Source: an uncultured Verrucomicrobiota bacterium
Lineage (GTDB): Bacteria; Verrucomicrobiota; Verrucomicrobiia; Limisphaerales; UBA9464
Direction of reading: 5' to 3'
Assembly (NCBI GenBank): GCA_903821635.1
Contig: CAIJLV010000049.1
Location: forward strand, 1-64,000
Length of the DNA: 64,000 bases
Part shown: in pieces, positions 1 to 64,000 of the stretch
Numbering within the stretch: the stretch's first letter is position 1
Layout: every line of letters starts with the position of its first letter
Translations under genes and position numbers: made by a program
The notes under the pieces: model-generated
Database searches by the model: none
Seen by the model: only the letters and a program-made list of their open reading frames with translations
Told to the model about the DNA's origin: nothing

Positions 1-1
1 C

Positions 2-244
2 GCCAAGTGGTGGCTCACCCAATTCCGCCGCTGGGGCATGGTGCCCACCGCGCCGGATTACGAAGGCGTGGCCAAGCAGGTGATGCGCGGTGACCTCTAC
101 TCCGAGGCCATGAAGGAACTCGGCGTAACCGACCGGGCCCAAGACGACTCCGGCTGGGCGCTGTTCGACGGGGTGAAGTTTGATCCCAAAGGCGATCTGG
201 AAGCCTACGCCAAGGGCTTTCCCGTCCATTCGTTAAAAGCCTGA
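2..244 (+). CDS. nrtA: Nitrate ABC transporter substrate-binding protein, C-terminal end (partial)
   Basis: Only the last 80 residues are inside the window; the frame is open from base 2 to the TGA at 242-244. The residues KWWLTQFRRWGM and the following stretch with YEGVAKQVMRGDLYSEAMKELG resemble the C-terminal end of NrtA/NasF nitrate-binding proteins. Such proteins hold nitrate or nitrite outside the inner membrane and pass it to the permease. The permease and two ATPases of the same transporter follow directly, which supports the call. The N-terminal signal and ligand pocket lie outside the window, so anion specificity cannot be read here. Confidence 0.82.
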   Translation, partial: AKWWLTQFRRWGMVPTAPDYEGVAKQVMRGDLYSEAMKELGVTDRAQDDSGWALFDGVKFDPKGDLEAYAKGFPVHSLKA

Positions 245-260
245 TTTCTGTCTCCCGCCC

Positions 261-299
261 GAGTCGGCGGCGGTTCGGTGTGTTCACCGCCGCCGACTC
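261..299 (+). promoter_or_regulatory. Intercistronic hairpin between nrtA and nrtB
   Basis: GAGTCGGCGGCGG at 261-273 pairs perfectly over 13 bp with CCGCCGCCGACTC at 287-299 around a 13-nt loop. It is followed only by a short CTTTCC, not a real U-run. In ABC transport operons such hairpins after the binding-protein gene often protect the upstream mRNA or partly terminate transcription, so that the binding protein is made in excess. That role is inferred. Confidence 0.6.
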
Positions 300-335
300 C
301 TTTCCCGGTTCTCCGATTCCATCTCCGTATTTCGC

Positions 336-1244
336 ATGAGCAATTCCACCCTTCCCACGATCCTGACCGCCCAACCCGCGGAGACCGGAAAACCGGCGGC
401 CGGCACCCCCGCCGCGGCGCCGCTACCGCCCCCGGCCGGACGGACGACGCGAGACTGGTCGCGGTTGGTGAAGCTCGACTGGCTCCTGCTCCCGGCAGTC
501 GGACTCGCGGCGGTGGTCGTCATGTGGTTCATCCTAAGCGCCACCCTGTCGAAGGATCTGCCCAACCCGACGCGCACTTGGGAATCCAGCAAACCCTACG
601 TGGTCGAACCGTTCAGCTACCGCGGCGAACTCGATCAGGGCATCCTGCGGTTCACCTGGCTGTCGCTCGTGTTGGTCGCCAAAGGCTACGTCATCGCGCT
701 CGCCTTGGGCACGCCGTTGGGCTTCCTGCTCGGGCTGTCCAAGATGATGACCAAGATGCTGGACCCGATCATTCAGATCCTGCGTCCGGTCTCCCCCCTC
801 GCTTGGCTGCCGCTGGGCATGGTGCTGTTCCTCGGGGCCGGCAAGCAGGCGAGCGAATTGGCCGCCCTCTTCACCATCGCCATCTGTGCGATGTGGCCCA
901 CGGTGTTGAACACCGCCGTCGGGGTCCGGGCGATCCCGCAGGATTACCTGAACGTGGCCAAGGTGTTGAAGCTCTCCCGCTGGAAGACGCTCACGAAGGT
1001 GATGATCCCGGCAACCCTGCCCTACATGTTCACCGGCTTCCGCCTGAGCCTCGGCATCGCTTGGCTTGTGATCGTCGCCGCGGAAATGCTCACCGGCCGC
1101 CCCGGCATCGGCGGCTTTCTGTGGCAGCAATACAACGCCTTGGTTTACGAGCAGATCATCCTCTGCATCCTCACCATCGGCATCGTCGGCTTCATCCTCG
1201 ACCGCTTGATGAGTGTCGTGGAGCGCCGCTTCAAAACTGCCTGA
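336..1244 (+). CDS. nrtB: Nitrate ABC transporter permease
   Basis: A 302-residue inner-membrane permease of the BPD_transp_1 type. A 45-residue Ala/Pro-rich cytoplasmic tail precedes the first membrane helix (about residues 48-68), and about five more helices follow. The coupling (EAA-like) loop around residues 205-250 contains LKLSRWKTLTKVMIPATLPY and the later AAEMLTGRPGIG, as in NrtB/NasE. It forms the channel for nitrate/nitrite import and docks the two ATPases encoded next. The ATG at 336 follows nrtA after the hairpin. Family assignment is firm; the exact anion range is inferred from context. Confidence 0.9.
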   Translation: MSNSTLPTILTAQPAETGKPAAGTPAAAPLPPPAGRTTRDWSRLVKLDWLLLPAVGLAAVVVMWFILSATLSKDLPNPTRTWESSKPYVVEPFSYRGELDQGILRFTWLSLVLVAKGYVIALALGTPLGFLLGLSKMMTKMLDPIIQILRPVSPLAWLPLGMVLFLGAGKQASELAALFTIAICAMWPTVLNTAVGVRAIPQDYLNVAKVLKLSRWKTLTKVMIPATLPYMFTGFRLSLGIAWLVIVAAEMLTGRPGIGGFLWQQYNALVYEQIILCILTIGIVGFILDRLMSVVERRFKTA

Positions 1245-1291
1245 GCCCCTGGCCGTTTCACCCCGTCACCGTTCAACCTGCTTCCCGCCCC

Positions 1292-2206
1292 ATGGCCTTT
1301 CTCGAAATTTCCCACGTCAGCAAGGGCTACGGCCCGCCCGAGCAACGCGCCGAGGTGTTGGCCGACCTGAACCTCGCCATCGAAGAAGGCGAGTTCGTGG
1401 CCATCGTCGGTTACAGCGGCGCCGGCAAGACCACGCTGATGTCCCTGCTCGCGGGTTTGGTGGCCCCGGACTGCGGGACGGTGAAACTGGCCGGCCGGGA
1501 AATGCAGGGGCCGGGCCCTGACCGTGGCTTGGTCTTCCAAAATTACTCGCTGCTGCCGTGGCTCACGGTGTTCGAGAACGTGAAGCTCGCCGTGGACCAG
1601 GTGTTCGCCGACCGGCCGGAAGCCGAGCGGATCGCCCACACGGAGAAGTTCATCGGCATGGTCAACCTCACCCGGGCCCGCGACCAGCGGCCCGCCGAAT
1701 TGTCGGGCGGCATGCGGCAACGCGTGAGCGTGGCCCGCACCCTCGCGATGCGGCCCAAGGTGCTGTTGTTGGATGAGCCGTTGAGTGCCCTCGACGCGCT
1801 GACCCGCGCCACGTTGCAGGATGAAATCGCGCGCATCTGGCAGGAGTCACGCACCACGGTCGTGCTGGTGACCAATGATCCGGATGAGGCGATCCTGCTG
1901 GCCGACCGGGTGGTGCCCCTGACCCGGGGACCCAACGCCACGCTGGCTCCCGGCATCCCCATCCCGCTGGCCCGCCCCCGCGACCGGCGCCTCATCAACG
2001 AAAACCCGGAGTTCAAACAACTGCGCAACCAGGTGGTGGAATCCCTGCTGTCCGCAGGCGTCAAACCCAAGACCACCCTGACCCGCGACCTCATCCTACC
2101 GGACATCGAACCGGAGGATATCTCCAAGCCCTGGAGTTACTTCAACCGCCGCGGCCCCCTCCGGAAAGGTGAGAAACGAGAAGAGTCCGTCGAAGTCGCC
2201 CCATAA
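1292..2206 (+). CDS. Nitrate transport ATPase, NrtC/NrtD family (first of two)
   Basis: A 304-residue ABC ATPase with Walker [10 protein letters not shown] (40-48), a Q-loop VFQ near 81-83, signature LSGGM (138-142) and Walker B ending LLLDEP (158-163). The switch position reads VTNDPDEA: asparagine 195 replaces the usual H-loop histidine. About 80 residues follow the nucleotide-binding domain, including a basic tail. It should pair with the second ATPase (2251-3048) to energise nitrate uptake. The ATG at 1292 is preferred because the core domain starts there; upstream open sequence in this frame overlaps nrtB and shows no homology. It lies 47 bp after nrtB. Confidence 0.88.
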
Positions 2207-2250
2207 CCCACTCCGCTGCACCCCAAAAAACTCCGACCACCCCTCTGCCC

Positions 2251-3048
2251 GTGAGCGCCTACTGCGAACTCTTCAACCTAACGAAGGTCTATCCGTCGCC
2301 CAAAGGGCCAGCGGTGATCGTAAAGGACTTTAACCTGCGGCTGGCCGAGGGTGAGTTTGTCACCCTCATCGGCCATTCTGGCTGCGGCAAATCGACCGTG
2401 CTGTCCATGGTCGCCGGTCTAAATGGCATTACCGACGGCGGGATCATCCTCGCCGGCCGGGAACTCGCCGGCCCAGGACCCGACCGCGGCGTGGTGTTTC
2501 AATCGCCTTCCCTGCTGCCCTGGCTGACGGCGTTTGAAAACGTGATGCTCGGCATCAACCAAGTCTTCTTCACGGCCCAACCCCATGAGCGGGAACAGAT
2601 CGCCGAATACTACCTGAGCGTCGTCGGGTTGGCGGACGCGATGCACAAGCGGCCGGCGGAACTCAGCCAAGGCATGCGCCAACGGGTGGGCATCGCCCGG
2701 GCGTTTGCCCTCAAACCGAAGATGCTGCTGCTGGATGAACCCTTCGGCATGCTGGATTCCCTCACCCGCTACGAGTTGCAAGCCGTGCTCCTCGAACTGT
2801 GGCGCAAGAACCGCATCACCACCCTCATGGTCACCCACGACGTGGATGAAGCGCTCTACCTGAGCGACCGCGTGGTGTGTATGACCGACGGCCCCGAGGC
2901 CGAGGTCGGCGACATCATCGAGGTAAAGTTTCCCCGCCCCCGCGATCGCAAGGCGGTCATGGAGCATCCCGACTACTATCCGCTGCGGGAGCGCCTGATC
3001 GAATTCCTCGAAATCCACGCCCACCGGCGCCGGCCACCGACGGCCTAG
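2251..3048 (+). CDS. nrtD: Nitrate transport ATPase, NrtD-like (second of two)
   Basis: A 265-residue ABC ATPase starting at GTG 2251. It has Walker [10 protein letters not shown] (41-49), signature LSQGM (138-142) in place of LSGGM, Walker B ending LLLDEP (159-164), and a canonical H-loop VTHDVDEA with His196. The segment [15 protein letters not shown] and the C-terminal [16 protein letters not shown] are typical of NrtC/NrtD/NasD ATPases. With the preceding ATPase it would form a heterodimer in which Walker A and H-loop of one subunit face the signature of the other. It closes the ABC part of the operon, 44 bp after the first ATPase. Confidence 0.9.
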
Positions 3049-3143
3049 TCCCCGCCTCCGTTTCAAGCGCCCGTTTTCTGACCTGGGTCAAGGCCGTTGC
3101 CTGATTCCCCCCTCATCCATTGTCGCAAAGCAGAACAGAAACT

Positions 3144-4739
3144 ATGAAGCCAATCAGATCCCAACTCACCTCGCTCGGCCTCACGGCCCTGGCTGCCGGT
3201 TCCGTCGCCGTTCACGGCGGCGACTGGGGCCTCACTACGCCCGTCGCCCCCTCACCCGGCTGGCTGAATGAATTCCTCCGCGCCGACGATCCCTACATGA
3301 GCGCGTGGAACCTCGGCGTGCTCTACTGGGGCCGCTACGAGGTGAAGGAAAATGGCGGTTTCGTCGGCCCCGGCTCGATCGCCGACTTCCGCACGGACGT
3401 CGACAACGACAACAACTACCTACTCACCCGAGTGCTGCCTCGCATCGGCTACACGGGCAAATGGTTCGAAGTGTTCGTGCAGGGTCGGCACAGTTCCGTA
3501 TCCAGTGACGAACGGTCCAGTTCCGGCAACGGCACCATCAACTTCTCAGCCACCGATCCCACGGTCGTCACCAGCGCCGGGCCGGTGGGCGGCGGGGTCA
3601 GTGCCGAACAGGATGGCCCCTTCGACCTTCAACAGGCCTACGCGGTCATCGGCAATCACAAGGAATTTCCCGTCTCCGTAAAAGTCGGCCGCCAGGAAAT
3701 CCTCCTCGGTGAACAACGCGTCGTGGGGGCGCTCGCTTGGAACAACATCCAGCGCCAGTGGGACGCCGTCCGCGTGCGTTACCAGACCTCGGTCGGCTCG
3801 TTCGACGCCTGGGGCAGTTACCTCGTGGCGCCGCGGGACGAACACTTCAACGAGTGGAATGACGGCGAGGCCTTCTCCGGCATGATGTTCGCGACCAAGA
3901 AAATCCCCAAGCTCTGGAGCGAATTCTACTTCCTCTCCCGCAACGTCAGTGCCGACGCGACCGCCGGCTACAAGGGCGCGGTTCCCGCCCCCTTCCGGCC
4001 ACCCGCCGCCCAAGACATCTACACGGTGGGCACCTACCTGAAGAACTCCACCAACGACTGGCAGAACGTCGATTTCGGCCTCCAAGCCTACTATCAGTTC
4101 GGTAACTTCCGGGACTTCCGCAACCAGGGCGCCGCCGCCGTGCGCGAAGACCACACCGCCTACGCCGTGATCGGCGCCGCGGGTTACACGTGGAAGGAAA
4201 GCACCTTCACTCCCCGCCTCGGCCTAGAATACAGCTTTGGCTCAGGCGACAACGACCCGACGGATGGCGACCACAACACCTTCGTGCATCTCTATCCCAC
4301 CGGTCACCTGTTCTACGGCTACGCCGATTTCACCTCGCTCCAGAACCTCCACAACTTCCGCCTGCAAAGCTCCATGATGTTGACGCCCCGCCTCCGGCTT
4401 CAGGTGGACGGCCACCTCAAGTTCCTAGCGACGGCCAACGACGCCTTCTACAACGTCGCCGGTCTGCCCCGCGGCGGCGCGATCGGCGCGACCGGAGCCC
4501 AACAGGTGAACTACCAACCCACCGCCGTGCGCGGCACCCGCTACGGAATCAATCCCGACGCCGGCAGCTTCGTGGGCACCGAAATCGACCTCACCCTCAA
4601 CTATCGCGTGCACAAAAACCTCACCCTAGAGGCCAACTACTCGCACTTCTTCGTGGGCGACTACGTGCGGGATTCCCTCGCCCGGGTCGGTTCGCAGGAC
4701 GCCGATTACATTTACCTGCAAGCCCAGTTGAACTTCTGA
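3144..4739 (+). CDS. Outer-membrane beta-barrel porin, alginate-export-like family
   Basis: A 531-residue exported protein with an N-terminal signal (MKPIRSQLTSLGLTALAAGS) and alternating-residue beta strands to the end. The last residue is Phe after a final strand (YIYLQAQLNF), as expected for an outer-membrane barrel. The pattern fits the alginate export (AlgE-like) porin family. Placed last in the nitrate transporter operon and before a strong terminator, it may let nitrate or nitrite cross the outer membrane; that substrate is inferred only from context. The ATG at 3144 gives a clean signal peptide; an in-frame TTG at 3120 is possible but less likely. Confidence 0.75.
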   Translation: MKPIRSQLTSLGLTALAAGSVAVHGGDWGLTTPVAPSPGWLNEFLRADDPYMSAWNLGVLYWGRYEVKENGGFVGPGSIADFRTDVDNDNNYLLTRVLPRIGYTGKWFEVFVQGRHSSVSSDERSSSGNGTINFSATDPTVVTSAGPVGGGVSAEQDGPFDLQQAYAVIGNHKEFPVSVKVGRQEILLGEQRVVGALAWNNIQRQWDAVRVRYQTSVGSFDAWGSYLVAPRDEHFNEWNDGEAFSGMMFATKKIPKLWSEFYFLSRNVSADATAGYKGAVPAPFRPPAAQDIYTVGTYLKNSTNDWQNVDFGLQAYYQFGNFRDFRNQGAAAVREDHTAYAVIGAAGYTWKESTFTPRLGLEYSFGSGDNDPTDGDHNTFVHLYPTGHLFYGYADFTSLQNLHNFRLQSSMMLTPRLRLQVDGHLKFLATANDAFYNVAGLPRGGAIGATGAQQVNYQPTAVRGTRYGINPDAGSFVGTEIDLTLNYRVHKNLTLEANYSHFFVGDYVRDSLARVGSQDADYIYLQAQLNF

Positions 4740-4780
4740 AGCCCGACCGGCGTGCGCCTTGCCCACGCTGACCAAAAACC

Positions 4781-4823
4781 AACACACCTGCCCGGACGTG
4801 CGCCGCGGCAGGTGTGTTTTTTT
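4781..4823 (+). terminator. Rho-independent terminator of the nitrate transport operon
   Basis: AACACACCTGCC (4781-4792) pairs over 12 bp with GGCAGGTGTGTT (4807-4818) around a 14-nt loop, and a run of seven T ends at 4823. It lies 41 bp after the porin stop codon and separates the uptake operon from the reductase operon. Confidence 0.9.
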
Positions 4824-4901
4824 GCGGGCGAATTTCCGACCTAGCGCCCGCCCCCGATGAACGGGACCCGCGCCCGCGCAGCCGGCATGTGCGCCGTTCA
4901 T
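4824..4901 (+). promoter_or_regulatory. Possible structured leader before the nitrite/nitrate reductase operon
   Basis: Two inverted repeats lie between the terminator and the first reductase gene: GCGGGCG/CGCCCGC (4824-4830 with 4845-4851) and ATGAACGG/CCGTTCAT (4857-4864 with 4894-4901). Nitrate operons are sometimes controlled by leader hairpins or nitrate-sensor operators. No known consensus was recognised, so regulation is a guess. Confidence 0.3.
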
Positions 4902-4971
4902 GGTCGCAATGAAGACAATGAGCCGTCTTCACCACCGGGGCGGCATCCGAAACGCTTACCCCAAGGCTCAG

Positions 4972-6792
4972 ATGCAACCGGTTCCGTGCCTGCCCGAAAA
5001 CGCTCCCTTCACGCCCGAACAGCGCGCGTGGATGAATGGGTTTCTCGCCGGCCTTTTCTCGAATGCCAACGCCGCCCCTCCGGCCCCCGCCGCGTTGCCC
5101 CCCGCGCTCCCCGCCCGCCCGTTGCTCATCGGCTACGGTTCCCAGACGGGCAGCGCTCACGGACTCGCCAAACGTCTGGCCAAGGCGGCGGAGCAACGCG
5201 GCTTCGCCCCCACGCTCAAGGAACTGAACGCCGTGACTTCGGCCGACTTGGTCACGGCCGCGCGGTGCGTCCTCCTGACCAGCACCTGGGGCGACGGCGA
5301 TCCCCCCGACAACGCGGTCGGCTTCTGGAGTCAGCTCAGCGCCGCCACCGCCCCGCGGCTGGACCACATGGCGTTCGCCGTGCTCGGCTTGGGTGACAAG
5401 AACTACGCCGACTTCTGCGGCGCCGCGAAAAAGTTCAATGAACGCCTCGCCCAGCTCGGCGCCCGCCGCTGCGCGCCCCTCGGCGAATGCGACGTGGACT
5501 ACGAGGCTACTGCCCACGCGTGGCTGGAAGCGCTTTGGCCACGACTGGAGTCCGTCGGCGACGAACGCAGTGGGCCGGCAAACCCGGAACCAATCCTGCC
5601 CGCGCCGACGAGCCCGGCGGGACCAGAATTTACGCCGCAACCGCCAGCCCCTCCCTCGAAGGCGGAATATTCCCGCGCCAACCCCTTTCCCGCCCGCCTC
5701 AAAACCAACCGCCGGCTCAACCGCGCCGGCTCCCAAAAAGACACCCGACACTTCGAACTCACACTCGCCGACTCGGGCTTGAGTTACGAAGCCGGCGACG
5801 CCCTCGGCGTGTTGCCGACCAATTGCCCGGCGCTCGTCGAGGAACTGCTCGCGACTCTAGGCCACTCCGGCGACGCGGTGTTGCCGAATTCAACCGGGAC
5901 GCCCGCCCCCCTGCGCCAATTGCTCGCCACGGCCTGGGTCATCACCGCCCCGCCACCGGCGTTGGTCAAAGAGGCGGCCACCCGCGCGGCCAATTCGGAA
6001 CTGTTGGCGCTGCTCGATCCCGCCCGAAAGCCGGACCTCGACCAGTGGCTCTACGGACGCGACCTCGTGGACGTGCTCCGCGCCTGTCCCGGCGCCGCGT
6101 TCACACCGGCGGAATTCACCGGCTACCTGCGTAAACTTCAGCCGCGACTCTATTCCATCTCGTCGTCGCCCAAGGCGCATCCCGGCGAAGTGCATCTCAC
6201 CGTCGCCGCCGTGCGCTACACCGCCCACGGCCGGGCCAAGGGCGGCGTCTGCTCCAGTTGGCTCGCCGACCGCGTCGCCCTCGGCGAAACCCCGGTGCCC
6301 GTGTTTGTGCAGACCGCCCACGGTTTCCGGTTACCTCAGGACCTGAGCCGACCGGTCATCATGATCGGGCCCGGCACCGGGATCGCGCCGTTCCGCGCCT
6401 TTCTGGAAGAGCGCCGAGCGACGGGCGCCACCGGGTCGAACTGGTTGCTCTTCGGCGATCAGCAGCGGGCCTGTGATTTTCTCTACGAAGAGGAACTCAC
6501 CGCGTGGTCCCAGGATGGTTTGTTAACCCGGCTGGACCTCGCCTTCAGCCGCGATCAGGCCGCCAAGATCTATGTGCAGAACCGACTGGAGGAACACGCC
6601 GGCGAACTCTGGCACTGGTTGGAGCAAGGCGCGCACCTCTACGTCTGCGGGGACGCCAAACGCATGGCCAAGGACGTGGACGCCACCCTCCACCAAGTCA
6701 TCGCCACCGCCGGCGGTAAAACCCCGGAGCAAGCCGCGGCCTACGTCGCCGCGCTGAAGACGGCGAAACGCTACCAACGCGACGTGTATTGA
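4972..6792 (+). CDS. Diflavin reductase (CysJ-like), probable electron donor to nitrite reductase
   Basis: A 606-residue protein with the CysJ/P450-reductase layout. It has a flavodoxin domain with FMN loop GSQTGSA (56-62), a long Pro/Ala linker, an FAD-binding domain with RLYSISSSP, and a C-terminal NAD(P)-binding domain with GPGTGIAPFRAFL and YVCGDAKRMAKDV. The protein ends in VY, near the family's usual C-terminal aromatic residue. An N-terminal helix FTPEQRAWMNGFLAGLF (13-29) matches the oligomerisation region of E. coli CysJ. It lies 4 bp before nirA, so it most likely passes NADPH electrons to the siroheme enzyme. The ATG at 4972 is chosen because similarity starts there; an in-frame start at 4900 adds 24 unlike residues. 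Confidence 0.85.
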   Translation: MQPVPCLPENAPFTPEQRAWMNGFLAGLFSNANAAPPAPAALPPALPARPLLIGYGSQTGSAHGLAKRLAKAAEQRGFAPTLKELNAVTSADLVTAARCVLLTSTWGDGDPPDNAVGFWSQLSAATAPRLDHMAFAVLGLGDKNYADFCGAAKKFNERLAQLGARRCAPLGECDVDYEATAHAWLEALWPRLESVGDERSGPANPEPILPAPTSPAGPEFTPQPPAPPSKAEYSRANPFPARLKTNRRLNRAGSQKDTRHFELTLADSGLSYEAGDALGVLPTNCPALVEELLATLGHSGDAVLPNSTGTPAPLRQLLATAWVITAPPPALVKEAATRAANSELLALLDPARKPDLDQWLYGRDLVDVLRACPGAAFTPAEFTGYLRKLQPRLYSISSSPKAHPGEVHLTVAAVRYTAHGRAKGGVCSSWLADRVALGETPVPVFVQTAHGFRLPQDLSRPVIMIGPGTGIAPFRAFLEERRATGATGSNWLLFGDQQRACDFLYEEELTAWSQDGLLTRLDLAFSRDQAAKIYVQNRLEEHAGELWHWLEQGAHLYVCGDAKRMAKDVDATLHQVIATAGGKTPEQAAAYVAALKTAKRYQRDVY

Positions 6793-6796
6793 GCAC

Positions 6797-8584
6797 ATGA
6801 ACCCGCCCCCCACGCCGTTTACAGCAATCGCCGGTCAACCGCTCAACCCGGAACAGACCGCCTATCTGGAAGGTCTGTTTGCCGGCCTGAAAAATCGCGG
6901 CCTCACCTTCGGCGACGTCCTGCCGAATCCGGCCGCCGCCCCCACCCAGCCGAAGCTCGAAGACCTCCTGCCCGAGGAGCGGATCAAGCGCGAATCGCCG
7001 CCGCTCGACGCCTATCCGCTGCTGCTGCAACACGCCGCGGCCAATCAGGCACCGGACAAAGAGACCGCCTTCCGCTTCAAGTGGCACGGGCTCTTTTTTC
7101 TCACCCCCAACCGGGAAGCCTTCATGGCCCGACTGCGGATTCCCGGCGGCCAACTGCACAGCTTCCAACTTCGCGAACTGGCCAACATTGCCGACCAACT
7201 CACGAGTGGTTACCTCCAAATCACTACCCGCGCGAATCTCCAACTCCGACTGATCCAGCCCAAGGACACCGTCGAGTTTCTCCGCCGCATCCAAGCCATC
7301 GGCCTGCACACCCGGGGCGCCGGCGCCGACAACATCCGCAACCTCACTTGTGATCCGACCAGCGGCGTAGACCCGACTGAACTGATCGAGACGCTGCCGC
7401 TCGTGCAGCAACTCGGGCAGTTTATCCTCAACCATCGCGAGTTCTACGACCTGCCGCGCAAGTTCAACGTCGCCTTTCACGGGGGCGGTAAGATTTCAAC
7501 CGTCGAAGACACCAACGACATCGGCTTCAAGGCCGTGCGCGTCGTCGGGCCGGCGGCGACTCAACCGGGCAGCACCCCAGCCTTGGTCACCGACCAACTC
7601 GCCGCCGGGATTTACTTCCGCTGCGCCCTGGGCGGGGCCACCGGTCACAAGGCGTTTGCGCGCGACTTGGGCGTGCTGATTCGGCCCGAAGAAATCCTCG
7701 CCGTCACCGCGGCGCTGCTCCGGGTTTACATCGCCCACGGCCAGCGCGGCGACCGCAAGAAGGCGCGCCTCAAGCACCTGCTCGAAACATGGACGCTCGA
7801 CCAATACCTCGCCGAAACCGAGCGCCGGCTGGGCTATCCCCTACTCCGCGTGCCGCCGGATGCCCGGGCGGAAACCGGCCCGTCGGTTCCTGTCCCGCCG
7901 CATCCTCACGTCGGCGTTTATCCGCAGAAACAAGCCGGTTTGAATTGGATCGGAACCGCCGTGCCGGTGGGCCAGATCACCGCGAAACAACTGCGCCGGC
8001 TCGCTGAAATTGCCGACCTTTACGGCAACGGCGAAGTCCGCCTCACCGTATGGCAAAGCATCGTCCTGCCCCACATCAGCGACGCCTACGTGGAGACGGT
8101 GAAAAAGGCGCTCGTGAAACTCGGCTTCGACTGGCGCCAATCGCATCTCAAGAGCGGCTTCATCGCCTGCACCGGCAATTCCTACTGCAAGTTTGCCAGT
8201 GCCAACACCAAGGGCCACGCGCTCGAATTGATGCAGTGGCTGGATAAACGCGTGCAGCTCGACCAACCGATCAACATCCACCTCACCGGCTGCGCCAATT
8301 CGTGCGCGCAACACTACATGGGCGACCTCGGCCTGCTCGGCGCCAAAGTCAAAGTCGGCGGCGAAACCGTGGAAGGCTACCACGTCTTCGCCGGCGGCGG
8401 TTTCGGCGACCGTCAGGCCGTCGGACGGCAGCTCTTCACGGGCGTTAGCTTTGAGGCGCTTAAGCCCATGCTGGAACGGTTGCTCAACAATTTCCTCCGC
8501 CACCGCCAGCCGGGGGAAACCTTCCACGCCTTCACCCACCGCCACGACCTCGGCAAACTCCAGGAGTTGCTGGGCGAAGCGTGA
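6797..8584 (+). CDS. nirA: Siroheme/[4Fe-4S] nitrite reductase (assimilatory), NirA-type
   Basis: A 595-residue hemoprotein of the nitrite/sulfite reductase family. The fold is duplicated: the first half contains HSFQLRELANIADQ and GYLQITTRANLQLR, the second TAKQLRRLAEIADLYG and EVRLTVWQS. The siroheme/[4Fe-4S] ligands are visible as Cys458-x5-Cys464 (CTGNSYC) and Cys499-x3-Cys503 (CANSC). It reduces nitrite to ammonium with six electrons in the cytoplasm. Its N-terminus carries NPEQTAYLEGLFAGL (17-31), very like the N-terminal helix of the preceding diflavin reductase, suggesting a physical complex. Sulfite reduction is an alternative, but flanking nitrate genes favour nitrite. Confidence 0.9.
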   Translation: MNPPPTPFTAIAGQPLNPEQTAYLEGLFAGLKNRGLTFGDVLPNPAAAPTQPKLEDLLPEERIKRESPPLDAYPLLLQHAAANQAPDKETAFRFKWHGLFFLTPNREAFMARLRIPGGQLHSFQLRELANIADQLTSGYLQITTRANLQLRLIQPKDTVEFLRRIQAIGLHTRGAGADNIRNLTCDPTSGVDPTELIETLPLVQQLGQFILNHREFYDLPRKFNVAFHGGGKISTVEDTNDIGFKAVRVVGPAATQPGSTPALVTDQLAAGIYFRCALGGATGHKAFARDLGVLIRPEEILAVTAALLRVYIAHGQRGDRKKARLKHLLETWTLDQYLAETERRLGYPLLRVPPDARAETGPSVPVPPHPHVGVYPQKQAGLNWIGTAVPVGQITAKQLRRLAEIADLYGNGEVRLTVWQSIVLPHISDAYVETVKKALVKLGFDWRQSHLKSGFIACTGNSYCKFASANTKGHALELMQWLDKRVQLDQPINIHLTGCANSCAQHYMGDLGLLGAKVKVGGETVEGYHVFAGGGFGDRQAVGRQLFTGVSFEALKPMLERLLNNFLRHRQPGETFHAFTHRHDLGKLQELLGEA

Positions 8585-8613
8585 TCTCCTGCGATCCCTC
8601 AACTCATCCTGCC

Positions 8614-9057
8614 ATGACCAAAACTGACCTGACCGAAATCATCCTCGCCGCGAAGAAGGCGAAGCCGACCACCTGGGCCGCCATCGCGCAGGCGGCCGGT
8701 CTTTCCGAAGTTTATACGACTTCGGCCTGCCTCGGGGAGAACGCCTTGACGGCCGAGCCGGCGCGGAAGGTCGCGGAGTTCCTCGGCCTCGAGGCCGCGT
8801 GTGCCGAGGCGCTCACCGAGTTTGCCACCAAGGGCGAGGCCGCCCCCACGGTGCCGAAGGAGCCCCTCGCCTACCGGTTCCAAGAAATTATCTACGTCTA
8901 CGGCCGCACGATGAAGGAGCTCATCGAGGAGAAATTCGGCGCGGGCATCATGAGCGCCATCGACTTCACCATGGACATCGAGCAGGTGCCCGATCCCAAA
9001 GGCGACCGCGTAAAGATCACGCTGAACGGCAAATTTCTCGGCTACAAACAGTGGTGA
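8614..9057 (+). CDS. cynS: Cyanate hydratase (cyanase)
   Basis: A 147-residue protein, close to the 156 residues of E. coli CynS and colinear with it. The N-terminal half is a helical, lambda-repressor-like domain; the C-terminal half holds the catalytic segment YRFQEIIYVYGRTMKELIEE and GIMSAIDF. The residues matching E. coli Arg96, Glu99 and Ser122 are all present (R and E in YRFQE, S in IMSA). The enzyme converts cyanate and bicarbonate to carbamate and CO2, releasing ammonia. It sits inside the nitrate operon, 29 bp after nirA and 34 bp before the ferredoxin/anchor gene, with a carbonic anhydrase further downstream. The ATG at 8614 matches the family N-terminus. Confidence 0.95.
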   Translation: MTKTDLTEIILAAKKAKPTTWAAIAQAAGLSEVYTTSACLGENALTAEPARKVAEFLGLEAACAEALTEFATKGEAAPTVPKEPLAYRFQEIIYVYGRTMKELIEEKFGAGIMSAIDFTMDIEQVPDPKGDRVKITLNGKFLGYKQW

Positions 9058-9091
9058 TCCGGCTGGCAGCGGCGCTGCCGTCTCCCGAAAT

Positions 9092-10849
9092 ATGACCCTA
9101 CCCGGCCATCACGGGCACCCCGAGACGCAGGTCTCCACGTTGATCGACGAATTGCTCGCCGAGCAACGGCAACTCACCGCGGTCGAGAAGTTCTCCCGCC
9201 AGCATGAGCACTCCGCCGCGCCCGCGCTGCAGGCGCACTACCGCGACTTGATTCCGCTCACCGCGCCCCGGCCGGGCGAACAATACGCCTTCGAGGTGGA
9301 CCTAGACCGCTGCTCCGGCTGCAAGGGCTGTGTGACGGCCTGCCACTCGCTAAACGGCTTGGACGAAGACGAAAGCTGGCGGGAGGTTGGCTTCCTAGTC
9401 GGTGAAACCGTGGTGCCGCTCACCGCCGCGCAGGCAGGAAAAGCGCCCGCGCCGGCAGACCGCCAGTTCGATGCGCGAACCTTCGGCAATCGCGTCATCC
9501 CGCTTCAACAGACCGTCACCACCGCCTGCCATCACTGCGTCGAACCCGCATGCCTGCTGGGCTGTCCCGTGCTCGCCTACGACAAGGATCCCGTCACCGG
9601 CATCGTCCGCCACCTCGACGACCAGTGCATCGGGTGCAGCTATTGCATCCTCAAATGCCCCTACGAGGTGCCGAAGTATTCCGCCCAGCGGGGCATCGTG
9701 CGGAAATGCGACCTGTGCCATGGCCGCCTCGCCGAAGGCGAAGCTCCGGCATGCGTGCAAGCCTGTCCGAACGAGGCCATCCGGATCGCGTGGGTGAAAC
9801 CGGCGGCCCTCGCGGCGCGCTACCGGCCAGCCGCGGCCACCCATCCGGACGCCTATTCCAACCCGTGGTTGCCCGATTCCCCGGACCCAGCCCTCACCCT
9901 GCCGACGACCCGTTACCACACGCGCCAACCCAACCTCAAGCTGCGCGCCGCCGACCACGACCGGCTCACGCCCCAACCCGCTCACTGGCCGCTGGTGGCG
10001 ATGCTCCTGCTGACGCAGTTCGGCGTCGGGTTGTTTCTGTTCACCGCGCTCACCCAAGGCCGATTACTCCCGTCCGTCCGCACCCACCTGCTCCTCGCGG
10101 CGTGGCTGGGACTCCACGCCGGCTTGGGTGCGAGCGTCTTTCATCTGGGTCAACCGCTACGGGCTTGGCGCGCCTACCTCGGCTGGCGCACTTCGTGGAT
10201 GAGTCGCGAAATCATCACCTTCGGCGTCCTCTCCGGGCTCGCGACCGGGGCGGTAGCCGCGAATCTCGAAGCCCCGTTCGGCCACTGGTTGCCGGCCTTC
10301 CATCCGTTCCTTTCCGCACTGCTGGTGAGCCTGACAGCCGCCGCTGGTGGGTTGGCCGTCTTCACCTCCGCAATGATCTACGTGGACACCCAGCGGCCTT
10401 GTTGGCGGGCACCGGACACGTTCATCCGCTTTTTCGGGCAGACGCTGTTGCTTGGTTCGGCCGGGGCCGCCTGCCTGGTGGGCTGGGCGCACTGGCTCCG
10501 CGGTGAACCGCCGGGCATCGCCGTCGGGTTGGCCAGCGCCGCGCTGGTGGTGCGCACCGCGCTGTTCATTTGGGAACGCGGGCTTCGACGGCGGGCGGCG
10601 GCGGACGCGCAGCATCCCGCGCACCGTTCCACGCGGCTGGCGCAAACGCACTTTCGCGGAACGCTACAGACTCGGCTGGCCCTGTTCGGGCTTTCCACGG
10701 CGGCTGGCCTCTTGGCCCTCGCCGACTTCGCCAATCTGGGGCCGGTGTGGGCCACCGTTTCGTTTCTCTCCACCGCCACGTCGTCGGTGCTCAAGCGCCG
10801 CCTGTTTTTCACCACTGCCCTGGCGCCCAAGATGCCCGGAATGCCATGA
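9092..10849 (+). CDS. Four-[4Fe-4S] ferredoxin fused to DmsC-type quinol-oxidising membrane anchor
   Basis: A 585-residue fusion. Residues 70-230 form a DmsB/NrfC-like ferredoxin with four cysteine clusters: 74/77/80/84, 146/149/154/158, 179/182/185/189 and 206/209/221/225. From about residue 295 there are about seven or eight membrane helices like the DmsC/NrfD-type anchor of molybdoenzymes. Such a protein takes electrons from menaquinol and passes them through the clusters to a molybdenum subunit. It overlaps the nitrate reductase start by 4 bp (ATGA), indicating translational coupling. No signal peptide or Tat motif is visible, so the clusters should face the cytoplasm. The B and C subunits are usually separate in DMSO reductase. 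Confidence 0.85.
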
Positions 10850-13134
10850 GTTCTTTTCCTCCCAATTCCCTCCTGCGCCAATGGTCCGGCCCGATGACCA
10901 CCGAACTCGTCCGCACGCCGGGCGACTTCGGCTTGGGCCAAGTGCCGGCGCGGCTCAAGCCGGAGACGGTGACGACCACGGTGTGCGGCTTTTGCTCCAC
11001 CGGCTGCGGGCTGAAGGTCCACCTCCGGGACGGCGCAGCGGTGAATCTCACCGCCGATCCCAATTACCCGGTGAACCTCGGCATGGCGTGTCCCAAAGGC
11101 TGGGAAGCCCTCACCCCGCTGGCCGCGCCCGACCGCGCCACGACTCCGTTGCTACGGCACCCGGTTACGGGCGCCCTTGAGCCGGTTTCATGGACCCGCG
11201 CGATGAACGAATTCGTCACGCGCCTGAAGGGTATCCAAGAACGCCACGGCGCCCACAGCGTCGCCTGCCTGAGCACGGGACAAATCTGCACCGAGGAAAT
11301 GGCGTTTGCCGGGGCGTTGTTCAAATTCGGCATGGGCGCCCGGCATAGCGATTCCAACACCCGCCAGTGCATGGCCACCGCGCACGTCGCCTACAAGCAG
11401 AGCTTTGGTTTCGACGCGCCGCCCTACACTTACGCCGATTTCGAGGAGTCGGATTGCCTCGTCTTCATCGGCGCCAATCCCTGCATCGCGCACCCGATCC
11501 TGTGGCAGCGGGTGCTGCGAAATCCGCACCAGCCCGAGCTCATCGTGCTCGACCCCCGGCGCACGGAGACGGCCGTCAACGCCACGCTCCATCTGCCGCT
11601 CGCGCCCAAGTCAGACCTCACACTGCTCTACGGTCTCGCCCAAGCGCTCATCGCCCGCGGCGCGGTGGACCGTCAGTTCGTGGACGCCCACACGAGCGGG
11701 TTCGCCGACTTCGCCCAGTTCGTCGCCGAGTTCACGCCGGAACGCGCCTGCGCCGCCGCGCAGTTGGCCCGCGCCGACTTCGATCACTGCGTGGAACTCA
11801 TCGCCACGCGCAAGCGGGTCAGCTTCTGGTGGACGATGGGCGTAAACCAAGGGCACGAATCGACCCGCACTGCCCAAGCCATCATCAACCTCGCGCTCCT
11901 GACCGGTAACATCGGTCGACCCGGCACCGGTGCGAACAGCATCACTGGCCAGTGCAACGCCATGGGCTCCCGGCTCTTTGCCAACGCCACCTCCTTGCTC
12001 GGCGGCCGCGACTTCGCGAAGTCGGAACATCGTGAAACCGTCGCGCGGCTCTTAAACCTGCCGACTGAGCGCATCCCGGAGCAGAACTCCTGGGCCTACG
12101 ATCAGATCGTGGACGGCATCGAGTCGGGCGCGATCCGCGGCCTGTGGATCATCGCGACCAATTCGTCGCACTCGTGGATTCATCAGGACCGCTTTAACGA
12201 GTTGGTCAAGAAGCTGGATTTCCTAGTCGTCCAAGACCTCTACCACACGACCGAGACGGCCCAACGCGCCGACTTGATCCTGCCGGCCGCCGGCTGGGGG
12301 GAAAAGGAAGGCACGTTCATCAACAGCGAACGCCGGATCGGAGTGGTGAAAAAGGTGTGTCGGGCGCCCGGCGAGGCGTTGAGCGACTTCAATATTTTCA
12401 AACTCGTCGCCGCCGCGTGGGGTTGCAGCGAGGAGTTCCGCGAATGGGCCTCCCCCGAAGCTGTGTTCCAGATTCTGAAACGCCTCAGCGCCGGCCAACC
12501 CTGCGACTTCACCGGTATCCGGGATTACCGCCATCTGGACGCAGCCGGGGGCATCCAGTGGCCCTATGCGGAAGGCGGCGACGCGCCGACCGAAGCGCTG
12601 ACCGCAGGCCCCTCCGACAGCCCCCTTCCGACGGCCCACCTCCGGGAGCGCCGCCTCTTCGCCGACGGCCAGTTCTACACGCCCGACCGCTGCGCCCGAT
12701 TCCTGTTTGAGCAGCCGCGCTCGGTGGCCGAACCCACCGACGCAGAGTTCCCCTTCGTGCTCCTCACCGGGCGCGGCACGTCGGCCCAGTGGCACACCAA
12801 CACGCGCACGGGCAAGTCCGCCATTCTCCGGAAGCTTTATCCGGCTGAGTGCTACGTGGAAATTCATCCTGCGGACGCCCTCCGCCTCGGCATCGCCCCG
12901 CATACCCAGATCACCGTGTCGTCCCGCCGCGCGAACCTGACGGCGACCGCCTTCGTGACCCCTACCGTCCGCCCGGGCCAGCTCTTCATCCCCATGCACT
13001 ACGACGCGGTGAACCGGCTCACCTGCGCCAGCTTCGACCCCCATTCCCGCCAACCCAGCTACAAACACTGCGCGGTGAACGTGCTACCCGCCGTAACCGG
13101 TGGCGCCAGCCCGTTGGGAAAGCGGCTTTTCTAA
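10846..13134 (+). CDS. nasA: Assimilatory nitrate reductase catalytic subunit (molybdopterin, [4Fe-4S])
   Basis: A 762-residue molybdopterin oxidoreductase, near the length of cyanobacterial NarB. The N-terminal [4Fe-4S] motif is [10 protein letters not shown] with Cys47, Cys50 and Cys54, and Cys82 in GMACPKGWE. The segments [30 protein letters not shown] and [19 protein letters not shown] are typical of Nas/Nar-type enzymes, and the C-terminal dinucleotide-binding domain contains [17 protein letters not shown]. It reduces nitrate to nitrite with two electrons. No Tat signal is present, so it is cytoplasmic. It starts inside the stop of the quinol-oxidising subunit, so that protein rather than a separate ferredoxin is the likely donor. 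The extra BFD-type [2Fe-2S] domain of some NasA proteins is absent. Confidence 0.92.
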
Positions 13135-13165
13135 CCCACGGCTCCGAGTCTAGTCTGCCGGCATC

Positions 13166-13822
13166 TTGAATTCACTGGGGCAGCTCCTGCAGAACAACCG
13201 CGCTTGGGCCGACCTCATGGTCCGGCAGGACCCGGAATTCTTTACCCGACTCTTCGGCCAGCAGAATCCGGAATATCTCTGGATCGGTTGTTCCGACAGC
13301 CGGGTGCCGGCCAACCAAATCGTCGGCCTGCTGCCGGGCGAGGTCTTTGTGCATCGCAACGTGGCGAACCTCGTGGTGCATACCGACCTGAACTGCTTGG
13401 CCGTCATCCAATATGCCGTCGAGGTGCTGCGGGTGCGCCACGTCATCGTGTGTGGGCATTACGGTTGCGGCGGGGTGCGGGCCACCTTGAACCGCGACCG
13501 GGTGGGGCTCGTGGACAACTGGTTGCGACACGTGGAGGACGTCCGTCAGAAGCACCTCCGGCAAATCGGCACCGAGGCGCCGTTCGATCAGCGCTGCGAC
13601 CGGCTGTGCGAACTCAACGTCATCGAACAAGTGCTCAACGTCTGCCAAACCACCGTGGTCCGCGATGCCTGGGAGCGCGGCCAGACCTTGAACGTGCACG
13701 GCTGGATCTACGCCTTGAAGGACGGCTTGCTGCGCGACCTGCACCTGAATCTCGACACCAGCGACGGAGTCGTCCCGGCCTACGAATATGCCTTGGCGCA
13801 ACTGCCTTCGCTCCAACCGTAA
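13166..13822 (+). CDS. can: Beta-class carbonic anhydrase
   Basis: A 218-residue protein aligning end to end with E. coli Can. The zinc and active-site residues are visible: Cys42, Asp44 and Arg46 in IGCSDSR, and the second pair in CGHYGCGG. It interconverts CO2 and bicarbonate in the cytoplasm. The start is TTG at 13166, chosen because it gives the same spacing to Cys42 as E. coli Can. It lies 31 bp after nasA and thus shares the operon with cyanase, which consumes bicarbonate and releases CO2. This recalls the cynTS pairing of E. coli, although here the two genes are 4 kb apart. Confidence 0.93.
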   Translation: MNSLGQLLQNNRAWADLMVRQDPEFFTRLFGQQNPEYLWIGCSDSRVPANQIVGLLPGEVFVHRNVANLVVHTDLNCLAVIQYAVEVLRVRHVIVCGHYGCGGVRATLNRDRVGLVDNWLRHVEDVRQKHLRQIGTEAPFDQRCDRLCELNVIEQVLNVCQTTVVRDAWERGQTLNVHGWIYALKDGLLRDLHLNLDTSDGVVPAYEYALAQLPSLQP

Positions 13823-13870
13823 CGCCACCGACTCGACTTCAACGGGCGGCAGCGTAGTTTGCCCGCGCAC

Positions 13871-14722
13871 ATGGATACGCTCACGCTCACGCTTGGTCAT
13901 TCGCCCGATCCGGACGATGCCTTCATGTTCTACGGCCTCGCCAAGGATCTCATTCCGACGCCCGGACTCCGCTTTGAGCATATTCTCCAAGACATCCAAA
14001 CCCTGAACGAACGGGCTACCCGGGGCGAACTCGACATTTCCGCCATCAGCATCCACGCCTACGCCTACGTGAGCGACACCTACGCGCTGCTGCCCAGCGG
14101 GGCGAGCATGGGCGACGGTTACGGGCCGATGTTGGTGGCCAAACGGGCGTTCACTCGCGACGAAGTTGCCCGCCAACGGATCGCCGTGCCCGGCACAATG
14201 ACGAGCGCGTTTCTCGCCCTCCAACTCTGGCTGGGGAAACCGGCCAGCGAACTCAACTTCATCGTCGTGCCGTTTGACCAAATCTTCGCCGCCGTAAAAC
14301 GCGGGGACGCCGACGTGGGCTTGATCATCCACGAGGGCCAGCTCACCTACGCCAACGAAGGCCTCGTGCTGTGCGAAGACCTGGGCGTGTGGTGGGGCCG
14401 CGAAAATGACGGTCTGCCGCTGCCGCTCGGGGGCAATGTCATCCACAAACGCCACTCGCCGGAACAGCGCAAACGCGTGAGCGACATCCTGACCGCCAGC
14501 ATCCAGTTCAGCCTCGACCACCGCCCCGAGGCGGTGGCCCATTCGCTGCAATGGGCGCGCGACATGGGGCAGGATTTGGCCGACCGATTCGTCGGCATGT
14601 ATGTGAACCACTGGACGCTCGATTACGGCGAACGCGGCCGTGAAAGCATCCGGCGCTTCCTCGCCCGGGGTCAGGCGCAGGGCCTCATTCCCCAAGCGCC
14701 ACCCTTGGAATTCGTGGTGTAA
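13871..14722 (+). CDS. mqnD: MqnD-like protein (1,4-dihydroxy-6-naphthoate synthase family)
   Basis: A 283-residue protein of the MqnA/MqnD family, which shares the periplasmic-binding-protein fold but is cytoplasmic here (no signal peptide). MqnD converts cyclic dehypoxanthinyl futalosine to 1,4-dihydroxy-6-naphthoate in the futalosine route to menaquinone. The N-terminal motif reads GHSPDPDDAFMFYGL, where well-studied MqnD proteins have SPCPNDTF, so this is a divergent branch and the assignment is to the family. RGELDISAISIHAYAY and the GDADVGLIIHEGQLTY segment fit MqnD. It begins at ATG 13871, 48 bp after the carbonic anhydrase, and ends 17 bp from a convergent stress-protein gene. Confidence 0.72.
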   Translation: MDTLTLTLGHSPDPDDAFMFYGLAKDLIPTPGLRFEHILQDIQTLNERATRGELDISAISIHAYAYVSDTYALLPSGASMGDGYGPMLVAKRAFTRDEVARQRIAVPGTMTSAFLALQLWLGKPASELNFIVVPFDQIFAAVKRGDADVGLIIHEGQLTYANEGLVLCEDLGVWWGRENDGLPLPLGGNVIHKRHSPEQRKRVSDILTASIQFSLDHRPEAVAHSLQWARDMGQDLADRFVGMYVNHWTLDYGERGRESIRRFLARGQAQGLIPQAPPLEFVV

Positions 14723-14739
14723 TCGGACAGCCGCCCGAC

Positions 14740-15669
14740 TCAAACCAGCTTGGGCCGGATCACTTCGGCCGAGCAATGCACACGAGCCGCCACGGCGCTC
14801 GCCACACTGCCCAAGTCGCGGTGTTGACCGTGGTGCAGGCCATGGGCACCGAGCACGACCAAGTCCGCTTTCCAAGCCTCGGCGTGGCGCACCAATTCCT
14901 GCTTGGGTTCGCCCTCGCAGAGATCCGTCTCCACGGGGAGTTTGGCCTCGTAAAAGACGCGGGCAAAATGCTCGACCATATGGCACACCCATTCCCGCGG
15001 GGTGCCTTCATGACTGCGCGCCCATTCGCTCGGAAAGATCCCCGGCCAAGCGATGATGCTCTCCAACCGCGGATCCAGCACCGCAATCAGGCGAAAGACC
15101 GTGCCCGCCGGCCACGCCCGGCCGGCGATCTCCCGCACCGCCACGATGCTGTCGGCCGAACCATCCACCGCCACCAACACCCGAAACGGTGCGTCCGGTC
15201 GGGCCGCCCGCGGGCGACCCACGTGAACCGAACACGGGCTGGAGGTGAGCACGCGTTGCGAAACCGAACCCAAGAGCACTCGCCCCAGCGCGCCTCGGCC
15301 GTGCGAACCCACGATCACGAGGTCCGCCTGCACGTCCCCGGCAATCCGGACCACCGCCCACCCGGGTGATTCCGCCTCGGCGCGGGCTTCCACCCGCCAG
15401 CCCGGTCGCAGTTGGCGCACCTTGATCGCGCCGGCGTCGGCGATGGCTTGGGCCGCGTCCAGTTGGTCGCGGGTCTTGATTCGAAGCGCCGCCAGCCCGG
15501 GGGACAGGGAAAGATCCATGGCCTCGGCCGTTGTGCCCGGGGTCGGCATCCAGATGTCCGCGACGGACAGGACGGTGGCGTCAACTTCAGTCGGCAGGCC
15601 CAGAAACGGCAGTTCCGCCAGCGCGTGGTCCGAACAGACTGAGCCATCGTAGGCAAGGAGCACTCTCAT
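14740..15669 (-). CDS. Universal stress protein with two tandem UspA domains
   Basis: A 309-residue cytoplasmic protein made of two UspA domains, about residues 1-150 and 160-305. Each ends in the ATP-binding pattern G-x2-G-x9-G-S: GSHGRGALGRVLLGS in the first and GAHGLHHGQHRDLGS in the second. Both begin with the usual strand and aspartate (RVLLAYDGS and RVLVAVDGS). Such proteins help cells survive starvation, oxidants or respiratory arrest, and bind ATP or other ligands. It is transcribed toward mqnD, and no classical terminator was seen in the 17-bp gap. Confidence 0.9.
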   Translation of the reverse strand: MRVLLAYDGSVCSDHALAELPFLGLPTEVDATVLSVADIWMPTPGTTAEAMDLSLSPGLAALRIKTRDQLDAAQAIADAGAIKVRQLRPGWRVEARAEAESPGWAVVRIAGDVQADLVIVGSHGRGALGRVLLGSVSQRVLTSSPCSVHVGRPRAARPDAPFRVLVAVDGSADSIVAVREIAGRAWPAGTVFRLIAVLDPRLESIIAWPGIFPSEWARSHEGTPREWVCHMVEHFARVFYEAKLPVETDLCEGEPKQELVRHAEAWKADLVVLGAHGLHHGQHRDLGSVASAVAARVHCSAEVIRPKLV

Positions 15670-15816
15670 ACCCTTTGAAAATCGCTTCCCGGTCCACCGC
15701 TCGGCGAGAAGGTTTTTGGCGGAAGCTCAACCAAGATTGCGCCCATCGAGCACCACCCCGATCCGGCGCTGACGCGAACTTCAATTCTCCCGGCGGCGGG
15801 GTTCGATGCGGACAGC

Positions 15817-15845
15817 AAAACGCCGCCGGGATTAACCCGGCGGCG
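15817..15845 (-). terminator. Rho-independent terminator of the secreted DUF6797 operon
   Basis: CGCCGCCGGG (15821-15830) and CCCGGCGGCG (15836-15845) form a perfect 10-bp stem around a 5-nt loop. On the minus strand it is followed by TTTT (complement of 15817-15820). It lies just downstream of the minus-strand stop at 15874. Confidence 0.85.
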
Positions 15846-15873
15846 GGTAGTTTGAAGCCGATGCCCACCGGGG

Positions 15874-18249
15874 TCAGCGCGCCGCGCTGATCTCCGCCCC
15901 GAGCTGGTGGATGGTGCCGATGACTTCGGAGCGCAGTTCCGTGCCGCTCGCCGCGTTGACTGCGTATTTGACGCTGAACTGGTCGGCCACGCTCAGGCCT
16001 TCGACTTCGAGGAACAGCGTCTTCCGGTCGGCCGACAGGCGGGCGGACTTCACCTCCAACTTGTCATGGCCCTGTTTACCGGGCGTCTTCACGGAAAACT
16101 CGGGGGAACCGTAGGCCCCGGAGTATTTATAGTTCCACAATTCGACCGCATAGCTCTGCGGATCCTGAGCCGTTTTGGCGTCGAGTTCGGTGCTGAAGGT
16201 CAGCCGGACGCCATTCTTCGCGACGTGGGTTTTCACCGGCATGGCCACCGGCTTGCCGGTGTAACGCACGCGGTAGAAACCGCCGTCACGCGAGGCGGCA
16301 TTCTGCCAGCCCTTGAGCCCGGCGAGGTAGAGTTGGCCGTCCTTTTCGCTGAACCGGCCGCGCATGATGCCGCTGGCGAACTTGAGTCCGAAGGGCACCA
16401 AGCTGGCCTGGGTTGTGTCGCCAATCCGATCCATCATCACGCCGTAGAGCAGGCACTTGCCGTAGCTCATAAAGAGCGGCGCACCCTGCCACGGGCCCCA
16501 TTTGTCGCTCGTGACATAGACTTGGCCGCCACTGGAATTGTCCCACCGCATCGGGAGCCACGCGATCGGCTCATCGTAGCTCGTCGGGATCGGCATCGCA
16601 CTGTCCCAACCCTTCAGTTGGTTCGCCTTGCGGAACTCGGGATCGCTGGGATTGCCGACGATTTCCGTGCCGTTGGTGTAGCGCAGCTTAAGCGACTTTT
16701 GCGCGGCGGGAACCATGCCCATGAAGGAACCCGGCTTCACCAGGTTCAACTTCGACGACGGCATCCAGTGGCCCTGATTGTCGCCCACCAACACTGTGTC
16801 GTCGGGGCCGACCGTCATGCCGTTGGGCGCTCGCAGGCCGGAGGCGAAGACCTCCATTTTTTTACCGTCGGGCGAGACCTTCAAAATCGTGCCCTGATGC
16901 GGCGACGAAACGCTCGGCTCCCACGGGGCGCCCTTGGCGTAGTAGAAATTGCCCTTCGAGTCGGTGTGCAGATCGAGGACGAATTCGTGGTAGTTGGGCG
17001 TGACGACGGTGTCGTTGTTAAAGTTCTCGTAGAGGTCGGCTTCCCCGTCGCCGTTCAGATCCTTGAGCCGCGTGATCTGGTCGCGACCCGCCACGTAGAT
17101 GTCCCCCTTCACGACCTTGAGCCCGAGCGGTTGAAACAACCCGGTCGCAAACCGTTTCCAAGTCAACTTCGCCAGCGTGCTATCAATCCCGGACACAACC
17201 CAGACGTCGCCATGAAAGGAGCAAACCGCCGCCCGGCCATCGGGCAGAAAATCAAAGCCCCCAAGGAAGGTGCTGACGTGATAGGGATTCGGAAACGGCT
17301 CGGTGATCGTATCCACTTGGTAGGGGCCGTCTTCGGTGCCCAACTTACCGACCGTGGTGATCGTCTCGGGCCAATTGATGCCGCCCCCCTCGGTCAGCGG
17401 GCGCAGGTCGAGGGGCTTCTTTTGGCTCAAGGCAAAGAAGCCGCCGGGATTCGCCTCGGTCGAGAACAGCAGGCGCACGGAATCATTCTTAGCCAGCTTC
17501 GTGAGCTTGAGCACGAGGTGGCCTTCCGGCGTGGATTCCAGCCGCGAACCCTTCGGCAAACCACTGCCCCCGAGAGTCAGGCTGCGACCGTCTTTGAACG
17601 CCACAGTGACCGGCTCGGCGTTGCCCTGAAAGTCGGTGGCGACGCCTTCCACCCCGTCGGCCAACAGCACGGTGAGGTTCTTGGCGGACTTCAGAAACTG
17701 GAGCGTGCGCGCAAAGATCGGTTGGCCGCTGGCGTTGACGAACGCGGGCAATTCCAGCACCGGAGTCTCTCCCACCGTGTAGCTCAGCACCACGCGGTCA
17801 TCGTGGACGTAGAGTCCCTGGTAATGAGCCCAAGCCTTGGGCAACGGGCCTTGGGCACCCGGACGGGAATCGGCCAGCGAACCCGCCGCGTCAGCCCAAC
17901 CGGGTCCCAGCTTTGAGTCCAGGACGATGTTGGTGCCCTTCACGCTGGGTGGGGGCGGCCACTCGATTTTGGTCTGCGTGTTGCCGAATTCGAGAAACTC
18001 ACCCGTCCAAGCCACCGCTAGCCGCAGGGTGTCGAGGTCGTAGACGACGTAGCTGCGTTGGTCTTTGCCGACCGTAACGGCCAAACCCTTCATCGCGGCG
18101 GCCTCGGATTTCGAGCGCATGATGGTGCCGGACCAGAACGGGCCGCGCACGGGCTGGACCGCCTCGGCGGCCGTCAAGGAGCCGGCGGTGAGCAGAGTCA
18201 CGGCGGCCGGCAGGAGCGCGCGCAACAGGGAACGGACGGGAACAGTCAT
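15874..18249 (-). CDS. Secreted DUF6797/PQQ-like beta-propeller protein
   Basis: A 791-residue exported protein with a signal peptide ending near SLTAAEA. The N-terminal 280 residues resemble the DUF6797 region found in Verrucomicrobiota and Planctomycetes secreted proteins. From about residue 310 a beta-propeller of the sugar/sorbosone-dehydrogenase type follows (FLPDGRAAVCSFHGDVWVV, GLRAPNGMTVGPDDTVLVGD) with an acidic DLNGDGEADLY loop that probably binds calcium. No CxxCH heme site was found. It is the last gene of a minus-strand group with two DUF1080 genes and an FG-GAP gene. A role in periplasmic or surface carbohydrate turnover is inferred from these neighbours; the substrate is unknown. 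Confidence 0.7.
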   Translation of the reverse strand: MTVPVRSLLRALLPAAVTLLTAGSLTAAEAVQPVRGPFWSGTIMRSKSEAAAMKGLAVTVGKDQRSYVVYDLDTLRLAVAWTGEFLEFGNTQTKIEWPPPPSVKGTNIVLDSKLGPGWADAAGSLADSRPGAQGPLPKAWAHYQGLYVHDDRVVLSYTVGETPVLELPAFVNASGQPIFARTLQFLKSAKNLTVLLADGVEGVATDFQGNAEPVTVAFKDGRSLTLGGSGLPKGSRLESTPEGHLVLKLTKLAKNDSVRLLFSTEANPGGFFALSQKKPLDLRPLTEGGGINWPETITTVGKLGTEDGPYQVDTITEPFPNPYHVSTFLGGFDFLPDGRAAVCSFHGDVWVVSGIDSTLAKLTWKRFATGLFQPLGLKVVKGDIYVAGRDQITRLKDLNGDGEADLYENFNNDTVVTPNYHEFVLDLHTDSKGNFYYAKGAPWEPSVSSPHQGTILKVSPDGKKMEVFASGLRAPNGMTVGPDDTVLVGDNQGHWMPSSKLNLVKPGSFMGMVPAAQKSLKLRYTNGTEIVGNPSDPEFRKANQLKGWDSAMPIPTSYDEPIAWLPMRWDNSSGGQVYVTSDKWGPWQGAPLFMSYGKCLLYGVMMDRIGDTTQASLVPFGLKFASGIMRGRFSEKDGQLYLAGLKGWQNAASRDGGFYRVRYTGKPVAMPVKTHVAKNGVRLTFSTELDAKTAQDPQSYAVELWNYKYSGAYGSPEFSVKTPGKQGHDKLEVKSARLSADRKTLFLEVEGLSVADQFSVKYAVNAASGTELRSEVIGTIHQLGAEISAAR

Positions 18250-18321
18250 AATTTCAGTGGGATGTCGGAAAAACGTTTCGGAGAGGGCAGCGGGTGACCA
18301 GCGGAGCAGACCTTCGGGGAC

Positions 18322-19020
18322 TTACTTCAGCTCCCGGAGGCGCAGGTTGCGGAACCAGACTTCGTCGCTGTGATCCTGGAGCAGAATCGGGGTGGCAAAC
18401 TTGGTGCCCCATTGGGCTTCATCCTTGAACTTGCTGGCCGCCTTCGCGGCCGCCAGCTCGGGGGAGCCCAGTTCGTAGCTCAGCACTTTGTCGCCGTTGA
18501 GCCAGTGTTCGACGTGGTTGCCGCGGACGACGATGCGCGTGCGGTTGATCTCTCCGGCCGGTTTCACTTGGGGCTTCTTGGCCGGCAGCGCGTCGTAAAG
18601 CCCACCGGTCTGGCGTTTGGGGCCGACCTTGGCGTCGGGATGCGCCGCGTCATCGATGAGTTGGTATTCGTGGCCAATGGGTGCCTTGCGGGCTTCATCC
18701 ACGAAATACTTCACGCCGCTGTTGCCGCCCGGGGCGATCTTCCACTGAAAGCGCAGTTCGAAGTCGGTGAACTTGCGTTCGCTCACGAGGTCTCCGCCCC
18801 CGGCTTTGGCGGTGTGCTTGAGCCAGCCGTCTTCCACGGACCAACCTCGGTCGGGGAAGGCTTCCTTGCCGAAGCCGCGCCAACCGGCGGTGGTCTTGCC
18901 GTCGAAAAGGGTGATCCAAGCGGCGGATTTCTTGGCCGGCTTGTCCGCGCCCTGGTCAGCGGCGAACAGGGGGCAGGCGCACAGCACAAGCAGGGAACCG
19001 AGGCGGGCGAGGGTGTTCAT
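18322..19020 (-). CDS. DUF1080 secreted protein (3-keto-disaccharide hydrolase-like)
   Basis: A 232-residue exported protein with a clear signal (MNTLARLGSLLVLCACPLFAA). The body has the DUF1080 laminarinase-like sandwich: WITLFDGKTTAGWRG, the central GGNSGVKYFV, HEYQLIDDAAHPD and the closing SDEVWFRNLRLREL. Some members hydrolyse 3-keto-glycosides, while many have no known activity. It lies 72 bp upstream of the DUF6797 gene and 80 bp downstream of a paralogue, on the same strand. Activity is inferred from the family only. Confidence 0.83.
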   Translation of the reverse strand: MNTLARLGSLLVLCACPLFAADQGADKPAKKSAAWITLFDGKTTAGWRGFGKEAFPDRGWSVEDGWLKHTAKAGGGDLVSERKFTDFELRFQWKIAPGGNSGVKYFVDEARKAPIGHEYQLIDDAAHPDAKVGPKRQTGGLYDALPAKKPQVKPAGEINRTRIVVRGNHVEHWLNGDKVLSYELGSPELAAAKAASKFKDEAQWGTKFATPILLQDHSDEVWFRNLRLRELK

Positions 19021-19100
19021 GTCAGGGGAGATTTAATCGCGGTGGGAAAAATGGGCGACCGACACGGGCTGGGGCGGTGTTCATCAGCGAGGACCGCGCT

Positions 19101-19787
19101 TCACTTGGGGTCGAGGCGGCGGATGCGGATCTGGCGATACCAGACTTCGTCGCCGTGGTCTTGGAGGCAGATGCGGCCGGACGCTTCCCGGGTGAAGCGC
19201 GGCATGTCCTTGAACTTGGATCCGGCGACCAGTTTGGCAAACTCGGGCGTGGCAAGGTCAGTTTCGACCACCCGCTTGCCATTGAGCCAGTGTTCGAGGT
19301 GTGAACCACGCAGGACGATCCGGCCAGAGTTCCATTTACCGACGGGCTTAGTGGCCTTGTCAGCGTTGCCGGCGATCAGCGCGTAGAGGGCGGCGGCGCT
19401 GGTCTTGGGATTTTTGCCATCGCCGTGCTTGGCGTCGTCGAGCACCTGATATTCGGGCCCGGTTTGCCACGGGGCGTCATAGGCTTCGCTCACGCGATAC
19501 ATCACGCCGCTGTTGGCGCCCACGCTGACCTTCCACTGAAACTCCAATTCGAAATCGGCATACTCGGCGCGGGTGACGAGGTCGCCGCCGCCGCTGCCCT
19601 TGGCGAAGTGCAGGATGCCGCGGTTCACCGACCAACCCCGCTGGGGGAAATCCGCCTGCTTGAAACCACGCCACTTCAGGGCGGAATTTTTCTCCAAGAG
19701 CTTTTCCCAAGCGCCGTCGGCGGCGTGGAGGGGCAGCAGGACGGCCGACGCGAGGGCCAAAGTGGCAAAGAGGTTTCGCAATTTCAT
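19101..19787 (-). CDS. DUF1080 secreted protein, tandem paralogue
   Basis: A 228-residue exported protein; the ATG at 19787 gives the signal MKLRNLFATLALASAVLLPL. It keeps the DUF1080 landmarks: LKWRGFKQADFPQRGW, VGANSGVMYRVSEAY, PEYQVLDDAKHGDG, GSHLEHWLNGKRVVETD and GDEVWYRQIRIRRL. It is clearly related to the next gene at 18322-19020, but the central loop differs, so the two probably act on different sugars or partners. An in-frame start at 19910 would add 41 basic residues before the signal and is rejected. Confidence 0.83.
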   Translation of the reverse strand: MKLRNLFATLALASAVLLPLHAADGAWEKLLEKNSALKWRGFKQADFPQRGWSVNRGILHFAKGSGGGDLVTRAEYADFELEFQWKVSVGANSGVMYRVSEAYDAPWQTGPEYQVLDDAKHGDGKNPKTSAAALYALIAGNADKATKPVGKWNSGRIVLRGSHLEHWLNGKRVVETDLATPEFAKLVAGSKFKDMPRFTREASGRICLQDHGDEVWYRQIRIRRLDPK

Positions 19788-19857
19788 GGCGGGAACGGAC
19801 GCAATGAACGGGAACCGGATTCGAAACGTCAAGCCGCCGCGCCGCCGGGGCCGGGCC

Positions 19858-22203
19858 TCATTCTTGGGGATAGACGACCACCCGATCATGCACGACCAGC
19901 ACGAGGTCATTCTTCCCGTCGCCCGTCACGTCCGCCACGACAGCCTCGCGGGGTTCGCTCGCCTCATTGCGCCGTTGGCGAAAGGTCCGTTCCTCAAACA
20001 CCGGCCAGCGATTGCCCGGCACCAGTTGATGCGGGGGCTCAAAGGTCACAATGTCCACGTAGGCGCGGACTGTTTCGAGGAAAACCAGATCCTTGCGCCC
20101 GTCGCCGTCCAGATCGCCGCTGGTCACGTCCCGGAGAAAACCGTCCTTGATCGGGGTTTCGTAGCCGTCGAGTTCGGTGAACTCCCATTGTTCGCCGGAA
20201 AAGCGTTTCCAAGCGACCGCATTGCCGCCGAGAAAGGCCACCGTGTTGGCCAGCTTCGAGCCTAGGCCCACCGGCGCGAGGGCCGTGAAATCCGTCACGG
20301 GCAATTCCACGGTCTTCGCCACCTGCCACACCCCGTTGGGGTCCCGCTCACTCACGGTCAACGCCTTGCGCTCGGCATCCAGCAGGAACAGCAACGGGCT
20401 CTTGCTGCCGGCCTGCGGGAGGGTGGCCGCCGCCACGATGCGCGAACTGCTGGAGGCGCCGTTGATTTGCTCGCGCACGGTGAAGCTCCAGGACGGCTTT
20501 TCGCCCTGGTCCGAGGCCAGCACGACGGCACGCAGGAAGTTTTTCTGCGCCAACAACAGCTCGGTCTTGCCGTCGCCGTCCACATCGGCCAAGGCGAGCC
20601 ACGGCTGATCGGTCGTGCCGCCGGGTGGATTGATGTCAGCTTCGTCGAACAGGGCTCCGTCCTTGGTCGGTTCCTGCCGCTGCACCAACACTTTGATCTT
20701 CTCGTAGGGCGTCAGCACGACCACGTCGGCGAGGCCGTCCTGATTGGCATCATGCACGGTCACCGAGGTGGGGTTGCCCTTGAACGCCTCCGCCAACTTC
20801 TGGGTGATCGCCTTGCCGCCGGCGCTCCGGATCACGAGTTCGCGCACGGTCTTGGGCTCTTCCTTGCCGTCCTTACCCAGTTGCTTGTCTTCGCGCTCGA
20901 TCAGCGCCACCAGCGACGGGGCCCCCGCCTTGAGCACGCCCACGGTCATCGCCAGCGGCCGCGCATTGAGTGGCACTAGTTGCGGAAAGGGCAGCCGCCC
21001 GTTGGCGTCGAGCGACGTCACGCCGACCTGCTTTTCGTCGCTGCTCAGCAAAAACACCTCGGTCTGGCCATCGCCATTCCAATCCGCCGCGGCCAAGTCG
21101 GTAACTCCGGTGAAGGTCGGAAACGTCTTCGGCGCCTCCAAGGATCCGTCCGCCTGCTGGCGGTGGACGAACAACTGGCCGCCGTCCGGATCCGCCACGA
21201 GTAGATCCTGCAACCCATCGCCATCCAGATCGGTCCAAAGCAAACCGCGCCGGGGTTTGTCCGTGCGTTGCAGCGGCAGGATCGAGAACTGGCCGTTCTT
21301 CAGGTCGCCGACGAGCGTTTCGGCCGGTTTTTTGACAAATGTCGACAACGCGGCGCGCCCCGATTTGGCGGCAATCGTCATCACCTCGGTCTTGTGGTCG
21401 CCGTCGAGGTCGTCCGCCCAGTAGCTACGGATCGGCGCCAGCGTCAGGTGCGTTTCAGGACCCATTCGGCCGGCGGAATTTTGGAGCCGAAAGCGAAAAG
21501 GGTTCGCGTTGTCCCAGTTTACCAGGAGCAAGTCGTCCCGTTTGTCGCCGTCCAGGTCGAGGATCTGCACCGCCTTGGCGCTGCCGGCGTAGGGCAGCTT
21601 GTCGGGATCGCTCAACGTGCCGTCCGCCCGCTGCGTGATCAGGTAAAGATGCTTCTCCGCGAGCAACAGCAGGTCCGTGCGCCCGTCAGCATTGATGTCG
21701 CCCGAAGTCAGCGCGTTGTAATCCGGCAACCCATCGTCGAGGGCGAAACGTTTGGGCTGCGACCAACCGTTCGTGCCCTGGTTGAATTGCAGGACCAATT
21801 CCTTGGGATCGCCGTAGTAGGCCAAATCTGGGCGCGAATCGCCGTTGAAGTCCGCAATGGTCAGCGACGTGATGCGTTTCTCCGACGAAATGGAGTCAAT
21901 CCGGAACCGGGCGTCGGCGGGCAGTTCGTTGATGTCGCGGCGACCCACCTTTTCAGGCGTGGTCGGCGCGTTCGTCTTTCCGGTGCGGTTGTAGAGCAGG
22001 TTGATCTTCGAGCGACCATTGTTGACCACCACCACATCCTTCAAACCATCACCGTCCAAGTCGGTCACGTGGAGGAAACCCACGCCGAAATCGATCGGAA
22101 AAACCTCGGGCCCGGTGAAGCCAAAACGGTTGGTGGCAGACCCGGCGGACAGCGTCAGCGCGGCCACAGACGCAGCCAAGGGCAACAAGACACGGCGCAA
22201 CAT
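19858..22203 (-). CDS. Secreted FG-GAP/VCBS repeat protein
   Basis: A 781-residue exported protein with a signal peptide at its start. It consists of repeated blocks with calcium-binding DxDxDG loops such as VTDLDGDGLKDVVVV, ADFNGDSRPDLAYY, GDINADGRTDLLLL, ADVDGDGKTELLLA and GDLDGDGRKDLVFL, about ten in all. This is the integrin-alpha-like FG-GAP beta-propeller, usually involved in binding carbohydrate or protein surfaces outside the cell. It is the first gene of the minus-strand group with DUF1080 and DUF6797 proteins. No catalytic domain was recognised. Confidence 0.85.
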   Translation of the reverse strand: MLRRVLLPLAASVAALTLSAGSATNRFGFTGPEVFPIDFGVGFLHVTDLDGDGLKDVVVVNNGRSKINLLYNRTGKTNAPTTPEKVGRRDINELPADARFRIDSISSEKRITSLTIADFNGDSRPDLAYYGDPKELVLQFNQGTNGWSQPKRFALDDGLPDYNALTSGDINADGRTDLLLLAEKHLYLITQRADGTLSDPDKLPYAGSAKAVQILDLDGDKRDDLLLVNWDNANPFRFRLQNSAGRMGPETHLTLAPIRSYWADDLDGDHKTEVMTIAAKSGRAALSTFVKKPAETLVGDLKNGQFSILPLQRTDKPRRGLLWTDLDGDGLQDLLVADPDGGQLFVHRQQADGSLEAPKTFPTFTGVTDLAAADWNGDGQTEVFLLSSDEKQVGVTSLDANGRLPFPQLVPLNARPLAMTVGVLKAGAPSLVALIEREDKQLGKDGKEEPKTVRELVIRSAGGKAITQKLAEAFKGNPTSVTVHDANQDGLADVVVLTPYEKIKVLVQRQEPTKDGALFDEADINPPGGTTDQPWLALADVDGDGKTELLLAQKNFLRAVVLASDQGEKPSWSFTVREQINGASSSSRIVAAATLPQAGSKSPLLFLLDAERKALTVSERDPNGVWQVAKTVELPVTDFTALAPVGLGSKLANTVAFLGGNAVAWKRFSGEQWEFTELDGYETPIKDGFLRDVTSGDLDGDGRKDLVFLETVRAYVDIVTFEPPHQLVPGNRWPVFEERTFRQRRNEASEPREAVVADVTGDGKNDLVLVVHDRVVVYPQE

Positions 22204-22344
22204 TCGGCGACAGTGCTGGAAGTTTGGCGGAGAGCAAGACGGGGAAGGCGGAGCCGGGCGCCGCTAGGCCGGGCTAAACGATCCGGGCGGCCGCCATTCC
22301 CGAGGCGAGGTGGCGCGCCCGTTTCAATCCCGGCGACAGAAATG

Positions 22345-22372
22345 AAAAACGGCCCCGAGGTCGCGGGACCGT
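22345..22372 (-). terminator. Rho-independent terminator of the peroxiredoxin gene
   Basis: On the minus strand ACGGTCCCG pairs with CGGGGCCGT over 9 bp (one G-U pair) around a 6-nt loop, followed by five T (22345-22349 on the + strand). It lies about 50 bp after the peroxiredoxin stop. The rest of the 216-bp gap to the FG-GAP gene shows no other feature. Confidence 0.8.
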
Positions 22373-22419
22373 CGCCACCCAAGCCGGACAACCCCGGCTC
22401 AGAACGGGAGGCGGGCACT

Positions 22420-23055
22420 TCAGCGATTCGGCTGCGGCGTGTAGCGGAGATACGGCTTCACCGTGCGCATGCCCTTCGGGAAGAGCGTGGCCGCCTCGGC
22501 GTCCTTTACCGCGGGCGTGATAATGCAGTCGTCGCCGTCTTTCCAGTCAGCCGGGGTGGCGACCCGGAACTTCGCCGTGAGTTGGAGCGAGTCGAGCACG
22601 CGCAGGAGTTCCACAAAATTGCGGCCGGTCGAGGCCGGATAGGTGATGCTAAGTTTGATCTTCTTGTCCGGGCCGATGATGAACACCGAGCGGACGGTGA
22701 ACTTGTCGTCGGCGTTCGGGTGGATCATGTCGTAGAGCGACGCCACGGTGCGGTCGGGGTCGGCAATGATGGGGAAATTGACCGTGCAGCCCTGGGTCTC
22801 GTTGATGTCCTGGCACCAGCCATGATGCGCCTCCAACGGGTCCACGCTGATAGCGGCGACCTTCACGTTGCGCTGCGTGAACTCGCCCTTGAGCTTCGCG
22901 AGCGTGCCGAGTTCGGTGGTGCAGACCGGCGTGTAGTCCGCCGGATGGGAAAAAAGCACGCCCCACGAATCACCCAGCCATTGGTGAAATGTGATCGGGC
23001 CTTCGGTAGTAGGCGCGGTGAAATCAGGGGCGAGGTCGCCAAGTCGGAGTGCCAT
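22420..23055 (-). CDS. 1-Cys (Prx6-type) peroxiredoxin
   Basis: A 211-residue cytoplasmic thiol peroxidase. The peroxidatic cysteine is Cys45 in SHPADYTPVCTTELG, and the C-terminal extension with DDCIITPAVKDAEAA and MRTVKPYLRYTPQP is that of the Prx6/AhpC-type 1-Cys group. It reduces hydrogen peroxide and organic peroxides, and the family is known to use external thiols. The gene is monocistronic, with its own terminator, and diverges from the flippase gene with only about 44 bp between the start codons. Confidence 0.92.
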   Translation of the reverse strand: MALRLGDLAPDFTAPTTEGPITFHQWLGDSWGVLFSHPADYTPVCTTELGTLAKLKGEFTQRNVKVAAISVDPLEAHHGWCQDINETQGCTVNFPIIADPDRTVASLYDMIHPNADDKFTVRSVFIIGPDKKIKLSITYPASTGRNFVELLRVLDSLQLTAKFRVATPADWKDGDDCIITPAVKDAEAATLFPKGMRTVKPYLRYTPQPNR

Positions 23056-23099
23056 GTGGCGAAGAGCCTAGAAAACAGTCGGCCGGTGTAAATCCGGGA

Positions 23100-24692
23100 A
23101 TGCAACCGCCCGCCCCCGCGGCTCCCCTCTTCGCCACTCGCCCGACCAATTCTCCTCGCGACGCGGGCGGCGGTCCGGAATGGTGGCCGTTCAGCGTGAC
23201 CGGTTCGTTTTTCAAAACTGTGGCTTGGAAGGTCAGCGCGACCGTTTCGGGCGCTTTGGCCGGCATGTTGATGCTGCGGTTGCTGCAAGCCTACCTCCTG
23301 CCCGCCCGCTACGGCGTGGTGGTCGTGGCCCTGCAAGCCATGCTGTATCTGCCGCTGCTCGATTTCGGCTTCCGCACCACGCTGAACCGCCGGTTGCTGG
23401 TCGAATCCGACCCCGCACGCCGCCGCCGGTGGTTACATTTCGGGCAGGCACTTTACCTCCGTTTGGGCGGCTTGGTCTTGGTGGCCGCCGGTGCCGGCAT
23501 GGTGCTTTACGCTCAAACCGCCACCGCCCGCCAAGCCGGCGAACCGCTGCTTTTTTTCGTCACCCTCGGCGCCGCCGGAGCGTTTTCCGTGCTGGCCTCG
23601 GCCCAAGTCAACCTGCTCGTCGGCCTCGGCGACCAGCGCCGGGTATTCCTGCTCAACACGGTCGGCTCTTGGGCCAACCTGCTCGGCCTAGGGGTAGGTT
23701 TGCGGCTCGGTTGGGATCTGTGGGCATTCCCGCTGGCGACTGCCGTCATGGCCTTGGTGCAACTGGTGCCCGCGTGGGTTTGGTGCCGCCTGCGCGAACC
23801 GGACTTGGATTGGCGGGGGCGTCTGGCCGCCGGGGAGTTCCGCGCCACCTTCGCGGAATTGAAGGTCGAGTCGCTGGCCTGTCTGCGCAGCCAGTTTGCC
23901 ATTCTCTTCCTGTTCACCATCGACGTGATTCTCGTGGGCCTCCTGACGCAGGAGGCCGCGGTGGCGGCGGTTTATGCCACCGCCGCCCGGGTGTTTGGCC
24001 TCGCCCGCGGAGCGTTGCAGGCCGGCAGTGAAGCGCTCTGGCCCATCGTCGCCCGGGAAAGCGCCGGCGGCACCCACACCGGCAACGGGGACTGGCTGCT
24101 GCGCGTCAACGCCTGGCTTTACGGCGGTGCCATGGGCGCCATGGCGGTGACGCTTACCCCCTTCATCGCCTGGTTCATGAAGCCTGACTGGGCGCCCGAT
24201 CCTTGGCTGGTGGCCCTGCTGGCGGGGCGTTTTCTCATCACCGGACTGTCGTCGCCCGCCGCGTATTTCCTGCTGGGACTCGGCGATTTTCGCGCCTTGG
24301 CCCGTTACTGCGAGCGCGAACTCGTCGCCGGAGTCCTCCTGGCCGTGCCCTTGGGCGGTTCCTTCGGCGCGCGCGGGGTGGCGGGTGCCTTCCTGCTCGC
24401 CACGGTGGGGGGCACGTTGACGCCGATTTTTTGGCAATGGGCTCGCCTCCGCGGCCTGCCGGCCGGTCGGCTTTTTGGCTCCCTCTGGGCGCGGGCCTTG
24501 GTCGCCGTCGCCCTCAGTGTCAGCCTGAGTCTGGCAGCGCTGGGGTTCGGTGCGACCGGGGCCTGGACGGTGGCAGTCGGGGCCGCGGGTCTGGTCGTCG
24601 CCGCCGCCGCCGGCGCGCTCTGGGCTTGGCTCCGCGGGCGCAAGGCAGGCTTGTCCGGACGCTCGCTGGCCGACATGCTGCGCGCCTTCTAA
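23100..24692 (+). CDS. Polysaccharide/lipid-linked oligosaccharide flippase (MOP superfamily, Wzx-like)
   Basis: A 530-residue integral membrane protein with about 12-14 hydrophobic helices, starting with FKTVAWKVSATVSGALAGML and the motif LLPARYGVVVVALQ typical of Wzx-type flippases. It should move lipid-linked sugar units across the inner membrane for surface polysaccharide assembly. The ATG at 23100 leaves a Pro-rich cytoplasmic tail of about 35 residues; a GTG-type start at 23049 would overlap the divergent peroxiredoxin gene. Two methyltransferases, a glycosyltransferase and an O-antigen ligase-like gene follow. Confidence 0.8.
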   Translation: MQPPAPAAPLFATRPTNSPRDAGGGPEWWPFSVTGSFFKTVAWKVSATVSGALAGMLMLRLLQAYLLPARYGVVVVALQAMLYLPLLDFGFRTTLNRRLLVESDPARRRRWLHFGQALYLRLGGLVLVAAGAGMVLYAQTATARQAGEPLLFFVTLGAAGAFSVLASAQVNLLVGLGDQRRVFLLNTVGSWANLLGLGVGLRLGWDLWAFPLATAVMALVQLVPAWVWCRLREPDLDWRGRLAAGEFRATFAELKVESLACLRSQFAILFLFTIDVILVGLLTQEAAVAAVYATAARVFGLARGALQAGSEALWPIVARESAGGTHTGNGDWLLRVNAWLYGGAMGAMAVTLTPFIAWFMKPDWAPDPWLVALLAGRFLITGLSSPAAYFLLGLGDFRALARYCERELVAGVLLAVPLGGSFGARGVAGAFLLATVGGTLTPIFWQWARLRGLPAGRLFGSLWARALVAVALSVSLSLAALGFGATGAWTVAVGAAGLVVAAAAGALWAWLRGRKAGLSGRSLADMLRAF

Positions 24693-24701
24693 TCGCATCG
24701 C

Positions 24702-25469
24702 ATGGGCACCCTGGCACAATTCATCAACGGCCTTCTCCAGCCCGTCGGCATCGAACTCGTCCGGCTACCCCGGCGGCAGGTGCTGCCCGCGGAACTGCCC
24801 GACGCCTCGCTGTATACCGGCCCGGAAAACTATCACCGGCTCTTCCGCCCGTGGCTCGGGGGCGAATTTGACCGCTGGTTCACGCCCGCCGTGAGCGACA
24901 ACACCCTGTTGTCCCGCCAAAAGCTCTATTTTCTCCTCCGCATGGTCGAACAGACCCTCGGCGTGCCCGGCGACCTGTTCGAAGCCGGTGCCGGCAGCGG
25001 GGGCAGCGGCCGACTGATGCTCGAGGTGCTCCGCGCCCACGGCTCGCCCAAGGCGCTCTGGCTACTCGACACCTTCGAAGGTTACCAAAAGATCGATCCC
25101 GCGAAGGATGGTGTTCACGTTAAGGTTAACGATTGCAAATGCCGGAGCTTTGAAGAGGTCGGTCGGTTGGTGCAAAACGACACCAATGCCGTGCACCTCG
25201 TGCAGGGCCTGATTCCCGGCACGCTTGCGCAGGTGACGACGCGAGAAATCGCCTTTGCCCACATCGACGTAAACCTCCACGAACCGACCAAGGCCGCCCT
25301 CGAATTCGCCCTCGAACGCCTCAGCCGCGGCGGCGTAGTTGTGTTCGACGACTACAACTGGCCCGCCACCTTCGGCGCCCGCCAAGCCATTGACGAGGTT
25401 TGCGCCCGCCACCGCCTGCCGGTCATCTGCCTGCCGGAATCCACCCAGGCCTTTGTCGTGAAGCCCTGA
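24702..25469 (+). CDS. TylF/MycF-type O-methyltransferase family protein
   Basis: A 255-residue cytoplasmic protein with the fold of TylF/MycF sugar O-methyltransferases. It has a SAM loop LFEAGAGSGGSGRLMLEVL, an acidic WLLDTFEGYQKID segment, FAHIDVNLHEPTKAALEFAL, and GGVVVFDDYNWPATFGARQA near the metal-binding site. These proteins methylate sugar hydroxyls on macrolides or surface glycans. Here it lies 9 bp after the flippase, so a glycan substrate is likely. The acceptor sugar cannot be read from sequence. Confidence 0.8.
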   Translation: MGTLAQFINGLLQPVGIELVRLPRRQVLPAELPDASLYTGPENYHRLFRPWLGGEFDRWFTPAVSDNTLLSRQKLYFLLRMVEQTLGVPGDLFEAGAGSGGSGRLMLEVLRAHGSPKALWLLDTFEGYQKIDPAKDGVHVKVNDCKCRSFEEVGRLVQNDTNAVHLVQGLIPGTLAQVTTREIAFAHIDVNLHEPTKAALEFALERLSRGGVVVFDDYNWPATFGARQAIDEVCARHRLPVICLPESTQAFVVKP

Positions 25470-25483
25470 CCCGCGCCCACACC

Positions 25484-26251
25484 ATGCCTCTTTCGCAGGA
25501 ACAACTCGGCCAATTGCTCGGCAGCGACGGCTACGTGCGCGAACGACTCGATCCGGGCCTGCGGGACTTCAATTATTTAGCCTTCGCCGACCTGCTGGAG
25601 GTGGTCCGCCCGTTCGCTTCGGCGGCTCCGGCCGGGGGGTCCGTGTTCGACTACGGCTGCGGCGGCGCCCCCTACGAACCTCTTTTTGCCCATTGTGGCC
25701 GCTACGTCCGCGCCGACATCGTGCCCGGGCCGCGCGTGCAGGTGGCGGTGCGGCCCGACGGCTTGACCGATGAACCCGAGGCCAGTCACGACGCCGTGCT
25801 GTCGTCGCAGGTGCTGGAACACGTGCCCGACCCGCTTGCCTACCTGCGGGAATGCCGGCGCCTCCTAAAGCCCGGCGGGGAAGTGCTGGTGACGACTCAC
25901 GGCCTGTTTGAGGAACACGGCTGCCCCTACGACTTCCAGCGCTGGACGATCATCGGCTTGGAACGTGATTTCCGCGCCGCCGGCCTCGAAGTGATCGCCA
26001 GCCACAAGCTCACCACGCAAATCCGTGGCGCCATCCAGCTCAACCACTACTTCATCGAAACACTGCGCCAACCCGGCGGCGGACTCGGCTGGGCGCTCCT
26101 CGATCTACTGCGGCGGCTGCACCGTAATCTGACCCGTCCGCTGGCCAACTGGGTGGGCGCCCGCTTGGCGAACCAAGGCGTGGTGCCGGGCAACGATCCA
26201 GCCCCGGTTTACGTAGGCATCGCAGTGCGGGCCCGGCGACCCGGTTTTTAA
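25484..26251 (+). CDS. Class I SAM-dependent methyltransferase
   Basis: A 255-residue methyltransferase_11-type protein. Motif I is SVFDYGCGGAPYEPLF, and the central block SSQVLEHVPDPLAYLRECRR with LLKPGGEVLVTTHG is typical of small-molecule or sugar methyltransferases. The C-terminal 60 residues add a basic, partly hydrophobic helix that could bind membrane or a glycan carrier. The ATG at 25484 is 14 bp after the TylF-like gene. Its stop codon overlaps the stop of the convergent glycosyltransferase gene. Confidence 0.8.
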   Translation: MPLSQEQLGQLLGSDGYVRERLDPGLRDFNYLAFADLLEVVRPFASAAPAGGSVFDYGCGGAPYEPLFAHCGRYVRADIVPGPRVQVAVRPDGLTDEPEASHDAVLSSQVLEHVPDPLAYLRECRRLLKPGGEVLVTTHGLFEEHGCPYDFQRWTIIGLERDFRAAGLEVIASHKLTTQIRGAIQLNHYFIETLRQPGGGLGWALLDLLRRLHRNLTRPLANWVGARLANQGVVPGNDPAPVYVGIAVRARRPGF

Positions 26252-27420
26252 AACAAATCCCGCCGCAACCGGCTCTGGACCGGCAGCCGGCGCAACACCG
26301 CAAAGGGCAACCGCCAGTTCCAGCGGAGCTGCCCGGCGGCGGCGCCAGTTTGCGAAATCCGCGGCCGGTTCCAGAGGGCTTCCAAGTGTTGGTTCAGCGT
26401 CCGGTCAAACGCGTCGCCGGCGTGCGCGGCCCCCAAGGCTTGGGCGCGACGGCGCAATTTCAAGATCGTGGCCGGCGTTTGGGCCGCGAACCAACGGATT
26501 GCCCGGCAGGCATCGTCCAACTCGCCGGCGCGGTAGAGGAGTTCGGGCGCGACCTGCTCGACGTAGTCATCGCCCCCGCTGCCGATCCGCGGGAATACAG
26601 CCAAGCCGCCGCGGGCAAAGGTCTCCAGCAGGCTGATGGGCAAACCCTCGTAATCACTTGTAAAAACCATCAAGTCCCACCGCTCCAAGGCCCGCCAATA
26701 GGCGAGTCCGGAGAGCCGGCCGTGGAAGACCGTGTTCGTAGGCAGTCCGGCGGCCAACGCGGGGCGGTAAGGGCCATCACCAAGGATTTCCCACCGGGCT
26801 TCGACGCCCGCCGCCGTCACCCGCTGCGCCAGTCCCGGCAGTCGGTCGAGGCGTTTTTGCTCCCGAATTACCCGACCGCAGAAGCCCAAGACCAACGGGC
26901 GGCCGGGCGGCGTCGGGGTGAGCACAAAGGTGTCGGCGGGGGGATCAATCGGATACGGCAGCCAGCCGAGGCGCTCCGGCGGCAGTTCCAACTGGGTGGC
27001 CGCAAGGCGCAGCAGGGGCTGACTGACCGCGAGCAAGCCGTCGAGCCGGCCGCGTTGCTGGGCCAGCCAGTGATCCAGGCCGGGCCAGTCGGAGTGCAAC
27101 ACGACCAACCGGCGCTCGGCGTCATCGGCCCCGGCGAGGAACGGCAGGCCCCAGCCATTATGATACACCCAGAGGCCGCCCCGGGGGGTGCGGCGCACTG
27201 CGGCGAGCAGGCGGTCCCGAGCCCCGGCCGGGGTGTCCAGCCGCGTCAGGCCGAGCCCAGAAACCGTGTCGGGCGTGAAGGCACCGGCTTCGAACAGGCT
27301 GAGGGTGCGGCGTTCGGGCGCGAGGCTGGCATCCCGGCGCGCCAGCCGACGCAGGACCGACTCCACGCCGCCGAGCAGCCTGAAATGGGTAAACACATGA
27401 GTCACCGGCGTCCGCAACAT
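26248..27420 (-). CDS. GT4-type glycosyltransferase
   Basis: A 390-residue GT-B-fold protein. The N-terminal acceptor domain starts TPVTHVFTHFRLLGGVES. The C-terminal donor domain has LGFCGRVIREQKRLDRLPGL, WEILGDGPYRPAL and the nucleotide-sugar loop FTSDYEGLPISLLETFARG with the two conserved glutamates. It transfers a sugar from an activated nucleotide sugar to a growing glycan, probably on the inner face of the membrane. It is the only gene of the polysaccharide cluster on the minus strand. ATG 27420 begins at family similarity; a GTG at 27492 would add 24 residues. Confidence 0.82.
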   Translation of the reverse strand: MLRTPVTHVFTHFRLLGGVESVLRRLARRDASLAPERRTLSLFEAGAFTPDTVSGLGLTRLDTPAGARDRLLAAVRRTPRGGLWVYHNGWGLPFLAGADDAERRLVVLHSDWPGLDHWLAQQRGRLDGLLAVSQPLLRLAATQLELPPERLGWLPYPIDPPADTFVLTPTPPGRPLVLGFCGRVIREQKRLDRLPGLAQRVTAAGVEARWEILGDGPYRPALAAGLPTNTVFHGRLSGLAYWRALERWDLMVFTSDYEGLPISLLETFARGGLAVFPRIGSGGDDYVEQVAPELLYRAGELDDACRAIRWFAAQTPATILKLRRRAQALGAAHAGDAFDRTLNQHLEALWNRPRISQTGAAAGQLRWNWRLPFAVLRRLPVQSRLRRDLF

Positions 27421-27567
27421 CGGGTCGAGAGGGAGGATTTCCCGGATGAAGCCGTCGAGAAAATTCGCTTCTCCCCCGCGCTCTAGGGACACCCGAACCG
27501 CGGAGCCGTGCGGGAAACTGACTTGTGAATTGCCTCACCGCCCGCCAGAGGCTTAGCTGCTTGGACT

Positions 27568-29157
27568 GTGACTACGGTCGATGTGCAAATGCACCTGCAG
27601 AAGCTCCTGTTGCTGGGCTCTTTCTTTCTGGGTGCCATCTTTGTGGGGCTGCTGCTGGCGGGTGCGCCCGTGCTGCTAATTTTGGCGCTGGGTGGGTTCG
27701 CTTGGCTGATCCTGTTACCCTACCACGCGCAGATTGCGACCACCGTCGCGATGGTGACCTTTGCGTCTGGCTTCATTGTGCCCGGCCTGCCAGGCCGCCC
27801 ACTCGCGTGGGAAGCAGCCGCGTTGCTGGGCTGGACCGGGGTGGCGATAACCATCGCGTTGCGCCGGTATTCGGCGGACGCCGGGATGTTGTTCCGCCGT
27901 CACTGGCTGCTGTTTTTCGGAGCGTTGGGCTACTGCGTCGTCCTGCTGATGCTGATGTATTTCCGCGGGGTCGGCATCCGGGTATTCGGCGGAGCCCAGA
28001 TGGGTGGCCGCATCTACCTTCAGCAATTGGCCTGCGCGATTTTCCCGCTGCTCTTCATCCTGATGCCGATGGACGAAAAGCGCATGCTGAAGCTTTACAC
28101 GATCCAGTGCCTGCTTTCGTTGTCGTTCATTCCGGCAGACTTCGCCTTCGCCTACGGCGGCAAGCTCCTGGAACCGCTGCTCTACATCTTGGAACTTCCG
28201 ACCGACGGGTTAAATTTCGAGGCGCAGGCGCAGCACTTCGGCATCCGCCGGTTCCAATCCTTCTTTTTCTGCTCACTGGCGCTGTTCTGCCTCCTGACTA
28301 CCCGGCAGCGGTATGCGGATTTCTTCACCATTCGGGGCCTCTGGATGTGGCCCTGCGCGGCGGCCCTGCTGGGGCTGGGGCTATTGGGCGGCCACCGCCA
28401 TCTGTTGCTGCTGCTCTTCTTCGTGATCGTCATTTCGGCCTGGGCCCAACGTTTCTTCACCCCGGTGCGGGTGATCGGCATAGTGGTGCTGGCGGGCACG
28501 CTCTACCTCGGGGCGGCGGCAAATATCCGCGATTTGCCCCTGTCCGTGCAGCGCGCCCTGTCGGTGGTGCCCGGCCTAGAGGTGGACCGGCAAGCGGCCG
28601 AAGACGGCCAAGCGACGCTCGAAGGCCGAAAAGCACTGCGCCGCGCCGGGTTGGAGACCTCCAAGGACTACCGCTGGCTGGGCCGGGGGTTCGGCAAGCC
28701 GATTGATGCCCGTTCCCCGTTCGAGTTGGACATGACCCAGATGCACATCGACCTCGGCATCTTTTACAACGGCACCGTGGGCCTCTTGGTCAACACGGGC
28801 ATCCCGGGCACAGTGACTATGTTCAGCTTCCTCGGAGCGGGCACTTGGCTGGCGTTCCGCAACCTGCGCCATGTCCGCCGCCACGGCGCCGACGATCCGT
28901 TCTCGCGCATGGCCTGCGTGCTCTCGTCACTGTGGATCGGTCAGTTCTTTTCCTTCATCTTCCTGCATGGCGACGCAGAATTCGCCATGCGCACCTTCGG
29001 TCTCGAAGCTGGGATGTTGCTCCTGTGTGACTACAACCTAAGCCGCCGGAAAGCCGCTTGGGCCGTCGCCGAGCAGGCTCAAGCCCGCGAAGCGGCCGCC
29101 AAAGCTCCCGCCGCCCTGCCGGTCCCGACCGTCGCGATTGCCCATCCAGGGATCTGA
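27568..29157 (+). CDS. O-antigen ligase/polymerase-like membrane protein
   Basis: A 529-residue protein with about 10-12 membrane helices and a periplasmic segment of about 90 residues (around 318-410) before the last helices, the layout of Wzy/WaaL-type O-antigen polymerases and ligases. The motif QMHIDLGIFYNGTVGLLVNT before the next helix resembles the conserved region of Wzy_C proteins. It would join or attach surface polysaccharide units. GTG 27568 is assumed; an in-frame ATG at 27589 is equally possible. A strong terminator follows. Confidence 0.7.
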   Translation: MTTVDVQMHLQKLLLLGSFFLGAIFVGLLLAGAPVLLILALGGFAWLILLPYHAQIATTVAMVTFASGFIVPGLPGRPLAWEAAALLGWTGVAITIALRRYSADAGMLFRRHWLLFFGALGYCVVLLMLMYFRGVGIRVFGGAQMGGRIYLQQLACAIFPLLFILMPMDEKRMLKLYTIQCLLSLSFIPADFAFAYGGKLLEPLLYILELPTDGLNFEAQAQHFGIRRFQSFFFCSLALFCLLTTRQRYADFFTIRGLWMWPCAAALLGLGLLGGHRHLLLLLFFVIVISAWAQRFFTPVRVIGIVVLAGTLYLGAAANIRDLPLSVQRALSVVPGLEVDRQAAEDGQATLEGRKALRRAGLETSKDYRWLGRGFGKPIDARSPFELDMTQMHIDLGIFYNGTVGLLVNTGIPGTVTMFSFLGAGTWLAFRNLRHVRRHGADDPFSRMACVLSSLWIGQFFSFIFLHGDAEFAMRTFGLEAGMLLLCDYNLSRRKAAWAVAEQAQAREAAAKAPAALPVPTVAIAHPGI

Positions 29158-29185
29158 GACCGCAAAGTGGTCCCCGCAGTAAAGC

Positions 29186-29223
29186 CATGGCGCCGGCGGT
29201 GAATCCGCTGGCGCCATGTTTTT
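29186..29223 (+). terminator. Strong rho-independent terminator of the polysaccharide cluster
   Basis: CATGGCGCCGGCGG (29186-29199) and CCGCTGGCGCCATG (29205-29218) form a 14-bp stem with one G-U pair and a TGAAT loop, followed by five T. It lies 28 bp after the O-antigen ligase-like stop. Confidence 0.93.
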
Positions 29224-29404
29224 AACTACGGTGCAGTCCGGCCCGCTGGCGGCGGGCGACGCGAGGCGGGGCCTTCCTCGATCTCAGCGACCGGTTTCGC
29301 AAGCCAACCGACTTGGCGTCCACTCCCGATGGCGAGCCTCCCTCGCTCGCGGAGAAGCCGCTTGTCACGGCGTCCATCGCCGGCTCAACTCTACCTAATC
29401 TCCC

Positions 29405-30196
29405 ATGAGTTTTTCTCCACACACCCGGACCCCGCGCCTTGCCCGCCTCCCGTCGGCCTTCACGCTGATCGAGTTGTTGGTGGTGATCGCCATCATCGCG
29501 ATTTTGGCTGGAATGCTGTTGCCCGCCCTGGGCAAGGCGAAGACCAAGGCTCAGGGAGTGCAATGCCTGAACCACACCAAACAGCTCCAACTCGCCTGGC
29601 AAATGTATGCCGACGACAACCAGCAGCGTTTGGTGCTGAACGGCACCGGTGACCAAAAGGGCTGGGTCGCCGGCTGGATCATGGGCAACACGACCGACGC
29701 GACGAACGTCAACCTGCTGAAACCACCCAACGGCTTGCTGTGGCCCTATAACCAGTCGGCCACGATCTACCGCTGCCCAGCCGACCGCAGCATGGTTACG
29801 TTGGGCGGCAAAAAGCAGCAGCGCACTCGCAGTGTTTCCATGAACGGCTTCATGAACGGTCAGAGTTGGCACACTGATCTCATGGCCAAAACGTGGCGCA
29901 CCTTTCGGAAGCTCACGGACATTGCTTCCGCCAGCCAGATGTTCGTGTTCATCGACGAACGCGAGGAGAGCGTGGATGACGGCTACATCTTGGTGTCGAT
30001 GGAACCCAACCAATTGTGGGGCAACCTGCCGGCCGTTTACCACAACGGCGCCGGCGGGCTGAGTTTTGCCGACGGGCATTCCGAAATTCACCGCTGGGTG
30101 GACCCAAACACTTTGAAGAAGGGTATCACCGGGGAACGCAAAGCACCCCGCGACGTGCCGTGGATCCAAGAACGGGCTTCGGAAGCCATGAAGTAA
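29405..30196 (+). CDS. Type II pseudopilin-like H-X9-DG protein
   Basis: A 263-residue protein with a prepilin leader and methylation helix ([20 protein letters not shown]) after a short basic tail, so it should be processed by a prepilin peptidase and held in the inner membrane. The C-terminal part carries the H-X9-DG motif ([12 protein letters not shown]) that names this abundant family in Planctomycetes and Verrucomicrobiota. Its function is unknown; pseudopilin-like surface or secretion roles are assumed. No partner genes lie next to it. It starts about 180 bp after the terminator, in a region with no recognisable promoter. Confidence 0.87.
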
Positions 30197-30386
30197 CGGG
30201 TCCTCCCGAGCCAACGAGGAGTAGGGCGGCTGGCTGCAGCGGGTGCCGACACCCCACAGTCTTCGGTTACCGCTCCCCTTCACGCTGAACTTTGCCTCGG
30301 GGAGAGCGAAAAGCGCACTCACCACGGTCTGCAACGCTGAGCGATCAAGATTCCTAGCGGGTAGCCATTCGATCGGAGCGCGCTGG

Positions 30387-33300
30387 CTAAACCGATTTCT
30401 CCTTCCGCAGTTCCCGTTGCCGCAGCCACATCACGATCACCGGGGTCACGATCAGGATGTGCAGCAGGGAACTGATCGTGCCGCCGATGACGGGCGCGGC
30501 GAGGGGTTTCATCACTTCCGCGCCGGTTCGGGTGCTCCACATGATGGGCAGCAGGCTGGCAATGGTGGTGCCCACCGTCATGAATTTGGGCCGCAGTCGC
30601 AGTCGGGCACCGGCTTTGATCGCGTCCAACAAGTCGGCCGCGTTGAAGGCACTCCCGCGTTCTGCCTGCTTGTGAGCAATCGCTTCCTCCAGATAGACCA
30701 CCATCACCACGCCGGTCTGAATCGCGATGCCGAACAGGGTGATGTAGCCGATCCAGACGGCGACGCTGAAGTTGTAGCCAAGCGCCGCTTGGAGAAACAC
30801 GGATCCGCTCAGGGCAAACGGCACGGCGAGGATGACGTGGGCCGCTTCCTTGGCGGAATTATAGACGACGTAGAGCAGCAGGAAGATGATGGCGAGCGAC
30901 ACGGGCACGATGAGCTTCAGGGTGCGTTCCGCCCGGATCAGGTCCTCAAACTGGCCGCTGTATTCGATCGTCATGCCGGGGGGCAGTGTCGGTCCGATTT
31001 CCTGGGCGACGCGGCGTTTCACCTCTTCGACAAAGCCGCCGAGATCGCGGTTCTGCACGTTGGCTTGGACGAAGACGCGCAGGCGGCCGTTTTCGCTGCC
31101 GATCTCGTTCGGCCCCGTGGTGCGCCGCAGCGTGGCCACTTGGCCGAGCGGAATGTGCTTTCCTGACGGCGTGGCGAGCAGCACGTCGCCGAGGCGTTCC
31201 AGATCTTCGCGTTCGCTGCGCTGGAACCGGACTTGAATCGGAAAGCGCTGCCGGCCTTCGATGGTGGTGGTGACGTTCTTGCCCCCGAGGCCGGCTTCAA
31301 CCGCGGTGAGCACGGTTTCCACGCTCAGACCGAACCGAGCGGCGGCGGGGCGATCGACTTCGATCTCAAGGTAGGGTTTGCCCTGAACCCGGCTGGGTGC
31401 CACGCCGATAGCCCCGGGGACGGTCTCGACAATCCGCTGAACTTCAAAGGCCTTGGCCTGGAGGGCATCGAGGTTGTCGCCCAGAATTTTCACTCCGAGC
31501 TGGGCGCGGATGCCGGTGGAAATCATGAGGATGCGGTTCTCGATGGGCTGAAGGAAACCGGGCACGTAGCCGGGCACGGCGGTGAGCTTTTCCGTGAGTT
31601 CGGCGACCAGTTGCGAACGAGTCATGCCCGGTCGCCACTCGGGGTTTCGAACCGTCCACGGGATGTGGAAGAGCCCGAGGACCGAGCGGTTGGTCGGGAT
31701 GAACTCGGGCTTCAGCATGATCGTGGTTTCAATCATCTCGACGGGCGCGGGATCGGTCGCCGTTTCGGCCCGGCCGAGTTTGCCACCCACGCTGGCCACT
31801 TCGGGCACGGCGGCGATGACCCGGTCCTGCCAGGACATGATGCGCTTCACCTCGGTGAGCGAGGTCGCCGGGAGCAGGACTGGCATGAAGAGGAGCGAAC
31901 CTTCGTTGAGTGTGGGCATGAACTCCTTGCCCAACCCCCGCAGTGGTCCGGTCTCGAGTCCCGGATGCAGCGTTGCCAATTGGCGGAGCACCGGTTTGGG
32001 CAACCCCCACGCAATGACTTGTGACACCTCCAGAATCAGGGCGGCCAGTCCGAGCACGACTCCGCGATGACTCAAGGACCAGTTGAGGGCGGGTTCATAG
32101 AACCGGAGGAGGACCTTCATCACCCAGTTGTCTTCTTCGGCGTGAAAGGGTCCACGCACCAACAGGGAACACAAGACGGGCACCAGCGTCACGGCGAGCA
32201 GCGTCGCGCCCACGCAGGCAAACGTTTTGGCAAACGCGAGCGGGTGAAACAACTTTCCCTCCTGGCCGCCCAAGACGAACACCGGGATGAAGGCGAGGAT
32301 GATGATTGCCATCGCAAAAAAGATTGGGCGGCCAACCTGTTTGGCGGCGGCGAGCGTGCAGGCGTAGGTCTCGGCCGGCGTCAGGCGCGCGGAGAGGGAG
32401 GGTTCCGAATGCACAGAAACTGGGCCCGTGCCGTCCGCAGGGTGGGCGGCAGCCGCCCCCAGCATGGCCTTTCGCTTTTCTGCCTCCTCGCAATGCCGAA
32501 TGACGTTTTCGGTCATCACGATCCCAGCGTCCACCAACACGCCGATGGCGATGGCGATGCCGGACAGCGACATGATGTTCGAACTGATGCCGAACTGCTC
32601 CATGAGGATGAACGAAATCAAGATCGAGGCCGGCAGCGGAATCGTGACGATGAGGATGCTGCGGAAGTGAAACAGGAAGACGATGTGCGCCAGCGTGACG
32701 AGGATGATCTCCTCGATGAGCGCGTGTTTCAGGGTGTCGATGGTGCGGGTGATCAGATCGCTGCGGTCGTAGAAGGGCCGAACGGTGACGCCGGGCGGCA
32801 AACTGGTGCTGAGCTGGCCGAGCTTTTCCTTCACGCGCCGGATCACCTCCATTGCGTTTTCGCCGGTGCGCATCACGACGATGCCACCCACGACTTCACG
32901 GCCGTCCACGTCGAGCACCCCGCGCCGGAAGTCGCCGCCGAGTTCGACGTGGGCGAGGTCGCGCAGATAGATCGGCGTGCCGCCCTGTTCCCGCAGCACG
33001 ATGCCTTCGAGATCCGCCGCCCGCTTCACCAACCCCACGCCGCGAACGACGAACTCCAAACCGTTTTCCTCAATCGTCTTGCCCCCCACGTTCAGGTTGT
33101 TGGCGCCGACGGCCATCAACACTTCTTGCAACGACACGCCCAGCGCACGCATCCGGACAGAGCTGACTTCGATCTGGTATTGCCGCACAAAACCGCCGAC
33201 TGAGCCGACCTCGGCAACCCCGCTGACACCCTGAAGCTGATAGCGCAGGAAGAAGTCCTGCAACGCGCGCAACTCACCGAGATCGTAGCCCGTCCCGTTA

Positions 33301-33755
33301 GGCGCTTGGGTCGGATCCACGTCGAGGTAGTATTGGTAAACCCAGCCGAGGCCGGTGGCGTCGGGCCCGAGTTGGGGCACGACCCCGGCGGGCATCTGGC
33401 TGGTCAGCAGATTCAGCCGCTCCAACACCCGAGAGCGGGCGAAGTAGTTGTCCACCCGATCCTCAAAGATCACGGTGACGAGGGAGAAACCAAACATCGA
33501 AGTCGCCCGGACGGTCTTCACGCCGGCCAACCCCTGAAGGTTCACCGACAGCGGGTAAGTAACCTGATCCTCCACCTCCTGCGGCGACCGCCCCATCCAA
33601 TCGGCAAACACAATCACCTGGTTTTCACTCAAGTCGGGAATCGCATCCACCGGCGTGCGGTAGATCGCCTTCACCCCCCAAGCGACCAGCAGCAGGGAAC
33701 CGCAGAGGACGAGGAACCGATTCTTCAACGACCACTCAATGAGTCGGGCGATCAT
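30387..33755 (-). CDS. cusA: Heavy-metal RND efflux transporter, CusA-like
   Basis: A 1122-residue inner-membrane RND pump. CusA-family landmarks include VDAIPDLSENQVIVFADWMG near the N-terminus, GIAIAIGVLVDAGIVMTENV in helix 4 with its acidic residues, and GTTIASLLPIMWSTRTGAEV near the end. Segments matching the three metal-binding methionines of E. coli CusA are present: SLLFMPVLLP, PVEMIETTI and NRILMISTG. It exports Cu(I)/Ag(I) from the periplasm through CusB and CusC. It starts at ATG 33755 inside the cusB stop (ATGA). It carries an Ala/Pro/Ser-rich insert of about 28 residues between helix 4 and LAAAKQVGRPIFFA. Confidence 0.92.
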   Translation of the reverse strand: MIARLIEWSLKNRFLVLCGSLLLVAWGVKAIYRTPVDAIPDLSENQVIVFADWMGRSPQEVEDQVTYPLSVNLQGLAGVKTVRATSMFGFSLVTVIFEDRVDNYFARSRVLERLNLLTSQMPAGVVPQLGPDATGLGWVYQYYLDVDPTQAPNGTGYDLGELRALQDFFLRYQLQGVSGVAEVGSVGGFVRQYQIEVSSVRMRALGVSLQEVLMAVGANNLNVGGKTIEENGLEFVVRGVGLVKRAADLEGIVLREQGGTPIYLRDLAHVELGGDFRRGVLDVDGREVVGGIVVMRTGENAMEVIRRVKEKLGQLSTSLPPGVTVRPFYDRSDLITRTIDTLKHALIEEIILVTLAHIVFLFHFRSILIVTIPLPASILISFILMEQFGISSNIMSLSGIAIAIGVLVDAGIVMTENVIRHCEEAEKRKAMLGAAAAHPADGTGPVSVHSEPSLSARLTPAETYACTLAAAKQVGRPIFFAMAIIILAFIPVFVLGGQEGKLFHPLAFAKTFACVGATLLAVTLVPVLCSLLVRGPFHAEEDNWVMKVLLRFYEPALNWSLSHRGVVLGLAALILEVSQVIAWGLPKPVLRQLATLHPGLETGPLRGLGKEFMPTLNEGSLLFMPVLLPATSLTEVKRIMSWQDRVIAAVPEVASVGGKLGRAETATDPAPVEMIETTIMLKPEFIPTNRSVLGLFHIPWTVRNPEWRPGMTRSQLVAELTEKLTAVPGYVPGFLQPIENRILMISTGIRAQLGVKILGDNLDALQAKAFEVQRIVETVPGAIGVAPSRVQGKPYLEIEVDRPAAARFGLSVETVLTAVEAGLGGKNVTTTIEGRQRFPIQVRFQRSEREDLERLGDVLLATPSGKHIPLGQVATLRRTTGPNEIGSENGRLRVFVQANVQNRDLGGFVEEVKRRVAQEIGPTLPPGMTIEYSGQFEDLIRAERTLKLIVPVSLAIIFLLLYVVYNSAKEAAHVILAVPFALSGSVFLQAALGYNFSVAVWIGYITLFGIAIQTGVVMVVYLEEAIAHKQAERGSAFNAADLLDAIKAGARLRLRPKFMTVGTTIASLLPIMWSTRTGAEVMKPLAAPVIGGTISSLLHILIVTPVIVMWLRQRELRKEKSV

Positions 33756-35500
33756 GGCTTTACCTCCGTGCCACAATCGAGCATCTCGCTGCCGAAATAG
33801 GGATTCCTCACCGGGCCTTCAAACTGCAACCACTCGGCCTTCGGCGGCGCGCCGGGAAACGCGCGTTTCGTCATCGGACACTGGTAAATCTTCAACCCAG
33901 TGAAATTGGTGTCAGCGGCGCGCGCTTGGCGGGCAACCGCAACGGCTTCAAGACTGAAGGCGTGAAACTGCTGCCGCGCCCGCGCCAAGTCCGGCGCCCG
34001 GTCAAAGTGACTGACCGCGCCCAAGGTAGCCACGGCCGCGACCCACGCCGCGGAATCCCGCATGGCCGCCGTCAGTTTTGGCTGCGCCCCGTGCAGTTGG
34101 GGCGCGAGCGCGTTGAAGCCCGCCAGATCATCCGCCGCCAACGTGTCGCGCACCCGGTCGGCGAGCGTTAAGAACTCCCGCACGGCCGCCGCCTGCGCGG
34201 AGTTCAGCGCCGGCAGGCGCGGCGTCTCAGCGAGAGGCCGGCCGGCTGGCGAGAGCACCACGCCCTGACTGTCGGCGTTCAATTGCGCTTGGGAATCCAG
34301 CACGAGATTACCCCGCGTGACGACCCGTTCGCCCTCGCCCAGTCCGGTCAGGATTTCCCATTCGTCATCGCCCGCCCGCCCCAGCGTGACCGCGCGCTGT
34401 TCATAGGCCCCATTGCCTCGCTCCACGTAAACCACCGCCTGACGGCCCGGCGACAAGACCGCGGAGCGCGGCACCACCAGCACCGGCTGGGTGACGACCC
34501 GCACCCGCCCCTCGGCATAGACGCGGTGCCGGATCAAGCGGCGAGATTGCCCCTCGTCCGCGACCACTGGATTCGGCAATTCAACGCGAACCTTGGCGCT
34601 GCGCGTGTCCTCGCGCAGGTTCGGGTCAATGAAGGCGATCGAGTTGGTAAACCCACGCCCCGGCAGCGAAGGCGCCGTGATTTCAACGACCTGCCCCGGC
34701 TGGAGCCACGCGAGGTCCCGCTCATAGGCGTCGAACAGGAACCACATCGTGCTGAAGTCGGCGAGCTCGAAGAGCTTGTCGCCTTCCTTCACGTATTGGC
34801 CCTCATAAACTTCCTTGGCCACGACCGTGCCGGTCATCGGGGCGACCACTTCAACGGTGAGATTGGTAGACGAAAATGAATCCGGCAGCGCCGCGATCTG
34901 CAATTCGGTGAGCCCCATTTGCCGCAGCCGCCACGCCGCGCTGGCGCTCAAAGTCGCGCCCTGCGAATTCCGCGCCGTGAGATACTCCCTCACCGCGGTC
35001 AGCAGCATCGGGCTGTAGATCGCCACCAACGGTTGGCCGGCGACCACCTCGGCCCCCAAGTGGTTCACGAACAGGCGCTCAATCCGCCCGTCCACGTAGG
35101 CGGACAAAACTCGGTGCTGCTGGTCGTTGTCATCAATGGAACCCGCAACGGCCAACGTGCGCGTGATCGGTTGTCGCCGCACCAGACTCGTGGCGACGTG
35201 AATGACGGTCAGTTGATTGGAACTGAGCGTCACCAGACCGGCCTCAGCGGCAAGGCCGTGCTCCCCTTCGTAAACCGGCGTCAGGTCCATGCCGCAGATT
35301 GTGCACTTGCCGGGTTGGTCCGACTTGATCCACGGGTGCATGGCGGACTGGTAATACTTGGGGCGGCGTTCGACCGCGGCCGCAGTGCCTTGGGGTTCAG
35401 ACTGCGGGGTTCGGGTCACCCACCGGGCACGGGCAAACCAACCGGCGGCGGCGGCCGCGAGAACGAGCAACAGGGCAAAAGGGATTTTCATCGGAGACAC
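33752..35500 (-). CDS. cusB: RND efflux periplasmic adaptor with heavy-metal-binding domain, CusB-like
   Basis: A 582-residue membrane-anchored adaptor. After an N-terminal helix (about 7-20), residues 49-76 form the heavy-metal-binding domain (SAMHPWIKS, then CTICGMDL with Cys66, Cys69 and Met71). The barrel-sandwich and alpha-hairpin regions follow. The C-terminal extension holds a second possible metal site (YQCPMTKRAF, NPYFGSEMLDCG). It bridges CusA to the outer-membrane channel and may pick up Cu(I)/Ag(I). It overlaps cusA by 4 bp. The first codon may be 35500 or the internal ATG at 35491. Confidence 0.9.
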   Translation of the reverse strand: MSPMKIPFALLLVLAAAAAGWFARARWVTRTPQSEPQGTAAAVERRPKYYQSAMHPWIKSDQPGKCTICGMDLTPVYEGEHGLAAEAGLVTLSSNQLTVIHVATSLVRRQPITRTLAVAGSIDDNDQQHRVLSAYVDGRIERLFVNHLGAEVVAGQPLVAIYSPMLLTAVREYLTARNSQGATLSASAAWRLRQMGLTELQIAALPDSFSSTNLTVEVVAPMTGTVVAKEVYEGQYVKEGDKLFELADFSTMWFLFDAYERDLAWLQPGQVVEITAPSLPGRGFTNSIAFIDPNLREDTRSAKVRVELPNPVVADEGQSRRLIRHRVYAEGRVRVVTQPVLVVPRSAVLSPGRQAVVYVERGNGAYEQRAVTLGRAGDDEWEILTGLGEGERVVTRGNLVLDSQAQLNADSQGVVLSPAGRPLAETPRLPALNSAQAAAVREFLTLADRVRDTLAADDLAGFNALAPQLHGAQPKLTAAMRDSAAWVAAVATLGAVSHFDRAPDLARARQQFHAFSLEAVAVARQARAADTNFTGLKIYQCPMTKRAFPGAPPKAEWLQFEGPVRNPYFGSEMLDCGTEVKP

Positions 35501-35503
35501 GGA

Positions 35504-36835
35504 TCAGGGTTGAGGGGGAACGGAATCCAGCGCGGCGGCCGGAGTGCGGGCGAGCATCTGGAGCGCTTCGAGGTCACCGAGTCCGCAACAGAGGACGAGT
35601 TCGCTCAGGGCGGACCATTGTTCCGCCACGGCTTGGGCGAACATCAGGCGTGAATCCAACAGCATCCGGCGCGCTTCCAGCACGTCGTTCATCATGCCGC
35701 GGCCGTTGGTCCAAGCCGCTTGGGCGACGTCGAGGGCTTGTTGAGCGCGGGGCAACACCTCATCGCGCAGCGCCACCGCTTCCCGCTGGGTGGCGGCGAT
35801 TTCCACGGTCAGGTGGTGAATCTCCGCCTGCACCGCGAGGGCCATCGCCATCTGGTCATCCGCGACCGCCCCGAGACGCGCACGGTCCCGCAGTTGCTCG
35901 CGGCGATAGTTCGCACGGTTGAACCAAGGCAGATTAAAGCTCAGCGAAAACATCCCCTGGCGAAAGCCGCCGCTGCCGCTGTAGTTGAGGCCATCGACCC
36001 CTAGGCTGATGTCCGGCCGGCTCGCCCGCTGGGATACCGCCACCGACGCCTCGGCGCTCCGCCGCATCCGGCCCAACACCTTGAGCCGGGGTTCGTAGGC
36101 CAGCGCGAGGCGCACCAAGTTCGTCGTAAACGCCACCGGCACGGCCAACTCCGGCAACTGAAAGGCCGGCTGCGCGGCCAACGGGTCCAACCCCAGCAAG
36201 CGGTTGACTGCGCTGCGCCGGGATTCAAGCAGGCTCCGTTCATTGGCCAGTCGGGCCGCCCGCCGGGCGCGGTCTGATTGCAAGCGCAGGACCTCGAACT
36301 GAGTGCCTAGGCCGGACGTGTAACGCGCCTCGGCAACGGCCACCATGCGGTCGGCCCACACCAGATCTTCTTCCCCGATCCGCAGGCTCTCCGCCGCCAA
36401 CGCCGCGGCGAACAAGGCCTGCGCCAAGTCGCGCCGCAGTTCCTGAAACTGAGCCTCGGCCTCCTCCGTGGTCAGCGCGGCCTCGGCTTCGGCGAGTTGC
36501 CGGGCAGCCTTTTCCTTGCCCATCAACGGCAGGCGCTGTTCGACACCGTAGGCCACGTCGCCCTGTTCCTGCGGATCCATCCACGCGCGGTTAAAGACCG
36601 AACCGCCGACCTTGGCCATCGGGTCTTCCCACCGCCGGACGGACTGCGCGGCGAGCGCGGCCGCCGTGGCGCGGGAACGGGCCGCGCGCAGCCCGGGGTG
36701 ATTGGTGCGCAACGTCTCCGAATACGCGGACACGAGCGCCGGGGTGAGGACCGTCAACGGCGGGGAAACCGCAGTTTCACTGGCGACGGAAAACCAGGCG
36801 GCGAGGAAGCCGCAGGGTAAAAGGAATATTTTCAT
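35504..36835 (-). CDS. cusC: TolC-family outer-membrane efflux channel, CusC-like
   Basis: A 443-residue exported protein with a signal peptide and two long alpha-helical repeats typical of TolC/CusC channels (ALTTEEAEAQFQELRRDLAQ, RMVAVAEARYTSGLGTQFEV, later LDVAQAAWTNGRGMMNDVLE). It lacks an obvious lipobox. It would form the outer-membrane tunnel for the CusBA pump. The stop lies 3 bp before the cusB start, so the three genes form one transcription unit in the order C-B-A. Confidence 0.88.
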   Translation of the reverse strand: MKIFLLPCGFLAAWFSVASETAVSPPLTVLTPALVSAYSETLRTNHPGLRAARSRATAAALAAQSVRRWEDPMAKVGGSVFNRAWMDPQEQGDVAYGVEQRLPLMGKEKAARQLAEAEAALTTEEAEAQFQELRRDLAQALFAAALAAESLRIGEEDLVWADRMVAVAEARYTSGLGTQFEVLRLQSDRARRAARLANERSLLESRRSAVNRLLGLDPLAAQPAFQLPELAVPVAFTTNLVRLALAYEPRLKVLGRMRRSAEASVAVSQRASRPDISLGVDGLNYSGSGGFRQGMFSLSFNLPWFNRANYRREQLRDRARLGAVADDQMAMALAVQAEIHHLTVEIAATQREAVALRDEVLPRAQQALDVAQAAWTNGRGMMNDVLEARRMLLDSRLMFAQAVAEQWSALSELVLCCGLGDLEALQMLARTPAAALDSVPPQP

Positions 36836-36937
36836 GACCCGACATCAACAAGGGAGTGTTGGCACACAGCGCGGAACCGGAACGCAGGCAGACGCGCGCC
36901 CGCGCTGGGCACACGTCTTCCGGGAGGTCAGGAAAGC

Positions 36938-37315
36938 TCAGAGCAGCAGGGCGCCGTGCCGCAGAAAAAGCGGGACGGCAGCCAAGGTGGACGAAGGGGA
37001 TTCGGCCACCGGAATGGGCTCCACCACCGGCGGTGGGGGGAGCCACCAAAGCACGGTCAAATCGGCGCTCAACGGACCCGCTGGTAGCGGGTTGGAATTG
37101 GCGGGCGCCGGCGCGATTGGCCCCGCGCTCGGGCGACTCTCTGAAGGGCCGACACAGCAGGAACAATGATGCGTCTTGGGCCCGTCACAGCAGGACTCGC
37201 CCGCGCCAGGTGCGGCCAACCGCCCCTCGAGGGCCGCCGCCGCATTCACCGAGGCAAACCACACCTGCGCCACGACGAGCAATAAGCTCAGCAAGGTGAC
37301 ACAGGAGGTTTTCAT
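36938..37315 (-). CDS. Small secreted cysteine/histidine-rich protein, possible metal-binding
   Basis: A 125-residue protein with a signal peptide (MKTSCVTLLSLLLVVAQVWF, cleavage near NAAA). A compact cluster SCCDGPKTHHCSCCVG (41-56) holds five cysteines and two histidines, followed by a Pro/Ala-rich tail and a hydrophobic end. No known family was recognised. Its place 102 bp upstream of cusC and 32 bp downstream of a TRASH-like gene suggests periplasmic copper or silver binding or sensing. That is inferred from context and the metal-ligand-like residues. Confidence 0.6.
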   Translation of the reverse strand: MKTSCVTLLSLLLVVAQVWFASVNAAAALEGRLAAPGAGESCCDGPKTHHCSCCVGPSESRPSAGPIAPAPANSNPLPAGPLSADLTVLWWLPPPPVVEPIPVAESPSSTLAAVPLFLRHGALLL

Positions 37316-37347
37316 GACGGCGGCGTGACGAACGAATCATTCGCCGG

Positions 37348-37659
37348 TTACAGGGCGGCTTTCTTGTCCTTTTTTGCCTTCTTCACCTCGTCGCTTAATT
37401 TGGTCAGGAACTTCTTCGGTTCCTTGTCGAAATCCTTTTTGCAGGCCTTGCAACAGATTTTGATTTCTTGGCCTTCATGCACAAAGGCGTAGGGCTTCAT
37501 GTCCGGATCGGCACCCAACTTCTCGTCCGAGACGAGGCAACTATCCAACGGATAGCTCTTGGCCTCCTTCTTCTTTTCCTTGGACTCGGCCAAGGCGACG
37601 GGAGCGAACACAGAACCGGCCAGCACGGCGACGGCGATCAAGCGAACGAGATTTTTCAT
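37348..37659 (-). CDS. Small secreted TRASH/YHS-like metal-binding protein
   Basis: A 103-residue exported protein with signal MKNLVRLIAVAVLAGSVFAP cleaved near ALA. The mature part has DSCLVSDEKLG and KICCKACKKDFDKEPKKFL, the spaced-cysteine pattern (Cys41, Cys69, Cys70, Cys73) of YHS/TRASH domains, then a lysine-rich tail. Such domains bind copper, silver or other soft metals. It is the first gene of the minus-strand efflux group and may deliver metal to, or buffer it for, CusCBA. AGGGG lies a good distance before the ATG at 37659. Confidence 0.75.
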   Translation of the reverse strand: MKNLVRLIAVAVLAGSVFAPVALAESKEKKKEAKSYPLDSCLVSDEKLGADPDMKPYAFVHEGQEIKICCKACKKDFDKEPKKFLTKLSDEVKKAKKDKKAAL

Positions 37660-38041
37660 ATCGGCAACCCCTGACTACTTAGCCAGAAGGCCTGCGCCAG
37701 CAAGTATTCTTCCCGTCCCCACACACTTAAACCGCTGGGTCGGGTCGGAGCGCCGCCCCTTGCGGATAAAAAATGGGGGCAGCCCGTTGCCAGGCTGCCC
37801 CGCTCCTATGCGTAATCTCCAGATACTGAAAGCGGGTTCCACACCTCTAACACTATTCTGGAGCCAGGCGACGGCCCGTCTACCCACTCAGGCGACTGCA
37901 TCCATCGACGAGCAACAGTCTAGCAGATGCGGGGCCGGTTTGTAGGTCGGATCAATGAAATCGACGTGACGATCCAGTGGCGGAGCAATAGCCGTAGTCA
38001 TTCGGCCTAGTTTACCACCATGCTTGGAGCCGAAATTTGTC
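37660..38041. other. Low-GC intergenic gap between divergent genes
   Basis: About 380 bp separate the TRASH-like gene (-) from the ceramidase-like gene (+). The stretch looks less GC-rich than its flanks and holds an orphan minus-strand terminator (37769-37801) and a short minus-strand open frame that ends at 37888. The first 110 bp should hold the efflux-operon promoter, but no confident -35/-10 or metal-regulator operator was found. Confidence 0.6.
37769..37801 (-). terminator. Orphan rho-independent terminator on the minus strand
   Basis: GGGGCAGCC (37776-37784) and GGCTGCCCC (37793-37801) form a perfect 9-bp stem around an 8-nt loop; on the minus strand it is followed by CATTTTTTA. No established minus-strand gene lies upstream of it, only a 51-residue open frame. 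Confidence 0.75.
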
Positions 38042-38043
38042 AT
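37888..38043 (-). CDS. Possible 51-residue small protein or gene remnant
   Basis: An open frame from ATG 38043 to TGA 37888-37890 encodes 51 residues, ending LLDCCSSMDAVA, and is followed about 87 bp later by a strong minus-strand terminator. The ATG shares the palindromic CATG with the start of the plus-strand ceramidase-like gene. No family was recognised. The frame stays open further upstream, but there it is antisense to a real gene. It may be the tail of a lost gene or an unrelated small gene. Confidence 0.2.
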   Translation of the reverse strand: MTNFGSKHGGKLGRMTTAIAPPLDRHVDFIDPTYKPAPHLLDCCSSMDAVA

Positions 38044-39418
38044 GAGAAAACTCCTGCGCCTAGCCCGGTGGACACTGACCGGCGGCGCCCTGCTGGTGGG
38101 CGGCGCCGGGTTGGCCACGTTGACCACGGTAAACCCAGCGCTCCTGCCGCTCCCGGCCCAGCTCAGCGGGAGCGGGCCGACCCTCACCGAGACCGGCCCG
38201 CTCCGGGCCGGCTTCAGCCGCGTGAAACTCACGCCCACTCTGGGCGCAACTCGCACGGTGCCGGAACGCGGTGAGTTTATTTCCCTGCCCTTGGCCGGCT
38301 TCGGGAACCGGAAAGGCAAGCCGGCCGAAGGCGTCCACGATGACGTGTGGGTCAAGGCCCTTGCCTTTGCCGTGGGTGGTAAAACCGGGGTGGTAGTGTG
38401 CGCCGATGCCCTGATCGTGCCCCGCGAAGTCACCGAACTGGCCCGGCAAAAACTGACGGCGGAAACCGGCCTGCAGCGCGAACACGTTTACTTCGCCGCC
38501 ACCCACACGCATTGCAGCCTCGGTGGCTGGGGCGAAGGGCCCGTGGGGGAGGCGTTTGCCGGTCCGTTTCAACCGGCGGTGCGGATCTGGTTTGCCCAGC
38601 AACTAGCCACCGCCGCCGCGCTGGCATTGCAGGATCTCACTCCGGCTAGCCTCGGTAGCGATTCCTTTTCCGCGCCCCACTTACTCCGCAACCGCCTCGT
38701 GGGCGACCGCGGCCAGATTGATCCCGAATTTGCCCTCCTAGTCGTGAAACAGGCCGACGGCGACACCGCCGTGCTCGGCAGTTACAGCGCGCACGCCACC
38801 ATCCTCGGCGGCGGCACCATGCAGTTCAGCGCAGAATATCCCGGGGCGTGGGCGCGCGCGGTCGAGCAGGCGACCGGCGGCTTGGCCCTCTTCGCCGCCG
38901 GGGGCGTGGGTAGCCACAGCCCGAAGCCGCCGCAGGGTGGCTTCGCCGGCGTGAGCCAAATGGGCGCGGCGCTCGCAACCGAAACCCTTGGGCGACTGGC
39001 CACGATGACACTGACGAATCAGGTCCGCTTCGGCGTGCTCGGCGCCAATTTGGACCTGCCGGAATTGCAGGCCCGCGTCACCGACGGCGTGCGCCTACGG
39101 CCTTGGCTGGCGGCGAAGCTCCTGCCGGTGGGCACTCGCACCCTGCTTCAGGGCTTCCGCTTCAACGACGCCGTGTGGCTGTCCACCCCTTGCGATTTCA
39201 GCGGCGAACTCGCGCTCGAACTGAAGGCTGAGGCCCGCGCCCGCGGCCAAAGGCTACAAGTCACGAGCTTCAACGGTGACTACGTCGGCTACGTGATTCC
39301 GGCGAAATATTACCACCTTGGCGGATATGAGCCGCAGACGATGTCGTTTTTTGGCCCTCAACTGCCGGACTTGTTTATGGCGACGCTCCGGCAGTTGGCG
39401 GCCGAGTTGGGGCCGTAA
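38042..39418 (+). CDS. Neutral/alkaline ceramidase-like N-terminal domain protein
   Basis: A 458-residue protein with an N-terminal membrane/signal helix (MRKLLRLARWTLTGGALLVG) and a body of the neutral ceramidase N-terminal type. Landmarks are GFSRVKLTPTLG, GVHDDVWVKALAFA, the putative metal motif FAATHTHCSLGGWG, SYSAHATILGG and VTSFNGDYVGYVIPAKYY. The full ceramidase C-terminal domain is absent. Such proteins are common and poorly characterised in Verrucomicrobiota and Planctomycetes; amide hydrolysis of a lipid or glycoconjugate is only a possibility. The ATG at 38042 gives a clean signal; a TTG at 38024 is less likely. A paralogue lies at 61118-62638. Confidence 0.72.
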   Translation: MRKLLRLARWTLTGGALLVGGAGLATLTTVNPALLPLPAQLSGSGPTLTETGPLRAGFSRVKLTPTLGATRTVPERGEFISLPLAGFGNRKGKPAEGVHDDVWVKALAFAVGGKTGVVVCADALIVPREVTELARQKLTAETGLQREHVYFAATHTHCSLGGWGEGPVGEAFAGPFQPAVRIWFAQQLATAAALALQDLTPASLGSDSFSAPHLLRNRLVGDRGQIDPEFALLVVKQADGDTAVLGSYSAHATILGGGTMQFSAEYPGAWARAVEQATGGLALFAAGGVGSHSPKPPQGGFAGVSQMGAALATETLGRLATMTLTNQVRFGVLGANLDLPELQARVTDGVRLRPWLAAKLLPVGTRTLLQGFRFNDAVWLSTPCDFSGELALELKAEARARGQRLQVTSFNGDYVGYVIPAKYYHLGGYEPQTMSFFGPQLPDLFMATLRQLAAELGP

Positions 39419-39449
39419 GCCGAGTTTCCTGGCGTTCAGCCTCTCGCCT

Positions 39450-39896
39450 TCAAAATTGGCCTCCGAGCACGACCCCGCTGGGCTCCAGCGTCTTGTCGTC
39501 GCGGAAGGCGCGAGGCGGCGGCGGGCTGCCCGGCGCGTAGAGTGGGTTTCCGTTCCACGTCGTCGGCGGCGGACCTGTGTGGCCGTAACTGCTGGGGGCA
39601 AATGGATTCAGGAGCTGCAACGTCGAACCCACGGAACGTTTCTTCAGCACGTAACCCCCGACGCCGTATTTCTCGATCATTTGGGCTTCGGTGGACGGCT
39701 GGAGTCGGCCCTGCACGGCGGCCTGATTCGCGGGATTCAGCAACAAGGAGGGGGCCGCCAGCGCCGTCGGCACGCCGGTGGGCGGGGCGGATGCGGGCGC
39801 GTTGGTCGCCGGGGCCGGGGCTCGCGGTGTGGTTTCAGCCGCGAAGGAGGCCAGCGTGAGGAGACTTAGACCGGCGGTCAGGAGGGCGGTTTTCAT
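39450..39896 (-). CDS. Hypothetical secreted protein coupled to the HTH-MBL gene
   Basis: A 148-residue exported protein with signal MKTALLTAGLSLLTLASFAA. The mature part is Ala/Pro-rich at first, then has EAQMIEKYGVGGYVLKKRS and a Pro/Gly-rich end. No domain was recognised. Its ATG at 39896 lies inside the stop of the metallo-hydrolase gene (4-bp ATGA overlap), so the two are translationally coupled. The role is unknown. Confidence 0.6.
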   Translation of the reverse strand: MKTALLTAGLSLLTLASFAAETTPRAPAPATNAPASAPPTGVPTALAAPSLLLNPANQAAVQGRLQPSTEAQMIEKYGVGGYVLKKRSVGSTLQLLNPFAPSSYGHTGPPPTTWNGNPLYAPGSPPPPRAFRDDKTLEPSGVVLGGQF

Positions 39897-40717
39897 GGGA
39901 ACCACGGGTTGTTGGCCTGCTCCAACGCCACTGTGGTGAGGGGCCCGTGGCCGGGACCGATGAGCGTGGCCGCGGGCAGCGAGAGAATTTGCGTGCGGAC
40001 TTTTTCCCGGGCCAGCGGCAGCAGGTCGCGCGCCCCCCCCATCGAGCCCGCAAAGATCGCGTCGCCGACGATCGCCACGTGCGGGGCATCTTCCGGCCAG
40101 TTGCCAATGACGTAGGTGATTCCGTCGTCAGCGTGCCCAGGCGTGTCGCGATGGGTAATTCGCAGGCTCCCGACCGAAAAACACGCGTCCGGCGTCAGGC
40201 GCTGTTCCACCGGCGCGTTTTTGGAGCCGGTGTGAATCCGGGCGGCCGGGCAGCGGCCACGAATTTCGCCCAAGGCCGCGACGTGGTCGCCGTGGGAATG
40301 CGTGAGGAAGATGTGCCGCAAATGCAGCCCGTGCTCGGCGAGCAACGCGAAGATCGGGGCCGCGTCGAAGCCTGTGTCGAAGAGCGCCGCGTCGCGGGTC
40401 GCTTCGTCCCAAACGAGGAAGGCGTTCACCGTCATGCCCTCACCCGCGGTCGTGATCATGCGGAGTTCGCGCCACGTTTCCGGGGCCATGGCCGGAGGCA
40501 GCCACCCGTGGGCGAGTCGTTCCAGTTTGGCCCCGTCGAGCGTCAGCAGTTCGGCCAGTTCGGCCCAGCGCGTGCCCGTGGCCACTTGACCCGAATCTTC
40601 CAGCGCGCCGTAAGCGCCCACGTCGAGTCCGGCCGCCGCCGCCGCCGCCGCCATCGCCGTGTGAGTCGAGGTCCTCGCCTTTCGCAGGACGTCGCCCAAG
40701 GAGTCTTCGAGTGTCAT
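39893..40717 (-). CDS. Metallo-beta-lactamase-fold hydrolase with N-terminal helical (HTH-like) domain
   Basis: A 274-residue protein. Residues 90-274 are an MBL-fold hydrolase with the metal motif HSHGDH (140-145), a downstream TPGHADDGITY, VAIVGDAIFAGS and the closing IGPGHGP, the pattern of glyoxalase II-like enzymes. The first 75 residues (LGDVLRKARTSTHTAMAAAA to LERLAHGWLPP) look like a degenerate XRE-type helix-turn-helix domain. The substrate is unknown; thioester or lactone hydrolysis is typical of the fold. The ATG at 40717 is preferred over a start 12 codons upstream. It is coupled to the downstream secreted protein. Confidence 0.8.
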   Translation of the reverse strand: MTLEDSLGDVLRKARTSTHTAMAAAAAAAGLDVGAYGALEDSGQVATGTRWAELAELLTLDGAKLERLAHGWLPPAMAPETWRELRMITTAGEGMTVNAFLVWDEATRDAALFDTGFDAAPIFALLAEHGLHLRHIFLTHSHGDHVAALGEIRGRCPAARIHTGSKNAPVEQRLTPDACFSVGSLRITHRDTPGHADDGITYVIGNWPEDAPHVAIVGDAIFAGSMGGARDLLPLAREKVRTQILSLPAATLIGPGHGPLTTVALEQANNPWFP

Positions 40718-40789
40718 GCCGGGAGCGTAACGGGCGGGGGCGCCCAGACGCAACAGACAGCGTCCGGCCCGGTGTTTTTCCGAGCCGGA

Positions 40790-42259
40790 TCAGGCCCCTT
40801 TTTCGGCCGTTTTTAGCGAGGGCGGGCCGCGGAAACGCTTCCGTTCAAACGTCAACCAGACCACCGCCATGAGTGCTACCGTGCCGCCCAAAATCGGCCG
40901 CGCCTGCTGGTTGGGCGGTTGCACGCCCAGGACGAGGAGGAAGAGGCAGCCGAGCGTCGCCAAGACCGCCAATGGCTTGAACCAGACGCCCAATTGGAAC
41001 GGACCGAACCGCGTCCACGAACGACCATGGGCCCAGCAACCGGCGGCGACCGGCAACACGTAGCTCACGTAAAGGAACACCGTGCCGATGGCCGCGATGG
41101 TTTCGTAACGCAGCAGCACGACGAGCGTCGCGGACCCCAGCGCGGCGGCCCACACGGCGGCCGAGGGGGATTGGGTGCGCGGATTGACGGCGCGAAGCTG
41201 ACGGGCAAAGGGCAGTCCGCCGTCACGCGCAAACGCATAGGCCATGCGTGACGCCGACGTGAGGGCGGCCAACCCACACAGGTATTGGGCGAGCACAATC
41301 CCCACCAGCAGCGCCTGCGCCGCGCCGTTGCCGAGCGCGGATTTCATGATCCACGGGACGATTTCAAAACCCTTCGTCGCTCCGAGCGGCACGTCCGGCA
41401 TTGCCAGTAACAACGCCGCGAGCAGCACCCAGCCAAACAACGCCGATACGGCCACGGAGCGCACCAGGCCGCGCGGAACATTGTGAGCGGCGCCGAGGGT
41501 TTCCTCCGCGGTGTGGGCCGACGCATCGAACCCAGTGATCGTGTAGGCCGGCAGCAGGAAGCCGAGACAGAACAACCAGACGAGGTTTTCCTGCTTGGGA
41601 AAGACCGCCGCGCCTTCCGGCAAGCCGCTAAAGTTGGTGAAGGTCCACAACCGGGACCACTCAAAGTGCTGGGTGGTCCACAACAACGCCACCGTCAGCA
41701 CCGTCGTGAGGCCGAGAATCAACCAACCGCTGAAGTCGGTGAGTTGGGTCGTGAGCCGAATGCCGAAATGGTTGAGCAGCGCCTGCGAGAGCGTCACCAC
41801 AACGACCACTAAGGTCCGCAGGAGCGCTGCGGATTCCGGCGCCGGCGTGAAACCAAAGGCAGCAGTAGCGAAGTCGTAAGTGCCGGTATTGATAGCGGCG
41901 AGCACCGTGACCAAGCCGGCGAGATTGAACCACGCCGTAACCCAACCGCAGGCGCGGCCGCCCAGAATGCTGCCCCAATGATAAAGCCCGCCGGCCGTGG
42001 GAAAGGCACTCGCCACCTGTCCCATCGTCGCCGCCACCCCGAGGGAAAACAGGCAAACCAGCGGCCACCCCAAACCGATGCTGGCGCCGCCCGCGCTATT
42101 GAACCCGACGTGGAACGAGGTGATGCCGCCCGCCAAAATGCAGATGATGGAGAGCGAAAGGGCGAAGTTGGAAAACCCGCTCAGCCGCCGCGCAAGCTCC
42201 GGTTGATAACCCAGTTGGCGGAGCAGTTGTTCGTCGTCGTCGGGCGGTTGATTCGACAT
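40790..42259 (-). CDS. APC-family amino acid/amine permease
   Basis: A 489-residue inner-membrane transporter with about 12 helices. The N-terminal part has ELARRLSGFSNFALSLSIIC and AFPTAGGLYHWGSILGG, and the middle has the family motif GFDASAHTAEETLGAAHNVP. These match the APC superfamily branch of GABA/choline-type permeases. It would import an amino acid or amine by cation symport; the substrate cannot be assigned. A DUF1080 lipoprotein gene lies next downstream-to-upstream at 42296, but no shared pathway is evident. Confidence 0.87.
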   Translation of the reverse strand: MSNQPPDDDEQLLRQLGYQPELARRLSGFSNFALSLSIICILAGGITSFHVGFNSAGGASIGLGWPLVCLFSLGVAATMGQVASAFPTAGGLYHWGSILGGRACGWVTAWFNLAGLVTVLAAINTGTYDFATAAFGFTPAPESAALLRTLVVVVVTLSQALLNHFGIRLTTQLTDFSGWLILGLTTVLTVALLWTTQHFEWSRLWTFTNFSGLPEGAAVFPKQENLVWLFCLGFLLPAYTITGFDASAHTAEETLGAAHNVPRGLVRSVAVSALFGWVLLAALLLAMPDVPLGATKGFEIVPWIMKSALGNGAAQALLVGIVLAQYLCGLAALTSASRMAYAFARDGGLPFARQLRAVNPRTQSPSAAVWAAALGSATLVVLLRYETIAAIGTVFLYVSYVLPVAAGCWAHGRSWTRFGPFQLGVWFKPLAVLATLGCLFLLVLGVQPPNQQARPILGGTVALMAVVWLTFERKRFRGPPSLKTAEKGA

Positions 42260-42295
42260 GGCGATGGCCTCGGGCCAAGGGATTTTAGACCGGGT

Positions 42296-43027
42296 TCAGG
42301 GCAACGTCACCGGCTTGAGCCGCAGGTTTCGGTAGGCCACCGGGCCATGGTCGCCCTGAATTTTCAGGGGGCCGGTCGGCTTTTCGTCACTGAAGGCGGC
42401 GGCACACGTGGGGCAGGTGACCTCGACGTTTTCGTGCAGCACGCGGCCATTGTGACTGACCTTCACGAAGCGGGCGGACTCGGTCTTCCGGCCGGCGGCG
42501 TCAAACCGCGGCGCGCGGAACACCACGTCGAAACTCTGCCATTCGCCGGGGGCCTTGCTCGCGTTGAAGGGTGGTTTCTGGCCGGCGTAACATTCGGGGC
42601 GGCCGCTGCAACTGGCGTAGAGCCCGCCGCAATCACTCGAGGCGAGTTCGCGTTTGCCCCAACTGTCGAAGACCTGCACTTCGTATCGGCCGAGCAAATA
42701 GACTCCGGAATTGGAATCTTTGGGCACGCTGAATTCGACGTGCAGTTCGCAGTCCCCAAACTCGGCGACCGTCAGCAGATCCACCGTGTGCCCGGCGGCA
42801 CTGTTCAGCATCACGCCCTGACCCGGCGTGGCGAGAAACGCCTTCGGATTAGCGGAATCCAAGGTCACGCCCCCGACTTCTCGCCAGGTGCCGGATTCAC
42901 CCCGCCATTGGGCAAAAGCCCCGGCGGAGCCGAGTGAAACCGCTTTCGGCGGGTGGCTGCAGCCCGCGCCCAACCCACCGACGAACAACCCTGCGGCCAG
43001 AACCGGAATCCAAAAAAGCGACTTCAT
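42296..43027 (-). CDS. DUF1080 lipoprotein (third DUF1080 paralogue in the window)
   Basis: A 243-residue lipoprotein: the signal ends in the lipobox-like GLGAGCS, so the mature protein should be lipid-anchored. The DUF1080 core is recognisable: VDLLTVAEFGDCELHVEFSV, KDSNSGVYLLGRYEVQVFDS, CGGLYASCSG, WQSFDVVFRAPRFD and GPVAYRNLRLKPV. It is more divergent than the tandem pair at 18322-19787 and carries several extra cysteines (CSGRPECYAG, VTCPTCAAA). A 3-keto-glycoside hydrolase-like role is possible from the family; the substrate is unknown. Confidence 0.82.
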   Translation of the reverse strand: MKSLFWIPVLAAGLFVGGLGAGCSHPPKAVSLGSAGAFAQWRGESGTWREVGGVTLDSANPKAFLATPGQGVMLNSAAGHTVDLLTVAEFGDCELHVEFSVPKDSNSGVYLLGRYEVQVFDSWGKRELASSDCGGLYASCSGRPECYAGQKPPFNASKAPGEWQSFDVVFRAPRFDAAGRKTESARFVKVSHNGRVLHENVEVTCPTCAAAFSDEKPTGPLKIQGDHGPVAYRNLRLKPVTLP

Positions 43028-43121
43028 TTCGGACTAGAGAAAGGATGCGCGGACCAATTTCCAATGCCCAAGTTGCAGGAACTGCCGTCCGGTTTTACTC
43101 GCCTTGCGCCCCGCCCCCCAA

Positions 43122-43913
43122 TCAACGCACCGGCACCCGCACCACAAACTTCGTGCTGACCCAACCGGACCGCCCCGAGCTGGGTTCTTCAATGCGGAGC
43201 CAGCCGGGGCGTTCTTCGGCGAGTTGGAGTTCCGCGCCGTCGTGGGCGGTGAAAGCGATCTTGGCCTCGTCGAGGGGACTGATCCGCACCGCTGCATTGG
43301 CCTGCGTCACGATCACGGCCGGCTCCTGCACGCGCAGCCACCACGCGAGTCCGAGCAGGGTGCCGAAACCAATCGCCAACCCGCCGAAGGTGACGGTGTA
43401 GCCGCGCACCAACTGGCGGGCCTCAGAACCGGTGCGCGCCACCAGCAGCAGGCCAAACCACGCCCACCAACTGAGCCCCGCCAAACCCGCCCACTCGTTC
43501 AACGTCAGTCGCCCCAGCAACCGGCCGAGCGGCGACGGCGCCCAGCCCAGCCCGGTGATGCGGGCCCGAATTTGGCGCAAGGCCAGGTCGACTTCGCGGT
43601 CCCGCGGTGCCAGCCGTTCGGCTCGTCGCAGCCGGGCGAGTGCCTGACCGAGTTGGCCCAACTGCCCATGGGCCAGACCGCGGTTGAATTCCAGCGCCGC
43701 TGAAGTCGCCGCGGGCGCAATCTGACCGTAGGCAGCCAAGGCTTCGGCAGGTTGTCCCTTGGCGAGCTGGGTGTTGCCGTTCTCGAAGTGTTCGGCGGGC
43801 GCAGCCGCCTGGGCCCCGCTCCAGCCGCCGCTCACCAGCAGGAGGATCAGCCCCAGCCAGCGGCGAACGACGCGGGCGCACGAACCGCCTTGGGGCAGCG
43901 CACGGACGTTCAT
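43122..43913 (-). CDS. batE: BatE-like TPR/SH3 membrane protein
   Basis: A 263-residue exported or membrane protein. After a signal helix (LGLILLLVSGGWSGAQAA) come TPR-like repeats (HFENGNTQLAKGQPAEALAA, FNRGLAHGQLGQLGQALARL), two membrane helices and a C-terminal bacterial SH3-like domain ending RSGWVSTKFVVRV. This order fits BatE of the Bacteroides/Verrucomicrobiota aerotolerance operon. It starts inside the stop of the BatD gene (ATGA) and is the last gene of the operon. Bat proteins are linked to oxygen tolerance and envelope integrity, but their biochemistry is unsettled. Confidence 0.78.
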   Translation of the reverse strand: MNVRALPQGGSCARVVRRWLGLILLLVSGGWSGAQAAAPAEHFENGNTQLAKGQPAEALAAYGQIAPAATSAALEFNRGLAHGQLGQLGQALARLRRAERLAPRDREVDLALRQIRARITGLGWAPSPLGRLLGRLTLNEWAGLAGLSWWAWFGLLLVARTGSEARQLVRGYTVTFGGLAIGFGTLLGLAWWLRVQEPAVIVTQANAAVRISPLDEAKIAFTAHDGAELQLAEERPGWLRIEEPSSGRSGWVSTKFVVRVPVR

Positions 43914-45793
43914 CGCTGGGCCTCCAAGGCGCGCAGGGCGGCGACGGCGGCACGGGCCGATTCCGCCAAGGCGACCAAGGCCGTCTGGGACGTGATCGGC
44001 GAATAACGGGCCTGCGCCAGCGTTTCGAACAGCGTGTGCAGCCGGGTCGCTTCTTCCGCGGCCAAACCACGAGGCACCAAACGCGCCGCCACCACGTCTT
44101 CGGTGAAGGTCCCGGGCGCACCGCCCAAGGTGAGCGCGAGCTGTTCTTGCAAGGCTTGGTTCAGGGCCAAAAAAAACTCCGGTGCCCGACCAGCGGTGGC
44201 GTGGGGCCCCAACTGGGCGAGCGCCGCCGCGAGCGCGCCTTCGCGTTGGCCGCGCACGTCGGGGCCACGTTCCCGCGCCCGTTGGCGCAGGCGCTGGCCG
44301 AGGGCCACGCCGCCATACAGGGTGGGCGGGCCCAGCAGCACCGCGAGGAACCAAGGGCGCTCCACCCACACGGGCGTGAACGCTCTCAGGGTGCCCAAAT
44401 TGGATTTCACCGGCATGACCTCGGCGGCCGCGGCAACCGGCGCGCTGGGTTTTCCCAACTGGTGGTCGGCGACCGGCACGTTGCCGAGCGGTTGGGCCTG
44501 GGCCGTGGCACTGCTGCGGACGTTCACCGCAATCGCCCGCGGTTCGAGTTGGTCGTAGCGCTTGGCTTCCGGATTCCACGCCACGAACGGCGGCAAGCGC
44601 AGCCGTTGCACCCCTGCCCGCTCCGGCACGATGACTTGTTCAAACTGCTTCACGCCTTCGATTCCCAGCACGTCCGTCTCCTCGAAGGCATTGGTGCCCG
44701 GATAGGATTGGAAGCCGCTGCCCGCCGGAACTTCCGGCAGTGTGAGCCCGGCAAAGTTGCCCCGCCCGCGCACGGTCAGCCGCACGGTGATCGGATCCCC
44801 GACCGCGACGTTGGTCGGCGAGGCCGTGATCGCATCCAGACTGAAGCGCCCCACCGCCCCGGTGAAGCCCGAGGGTTGATTCACCCGCGGGGGCGGACTC
44901 ACGCGCAGTTTCACCACCTCGCTGCTGAAGTTGATCTGGCGCTGCTCGTTGCCCCCGCCAAATGGATCTTCGAAAATGCTCCGGCGGCGGCGGGACTGGA
45001 ACAGATAGAGAGTCTCGAACTCTGCCGGGCCCAATTCGAGGTCGCCCGCTTTGGCGGCGGTCAACGCGAGGACGTGGCGATACACGCTGTAAACTTCACC
45101 CCCGAGGGTCTCGGGCGGCAGGTGGTCGGAGTAGTCCTTCCCCTTGGTGAAACCTTCCATCTTGAGCTTGGGCGGATTTTGCCGCGCCGGGGCATGCTTG
45201 AAATAAAAGCGCACCTCCACGGGCACGGTTTCGCCGACGTAGAATTCGGTCTTCGGAACCACGAGTTTCAGGAAGCCCAACTGACCTTGATCAAACCCTT
45301 GGCCGACCCGGAGCTTGAGCGGGTCGCTGGTGTAACGCTGTCCCCCGACTTCCACGGTGAGGGCAGGAATATCCACCACGCCGGTGGACTTCGGCTGCAG
45401 CAGATATTGGTGAATGATCGCCGACGAACGCTCGAAGTTGACGATGGAAACTTGGCGGCCGGAACCCGCAAACGAGGCCGGGCACTCGGGCAATTCTGGC
45501 AGCGTCGGCGGCGGCACGTCGCCCAAGTCGGTGAAGATCAGCTTCAGGGTCGCCTGCTCACCCGCGCCGACGGAGTCCGGCTCCAGTTCCGCCCGGAAAC
45601 CGGGAGCGGCCTGCGCCCAGCCCGGCAGGAGCAGGGCGAACACGAGCGCAACCCAGAGGGGGGCCGAACTGCGTTCAAACCGAGTTGCGCGGGCACGGGG
45701 GCACGCGGGTGGGACGGGGCCGCCCGCCGCCCGCCCCTCACCGGCTCCCCGTGCGCCCGCCAAAGCGGTTCTGGACCTATCGCTGCTCACCAT
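43910..45793 (-). CDS. batD: BatD-like oxygen-tolerance membrane protein
   Basis: A 627-residue protein with a signal helix at about 46-62 (LWVALVFALLLPGWAQA), a large periplasmic region of Ig-like beta domains (FYVGETVPVEVRFYFKHA, VRGRGNFAGLTLPEVPAGSG) and one C-terminal membrane helix (WFLAVLLGPPTLYGGVALGQ) followed by a helical cytoplasmic tail. This is the layout of BatD in Bat operons. The 45 residues before the signal are basic and Ala-rich, so the real start may lie later. It overlaps the TPR gene by 7 bp and BatE by 4 bp. Confidence 0.8.
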   Translation of the reverse strand: MVSSDRSRTALAGARGAGEGRAAGGPVPPACPRARATRFERSSAPLWVALVFALLLPGWAQAAPGFRAELEPDSVGAGEQATLKLIFTDLGDVPPPTLPELPECPASFAGSGRQVSIVNFERSSAIIHQYLLQPKSTGVVDIPALTVEVGGQRYTSDPLKLRVGQGFDQGQLGFLKLVVPKTEFYVGETVPVEVRFYFKHAPARQNPPKLKMEGFTKGKDYSDHLPPETLGGEVYSVYRHVLALTAAKAGDLELGPAEFETLYLFQSRRRRSIFEDPFGGGNEQRQINFSSEVVKLRVSPPPRVNQPSGFTGAVGRFSLDAITASPTNVAVGDPITVRLTVRGRGNFAGLTLPEVPAGSGFQSYPGTNAFEETDVLGIEGVKQFEQVIVPERAGVQRLRLPPFVAWNPEAKRYDQLEPRAIAVNVRSSATAQAQPLGNVPVADHQLGKPSAPVAAAAEVMPVKSNLGTLRAFTPVWVERPWFLAVLLGPPTLYGGVALGQRLRQRARERGPDVRGQREGALAAALAQLGPHATAGRAPEFFLALNQALQEQLALTLGGAPGTFTEDVVAARLVPRGLAAEEATRLHTLFETLAQARYSPITSQTALVALAESARAAVAALRALEAQR

Positions 45794-46809
45794 GGCTTCA
45801 GATTCCTCCGCGGCCGTTGCCCGGCCGGTTTGCCGTTGCCGCCCGCCCGAAACATCAGGGCCTTTTCGTCGCTCTTCTGCTGGTCCAGCAGTCGCTCGGC
45901 TTGCACGGGAGACATTTCGCCGGGTTTACCCGCCTCGTCGGCAAAGGCTTCGCCCTCCCTGCCGGAACCCTCCTTGCCGGCTGCTTGGCCGGCCGGTTTT
46001 GCCGCCTGGGCTTGGGCGTCCTCACCTTCTTTCGGTGCCTTGGACTGCTCGTCCGGCGCCGCTTGCGGGTCTTGAGCCGCCTCCTTGTCCGGGGGCGGAG
46101 CACCGTCTTTTTGCGGGTCGGACGGCGGTTTACCCGCCTGAGCCGACGCGTCTTTTTGCTCCGCTGCGGAGTCTTGGGGATCCGTCGATTGATTCGGATC
46201 CGACGGCGGTTGGCCAGCTTGTGACTGTGATCCGGTAGGTTGGTCCTGCGGATCCTGCGGGTCTTGGTTGTCCTTACCATCCTTGCCGTCCTTACCGGAC
46301 GGCGGCGGCTGCTGTTGCTTCAATTGCTGGAGCGCCTGTTGCACGAAGGCCAAGTTGGCGGCGGCGTTGGTGTCGGTTTGATTCAGTTTGAGCGCCGAGC
46401 CGTAGTGCTGGAGGGACTGTTCCCATTCTTTCATCCGGGCTTGCGGGTCCGGCGCGGACTCGCCCAGTCGGTAACGGGTGTTCCCGAGGTTATAGTAGGC
46501 TTGCTGCTGGAGATTCAGGTCCGGGGCGCCGGCGGCGGACTCAAACCAAGTGGCGGCGTTGGTCAGGTCGTTGTTCTTGTAGGCGGCTGCCCCGGCATTG
46601 AAACGCAGTCGGGCATCGTCGGCCTTTTGCTTCGCCAGTTGGGAATATTGCGCCTGCGCGCTGCGAAAGTTGCCGCGCTGGTAGGCGTCGAGCGCGGAGT
46701 CCGGGGAGGAAGCGGCGCGGGCCGAGGTGAGCAGCAAACAACAAACCGTGATCCGTGAGCACAGGGCCCGGACGGGATTCCACTTGGAGTCTGACGCGAA
46801 TGATTTCAC
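45787..46809 (-). CDS. batC: BatC-like TPR protein with long low-complexity linker
   Basis: A 340-residue exported protein with a weak signal and TPR-like repeats at about 40-160 (ALDAYQRGNFRSAQAQYSQL, FNAGAAAYKNNDLTNAATWF, YYNLGNTRYRLGESAPDPQA). A long Gln/Asp/Pro/Lys/Ala-rich linker follows (about 160-300), then a short C-terminal helix rich in Glu and Lys. BatC proteins combine TPR repeats with such linkers and probably scaffold the Bat complex. It lies 30 bp after batB and overlaps batD by 7 bp. Confidence 0.78.
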   Translation of the reverse strand: MKSFASDSKWNPVRALCSRITVCCLLLTSARAASSPDSALDAYQRGNFRSAQAQYSQLAKQKADDARLRFNAGAAAYKNNDLTNAATWFESAAGAPDLNLQQQAYYNLGNTRYRLGESAPDPQARMKEWEQSLQHYGSALKLNQTDTNAAANLAFVQQALQQLKQQQPPPSGKDGKDGKDNQDPQDPQDQPTGSQSQAGQPPSDPNQSTDPQDSAAEQKDASAQAGKPPSDPQKDGAPPPDKEAAQDPQAAPDEQSKAPKEGEDAQAQAAKPAGQAAGKEGSGREGEAFADEAGKPGEMSPVQAERLLDQQKSDEKALMFRAGGNGKPAGQRPRRNLKPW

Positions 46810-46839
46810 TAAAAACTGAACCCGGAGTTAAGGCTGGGA

Positions 46840-47907
46840 TTATTTGGCCCCCGCGGTGGCCTTCAACATGCCTCCCGCCGTGCGCGAGGCAACGGTCCGG
46901 CGCTGTTCCGGCAGCAAGATTTCCACCATGAGTAGCAGGATGCCCAAGCCCAGCGGCCACTGGAAGCGCTCGATCCACTGGCGCTTCTTGCCGGACTTCA
47001 GGTCGGCCTTCGGCAGCACGTCGAGGCCGCGGTCGTAGAGGGTTTGAATCGTCTGCCGGTTTTGCAGCGGTAGGTAGAAGCCGCCGCCCGCATCGGCCAC
47101 CTGCTTGAGGGCGTCTTCGTTTAATTTCGAGCGCACCGCGTTGCCGTTTTCGTCGCGGACAAACACCGGATTGCCGTAGGGATCGGCCGAGCGCAATACC
47201 GCGCCCGCCGGGGTGCCCACGCCCAGCGTGAAGATGCGCACGCCGTCCTCGGACGCCTTCTTGGCCGCCTCGATCGCCCCTTCGCCGTGATCTTCGCCGT
47301 CGCTGAGGAAGACGATGGCCTTGGCGCCCGCGCTGTCCTTGCCGAAGGCGGCCACGCATTCGCGGATCGCGTCGGCAATCGCCGTGCCCGGTTCGGGAAT
47401 CAGGTCGGTGTCGAGCGCGCGGACGCTCTGGCGAAAGGCCTCGTCGTCGAGCGCCAACGGGCATTGCAAAAAGGCACTGCCGGCGAAGGCGACCAGCCCG
47501 AGCCGGTCCGACTTGCTCAAGGCGAGCAGGTCAAAGGCGGCGAGCTTGGCCTTGGCGAGGCGGTTCGGTTTCACGTCATCGCCCAACATCGAGCGGGAGA
47601 CGTCGAAACACACGATGAGGTCGAGCCCCGACGCGGTGGTTTCTTCCTCGTGAAAACCCCACTGCGGCCGGGCTAAGGCGACGAGCAGCGTGACGACGGC
47701 CAGCGCGAGCAGGACGCGCTTGGCAATCTGTCGGGCCGGCGACAGACCCACGGTGAGCTGGGCGAACAACCGGGACTTCACAAAGGCCTGCGCCGCGCGT
47801 TGTTTGCGCCGCCAAGTCCACCACAGGAACCAAACGGTCAGCGGCGCGAGGACGAGCGCGAGGAGGATGAACTGTCGGGAACCCCAATTCACGGCAGTTT
47901 CCTCCAC
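46840..47907 (-). CDS. batB: BatB-like VWA-domain membrane protein
   Basis: A 355-residue membrane protein with two N-terminal helices (about 12-31 and 62-80), a von Willebrand factor A domain and one C-terminal helix (LGLGILLLMVEILLPE). The metal-ion site DxSxS is intact (DVSRS, 102-106), with the TDLIPEPGTAIADAI and VFLSDGEDHGEG loops of the VWA fold. It pairs with BatA in a cell-envelope complex. It overlaps batA by 19 bp if the ATG at 47907 is used; a GTG at 47892 would reduce this. Confidence 0.83.
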   Translation of the reverse strand: MEETAVNWGSRQFILLALVLAPLTVWFLWWTWRRKQRAAQAFVKSRLFAQLTVGLSPARQIAKRVLLALAVVTLLVALARPQWGFHEEETTASGLDLIVCFDVSRSMLGDDVKPNRLAKAKLAAFDLLALSKSDRLGLVAFAGSAFLQCPLALDDEAFRQSVRALDTDLIPEPGTAIADAIRECVAAFGKDSAGAKAIVFLSDGEDHGEGAIEAAKKASEDGVRIFTLGVGTPAGAVLRSADPYGNPVFVRDENGNAVRSKLNEDALKQVADAGGGFYLPLQNRQTIQTLYDRGLDVLPKADLKSGKKRQWIERFQWPLGLGILLLMVEILLPEQRRTVASRTAGGMLKATAGAK

Positions 47908-48893
47908 ACGGTTTGACCCAGGATGATTTCCAGCGCCAGCAGCCCCACCCCGGGCAACACGAACCAGCTCATCAGCTCGTCGTAGTAGGCGAAGCGCTTC
48001 AGTTCGGCCTCGGTCTTCTCCAGTTTGTCGATGTCGGCGTAGACGCCCCGGAGCGATTCCGTGCTGACGGCCCGGTAGTATTTACCACCGGTCTTGTCGG
48101 CGACCTGCTTCAGGGTCGCTTCGTCAATGTCCACGGCCTGCTTCACGTAGACTTTGCGGCCCAACGCGTCCTTCGCCGGCACCGGCGCAAACCCCCGCGT
48201 GCCCACCCCGATCGTGTAAACTTTTACGCCCAGCGCCGCCGCCGCCTCCGCCGCGGTGAGGGGCGGAATACTGCCGGCGTTGTTCTGGCCGTCGGTCATC
48301 AGGATGACGATGCGGGACTTGGACTTCAGCTCGCGCAATCGGTTCACGGCGGCACTCAGACCGGAGCCAATCGCCGTCTGCTGGCCGTCGATCACGCCCA
48401 ATTCCAAGCGGTCCAGCACCCGACGGAGGAAGTCGTGATCCAGCGTCGGCGGGGCGGCGATAAAGGCTTCCGAACCAAACGCGACCAACCCGATGCGATC
48501 GCTAGTGCGTTGTTCGATGAAGCTGCCGAGCACGTCCTTGAGCATCGTGAGGCGGTTTACCCGTTCGCCGCGCAACTCGAAGTCCTCCGCGATCATCGAA
48601 CCGCTGAGGTCCACCGCCACCGCGATGTCGATGCCACTGGCCTTGAGCGGCGCCTGGCCGCCGGCGACCTGCGGCCGGGCCAGGCCGAGGAAGAACAGGG
48701 CGAGCGCGAACCAGCGGAGGTTCAACAGGAACGAGCCCGCCCGGCTGCGGCTGAGTTCAGTGATGCCCTTCACCAGCGTGAGACTCGAATAGACGAAGGC
48801 ACTTTCGCGCCCGGACTGGCCGCGCAACCAGGCCAGCAGGGGAATCGAAAGCAACCCCAGCAACCACCACGGTGAGGCAAAGGAAAAGTTCAT
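47889..48893 (-). CDS. batA: BatA-like VWA-domain membrane protein
   Basis: A 334-residue membrane protein with N-terminal helices (WWLLGLLSIPLLAWL and LLNLRWFALALFFLGLAR), a VWA domain with metal site DLSGS (95-99), the ILMTDGQNNAGS loop, and a C-terminal helix (WFVLPGVGLLALEIIL). It is the canonical partner of BatB. It is the first gene after the palindromic repeat, about 210 bp from the DUF4381 gene, so the repeat may affect expression of this half of the operon. Confidence 0.85.
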   Translation of the reverse strand: MNFSFASPWWLLGLLSIPLLAWLRGQSGRESAFVYSSLTLVKGITELSRSRAGSFLLNLRWFALALFFLGLARPQVAGGQAPLKASGIDIAVAVDLSGSMIAEDFELRGERVNRLTMLKDVLGSFIEQRTSDRIGLVAFGSEAFIAAPPTLDHDFLRRVLDRLELGVIDGQQTAIGSGLSAAVNRLRELKSKSRIVILMTDGQNNAGSIPPLTAAEAAAALGVKVYTIGVGTRGFAPVPAKDALGRKVYVKQAVDIDEATLKQVADKTGGKYYRAVSTESLRGVYADIDKLEKTEAELKRFAYYDELMSWFVLPGVGLLALEIILGQTVWRKLP

Positions 48894-48934
48894 GGCTGCG
48901 GGGCGGTCAGGGACGGTGGCAGTTGAGCCGACGT

Positions 48935-49064
48935 AGCGCAGGCTTGCAGCCGGCTGTTTCGCCGGTTTTCAACCTGCGGGGCGTGGGCGGCTCCCCGCGC
49001 GAAGCTCGTCGGCCAGCTCCAGCCGGCTCGAAGCCGGCGAGACCGCAGCTTAAAACTCTGCGCT
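48935..49064. repeat. 130-bp imperfect palindrome, likely dispersed repeat element
   Basis: The left arm (48935-48980, beginning AGCGCAG and containing TCGCCGG) and the reverse complement of the right arm (49019-49064) share about two thirds of their bases over 46 bp, around a GC-rich centre of 38 bp. It lies in the 211-bp gap between the DUF4381 and batA genes and holds no convincing gene. The form is that of REP/MITE-like palindromic elements that fold into a long hairpin in RNA. Copy number in the genome cannot be judged here. Confidence 0.6.
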
Positions 49065-49104
49065 CCGCTCCCGGCAACCCGCTGCCCCTTGGAAGAAAAT
49101 GACC

Positions 49105-49785
49105 TCATGGCTTGGCCCCCGGATCTGTGACTGGAGACGACACGAACCGCGGCGCGGTTTCCTCGACCAACCGGAGCGCGGACGCATGCAGCGCCTCCAG
49201 TTCGGCGCGATCCGGTTCAAAACGGGCGAACTTCACGAGGTCGGTGCGGGTGAGGAACTCGGACATCAGGGTCTTGTGCCGGCTTTCCAGCACGGCGTTC
49301 TTCGGCAGTTCCGCCAAAAATTCTTCGGTGGTTCGTTCGGGCGCTTTCAACCCGAAACGCTCCTCCAGATACGTGCGGGCAATCTCGGACACCGTCGTGC
49401 AAAAACGCTCCGGTTGCTCCAGCAGTGCCAGCGCCGCGGTGAGCCGCTGCCGGGCGCGTTCATCCGGCGGGATCAATTGCGGGGGCGCCGGCTGCGGGCG
49501 TTGGCGACGCCAGCGCCACCAGGCAAAGGCCAGCAATCCCAGGGCGGCCAGCACCACCCCGGCGCGGAGCGCCCAATCCGCCAGCGTGGCAATGTCGATC
49601 GGGCCCTTGATGTCGTGCAATTCCTTGGGCACCGGCCCGGCGTTGGGCTTCGCCACCGTGAGCGCCGCGTTGGTCGCGGCCGCCGCCACAGTCAGGCTGA
49701 AGGGCCAGGCCCACACGCGGGGAATCCGGCGGGCGGCCGGGGGCGGACTGACTGGGGAACGGGACTCCATTGCGGGCGGCTTCAT
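49105..49785 (-). CDS. DUF4381-type membrane protein of the Bat operon
   Basis: A 226-residue protein with an N-terminal hydrophobic segment, a second helix (ALRAGVVLAALGLLAFAWWR) and a basic WRRQRP boundary. A soluble helical domain follows, with FCTTVSEIARTYLEERFGLK and RTTEEFLAEL, the pattern of DUF4381. This family usually sits between DUF58 and BatA genes and probably belongs to the Bat membrane complex. It begins inside the DUF58 stop (ATGA overlap). Its own activity is unknown. Confidence 0.75.
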   Translation of the reverse strand: MKPPAMESRSPVSPPPAARRIPRVWAWPFSLTVAAAATNAALTVAKPNAGPVPKELHDIKGPIDIATLADWALRAGVVLAALGLLAFAWWRWRRQRPQPAPPQLIPPDERARQRLTAALALLEQPERFCTTVSEIARTYLEERFGLKAPERTTEEFLAELPKNAVLESRHKTLMSEFLTRTDLVKFARFEPDRAELEALHASALRLVEETAPRFVSSPVTDPGAKP

Positions 49786-50738
49786 CCGTGGCGCCTCCGT
49801 TTTTCCCGGGTGTCAAAGAACTGCTGCAAAGCGAGGTCGTAGGGTGCGCCCGTGCGCACCCGGATCGCATCCACCTGGGCTTGGCGAAACAGGCGGTCGA
49901 GTTCGCGCTGGGTGCGCAACTGCCGTTCGGCAAACGCGGCGCGCCGCCGTTCGTCAGCCGTGTTGATCTCCACCAGTTCCCCCGTTTCGGCGTCCTGTAG
50001 CACGAGGCGACCCAGGCTCGGCAGTTCGAGTTCGTAGGGATCGGTCACCTGCACAGCCACGAGGTCGTGCCGGCGGCTGACCTGCCGCAGGGCCGTGGCC
50101 GAAACGCGCCCGAGCGTCTCACTGCGAATAGCCCGCCGCCGCAGGTGCGCGGCGATCTCGGCCCGGCTCGGGTTGGTTTCCGCGAGGAAGTCGGACACCA
50201 GAATGACCACCGCTCGGTGCGGCAGCACGCGGTTCACAAAGTCTAGGGCGCCGTTCACGGAGGTGCCGCGGCACTGCGGTTCGTGGCAGAGGATGTCGCG
50301 GATCACGCGCAGCACGTGGCGCCGGCCCTTTTTCGGCGGGATGAATTTTTCGACCGTCTCGGTGAAGAGCACGAGGCCCACGCGGTCCTGGTTGCGAATC
50401 GCCGAAAAGGCCAGCACGCAGGCGAGTTCCGCGGCGAGTTCTCGCTTCGACTGGTCGCCCGAACCAAAAAGGCCGGAGGCGCTGACGTCCACCGCGACGA
50501 TCACCGTCAATTCGCGTTCCTCGCGGAATTTCTTCACGAACGGATGGTTCATGCGCGCGGTCACGTTCCAATCGATGCACCGCACCTCGTCGCCAGGCTG
50601 GTATTCGCGGACTTCGTCAAAGTCCATGCCCTGGCCCTTGAACGCCGAGTGATACTGGCCCGCCAACGACTCATCCACGAGCCGGCGCGTGCGCAGCTCA
50701 AGCTGACGGATCTTCTTGAGGAGTTCCTTGGGGATCAT
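49782..50738 (-). CDS. DUF58 (VWA-like) protein
   Basis: A 318-residue cytoplasmic protein with the DUF58 hallmark REYQPGDEVRCIDWN (about 44-58), followed by a VWA-like fold with DxSxS (DVSAS, 84-88). DUF58 proteins are regular partners of MoxR ATPases and Bat proteins and are thought to present client proteins or metal-dependent signals. It overlaps both the upstream nucleotidyltransferase-like gene and the downstream DUF4381 gene by 4 bp, showing tight translational coupling. ATG 50738 is the first codon. Confidence 0.88.
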   Translation of the reverse strand: MIPKELLKKIRQLELRTRRLVDESLAGQYHSAFKGQGMDFDEVREYQPGDEVRCIDWNVTARMNHPFVKKFREERELTVIVAVDVSASGLFGSGDQSKRELAAELACVLAFSAIRNQDRVGLVLFTETVEKFIPPKKGRRHVLRVIRDILCHEPQCRGTSVNGALDFVNRVLPHRAVVILVSDFLAETNPSRAEIAAHLRRRAIRSETLGRVSATALRQVSRRHDLVAVQVTDPYELELPSLGRLVLQDAETGELVEINTADERRRAAFAERQLRTQRELDRLFRQAQVDAIRVRTGAPYDLALQQFFDTREKRRRHG

Positions 50739-51664
50739 CGCTGGGTAGTTTTCCGCTGGGCGAGGGCATCGCGGTTCACCCGTTCCACCGTCTGGGCCGG
50801 CACACATTCGGGCTCCGCGGATTCGGTGAGGAGCGCTACAATCCTGATGACCTCAACGGTGGCCGGCAGGCCGCGCCGATAGGTGCGGATGCGGGCCAGC
50901 CAGCGCGGGAGCCGGTGGGATCGCAGACGGACGATGGGCAGTCGGGGATTCACCGCCAGATACCGGTGAGGCAGAACCCACGACCAGTTTACCCCGCACG
51001 TTTCGGCCGCCGCCCGGGCGATGGGCAGTTCGGCAAACCGCAGGAAGCGTTCGATCAGCTTTAATCCCTGCCGCAGTTCTTCCGGTGTGCTTGCCGCCTC
51101 CAATAGCTCATGGAAGTAAACCCGCGTCGCACAAACCAAGGCCAGCAATTGCTCCGCGTCGTGCCGGCCTTCCTTGCGAATGCGGGCCACATTCCAAGCC
51201 TTGGCCATCAGCGCGGCTACGGGGTTGAGCAAGGGGACGCTAACTCCTCCGATCACCGCGACCACAGTCATGCCGGTGACTTCCACGGGTGTCAGTCCGG
51301 GCACTTTGCGCAACACCTCCACCTTCAGCAGGTCGCCCTCCAAGGGGATGGCAAACTGGCCGGCTAGGAGATTGCCGAACGCCTCCCGCTCCGGAACCGG
51401 CTTCAATGACGCCTGCAACGCCGAAGCCAACAGCGTGGCCGCTTTCCGGTCCCCATGGAAATCGACGTCCTTGCTGGTGAAACCGTAATGGCTGCGAATC
51501 GACGCCAAGATCGGATCCTTCGGGGCAAACCTTCGGGACCAGAAATTGGACGCCTGCCCGCCCATCAGCACGCAGGCAGCCCCGCTTTCGCCCAACGCCC
51601 GGAATACCCGGACGAGGTCTTCAGGCGTGAACTGCTTTCTTGGCGTTTCGGTGACGTCGTTCAT
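50735..51664 (-). CDS. Nucleotidyltransferase-fold protein, AbiEii-like
   Basis: A 309-residue protein with the nucleotidyltransferase pattern: a Gly-Gly loop (VLMGGQASNFWSRRF, Gly35-Gly36) and the acidic pair in TSKDVDFHGD (Asp66, Asp68), then KVEVL with Glu116 as a possible third acidic residue. A later LMAKAWNVARIRKEGRHDAE segment resembles AbiEii-type enzymes. Such proteins act as toxins in toxin-antitoxin or phage-defence pairs, though some are housekeeping. It overlaps a small upstream gene by 44 bp and DUF58 by 4 bp. ATG 51664 is chosen; an in-frame start 22 codons upstream is possible. Confidence 0.68.
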   Translation of the reverse strand: MNDVTETPRKQFTPEDLVRVFRALGESGAACVLMGGQASNFWSRRFAPKDPILASIRSHYGFTSKDVDFHGDRKAATLLASALQASLKPVPEREAFGNLLAGQFAIPLEGDLLKVEVLRKVPGLTPVEVTGMTVVAVIGGVSVPLLNPVAALMAKAWNVARIRKEGRHDAEQLLALVCATRVYFHELLEAASTPEELRQGLKLIERFLRFAELPIARAAAETCGVNWSWVLPHRYLAVNPRLPIVRLRSHRLPRWLARIRTYRRGLPATVEVIRIVALLTESAEPECVPAQTVERVNRDALAQRKTTQR

Positions 51665-51890
51665 GCAGGGACAGCCGGCGCAGGCTGGCGAAAGTCGCCT
51701 TCCAATCAATGACCGCGTGAATGGGATCAAACTGACCCCGGAAAATGCTCGCCTCGTCGTTGGCCTGACCGGCCGTCAATTCGCCCCGCCGCACCCGCTC
51801 GGAGAGCGCCACGCGGTCGCGATGCTTTTCCTCGCGGAAAGCCTCCACCGCCGCCGCAGTGAGGCGGGTTGAAGTGCGTTTTGTTTTCAT
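51621..51890 (-). CDS. Small basic helical protein, possible antitoxin partner
   Basis: An 89-residue, highly charged helical protein (RLTAAAVEAFREEKHRDRVA, ELTAGQANDEASIFRG) with a basic C-terminus. No family was recognised. It starts with a 4-bp ATGA overlap after the DCC gene and overlaps the nucleotidyltransferase-like gene by 44 bp, the usual arrangement of an antitoxin placed before its toxin. A DNA- or partner-binding role is therefore inferred from position only. Confidence 0.55.
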   Translation of the reverse strand: MKTKRTSTRLTAAAVEAFREEKHRDRVALSERVRRGELTAGQANDEASIFRGQFDPIHAVIDWKATFASLRRLSLHERRHRNAKKAVHA

Positions 51891-52392
51891 GCCGCAATAA
51901 TGTCAGGGCGGGCCCGGCCAGTCGAGCCGGGTTGCGGATCAAGCAGCCGCCGCCGCAGTTCCGCGGTCGGCAGTAGGCAGGCGTCGGGCCGGCCGAACCA
52001 GCGGTAGCGGTTCCGGGCGATGAGGTCGTAGACCCAATCCCGCAGCGCACGGGGGAAAACCAGCCCGGCCCGCCCCCACGACCACGGCCACTTGAGGTAG
52101 GAGGCGACCCGCAACGCGGCGTCGGACTTCAGCAACGCCCGACCCGCTTCCACCAGCACGAGGCTGCCGCGGTAATCGGGGGCCAAGCCGTGTTGCGTCA
52201 GCAACCGGGCCCCGCCTTCCGACTCCAACGCGCAGAAGCGCAGCTCTGACCGCCGCTCGTGCCGGAGAACGAACCGCACCGAGCCGTGGCATAGGTTGCA
52301 GCCGCCGTCGAACAGCAGGACGGGCGGCTGCGGCCAAGGGGATTCGGACGGAACGGAGGCAGTCATGGTAGGGGCGGCGCACACGGAACGCT

Positions 52393-52396
<4 letters not shown>
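51887..52396 (-). CDS. DCC-family thiol-disulfide oxidoreductase (DUF393)
   Basis: A 169-residue protein with the DxxCxxC motif (FDGGCNLCHGS: Asp30, Cys33, Cys36) that names the DCC family, then SDAALRVASYL and RNRYRWFGRP near the end. These small proteins have a thioredoxin-like active site and probably reduce or exchange disulfides. A GTG start at 52396 gives a 4-bp overlap with the moxR stop, as at other junctions of this operon; an ATG at 52366 is the alternative. Redox control of the MoxR/Bat system is an inference. Confidence 0.78.
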
Positions 52397-53379
<983 letters not shown>

Positions 53380-53541
53380 GTGATGCGCTGACTTATGGCG
53401 GGTGACAACCCGGCGGGCAAGATGCGCCCCGCGCAAATTCCCCAAAACCAACCCGCCGGGAGTCCAATTGAGCGCCTCTGCGGTTCCCGGCCGCCATTTT
53501 TGCCCTTTGAACTCCGCCGCGTGAACCCGGAACCTCCCGGG

Positions 53542-54244
53542 ATGACGAGCCTGTTCATCGCCACCGGCAACGACCATAAGGTGCAGGAAATCCGCGCCGC
53601 GCTCGGGCGGGACTTCACCGTCTTCTCCCAGCGCGATGCCAACGTGAAACTCGAACCTGAGGAAACCGGCGCCACGTTTGCCGAAAACGCCCGGATCAAG
53701 GCCGTGACGTGGGCAGCCTACTTTGCCATGGACGTGTGCAGCCTGAATCTCGACTACGTGCTCGCCGACGATTCCGGGCTCGAAGTGGACGCTCTGAACG
53801 GCGCGCCGGGGGTCCATTCCGCCCGTTTTGCCGCCCGCGCTGACGGCCGGCCGGGGCAACTCACCCGACGCCGAAAACAACGCCAAGTTGCTGCGGGAGT
53901 TGGCCGGCTTTCCCACGCCCCAATGGACCGCCCGGTTTCGCTGCGCCCTCGCGCTGGTCCCGGTGCGGCCCGGCCAGTCCGCCGGCGAACTCGCCGCCCA
54001 AACCGAGGGCTTTGAAGGGCTCTGCGAAGGCCGGATCACCGCGCAGCCCAGCGGCACGGCCGGTTTCGGTTACGATCCGTTGTTTGTGCCGGCCGGTCAC
54101 ACCGCGTCCTTTGCCGAACTGGGCGCCGCGGTAAAGCAAGCCCTCAGCCACCGGGCCCACGCCCTAGCCCTGCTTCAGGCGCATTTCAGCCGCCTCAGTG
54201 CCGGCGCCCGCCGACCACTGGACTTCCGTCCCGCCGGCTGCTAG
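53542..54244 (+). pseudogene. rdgB: XTP/dITP diphosphatase (RdgB/HAM1) with a frameshift
   Basis: The first part (frame of 53542) encodes MTSLFIATGNDHKVQEIRAA, LADDSGLEVDAL and GVHSARFAARADGRPG. The family continuation GNSPDAENNAKLLREL, then PLFVPAGHTASFAEL, is found in the next frame up to the stop at 54244. Removing one G from the GGGG run at 53853-53856 joins both parts into an uninterrupted 233-residue protein. RdgB hydrolyses non-canonical purine triphosphates (XTP, dITP) to protect DNA. The gene is either truly broken, sequenced wrongly, or read by programmed slippage; a single-base error in this G-run is the simplest view. The gene starts 162 bp from the divergent moxR gene. Confidence 0.85.
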
Positions 54245-54311
54245 ACCCTGCGCACAAATCAATCCTCCGCCCGCGAATGACCGCGGCGGTCGGCAGAACT
54301 GACGACATTCC

Positions 54312-55253
54312 ATGAAGCACGCTTCGCTTGCCCTTTTATTTGCGGGCGCCTTGGCCGGTCCGGCCTTCGCGCAAAACAATCCCAACGCCACGCCCGTGCA
54401 GGTGCCTCCCACGGCGCTCGCCGTCGCGTCCACCAACGCGCTGGCAGCCATCGACGCCAAGTTCAAGGGCCCCTTGGAAAAGAACAGCTACTCCATCGGC
54501 GTCATGTTGGCCAACGACATGAAGCGCAACCTCCAGCGCGGTGGCTACGAGGTTGACCCGGCCATCGTGGCCCAAGCTTTCACCGCCTTTTTCACCGGCC
54601 AACCCACGACCGTGACCGAGGCCGAAGCCCAGACGGTCGTGCGTGCCTACAGCATGGATCTGCGCCAAAAAGCCGAGGAAAAACGCAAGGCTGAGACCGA
54701 AAAGAACAAGACGGAAGGCGAAGCATTTCTCGCCGCCAACAAAGCCAAGGAGGGCGTCATCACCCTCCCCAGCGGGCTCCAATACAAGGTGTTGACGCCC
54801 GGCACCGGCCCCAAGCCCACGACGAATGACACCGTCTCCGTCCACTACCGGGGCACCCTGATTGACGGCACGGAGTTCGACAGTTCCCTCGCCAAAGGCC
54901 AACCCGCCACCTTCCCCGTCACCCGCGTCATCAAGGGCTGGACCGAAGCCCTTCAGTTGATGCCGACCGGCTCCAAGTGGCAGCTCACGATTCCTGGGGA
55001 GCTCGCCTACGGCCAAAACGGTTCCCCGCCCAAGATCGGCCCCAACTCGGTCCTCCAATTCGAGGTCGAACTCCTCGGCATCAAGGAACCCGTGAATCCG
55101 CCCCCGCAACCGGTCGTGACCAGCGATATCATCAAGGTCCCCAGCAAGGCGGAGTTGGAAAAGGGCGCCAAGATCGAGGTCATCAAACCTGCGGATTTGG
55201 AACGCCTGCAAAAAGAAGAAGCCGCCAAGAAAGCCGCCGCGGAGAAGAAATAA
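54312..55253 (+). CDS. Secreted FKBP-type peptidyl-prolyl isomerase (Mip/FkpA-like)
   Basis: A 313-residue exported protein with signal MKHASLALLFAGALAGPAFA. An N-terminal dimerisation domain (about 45-150, SYSIGVMLANDMKRNLQRGG) with a charged helix is followed by an FKBP catalytic domain (about 155-258) containing VSVHYRGTLIDGTEFDSS, VIKGWTEALQLMPTGSKW and IPGELAYGQNGSPPKIGPN. A Lys/Ala-rich tail ends the protein. It helps fold exported proteins in the periplasm. A terminator lies 21 bp after the stop, so it is monocistronic. Confidence 0.93.
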   Translation: MKHASLALLFAGALAGPAFAQNNPNATPVQVPPTALAVASTNALAAIDAKFKGPLEKNSYSIGVMLANDMKRNLQRGGYEVDPAIVAQAFTAFFTGQPTTVTEAEAQTVVRAYSMDLRQKAEEKRKAETEKNKTEGEAFLAANKAKEGVITLPSGLQYKVLTPGTGPKPTTNDTVSVHYRGTLIDGTEFDSSLAKGQPATFPVTRVIKGWTEALQLMPTGSKWQLTIPGELAYGQNGSPPKIGPNSVLQFEVELLGIKEPVNPPPQPVVTSDIIKVPSKAELEKGAKIEVIKPADLERLQKEEAAKKAAAEKK

Positions 55254-55273
55254 CCGCCCCGCGACTCCCGACC

Positions 55274-55316
55274 CCAGCCGGCTGCGCCCATCCGCGGAGC
55301 CGGCTGGTTTGTTTTT
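55274..55316 (+). terminator. Rho-independent terminator of the FKBP gene
   Basis: CCAGCCGGCT (55274-55283) and AGCCGGCTGG (55298-55307) form a perfect 10-bp stem around a 14-nt loop, followed by TTTGTTTTT (55308-55316). It lies 21 bp after the stop of the FKBP gene. Confidence 0.92.
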
Positions 55317-55405
55317 GGGATGCCGAAATTTCCGCTCGCCCCCGAGTGACGGCTTGCCGGTTGCGCCCCCACTCAAGCTGCCCCTAGGTTACGCACCGTC
55401 CGACC

Positions 55406-55918
55406 ATGTCCGTCCCACCGCTCACCGCTCCGGAACTGCACGCGCTCAATGCCGCCCTCGGCTGGCTGGGCCTCGGGCTGTTTGTGGATGCCCAGCAGGA
55501 GCTGAACAGTCTTTCGCTCCCGGCCCAAACCCATCCGCGCGTGCTGGATGTCCAATTCGCCATCTACGGCGAGACCGGGGCTTGGGAGGCCGCCTTCGCC
55601 GTGGCCGAAACCGAGGTGAAACTGCAACCCGGACGCTCCGGCGGCTGGGTTCACCGAGCCTTTGCCGCCCGCCGCCGCCCCCAAGGCAGCTTGGAAGAGG
55701 CGTTTCGCCTACTCCGGCCCGCTTTCGACCAATTCCCCAATCAAGTCGTCATCCCCTACAATCTCGCCTGCTATCGAGCGCAGCAGGCGCAAATGGAAGA
55801 GGCGTGGCAGTGGTTCGCCGCCGCCCTTGAGCGGGGCCAGCTCGCCCCGCTCAAGGAAATGGCCCTCCAAGACAACGATCTGAAGGCGCTGTGGCCCCGC
55901 ATCGCAGCCCTGAAGTAA
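55406..55918 (+). CDS. Small TPR-repeat protein
   Basis: A 170-residue cytoplasmic protein without signal or membrane helix. Helical pairs at about 10-45, 48-78, 80-110 and 115-148 (LGLFVDAQQELNSLS, WEAAFAVAETEVKL, LEEAFRLLRPAFDQFPNQ, MEEAWQWFAAALERG) fit three to four TPR units, so it probably binds another protein. No partner is obvious; the convergent neighbour is the sigma-linked membrane protein. Function unknown. Confidence 0.72.
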   Translation: MSVPPLTAPELHALNAALGWLGLGLFVDAQQELNSLSLPAQTHPRVLDVQFAIYGETGAWEAAFAVAETEVKLQPGRSGGWVHRAFAARRRPQGSLEEAFRLLRPAFDQFPNQVVIPYNLACYRAQQAQMEEAWQWFAAALERGQLAPLKEMALQDNDLKALWPRIAALK

Positions 55919-55925
55919 GCCGGGC

Positions 55926-57797
55926 TCACAAGTCCTTGGGCCAGACCCAGTCGAGCCCCTCTTCGTCCACCCCGGCCTGCTTGAGGTAGCCCACCCCCCC
56001 GTGGTCCACCCCGTCGCGGCCCACGGACCAGAGTTTGAAGTGTCCGGTCGCCGTCTTGGCGTAGCGCAGCGGTTGACCGTCCATGAGGTCGCGCGGTTCC
56101 GCCGCCAAGAATTCCGGCACCAGCGCGCCGAGCGTGTCGGGATAGCGGCCGTGTTTCCGCCAATGACGTTCCAAAGCACAGGCGGTGCTGGCTTGGAGCG
56201 CCGTCTGCTCCGCGCGGGCGGCCTTCACCACCGCCCGACCCAGCGCGGGCACGAGCATGCGGTAAAGCTGGTTGTAGAAGGTCGGCGTGACCCGCATCCG
56301 CGCGTCCATCTCGGTGTCAAAATCGCGTAAGGGCTGCGCCCAACCGCCGACCGCGGAATTCGTCGCGAGCCCGCGGCCCAAGTCGATCATGCGCTGGTGG
56401 AAGTCGGCGATCCGCACTTGGTTTTGCCGCACCCAACCGCCGGGAAAGAAAATTGGCGGCTCCTCGGAATCGCCGCCTTCGGCACCCAACTGTTCGAGAA
56501 AACGGACGTTGGCCAAGCCTAGGGAGCCGCGCGCTACCAACTCATCCAGCAGGAGCATTGCCCCAGCCCGTTCGCCCTCAAGCGCCTGAGCCAACCCGGC
56601 CATGAAGCCGGGCCGGGCGAAGGCCTGCTGCAGCGCGGCCAACTGCGGATCCGTCCACTGGTGAGCCTGAATGCCTGGCCAGAGGGAATTCGCCACGATC
56701 GCGCCTTGGGCGATGCGGACCAACTGCGAGATCAGCAGCGGTTCTTCGGCGAAGAAGTTGGCCACGCGTAAGCCGCATTGGAGTTCCGCATAGGCGCCCT
56801 CGAGGTCGCCTAGACCCAGCTTCGCCTCCTGACGCAGCGCGAAGTGCCGGCTCAAGGTCTTGCCGTTCGCGAGGTGCGGCAGCAGGGCATTGAAGCCTTC
56901 CTCGTAGTGGACCGGAAACCGGGCGTAAGGCCGCTGGGCGGCGGCGCAGATGTCCCGCACAAACGGTTCCGCCAACCCGAGCGCGGTGAGCACGACTTGC
57001 GCCGGGCTGGCGTCGGTGGGCGCCGCCGGGTAGCGGGGCTCCGCGGAGTTAACTTTCGACGGCTTGGCAGCTTGGTCCGAGTTGCTGGTGCGAAAAGCGG
57101 TCGCCCATTCGGCGAGTGAGAGCGGCGTGCGATCATTCGCTTTGCGCTTAGGCAGGTGCCGATCCGGCAATTGGAGCACGCGGAAACGGCTCAGCGCGTT
57201 GGTGTCATCCCAGAGGATTGATCCCTTCGGCGGATGCGAATAGGCGAACAGGTTCGAGAACGCGGGCAGACTGGCCGCGTTCTGTTCCGGCGGCACCGCG
57301 GGCGGCAGCAGCTCCGCGAACGTCAGGCGCTCACCCCGCGCGATCAACGCGGCCCGGGCACCACGCCACGCCCACGCCCCGCGGAAGTTTTCGAGCCCGA
57401 GAATCAGCGCCCCCGGGGTCACCACACTGAGCAGCAGGAAGTAGGGTAACCCGAGCACGAGCAACGCCCAAACCGGCGGCCGGCCGGGCCTGGGGCCGGG
57501 AACTTCCCGGAGTCGGGCGGCCCGTTGGTTCCACGCGAGGGCGGCAAAGCTGAAGTGCGTCAGCGCGGCGACGAAGAGCAGCAGGCCCAGCGCGGCGAGC
57601 AAGAACACCGGGAGGATGGCGCCGGCCAAGACCCGCACCAGCAACGCTCCCGCGAGGGCCGGCAACGCACACAGCACGGGGACCACGAGCACGATCCCGA
57701 GCGGGAACGCCTGCTCCGGCTGGGGCTGCCAGCGACGGAGTCCGGGCCAGAGATAACGCTGCTCGTGGAGCCAGCAGTAGAAGCGGGTGGGGGTCAT
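55926..57797 (-). CDS. Large membrane protein of the ECF sigma operon, pseudopilin-like C-terminus
   Basis: A 623-residue protein with about four helices in the first 160 residues (GIVLVVPVLCALPALAGALL, VLLV-type segments and PYFLLLSVVTPGALILGLEN) and a long helical soluble region. The C-terminal 80 residues (ERHWRKHGRYPDTLGALVPE, HFKLWSVGRDGVDHGG) resemble the end of type II pseudopilin-like proteins of the PVC group. No catalytic motif was recognised. It is the last gene of a sigma/anti-sigma-like operon and may be its target or effector. Confidence 0.6.
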   Translation of the reverse strand: MTPTRFYCWLHEQRYLWPGLRRWQPQPEQAFPLGIVLVVPVLCALPALAGALLVRVLAGAILPVFLLAALGLLLFVAALTHFSFAALAWNQRAARLREVPGPRPGRPPVWALLVLGLPYFLLLSVVTPGALILGLENFRGAWAWRGARAALIARGERLTFAELLPPAVPPEQNAASLPAFSNLFAYSHPPKGSILWDDTNALSRFRVLQLPDRHLPKRKANDRTPLSLAEWATAFRTSNSDQAAKPSKVNSAEPRYPAAPTDASPAQVVLTALGLAEPFVRDICAAAQRPYARFPVHYEEGFNALLPHLANGKTLSRHFALRQEAKLGLGDLEGAYAELQCGLRVANFFAEEPLLISQLVRIAQGAIVANSLWPGIQAHQWTDPQLAALQQAFARPGFMAGLAQALEGERAGAMLLLDELVARGSLGLANVRFLEQLGAEGGDSEEPPIFFPGGWVRQNQVRIADFHQRMIDLGRGLATNSAVGGWAQPLRDFDTEMDARMRVTPTFYNQLYRMLVPALGRAVVKAARAEQTALQASTACALERHWRKHGRYPDTLGALVPEFLAAEPRDLMDGQPLRYAKTATGHFKLWSVGRDGVDHGGVGYLKQAGVDEEGLDWVWPKDL

Positions 57798-57824
57798 GAA
57801 GAGAATGGGGCGGGGTGAACGGGG

Positions 57825-58307
57825 CTAGACGGTGAAAAAATCCGCGGTCGGCAAACGGCCGAAGCCGTCCTCCCGCAACCGGCGGTCGCCCCGGGGGCGC
57901 GGCCGCTCGGCGGGCCGGTTATCGGCGGCTACCGGAGTGTCCCGCGGGAGTTCTTCCAAACCGGCCAGGTGGCGCAGTTCTGCCCGCTGCACCTTGGCTT
58001 CGGCCACTTGTTCGGCGGAAACTTGAACCGGGGCGACGGCGACCGGGCCGTTGAGCCAGCGATCGGCCGAACCGCCCAGCCACGCCATCAGCCAGCACGC
58101 GGCGAGGCCGCCCGTCACGAGTGGGAAGCGGACGAGGAACGGTTCCCACCACGCCGGTCGGGCGGCGGGCAGGCGGGCCGCCGGCCCTATTTTGGCCGCG
58201 GCCCGCAGCACTTCGGCGCGCAGCCCGGCGGGAGCGGAGCGCCGGGGGATCCCCGCCAGCCGGTGTTCCAGGGCGTCGGGTTCAGCGTTGGGTTCTTCGG
58301 CATTCAT
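57825..58307 (-). CDS. Putative anti-sigma-factor-like membrane protein
   Basis: A 160-residue protein with an N-terminal cytoplasmic helix (LEHRLAGIPRRSAPAGLRAE), one membrane helix (FPLVTGGLAACWLMAWLGGS, about 77-96) and a C-terminal, probably periplasmic, Arg/Pro-rich tail. It lacks the classical zinc anti-sigma HxxxCxxC motif. Its position 15 bp after an ECF sigma gene and 27 bp before the membrane protein suggests it restrains that sigma factor. This is inferred from context. Confidence 0.6.
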   Translation of the reverse strand: MNAEEPNAEPDALEHRLAGIPRRSAPAGLRAEVLRAAAKIGPAARLPAARPAWWEPFLVRFPLVTGGLAACWLMAWLGGSADRWLNGPVAVAPVQVSAEQVAEAKVQRAELRHLAGLEELPRDTPVAADNRPAERPRPRGDRRLREDGFGRLPTADFFTV

Positions 58308-58322
58308 CGGCGGCTTCTCCGT

Positions 58323-58832
58323 TCACCGGATTTCGTCATAAAGGGGACGCAGCCGGGTGCGCAATTTGTCTAGCCCGTAGCGATAACGGCTGGCGGCGGT
58401 GTTCAGCGGCACCGCCAGCACTTCGGCCAAGCGCTCGAAGGTGAGTCCCTCCCACAGCTTGAGGTGGACCACGGCGCGCTGGTCCGGGGGAAGTTCGCCC
58501 AAGGCGGCGGCCAGTTCGCGGCGGAAGGCGGTTTCGTCGGGGTCCTCGGTCCGGGCAAAGAGGTCCACCGCTTCCGCCGCCAAGGCGGTGTGCGCCCGGC
58601 TCCGGGTGTCGCGACGGCGCAGTTGGTCGATGGCTTGGTTGTGCGCGAGGCGGAGCAGGAAACCCCGTTCGTCCCGCACGTCGCGCAGCCGGTCGGGCTG
58701 GGCCACAAGCCGGCTGAAGAGTTCCTGCAAGACGTCGCGGGCGTCGGCCTCGGACCGGGTGAGGTTGAGCAGGAACGCGAACAACGCATCGGCGTGCGTG
58801 TCGTAGAGGCGTTCCAGCTCGGCGGATGACAT
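58323..58832 (-). CDS. ECF-type RNA polymerase sigma factor
   Basis: A 169-residue sigma-70 ECF factor. Region 2 is AFLLNLTRSEADARDVLQEL to ERGFLLRLAHNQAIDQLRRR; region 4 is LGELPPDQRAVVHLKLWEGL with VLAVPLNTAASRYRYGLDKL binding the -35 element. ATG 58832 matches the family N-terminus; a start 33 codons upstream lacks similarity. It heads a three-gene operon with an anti-sigma-like gene and a large membrane protein and probably controls its own operon. Confidence 0.9.
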   Translation of the reverse strand: MSSAELERLYDTHADALFAFLLNLTRSEADARDVLQELFSRLVAQPDRLRDVRDERGFLLRLAHNQAIDQLRRRDTRSRAHTALAAEAVDLFARTEDPDETAFRRELAAALGELPPDQRAVVHLKLWEGLTFERLAEVLAVPLNTAASRYRYGLDKLRTRLRPLYDEIR

Positions 58833-58927
58833 GTGGCTGAGACAAGGACGGGGCCGGGTCGTTGCTTTGTCTAAACGATTTTTCCCCGCCGGCCAGGCCA
58901 GGCCGCCACGCCGGTTTCGGCCACTCG

Positions 58928-59821
58928 TCACGCCGGCGGCACCACCACCCGCAGGCCCTGCGGACGGACGGAAAACTCAGCGGGCAATTCGCCCACGTTA
59001 TCGCCTTCGAGATGCAGCGGCACCGGGTCGGGCGAGGTCAGGAAAATGCGTTCGCCCCGGAGGTGAATGACGTCCCGGCAACGGGCGAAGTCGTCGCGCA
59101 ACAGGGCGGGCACAATCCGGGCCACGGCCAACCAGGTCAGGCGCGGAATCAACGCCACTTCGAGCGCCCCGTCGTCCAGCCGCGCGTGGGGAAAAACCGG
59201 GTAACGCCCTCCGAGGTAGCGCCCGTTGCCCAGCGCGACGATTTCCCCGGTGAGCGTGCGGTCGCCCACCCGGGCGGTGACCCGCGGCCGGGGTCCCCGC
59301 ATCGCCAAACCACAAGCCCACACGTAGGCGAGCGGACCGAATTTCTTCTTCAGCTCCCAGTTCACGAGGCTGATGGCGCGCGAATCCAAACCGGCCCCCG
59401 CCATTTGCGCGAAGGCCCGGCGACTCCGGGCACCCGGCGGGCCGAATTCGGCTAGGGGCAGATCCAGAATCCGCTCCGCGCCGCGCTGAATCACCGACCA
59501 CGCGCCCGCGAAGTCGGTCGGGAGGCCGAGTTCCTTGGCAAAGACATTCACCGTGCCCCACGGCAGCACCGCCAACCGCGCCCGGTCAAAACCACCGGGC
59601 GCATCCACGATCCCGTTGAGCACCTCGTTGACCGTGCCGTCGCCGCCGGCCGCGACGATGGTTTCGTAGCCAGCGCGCACGAGGTCGGCCGCCAAGGTGC
59701 GGGCGTGGCCGGCGTGTTGCGTGGGTTCCAAGCGGGCGTGCCGGGCCACCGTGGCCAACTGCGCGTGCCGCCGCCGGGCTTGGTCACCACGGGCGGTCGG
59801 ATTGAAGACGATAGCCAGCAT
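58928..59821 (-). CDS. Diacylglycerol kinase-family lipid kinase (YegS/BmrU-like)
   Basis: A 297-residue protein with the DAGK catalytic motif AAGGDGTVNEVLNG and the usual N-terminal IVFNPTARGDQARRR. The later GNGRYLGGRYPVFPHARLDDG is conserved in YegS-like kinases. It phosphorylates a lipid, possibly diacylglycerol, at the inner membrane. It ends 11 bp from the preceding YaeQ-like gene on the same strand, so they may be cotranscribed. The lipid substrate is not readable from sequence. Confidence 0.88.
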   Translation of the reverse strand: MLAIVFNPTARGDQARRRHAQLATVARHARLEPTQHAGHARTLAADLVRAGYETIVAAGGDGTVNEVLNGIVDAPGGFDRARLAVLPWGTVNVFAKELGLPTDFAGAWSVIQRGAERILDLPLAEFGPPGARSRRAFAQMAGAGLDSRAISLVNWELKKKFGPLAYVWACGLAMRGPRPRVTARVGDRTLTGEIVALGNGRYLGGRYPVFPHARLDDGALEVALIPRLTWLAVARIVPALLRDDFARCRDVIHLRGERIFLTSPDPVPLHLEGDNVGELPAEFSVRPQGLRVVVPPA

Positions 59822-59832
59822 GGCGGGCGGGG

Positions 59833-60399
59833 CTAGAAGCGGGCCACGGTGAACGAATGGTCGAACCAGAGCCCGTTCAGTTCGAACTGAAGTTGATTTT
59901 CCTCCAAGCCTGGTTCATCCGCAAAACCGCCGGCAAACCAGTGAAATTGGTTCCGCTCCCGAATCAGCGCCGCGAGTTCCGCGAACATTTCCGGCTCCAG
60001 CCCGATCAGGCCGTAACGGTCGCGGCGGAATTCCTCCTTCTTCATCGTGTGGCGCAGGGCGTCCACTTCGGCCGGCGATGATTTCACGACCCAGATTTGC
60101 GCGTCGGGACATTTCACGGCGATTTTTTGCAGTTTAGCAGGGCTGCTTTCCCCGCCTTCGACCCACAGGAGCGGCCGCAGGTCGTAGCCCAGCTCGACGA
60201 GGTCGGGCACAAACGGGATCGAATCGTCTGGCAGCTCGGTCTGCACTTGGAGGCGGTCGCGGTAAAACAGCACCCACCCGATGAACTTCAGCACCAGATT
60301 CGACTCCGCTTCGTTCGGTCCGAGCCCGAACAGCACCTTGCGGGGCAAGGCCCGCCGGCGGTCGTCGCTCGTGCAGTAGAAAGTAAACTTGGCAGCCAA
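59833..60399 (-). CDS. YaeQ-family protein
   Basis: A 188-residue protein aligning with E. coli YaeQ in the segments ESNLVLKFIGWVLFYRDRLQ, DLVELGYDLRPLLWVEGGES and KLQKIAVKCPDAQIWVVKSS. YaeQ has a restriction-endonuclease-like (PD-(D/E)XK) fold and is linked to suppression of the antiterminator RfaH, but its activity is unknown. The TTG at 60399 gives a family-like start (MAAKFTFYCTSDD); upstream open sequence lacks similarity. Its stop lies 11 bp before the lipid kinase gene. Confidence 0.75.
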   Translation of the reverse strand: MAAKFTFYCTSDDRRRALPRKVLFGLGPNEAESNLVLKFIGWVLFYRDRLQVQTELPDDSIPFVPDLVELGYDLRPLLWVEGGESSPAKLQKIAVKCPDAQIWVVKSSPAEVDALRHTMKKEEFRRDRYGLIGLEPEMFAELAALIRERNQFHWFAGGFADEPGLEENQLQFELNGLWFDHSFTVARF

Positions 60400-60458
60400 T
60401 GTAGGCCCAAGATGAAAAGTCCGCCGGCGAAGTCGAGCCGGGAAACCGGCCCGACCGG

Positions 60459-60779
60459 TCACGCGGCGGGCAGGTGAAACACTTCGCGCAACGCCTGGCT
60501 CACTGGACTGGCATCGGGCTGGGTCGGCATGAGGTCCCGCTGGTGGATCCACCAGCGCCGGCAGACTTCGGTCGCCGCGAGCGCCCGCCACTGGGCTTCC
60601 TCGGCGAACTCGACGTAGGCGAACAATTGCCGGGTCTCGGGCAGCAGAAAGATGGAGTAGGTGTGAACGCCGTGGGCGCGCAAAGCGGCTTCCAGCTCGG
60701 GCCAGATCGGCTGGTGTCGGCGCGCGTATTCAGCCTCGTTTCCGGCGTGCACGGACATCACAAACGCGTGGCGGATCAT
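60459..60779 (-). CDS. rhaM: L-rhamnose mutarotase
   Basis: A 106-residue protein colinear with E. coli RhaM: IRHAFVMSVHAGNEAEYARR, HQPIWPELEAALRAHG, TYSIFLLPETRQLFAYVEFA and TEVCRRWWIHQRDLMPTQPD. The proposed catalytic histidine and tyrosine residues lie in the AEYARRH and HGVHTYSI segments. It interconverts the alpha and beta anomers of L-rhamnose. Only a stub of the expected rhamnulokinase lies upstream, overlapping the ATG by 4 bp, so the mutarotase may serve another sugar route or be a remnant of a lost operon. Confidence 0.9.
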   Translation of the reverse strand: MIRHAFVMSVHAGNEAEYARRHQPIWPELEAALRAHGVHTYSIFLLPETRQLFAYVEFAEEAQWRALAATEVCRRWWIHQRDLMPTQPDASPVSQALREVFHLPAA

Positions 60780-60997
60780 GGCCGCACGGTGGCCCGGACG
60801 GCGGGGGGTGCCGAGCCTGGAGTTGGCCCGCATGCTGCCCGTTCGGAAACCCGGGGCCGGCCGCTCATTCGCCGCCTCGCTGGGTTCAGCGTGTCGGCGA
60901 GGGACACCGGGCGTTGGAAAAGCAGGGCAGTTCCTCCGGCCAGCACGCGGCCGCTTTCCGCGCCGAGGTCGAGGCCAAGAAAAATCGGCTCTGCCAT
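60776..60997 (-). pseudogene. rhaB: Truncated rhamnulokinase N-terminus (rhaB stub)
   Basis: A 73-residue frame from ATG 60997 begins MAEPIFLGLDLGAESGRVLA, the ATP-binding N-terminus of FGGY sugar kinases; DLGAESGR is especially typical of rhamnulokinase. After about 22 residues the similarity stops and a Pro/Arg-rich non-homologous tail continues to the TGA, which overlaps the rhaM ATG. A full kinase would need about 470 residues. It is therefore a decayed or deleted rhaB. Confidence 0.6.
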
Positions 60998-61117
60998 GGG
61001 CTTCGTGGGCCAGTTTGCCCCCGCTCCGGCCGGCGTGAATCCCGAACTCGCACCGCCGGAAGCCGCACATCTCCTTGGCCCCACCGGCGAAACGCGGTTT
61101 CATCCGTTCCGTCGCTC

Positions 61118-62638
61118 ATGAAATCCCCCGTCGTTCGGTTTTTCGTCCAAGCCCTGCTCGGCTTCGTCGTGCTGCTGTTCGCGCTCACCGCGTGCCTCTT
61201 CGCTCGCGCCGCCTGGGTCTTCCGCGACCGGGTCGCCGGCTACAGTCTACAGGTCGCCCGGAGTGCCCGGCCCGCCGCCGCCGACCCGCGCCCGCTGCGC
61301 GTCGGCTTCGGCCGCGAAAATATCACGCCCGCCGTCGGCTCCAACTTGCCGCCGGTCTGGATGGCCGGCTTCAGCAACGGCCGCGCCGCCACCGGCGTGC
61401 ATGACGAGTTGTTCGCCGTCGCCACCGCGCTCGACGACGGCCATTCGCGCGTCGGCCTCGTGGTGCTGGATGCCATCGGCTTCTTCCACGATGACGTGGT
61501 CGCCGTCCGCCGCGCGGTGCCGGCCGACGCCGGCTTCGACTACGTGATCGTCTGCGCCACGCACAACCACTCCACGCCCGATCTCATGGGCCTCTGGGGC
61601 CCGCATCCGCTGAAGAGCGGCGTGAGTCCGGCCTACCGCGAACGCGTCCTCGCCGCCTCAGTCAAGGCGCTCGTGGACGCGGCCAAATCGCTCCAACCCG
61701 CCAAGCTGGCGCTGCACGAACTCAAGGTGGATCCCACCGGCCTCGTGAAAGACACGCGCGCCCCGCAGGTCCTCGACCCCGACCTCCGCCTGATGCTGTT
61801 CACCCAGCCCGACACCGGCGCCGTGCTGGGCTCCATCGTCGGTTGGGGCAACCACCCGGAGACGCCTTGGGCCGGCAACACGGAACTGACCGCCGACTTC
61901 TGCGGCGTGATCCGCGACGGACTCGAGCGCGGCATCAGCTACGACGGGCGGCAGCGACTCGCTGGCCTCGGCGGCACGCACGTCTTTGTGAATGCCTGCG
62001 TGGGCGGCCTGATGACGACCCACCCGAGCACGACCGTGCGCGACCCGTTCCTGAACCAAGACTTCGCCAAACCGTCGCACGACAAGACCCGCGCCCTTGG
62101 CCATACCCTCGTGAAACTGCTGCTGGAGCGCATCGCCAGTTCCAACGCCCCCGCGACCACCCTCGCCCCCATCGGGATCCAAGCACACACCTTGGAATTG
62201 CCGCTGGCCAACCGGGGCTTCTACGCCGCCGCCATGCTGGGCTTGTTCGAGCGCGGCCACAGCCACTTCGGCCACCTGCGCACCGAAGTCGCGTTCTTGA
62301 CCCTCGGCGACGCCAGCATCGTGTGCATTCCAGGTGAGATTTATCCGGAACTGGTCAACGGCGGCGTGGTGCGCGCGCCCGGCGGTGACTACGACATCGA
62401 GCCGCTGGAGATTCCGCCGCTGCGCGAACTCATGCCCGGCAAGGTGAAGTTCCTGTTCGGCCTCGCGAATGACGAGATCGGCTACATCATTCCCAAGTCC
62501 GAATGGGATCAGGAACCGCCGTATCTCTTCCACGCCCAAGGCGCTCCCTACGGCGAAGTGAACTCAGTCGGACCCGAGACGGCGTTCCGGTTGCACACCG
62601 CCGTGCGCGCACTGATCCAAGCCGCGGCCGCGCCGTAA
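61118..62638 (+). CDS. Neutral/alkaline ceramidase-like N-terminal domain protein (second paralogue)
   Basis: A 506-residue protein with an N-terminal signal/membrane helix (FVQALLGFVVLLFALTACLF) and a ceramidase-like body: VGFGRENITPAVGSNLPPVW, GVHDELFAVATALDDGHSRV, the metal motif CATHNHSTPDLMGLWG, GWGNHPETPWAGNTELTADF and LPLANRGFYAAAML. It resembles 38042-39418 in layout but is longer and reads THNH in place of THTH. Amide-bond hydrolysis is plausible; the substrate is unknown. The ATG at 61118 gives a proper signal; 68 upstream in-frame codons lack similarity. Confidence 0.74.
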   Translation: MKSPVVRFFVQALLGFVVLLFALTACLFARAAWVFRDRVAGYSLQVARSARPAAADPRPLRVGFGRENITPAVGSNLPPVWMAGFSNGRAATGVHDELFAVATALDDGHSRVGLVVLDAIGFFHDDVVAVRRAVPADAGFDYVIVCATHNHSTPDLMGLWGPHPLKSGVSPAYRERVLAASVKALVDAAKSLQPAKLALHELKVDPTGLVKDTRAPQVLDPDLRLMLFTQPDTGAVLGSIVGWGNHPETPWAGNTELTADFCGVIRDGLERGISYDGRQRLAGLGGTHVFVNACVGGLMTTHPSTTVRDPFLNQDFAKPSHDKTRALGHTLVKLLLERIASSNAPATTLAPIGIQAHTLELPLANRGFYAAAMLGLFERGHSHFGHLRTEVAFLTLGDASIVCIPGEIYPELVNGGVVRAPGGDYDIEPLEIPPLRELMPGKVKFLFGLANDEIGYIIPKSEWDQEPPYLFHAQGAPYGEVNSVGPETAFRLHTAVRALIQAAAAP

Positions 62639-62714
62639 GCAGGGACGGTTGCCCGCTCCGCGCCCCGCTTGAACCGCCTTGCACCCGGCTCCAGAAATCC
62701 GAACCCTTCCGCCC

Positions 62715-62996
62715 ATGTCGGACTTCAACATTCATTACGTGGCCAAACTCGCGCGCATCGAGCTGACGCCCGAAGAGGAGCAGAAGCTGGGCGACCAACT
62801 CGGCCACATCCTCGGCTACGTAGCCAAGTTGAAGGAAGTGGACGTCACCGGCGTGGAGCCCACGGCGCACGCCTTTCCGCTGGTGAACGTGATGCGGCCG
62901 GATGAAGTCACCGGCTCCCTCGACCACGACGAAGCAATGCGCAACGCCCCGGCCAAGGCGGGCGGCCTGTTCGTGGTGCCGAAGATCGTGGAGTGA
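62715..62996 (+). CDS. gatC: Asp-tRNA(Asn)/Glu-tRNA(Gln) amidotransferase subunit C
   Basis: A 93-residue protein matching GatC throughout: IHYVAKLARIELTPEEEQKL, LGHILGYVAKLKEVDVTGVE, AFPLVNVMRPDEV and the ending AGGLFVVPKIVE. GatC stabilises the GatCAB complex that converts Glu-tRNA(Gln) or Asp-tRNA(Asn) to the correct aminoacyl-tRNA in the cytoplasm. The genes for the A and B subunits are not adjacent; a NIL-domain gene converges from the other strand 25 bp after the stop. Confidence 0.92.
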   Translation: MSDFNIHYVAKLARIELTPEEEQKLGDQLGHILGYVAKLKEVDVTGVEPTAHAFPLVNVMRPDEVTGSLDHDEAMRNAPAKAGGLFVVPKIVE

Positions 62997-63021
62997 GCCC
63001 TAGCGTGAGCCCGCGACCGGC

Positions 63022-63306
63022 TTAGCCCGCGATCGCGTTCATTTCCACCGGCTCAACGCTCACCCCAAGCTTCTTGAGCCACTTGAGCCCGGCTTCGATT
63101 TCCGGGCCCGGACCTTCGAGTTCGAGACACAGGATGCCGACCTCGTCGGACACACTCGCCTGCCGCACGTTGGTCACGAGGTCAAACTTGTGGCCGAGCT
63201 CCCAGATGACCGCGCGCTTGATGAGCTTGGTCGGATAGGTGAGCCACACCCGGGTGGAGGCAGGCGGGACTTTCTTGGCAGCGGGAGTGGCTTTTTTGGC
63301 GGGCAT
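63022..63306 (-). CDS. NIL-domain protein (sulfur-transfer/methionine-linked)
   Basis: A 94-residue protein with a Lys/Ala-rich N-terminus and a NIL ferredoxin-like domain (VWLTYPTKLIKRAVIWELGH, VRQASVSDEVGILCLELEGP, KWLKKLGVSVEPVEMNAI). NIL domains occur next to methionine ABC importers and in sulfur-relay proteins, where they may bind methionine or a sulfur intermediate. It follows the MoaD/ThiS-like gene with a 46-bp gap on the same strand. The ATG at 63306 gives the short N-terminus. Confidence 0.75.
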   Translation of the reverse strand: MPAKKATPAAKKVPPASTRVWLTYPTKLIKRAVIWELGHKFDLVTNVRQASVSDEVGILCLELEGPGPEIEAGLKWLKKLGVSVEPVEMNAIAG

Positions 63307-63352
63307 GGCAATGAGGTTTCGACGGGCGAAACGGATCCGAACTGAAGGTCGA

Positions 63353-63628
63353 CTAACCGCCGGCAATGGCGGGAATGATGCTGATCTCGTCGCCATCCTT
63401 CACCGGCGTGTCGTTGTTTTGCAGGAAGCGGATGTCCTCTTCGTTCACGTAAACGTTCACGAAACGGCGCACCTGCCCCCCGTCGTCGACGAGGCGTTCC
63501 TGGATACCGGGAAACTGGCGCTGCAACTCGGTGATGACAGAACCGACGGTGCCGGCAGCGACTTCGACGAGTTCTTGCTCGTGGGTCAGCTTTCGGAGCG
63601 GCGTGGGGATGCGAACTTTTGCGGACAT
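63353..63628 (-). CDS. MoaD/ThiS-like ubiquitin-fold sulfur-carrier protein
   Basis: A 91-residue beta-grasp protein ending in Gly-Gly (SIIPAIAGG), as required for C-terminal thiocarboxylate formation. SAKVRIPTPLRKLTHEQELV, VITELQRQFPGIQER and GDEISIIPAIAGG fit the MoaD/ThiS/SAMP group. Such proteins carry sulfur for cofactors (molybdopterin, thiamine), cysteine (CysO) or tRNA, or serve as protein modifiers. It is paired with a NIL-domain gene and lacks a nearby E1-like activating gene. The pathway is not determined here. Confidence 0.82.
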   Translation of the reverse strand: MSAKVRIPTPLRKLTHEQELVEVAAGTVGSVITELQRQFPGIQERLVDDGGQVRRFVNVYVNEEDIRFLQNNDTPVKDGDEISIIPAIAGG

Positions 63629-63795
63629 GATGCTCTAACTGGTTGGGCCAAGTGTTGGTGATTCCCGCGGTGAGGCAAGCCGGCTTTTCTTTCCCCACCC
63701 CGCGCCCGAGGCCCACCCAGCCGCGAACTGGCAAAGAAGAACCGTCCGTTGTTCGAAGCTGGGAAGCCGGCCAGCCGTCAGGTAAGGGCATGGCC

Positions 63796-64000
63796 ATGAA
63801 CTCCACCGCGACGACACCCGGTTTCCTGCCCTCCCGCCGCCAGTTCCTCCAAACCTCCGGCCGCCTCGCCGCCGCCTCCGCCCTCGCCGGGGTCGTGCTG
63901 CCCCATGTCCACGCCGCCGAACGCAATACGATCCAACTGGCCCTCATCGGCTGTGGCGGACGCGGCGCCGGCGCGGTGGCCAACGCCATGTCCGCCGGCG
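63796..64000 (+). CDS. Gfo/Idh/MocA-family oxidoreductase, N-terminal part (cut by window end)
   Basis: The first 68 residues of a Tat-exported oxidoreductase. The twin-arginine signal SRRQFLQTSGRLAAASALAG is followed by QLALIGCGGRGAGAVANAM, the NAD(P)-binding loop of the Gfo/Idh/MocA family. Proteins of this type in PVC bacteria often oxidise sugar derivatives outside the cytoplasm, possibly linked to 3-keto-sugar chemistry. TAAGGG lies before the ATG at 63796; an in-frame ATG at 63790 is closer to it than usual. The gene continues past the window. Confidence 0.78.
   Translation, partial: MNSTATTPGFLPSRRQFLQTSGRLAAASALAGVVLPHVHAAERNTIQLALIGCGGRGAGAVANAMSAG

Follow-up and report, generated by a model that had tools for sequence, protein, structure and literature searches.

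A probable decayed REPIN between the DUF4381 and batA genes of a verrucomicrobial MoxR-Bat operon

What is the large imperfect palindrome that parts two coding genes of an operon in the window (the whole 64-kb stretch of DNA analysed here), and how did it come to be there? The first-pass annotation had described arms at 48935-48980 and 49019-49064, matching in inverted orientation at about two thirds of positions around a 38-bp centre, and our alignment confirmed both this match (31/46 positions) and the place of the palindrome within the operon, with DUF4381 and batA on either side. Homology to other copies sets the limits of the element at 48933-49066, two bases further outward on each side than given before, with inverted arms of 45 nt each (48933-48977 and 49022-49066) matching at 30/45 positions around a 44-nt centre. 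The features of this copy and its surroundings are as follows.

47889..48893, minus strand: batA, with BatA N-terminal and VWA domains (Pfam PF07584, PF00092), downstream of the element
48890..48897, minus strand: AGCCATGA at the batA start, identical to the 8 bases at the DUF4381 stop (sequence)
48933..49066, minus strand (following the host operon): REPIN-like element with two 45-nt GTAG-REP arms inverted around a 44-nt centre (covariance model hits)
48933..48977, plus strand: left arm, with GTAG tag, hairpin 1, linker TGTTTC and hairpin 2 (53.2 bits, model R1)
48933..48936, plus strand: GTAG tag, intact (sequence)
48938..48954, plus strand: left-arm hairpin 1, GCAGGCTTGCAGCCGGC, one mismatched pair (model alignment)
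48961..48977, plus strand: left-arm hairpin 2, GCCGGTTTTCAACCTGC, one mismatched pair (model alignment)
48978..49021, no strand: centre (spacer), poorly conserved, 16/44 identical ungapped to the G001:C44 copy
49022..49066, minus strand: right arm, with mutated tag, hairpin 1, linker GGTCTC and hairpin 2 (37.6 bits, model R1)
49022..49038, minus strand: right-arm hairpin 2 (inner right), GCCGGCTTCGAGCCGGC, perfect stem (model alignment)
49045..49061, minus strand: right-arm hairpin 1 (outer right), GCAGAGTTTTAAGCTGC, two mismatched pairs (model alignment)
49063..49066, minus strand: right tag, GTAG changed to GGAG; the G001:C44 copy keeps GTAG there (sequence)
49105..49112, minus strand: AGCCATGA at the DUF4381 stop (sequence)
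49105..49785, minus strand: DUF4381 gene, upstream of the element (Pfam PF14316 at 21.9 bits, under its cut-off of 27.2), an assignment backed by orthologues directly preceding batA in relatives

With arms matching at only two thirds of positions and modest folding z-scores (-2.05 on the plus and -2.36 on the minus strand, the folding energy being only moderately unusual because the region is GC-rich), the palindrome might be taken for a chance product of GC-rich DNA. This reading, however, is refuted and its likelihood is practically nil, as both arms match a covariance model from other genomes and the palindrome is unique in the window. Model R1, built without any sequence from the window's genome, matched the two arms at E 3.6e-13 and 7.2e-9, the next best match in the window reaching 12.6 bits. 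No second ungapped inverted 45-mer with at least 30/45 matches and a spacer of 0-60 was found across the 64-kb window, and none reached 30/45 in three Markov-simulated 64-kb sequences.

Pattern, DNA and model searches of the window's genome (4.66 Mb in 237 contigs, 87% complete) indicate a low copy number of about four. The first DNA search detected related sequence on contigs C184, C63 and C141, and at least three other full copies were found, at C63:888-1023, C184:4305-4451 and C170:18891-19004. The closest copy seen belongs to a same-genus genome (G001, C44:26801-26934); it also measures 134 bp, and its arms are identical to those of the window copy at 43/45 (left) and 37/45 (right) positions. 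Of 58 genomes, made up of the window's and those of 57 relatives, 19 contain matches to the C63 copy. In a sample of 196 genomes from the order, the model finds matches in 108 at E<=1e-3, a looser threshold than the E<=1e-8 at which a phylum-wide sample gave 2 of 241, namely the genome of the window and another from its class. The copies in its own genome and in relatives support the earlier suggestion that the element is REP-like and belongs to a family dispersed in this lineage; a second copy, whose lack had been named beforehand as counting against that suggestion, was found in both. Among the matches listed, almost all named records with the exact pattern are Verrucomicrobia, including a Pedosphaera sp. 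and one record labelled 'Verrucomicrobia subdivision 3', and because of these names the order carrying the family is probably Pedosphaerales / subdivision 3.

Comparison of copies gave one plan for each arm, in which GTAG and a C are followed by a 17-nt hairpin that a six-base linker near YGTNTC joins to a second 17-nt hairpin, each hairpin having a 7-bp stem with covarying pairs and a 3-nt loop. Among 42 distinct arms, standard pairs fill 99.0% of pair cells (85.7% with shuffled partners) and changes on both sides affect 7 of the 14 pairs and 96 cells, compared with 29.8 in shuffles, none of 500 shuffles reaching 96; when partners were slid by 1-3 columns at most 47% of cells were paired and the covariation signal was destroyed. 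Since the pattern used to collect the arms fixed the tag and part of the stem bases, conservation at those positions is partly built in; this pattern left the covarying pairs 10-18, 11-17, 33-41 and 34-40 free, and pair 31-43 nearly so. Likewise, GT[AG]G occurs in 81/81 distinct arms (GTAG in 73) under a search pattern that itself required GT[AG]G, but homology between copies also ends at GTAG and CTAC.

Such covariation, together with the stable fold, would also suit a structured RNA gene or riboswitch of the bat operon. Against this, no Rfam match was found in the window, and many genomes have copies with unrelated sequence on either side, as well as copies in tandem units; the dispersed copies and the single occurrence at the DUF4381-batA junction argue against an RNA gene or riboswitch, which we regard as extremely improbable.

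The annotation had proposed comparing copies for precise ends and target-site duplications, and the former were borne out by GTAG...CTAC limits and narrow length classes, the 115 paired elements from fetched loci measuring mostly 131-136 and 114-117 bp. Intact copies open with GTAGCGCAG and close with CTGCGCTAC, with unrelated sequence beyond both ends at the 60 loci read. Matches in relatives to the C170 locus (L161, G000:C170:18300-19650) start and stop at or near the element limits, some overrunning them by up to 16 bases, and the flanks of this copy are mostly without matches in relatives, orthologous flank being present only in G019 and G022 (49-423). Considered as a candidate second empty site and compared with five relatives, the C170 locus had strongly diverged flanks. 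Target-site duplications of 5-12 bp were found in 0 of 101 copies, which weakly favour a C ahead of GTAG and a G behind CTAC. Clear cases of long direct repeats around single copies were confined to one G050 locus and to tandem clusters of G007. The latter, on G007 contigs C155, C67 and C176 (L114, L115 and L117), consist of the element with about 105 bp of flank, repeated with a period of 238-239 bp.

The annotation had also likened the arms to those of MITEs, and a remnant of a DDE-type insertion sequence with terminal inverted repeats would agree with an element of about 134 bp that has inverted ends and is dispersed, and with the 8-bp AGCCATGA on both sides of the DUF4381-batA gap. The lack of target-site duplications in the 101 copies, the position of AGCCATGA about 35-38 bp outside the element ends, and the Y1/RAYT type of the transposase that the repeats flank all count against this origin; because of the missing duplications and the Y1/RAYT transposase the element is not a MITE in the strict sense, and a DDE-type ancestry is highly unlikely.

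Y1_Tnp genes were listed in 11 genomes. Elements or single arms stand on both sides of the Y1 gene at G050:C16, G005:C74 and G007:C176, and none turned up next to the remaining Y1 transposase loci examined. With the G007 protein as query these three genes gave the best matches in the relatives, and their proteins conserve the HVH motif and the tyrosine. The G005 and G007 proteins were scanned with the NCBIfam model REP_Tyr_transpos ('REP-associated tyrosine transposase') and scored 82.5 and 79.2 bits at a cut-off of 80; the RAYT is about 242-244 aa long. The element is present in 7 of 8 genomes with a close RAYT (E<1e-50) and in 12 of 50 others (Fisher p = 0.001, kinship ignored). A close cognate RAYT was not found in the window's own genome, the best candidates of this 87% complete assembly having 43-44% identity, and its distant RAYTs have different repeats around them.

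The one at C53:4605-5141 is flanked, in both orientations, by a clearly different hairpin repeat, GGCTAGTGGCACAGGCGCCCCCGCCTGTG (895-962, 1573-1649 and 2557-2693 of L226, G000:C53:3600-6600), forming a second RAYT-repeat pair, and around a third RAYT, C98:27975-28433, lie three copies of a repeat near AGTGGAAGCGGCGTCCCGCCGCTTG (982-1006, 1495-1519 and 1703-1727 of L227, G000:C98:26900-28653). A further short-hairpin repeat resembling GTGGGACAGGC and containing GGGGCTTCCAGCCCC, at L025 (G000:C31:4338-4404) and L021 (G000:C10:32523), is akin to the element in style and different in sequence.

Inverted hairpin arms, the lack of target-site duplications and the flanking of a RAYT in three relatives identify the element as a REPIN of the GTAG superfamily. 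In Pseudomonas fluorescens SBW25, REPINs are REP doublets that form hairpins, for which movement in trans by a RAYT has been proposed (Bertels and Rainey 2011, PMC3116915). They resemble the present family in their inverted REPs with a spacer of set length, in arms better conserved than the centre, in repeat-flanked RAYT genes and in tandem clusters of flank plus element, as in G007; the present family differs in its two serial hairpins per arm, its length of mostly 114-136 bp and its Verrucomicrobia hosts (PMC3116915). According to the passages available from the survey of Di Nocera et al. (2013, PMC3733652), REPs of the GTAG superfamily likewise have an outer GTAG, short stems with a 3-nt loop and head-to-head dimers, and GTAG repeats were already listed there in the verrucomicrobium O. 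terrae. The order-wide family is not named in the portion of that text available and may equal one of its listed GTAG families, e.g. that of O. terrae. The two-hairpin arm has a precedent, as far as the same passages describe it, at the Pseudomonas RAYT genes P. putida 607 and P. fluorescens 4255, whose double inverted repeats also have a GTAG REP joined to a second stem-loop in each arm (PMC3733652, Figure 8B). In those repeats the GTAG unit is degenerate and its partner stem is said to be unrelated, whereas both hairpins here share the GCnGnnTNNNAnnCnGC plan. The REPtron with its TnpA-REP/RAYT in E. coli and S. maltophilia (PMC8266576, PMC6006769) is alike in its REP-flanked Y1 HUH gene and in a GTAG adjoining the stem-loop, and REP cleavage in vitro has been shown in other bacteria (PMC8266576); in comparison, the RAYT found here, of about 242-244 aa, reaches the REP_Tyr_transpos cut-off only marginally.

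How the element came to lie within the operon is suggested by the same junction in other genomes. DUF4381 and batA overlap or lie no more than 2 bases apart in 26 of 29 relatives (all except G007, G035 and G037), usually with an ATGA or longer overlap. A gap of 211 bp is found in the window's genome only, 134 bp of it being the element and 77 bases lying outside, and only there was the element found at this junction; given the overlap in 26 of 29 relatives and its sole occurrence here, the element was therefore inserted at the junction. In G007 (L168, G007:C58) 85 bases without the element separate the genes, with ATGA retained at the DUF4381 stop, and in G035 20 bases without it, thus the junction can widen otherwise. 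The AGCCATGA on both sides may fit a duplicated junction. A long target duplication, spanning some 75 bp at the element, would explain the survival of both genes and is not supported, as local alignment of the two 110-bp flanks did no better than shuffles, its score being reached in 286 of 2000 shuffles and in 1791 of 4000 random window pairs; what the flanks clearly have in common is the 8-bp AGCCATGA alone. The ATGA overlap of DUF4381 and batA is lost in the window's genome, and the insertion probably broke their stop-start translational coupling; so far as sequence can tell, the loss of this overlap is the clearest consequence for the host. We consider it quite doubtful that the case extends to a two-hairpin-arm REPIN with its own RAYT branch marking one Verrucomicrobia order, and an insertion at ATGA that uncoupled two genes, each then having a start of its own, with the junction duplicated (AGCCATGA) and both left intact.

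The annotation had further supposed that a hairpin at this place could stop or protect the message, splitting expression of the operon; no intrinsic-terminator-like site was found to bear out the stopping, a GC-rich stem with a T run being absent from 48700-49300; an effect on message stability is possible. It may be asked whether the hairpin is kept as a functional element of the operon, acting as attenuator, RNase barrier or partial terminator on the batA message, which would be compatible with a mobile origin. The element lies between co-directional genes of one operon, the transcript strand folds at -68.5 kcal/mol, and REPs have been hypothesised to stabilise or end messages (PMC3733652, in the passages available). 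However, besides the lack of a terminator-like site, the element occurs at the DUF4381-batA junction in the window's genome only, and the mismatches in three of its four hairpins and the mutation of one of its two tags do not suggest selection on this copy, and such a role is rather unlikely. From the same defects, along with the lack of a close cognate RAYT in the assembly, we regard the window copy as a degenerate REPIN, probably a fossil no longer mobile; changes of GTAG abolish or strongly reduce cleavage in the systems studied, with one more tolerant exception (PMC8266576), which likewise makes the copy probably immobile.

Taken together, the palindrome is very probably a decayed REPIN, spread by a RAYT and inserted between DUF4381 and batA, which it separated from an overlap at ATGA. 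The observations behind this reading are family membership, precise ends, the lack of target-site duplication, covariation, RAYT flanking and the overlapping genes of relatives. The element has two inverted GTAG REP arms, each consisting of two short hairpins, and its family would have been spread through the order by a Y1 HUH transposase of the RAYT type that acts on single-stranded DNA, putatively mobilising the element in trans. Its insertion would most simply postdate the split of the window's genome from the same-genus relative and would have parted two genes once overlapping at ATGA, with loss of stop-start translational coupling as the putative main consequence for the host, and the copy would then have lost its mobility. 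Judged by its sequence, the element is a further example of a REPIN, having the sequence features of one, and implies no new mechanism. The weak-looking palindrome, matching at two thirds of positions, can be identified with confidence through intact copies elsewhere, and it leads to a REPIN family, with a candidate RAYT, that is spread across an order of Verrucomicrobia, a group of which the REP survey, in its available text, names only one species (PMC3733652), and to one clean case of a REPIN insertion separating two overlapping genes of a MoxR-Bat operon.
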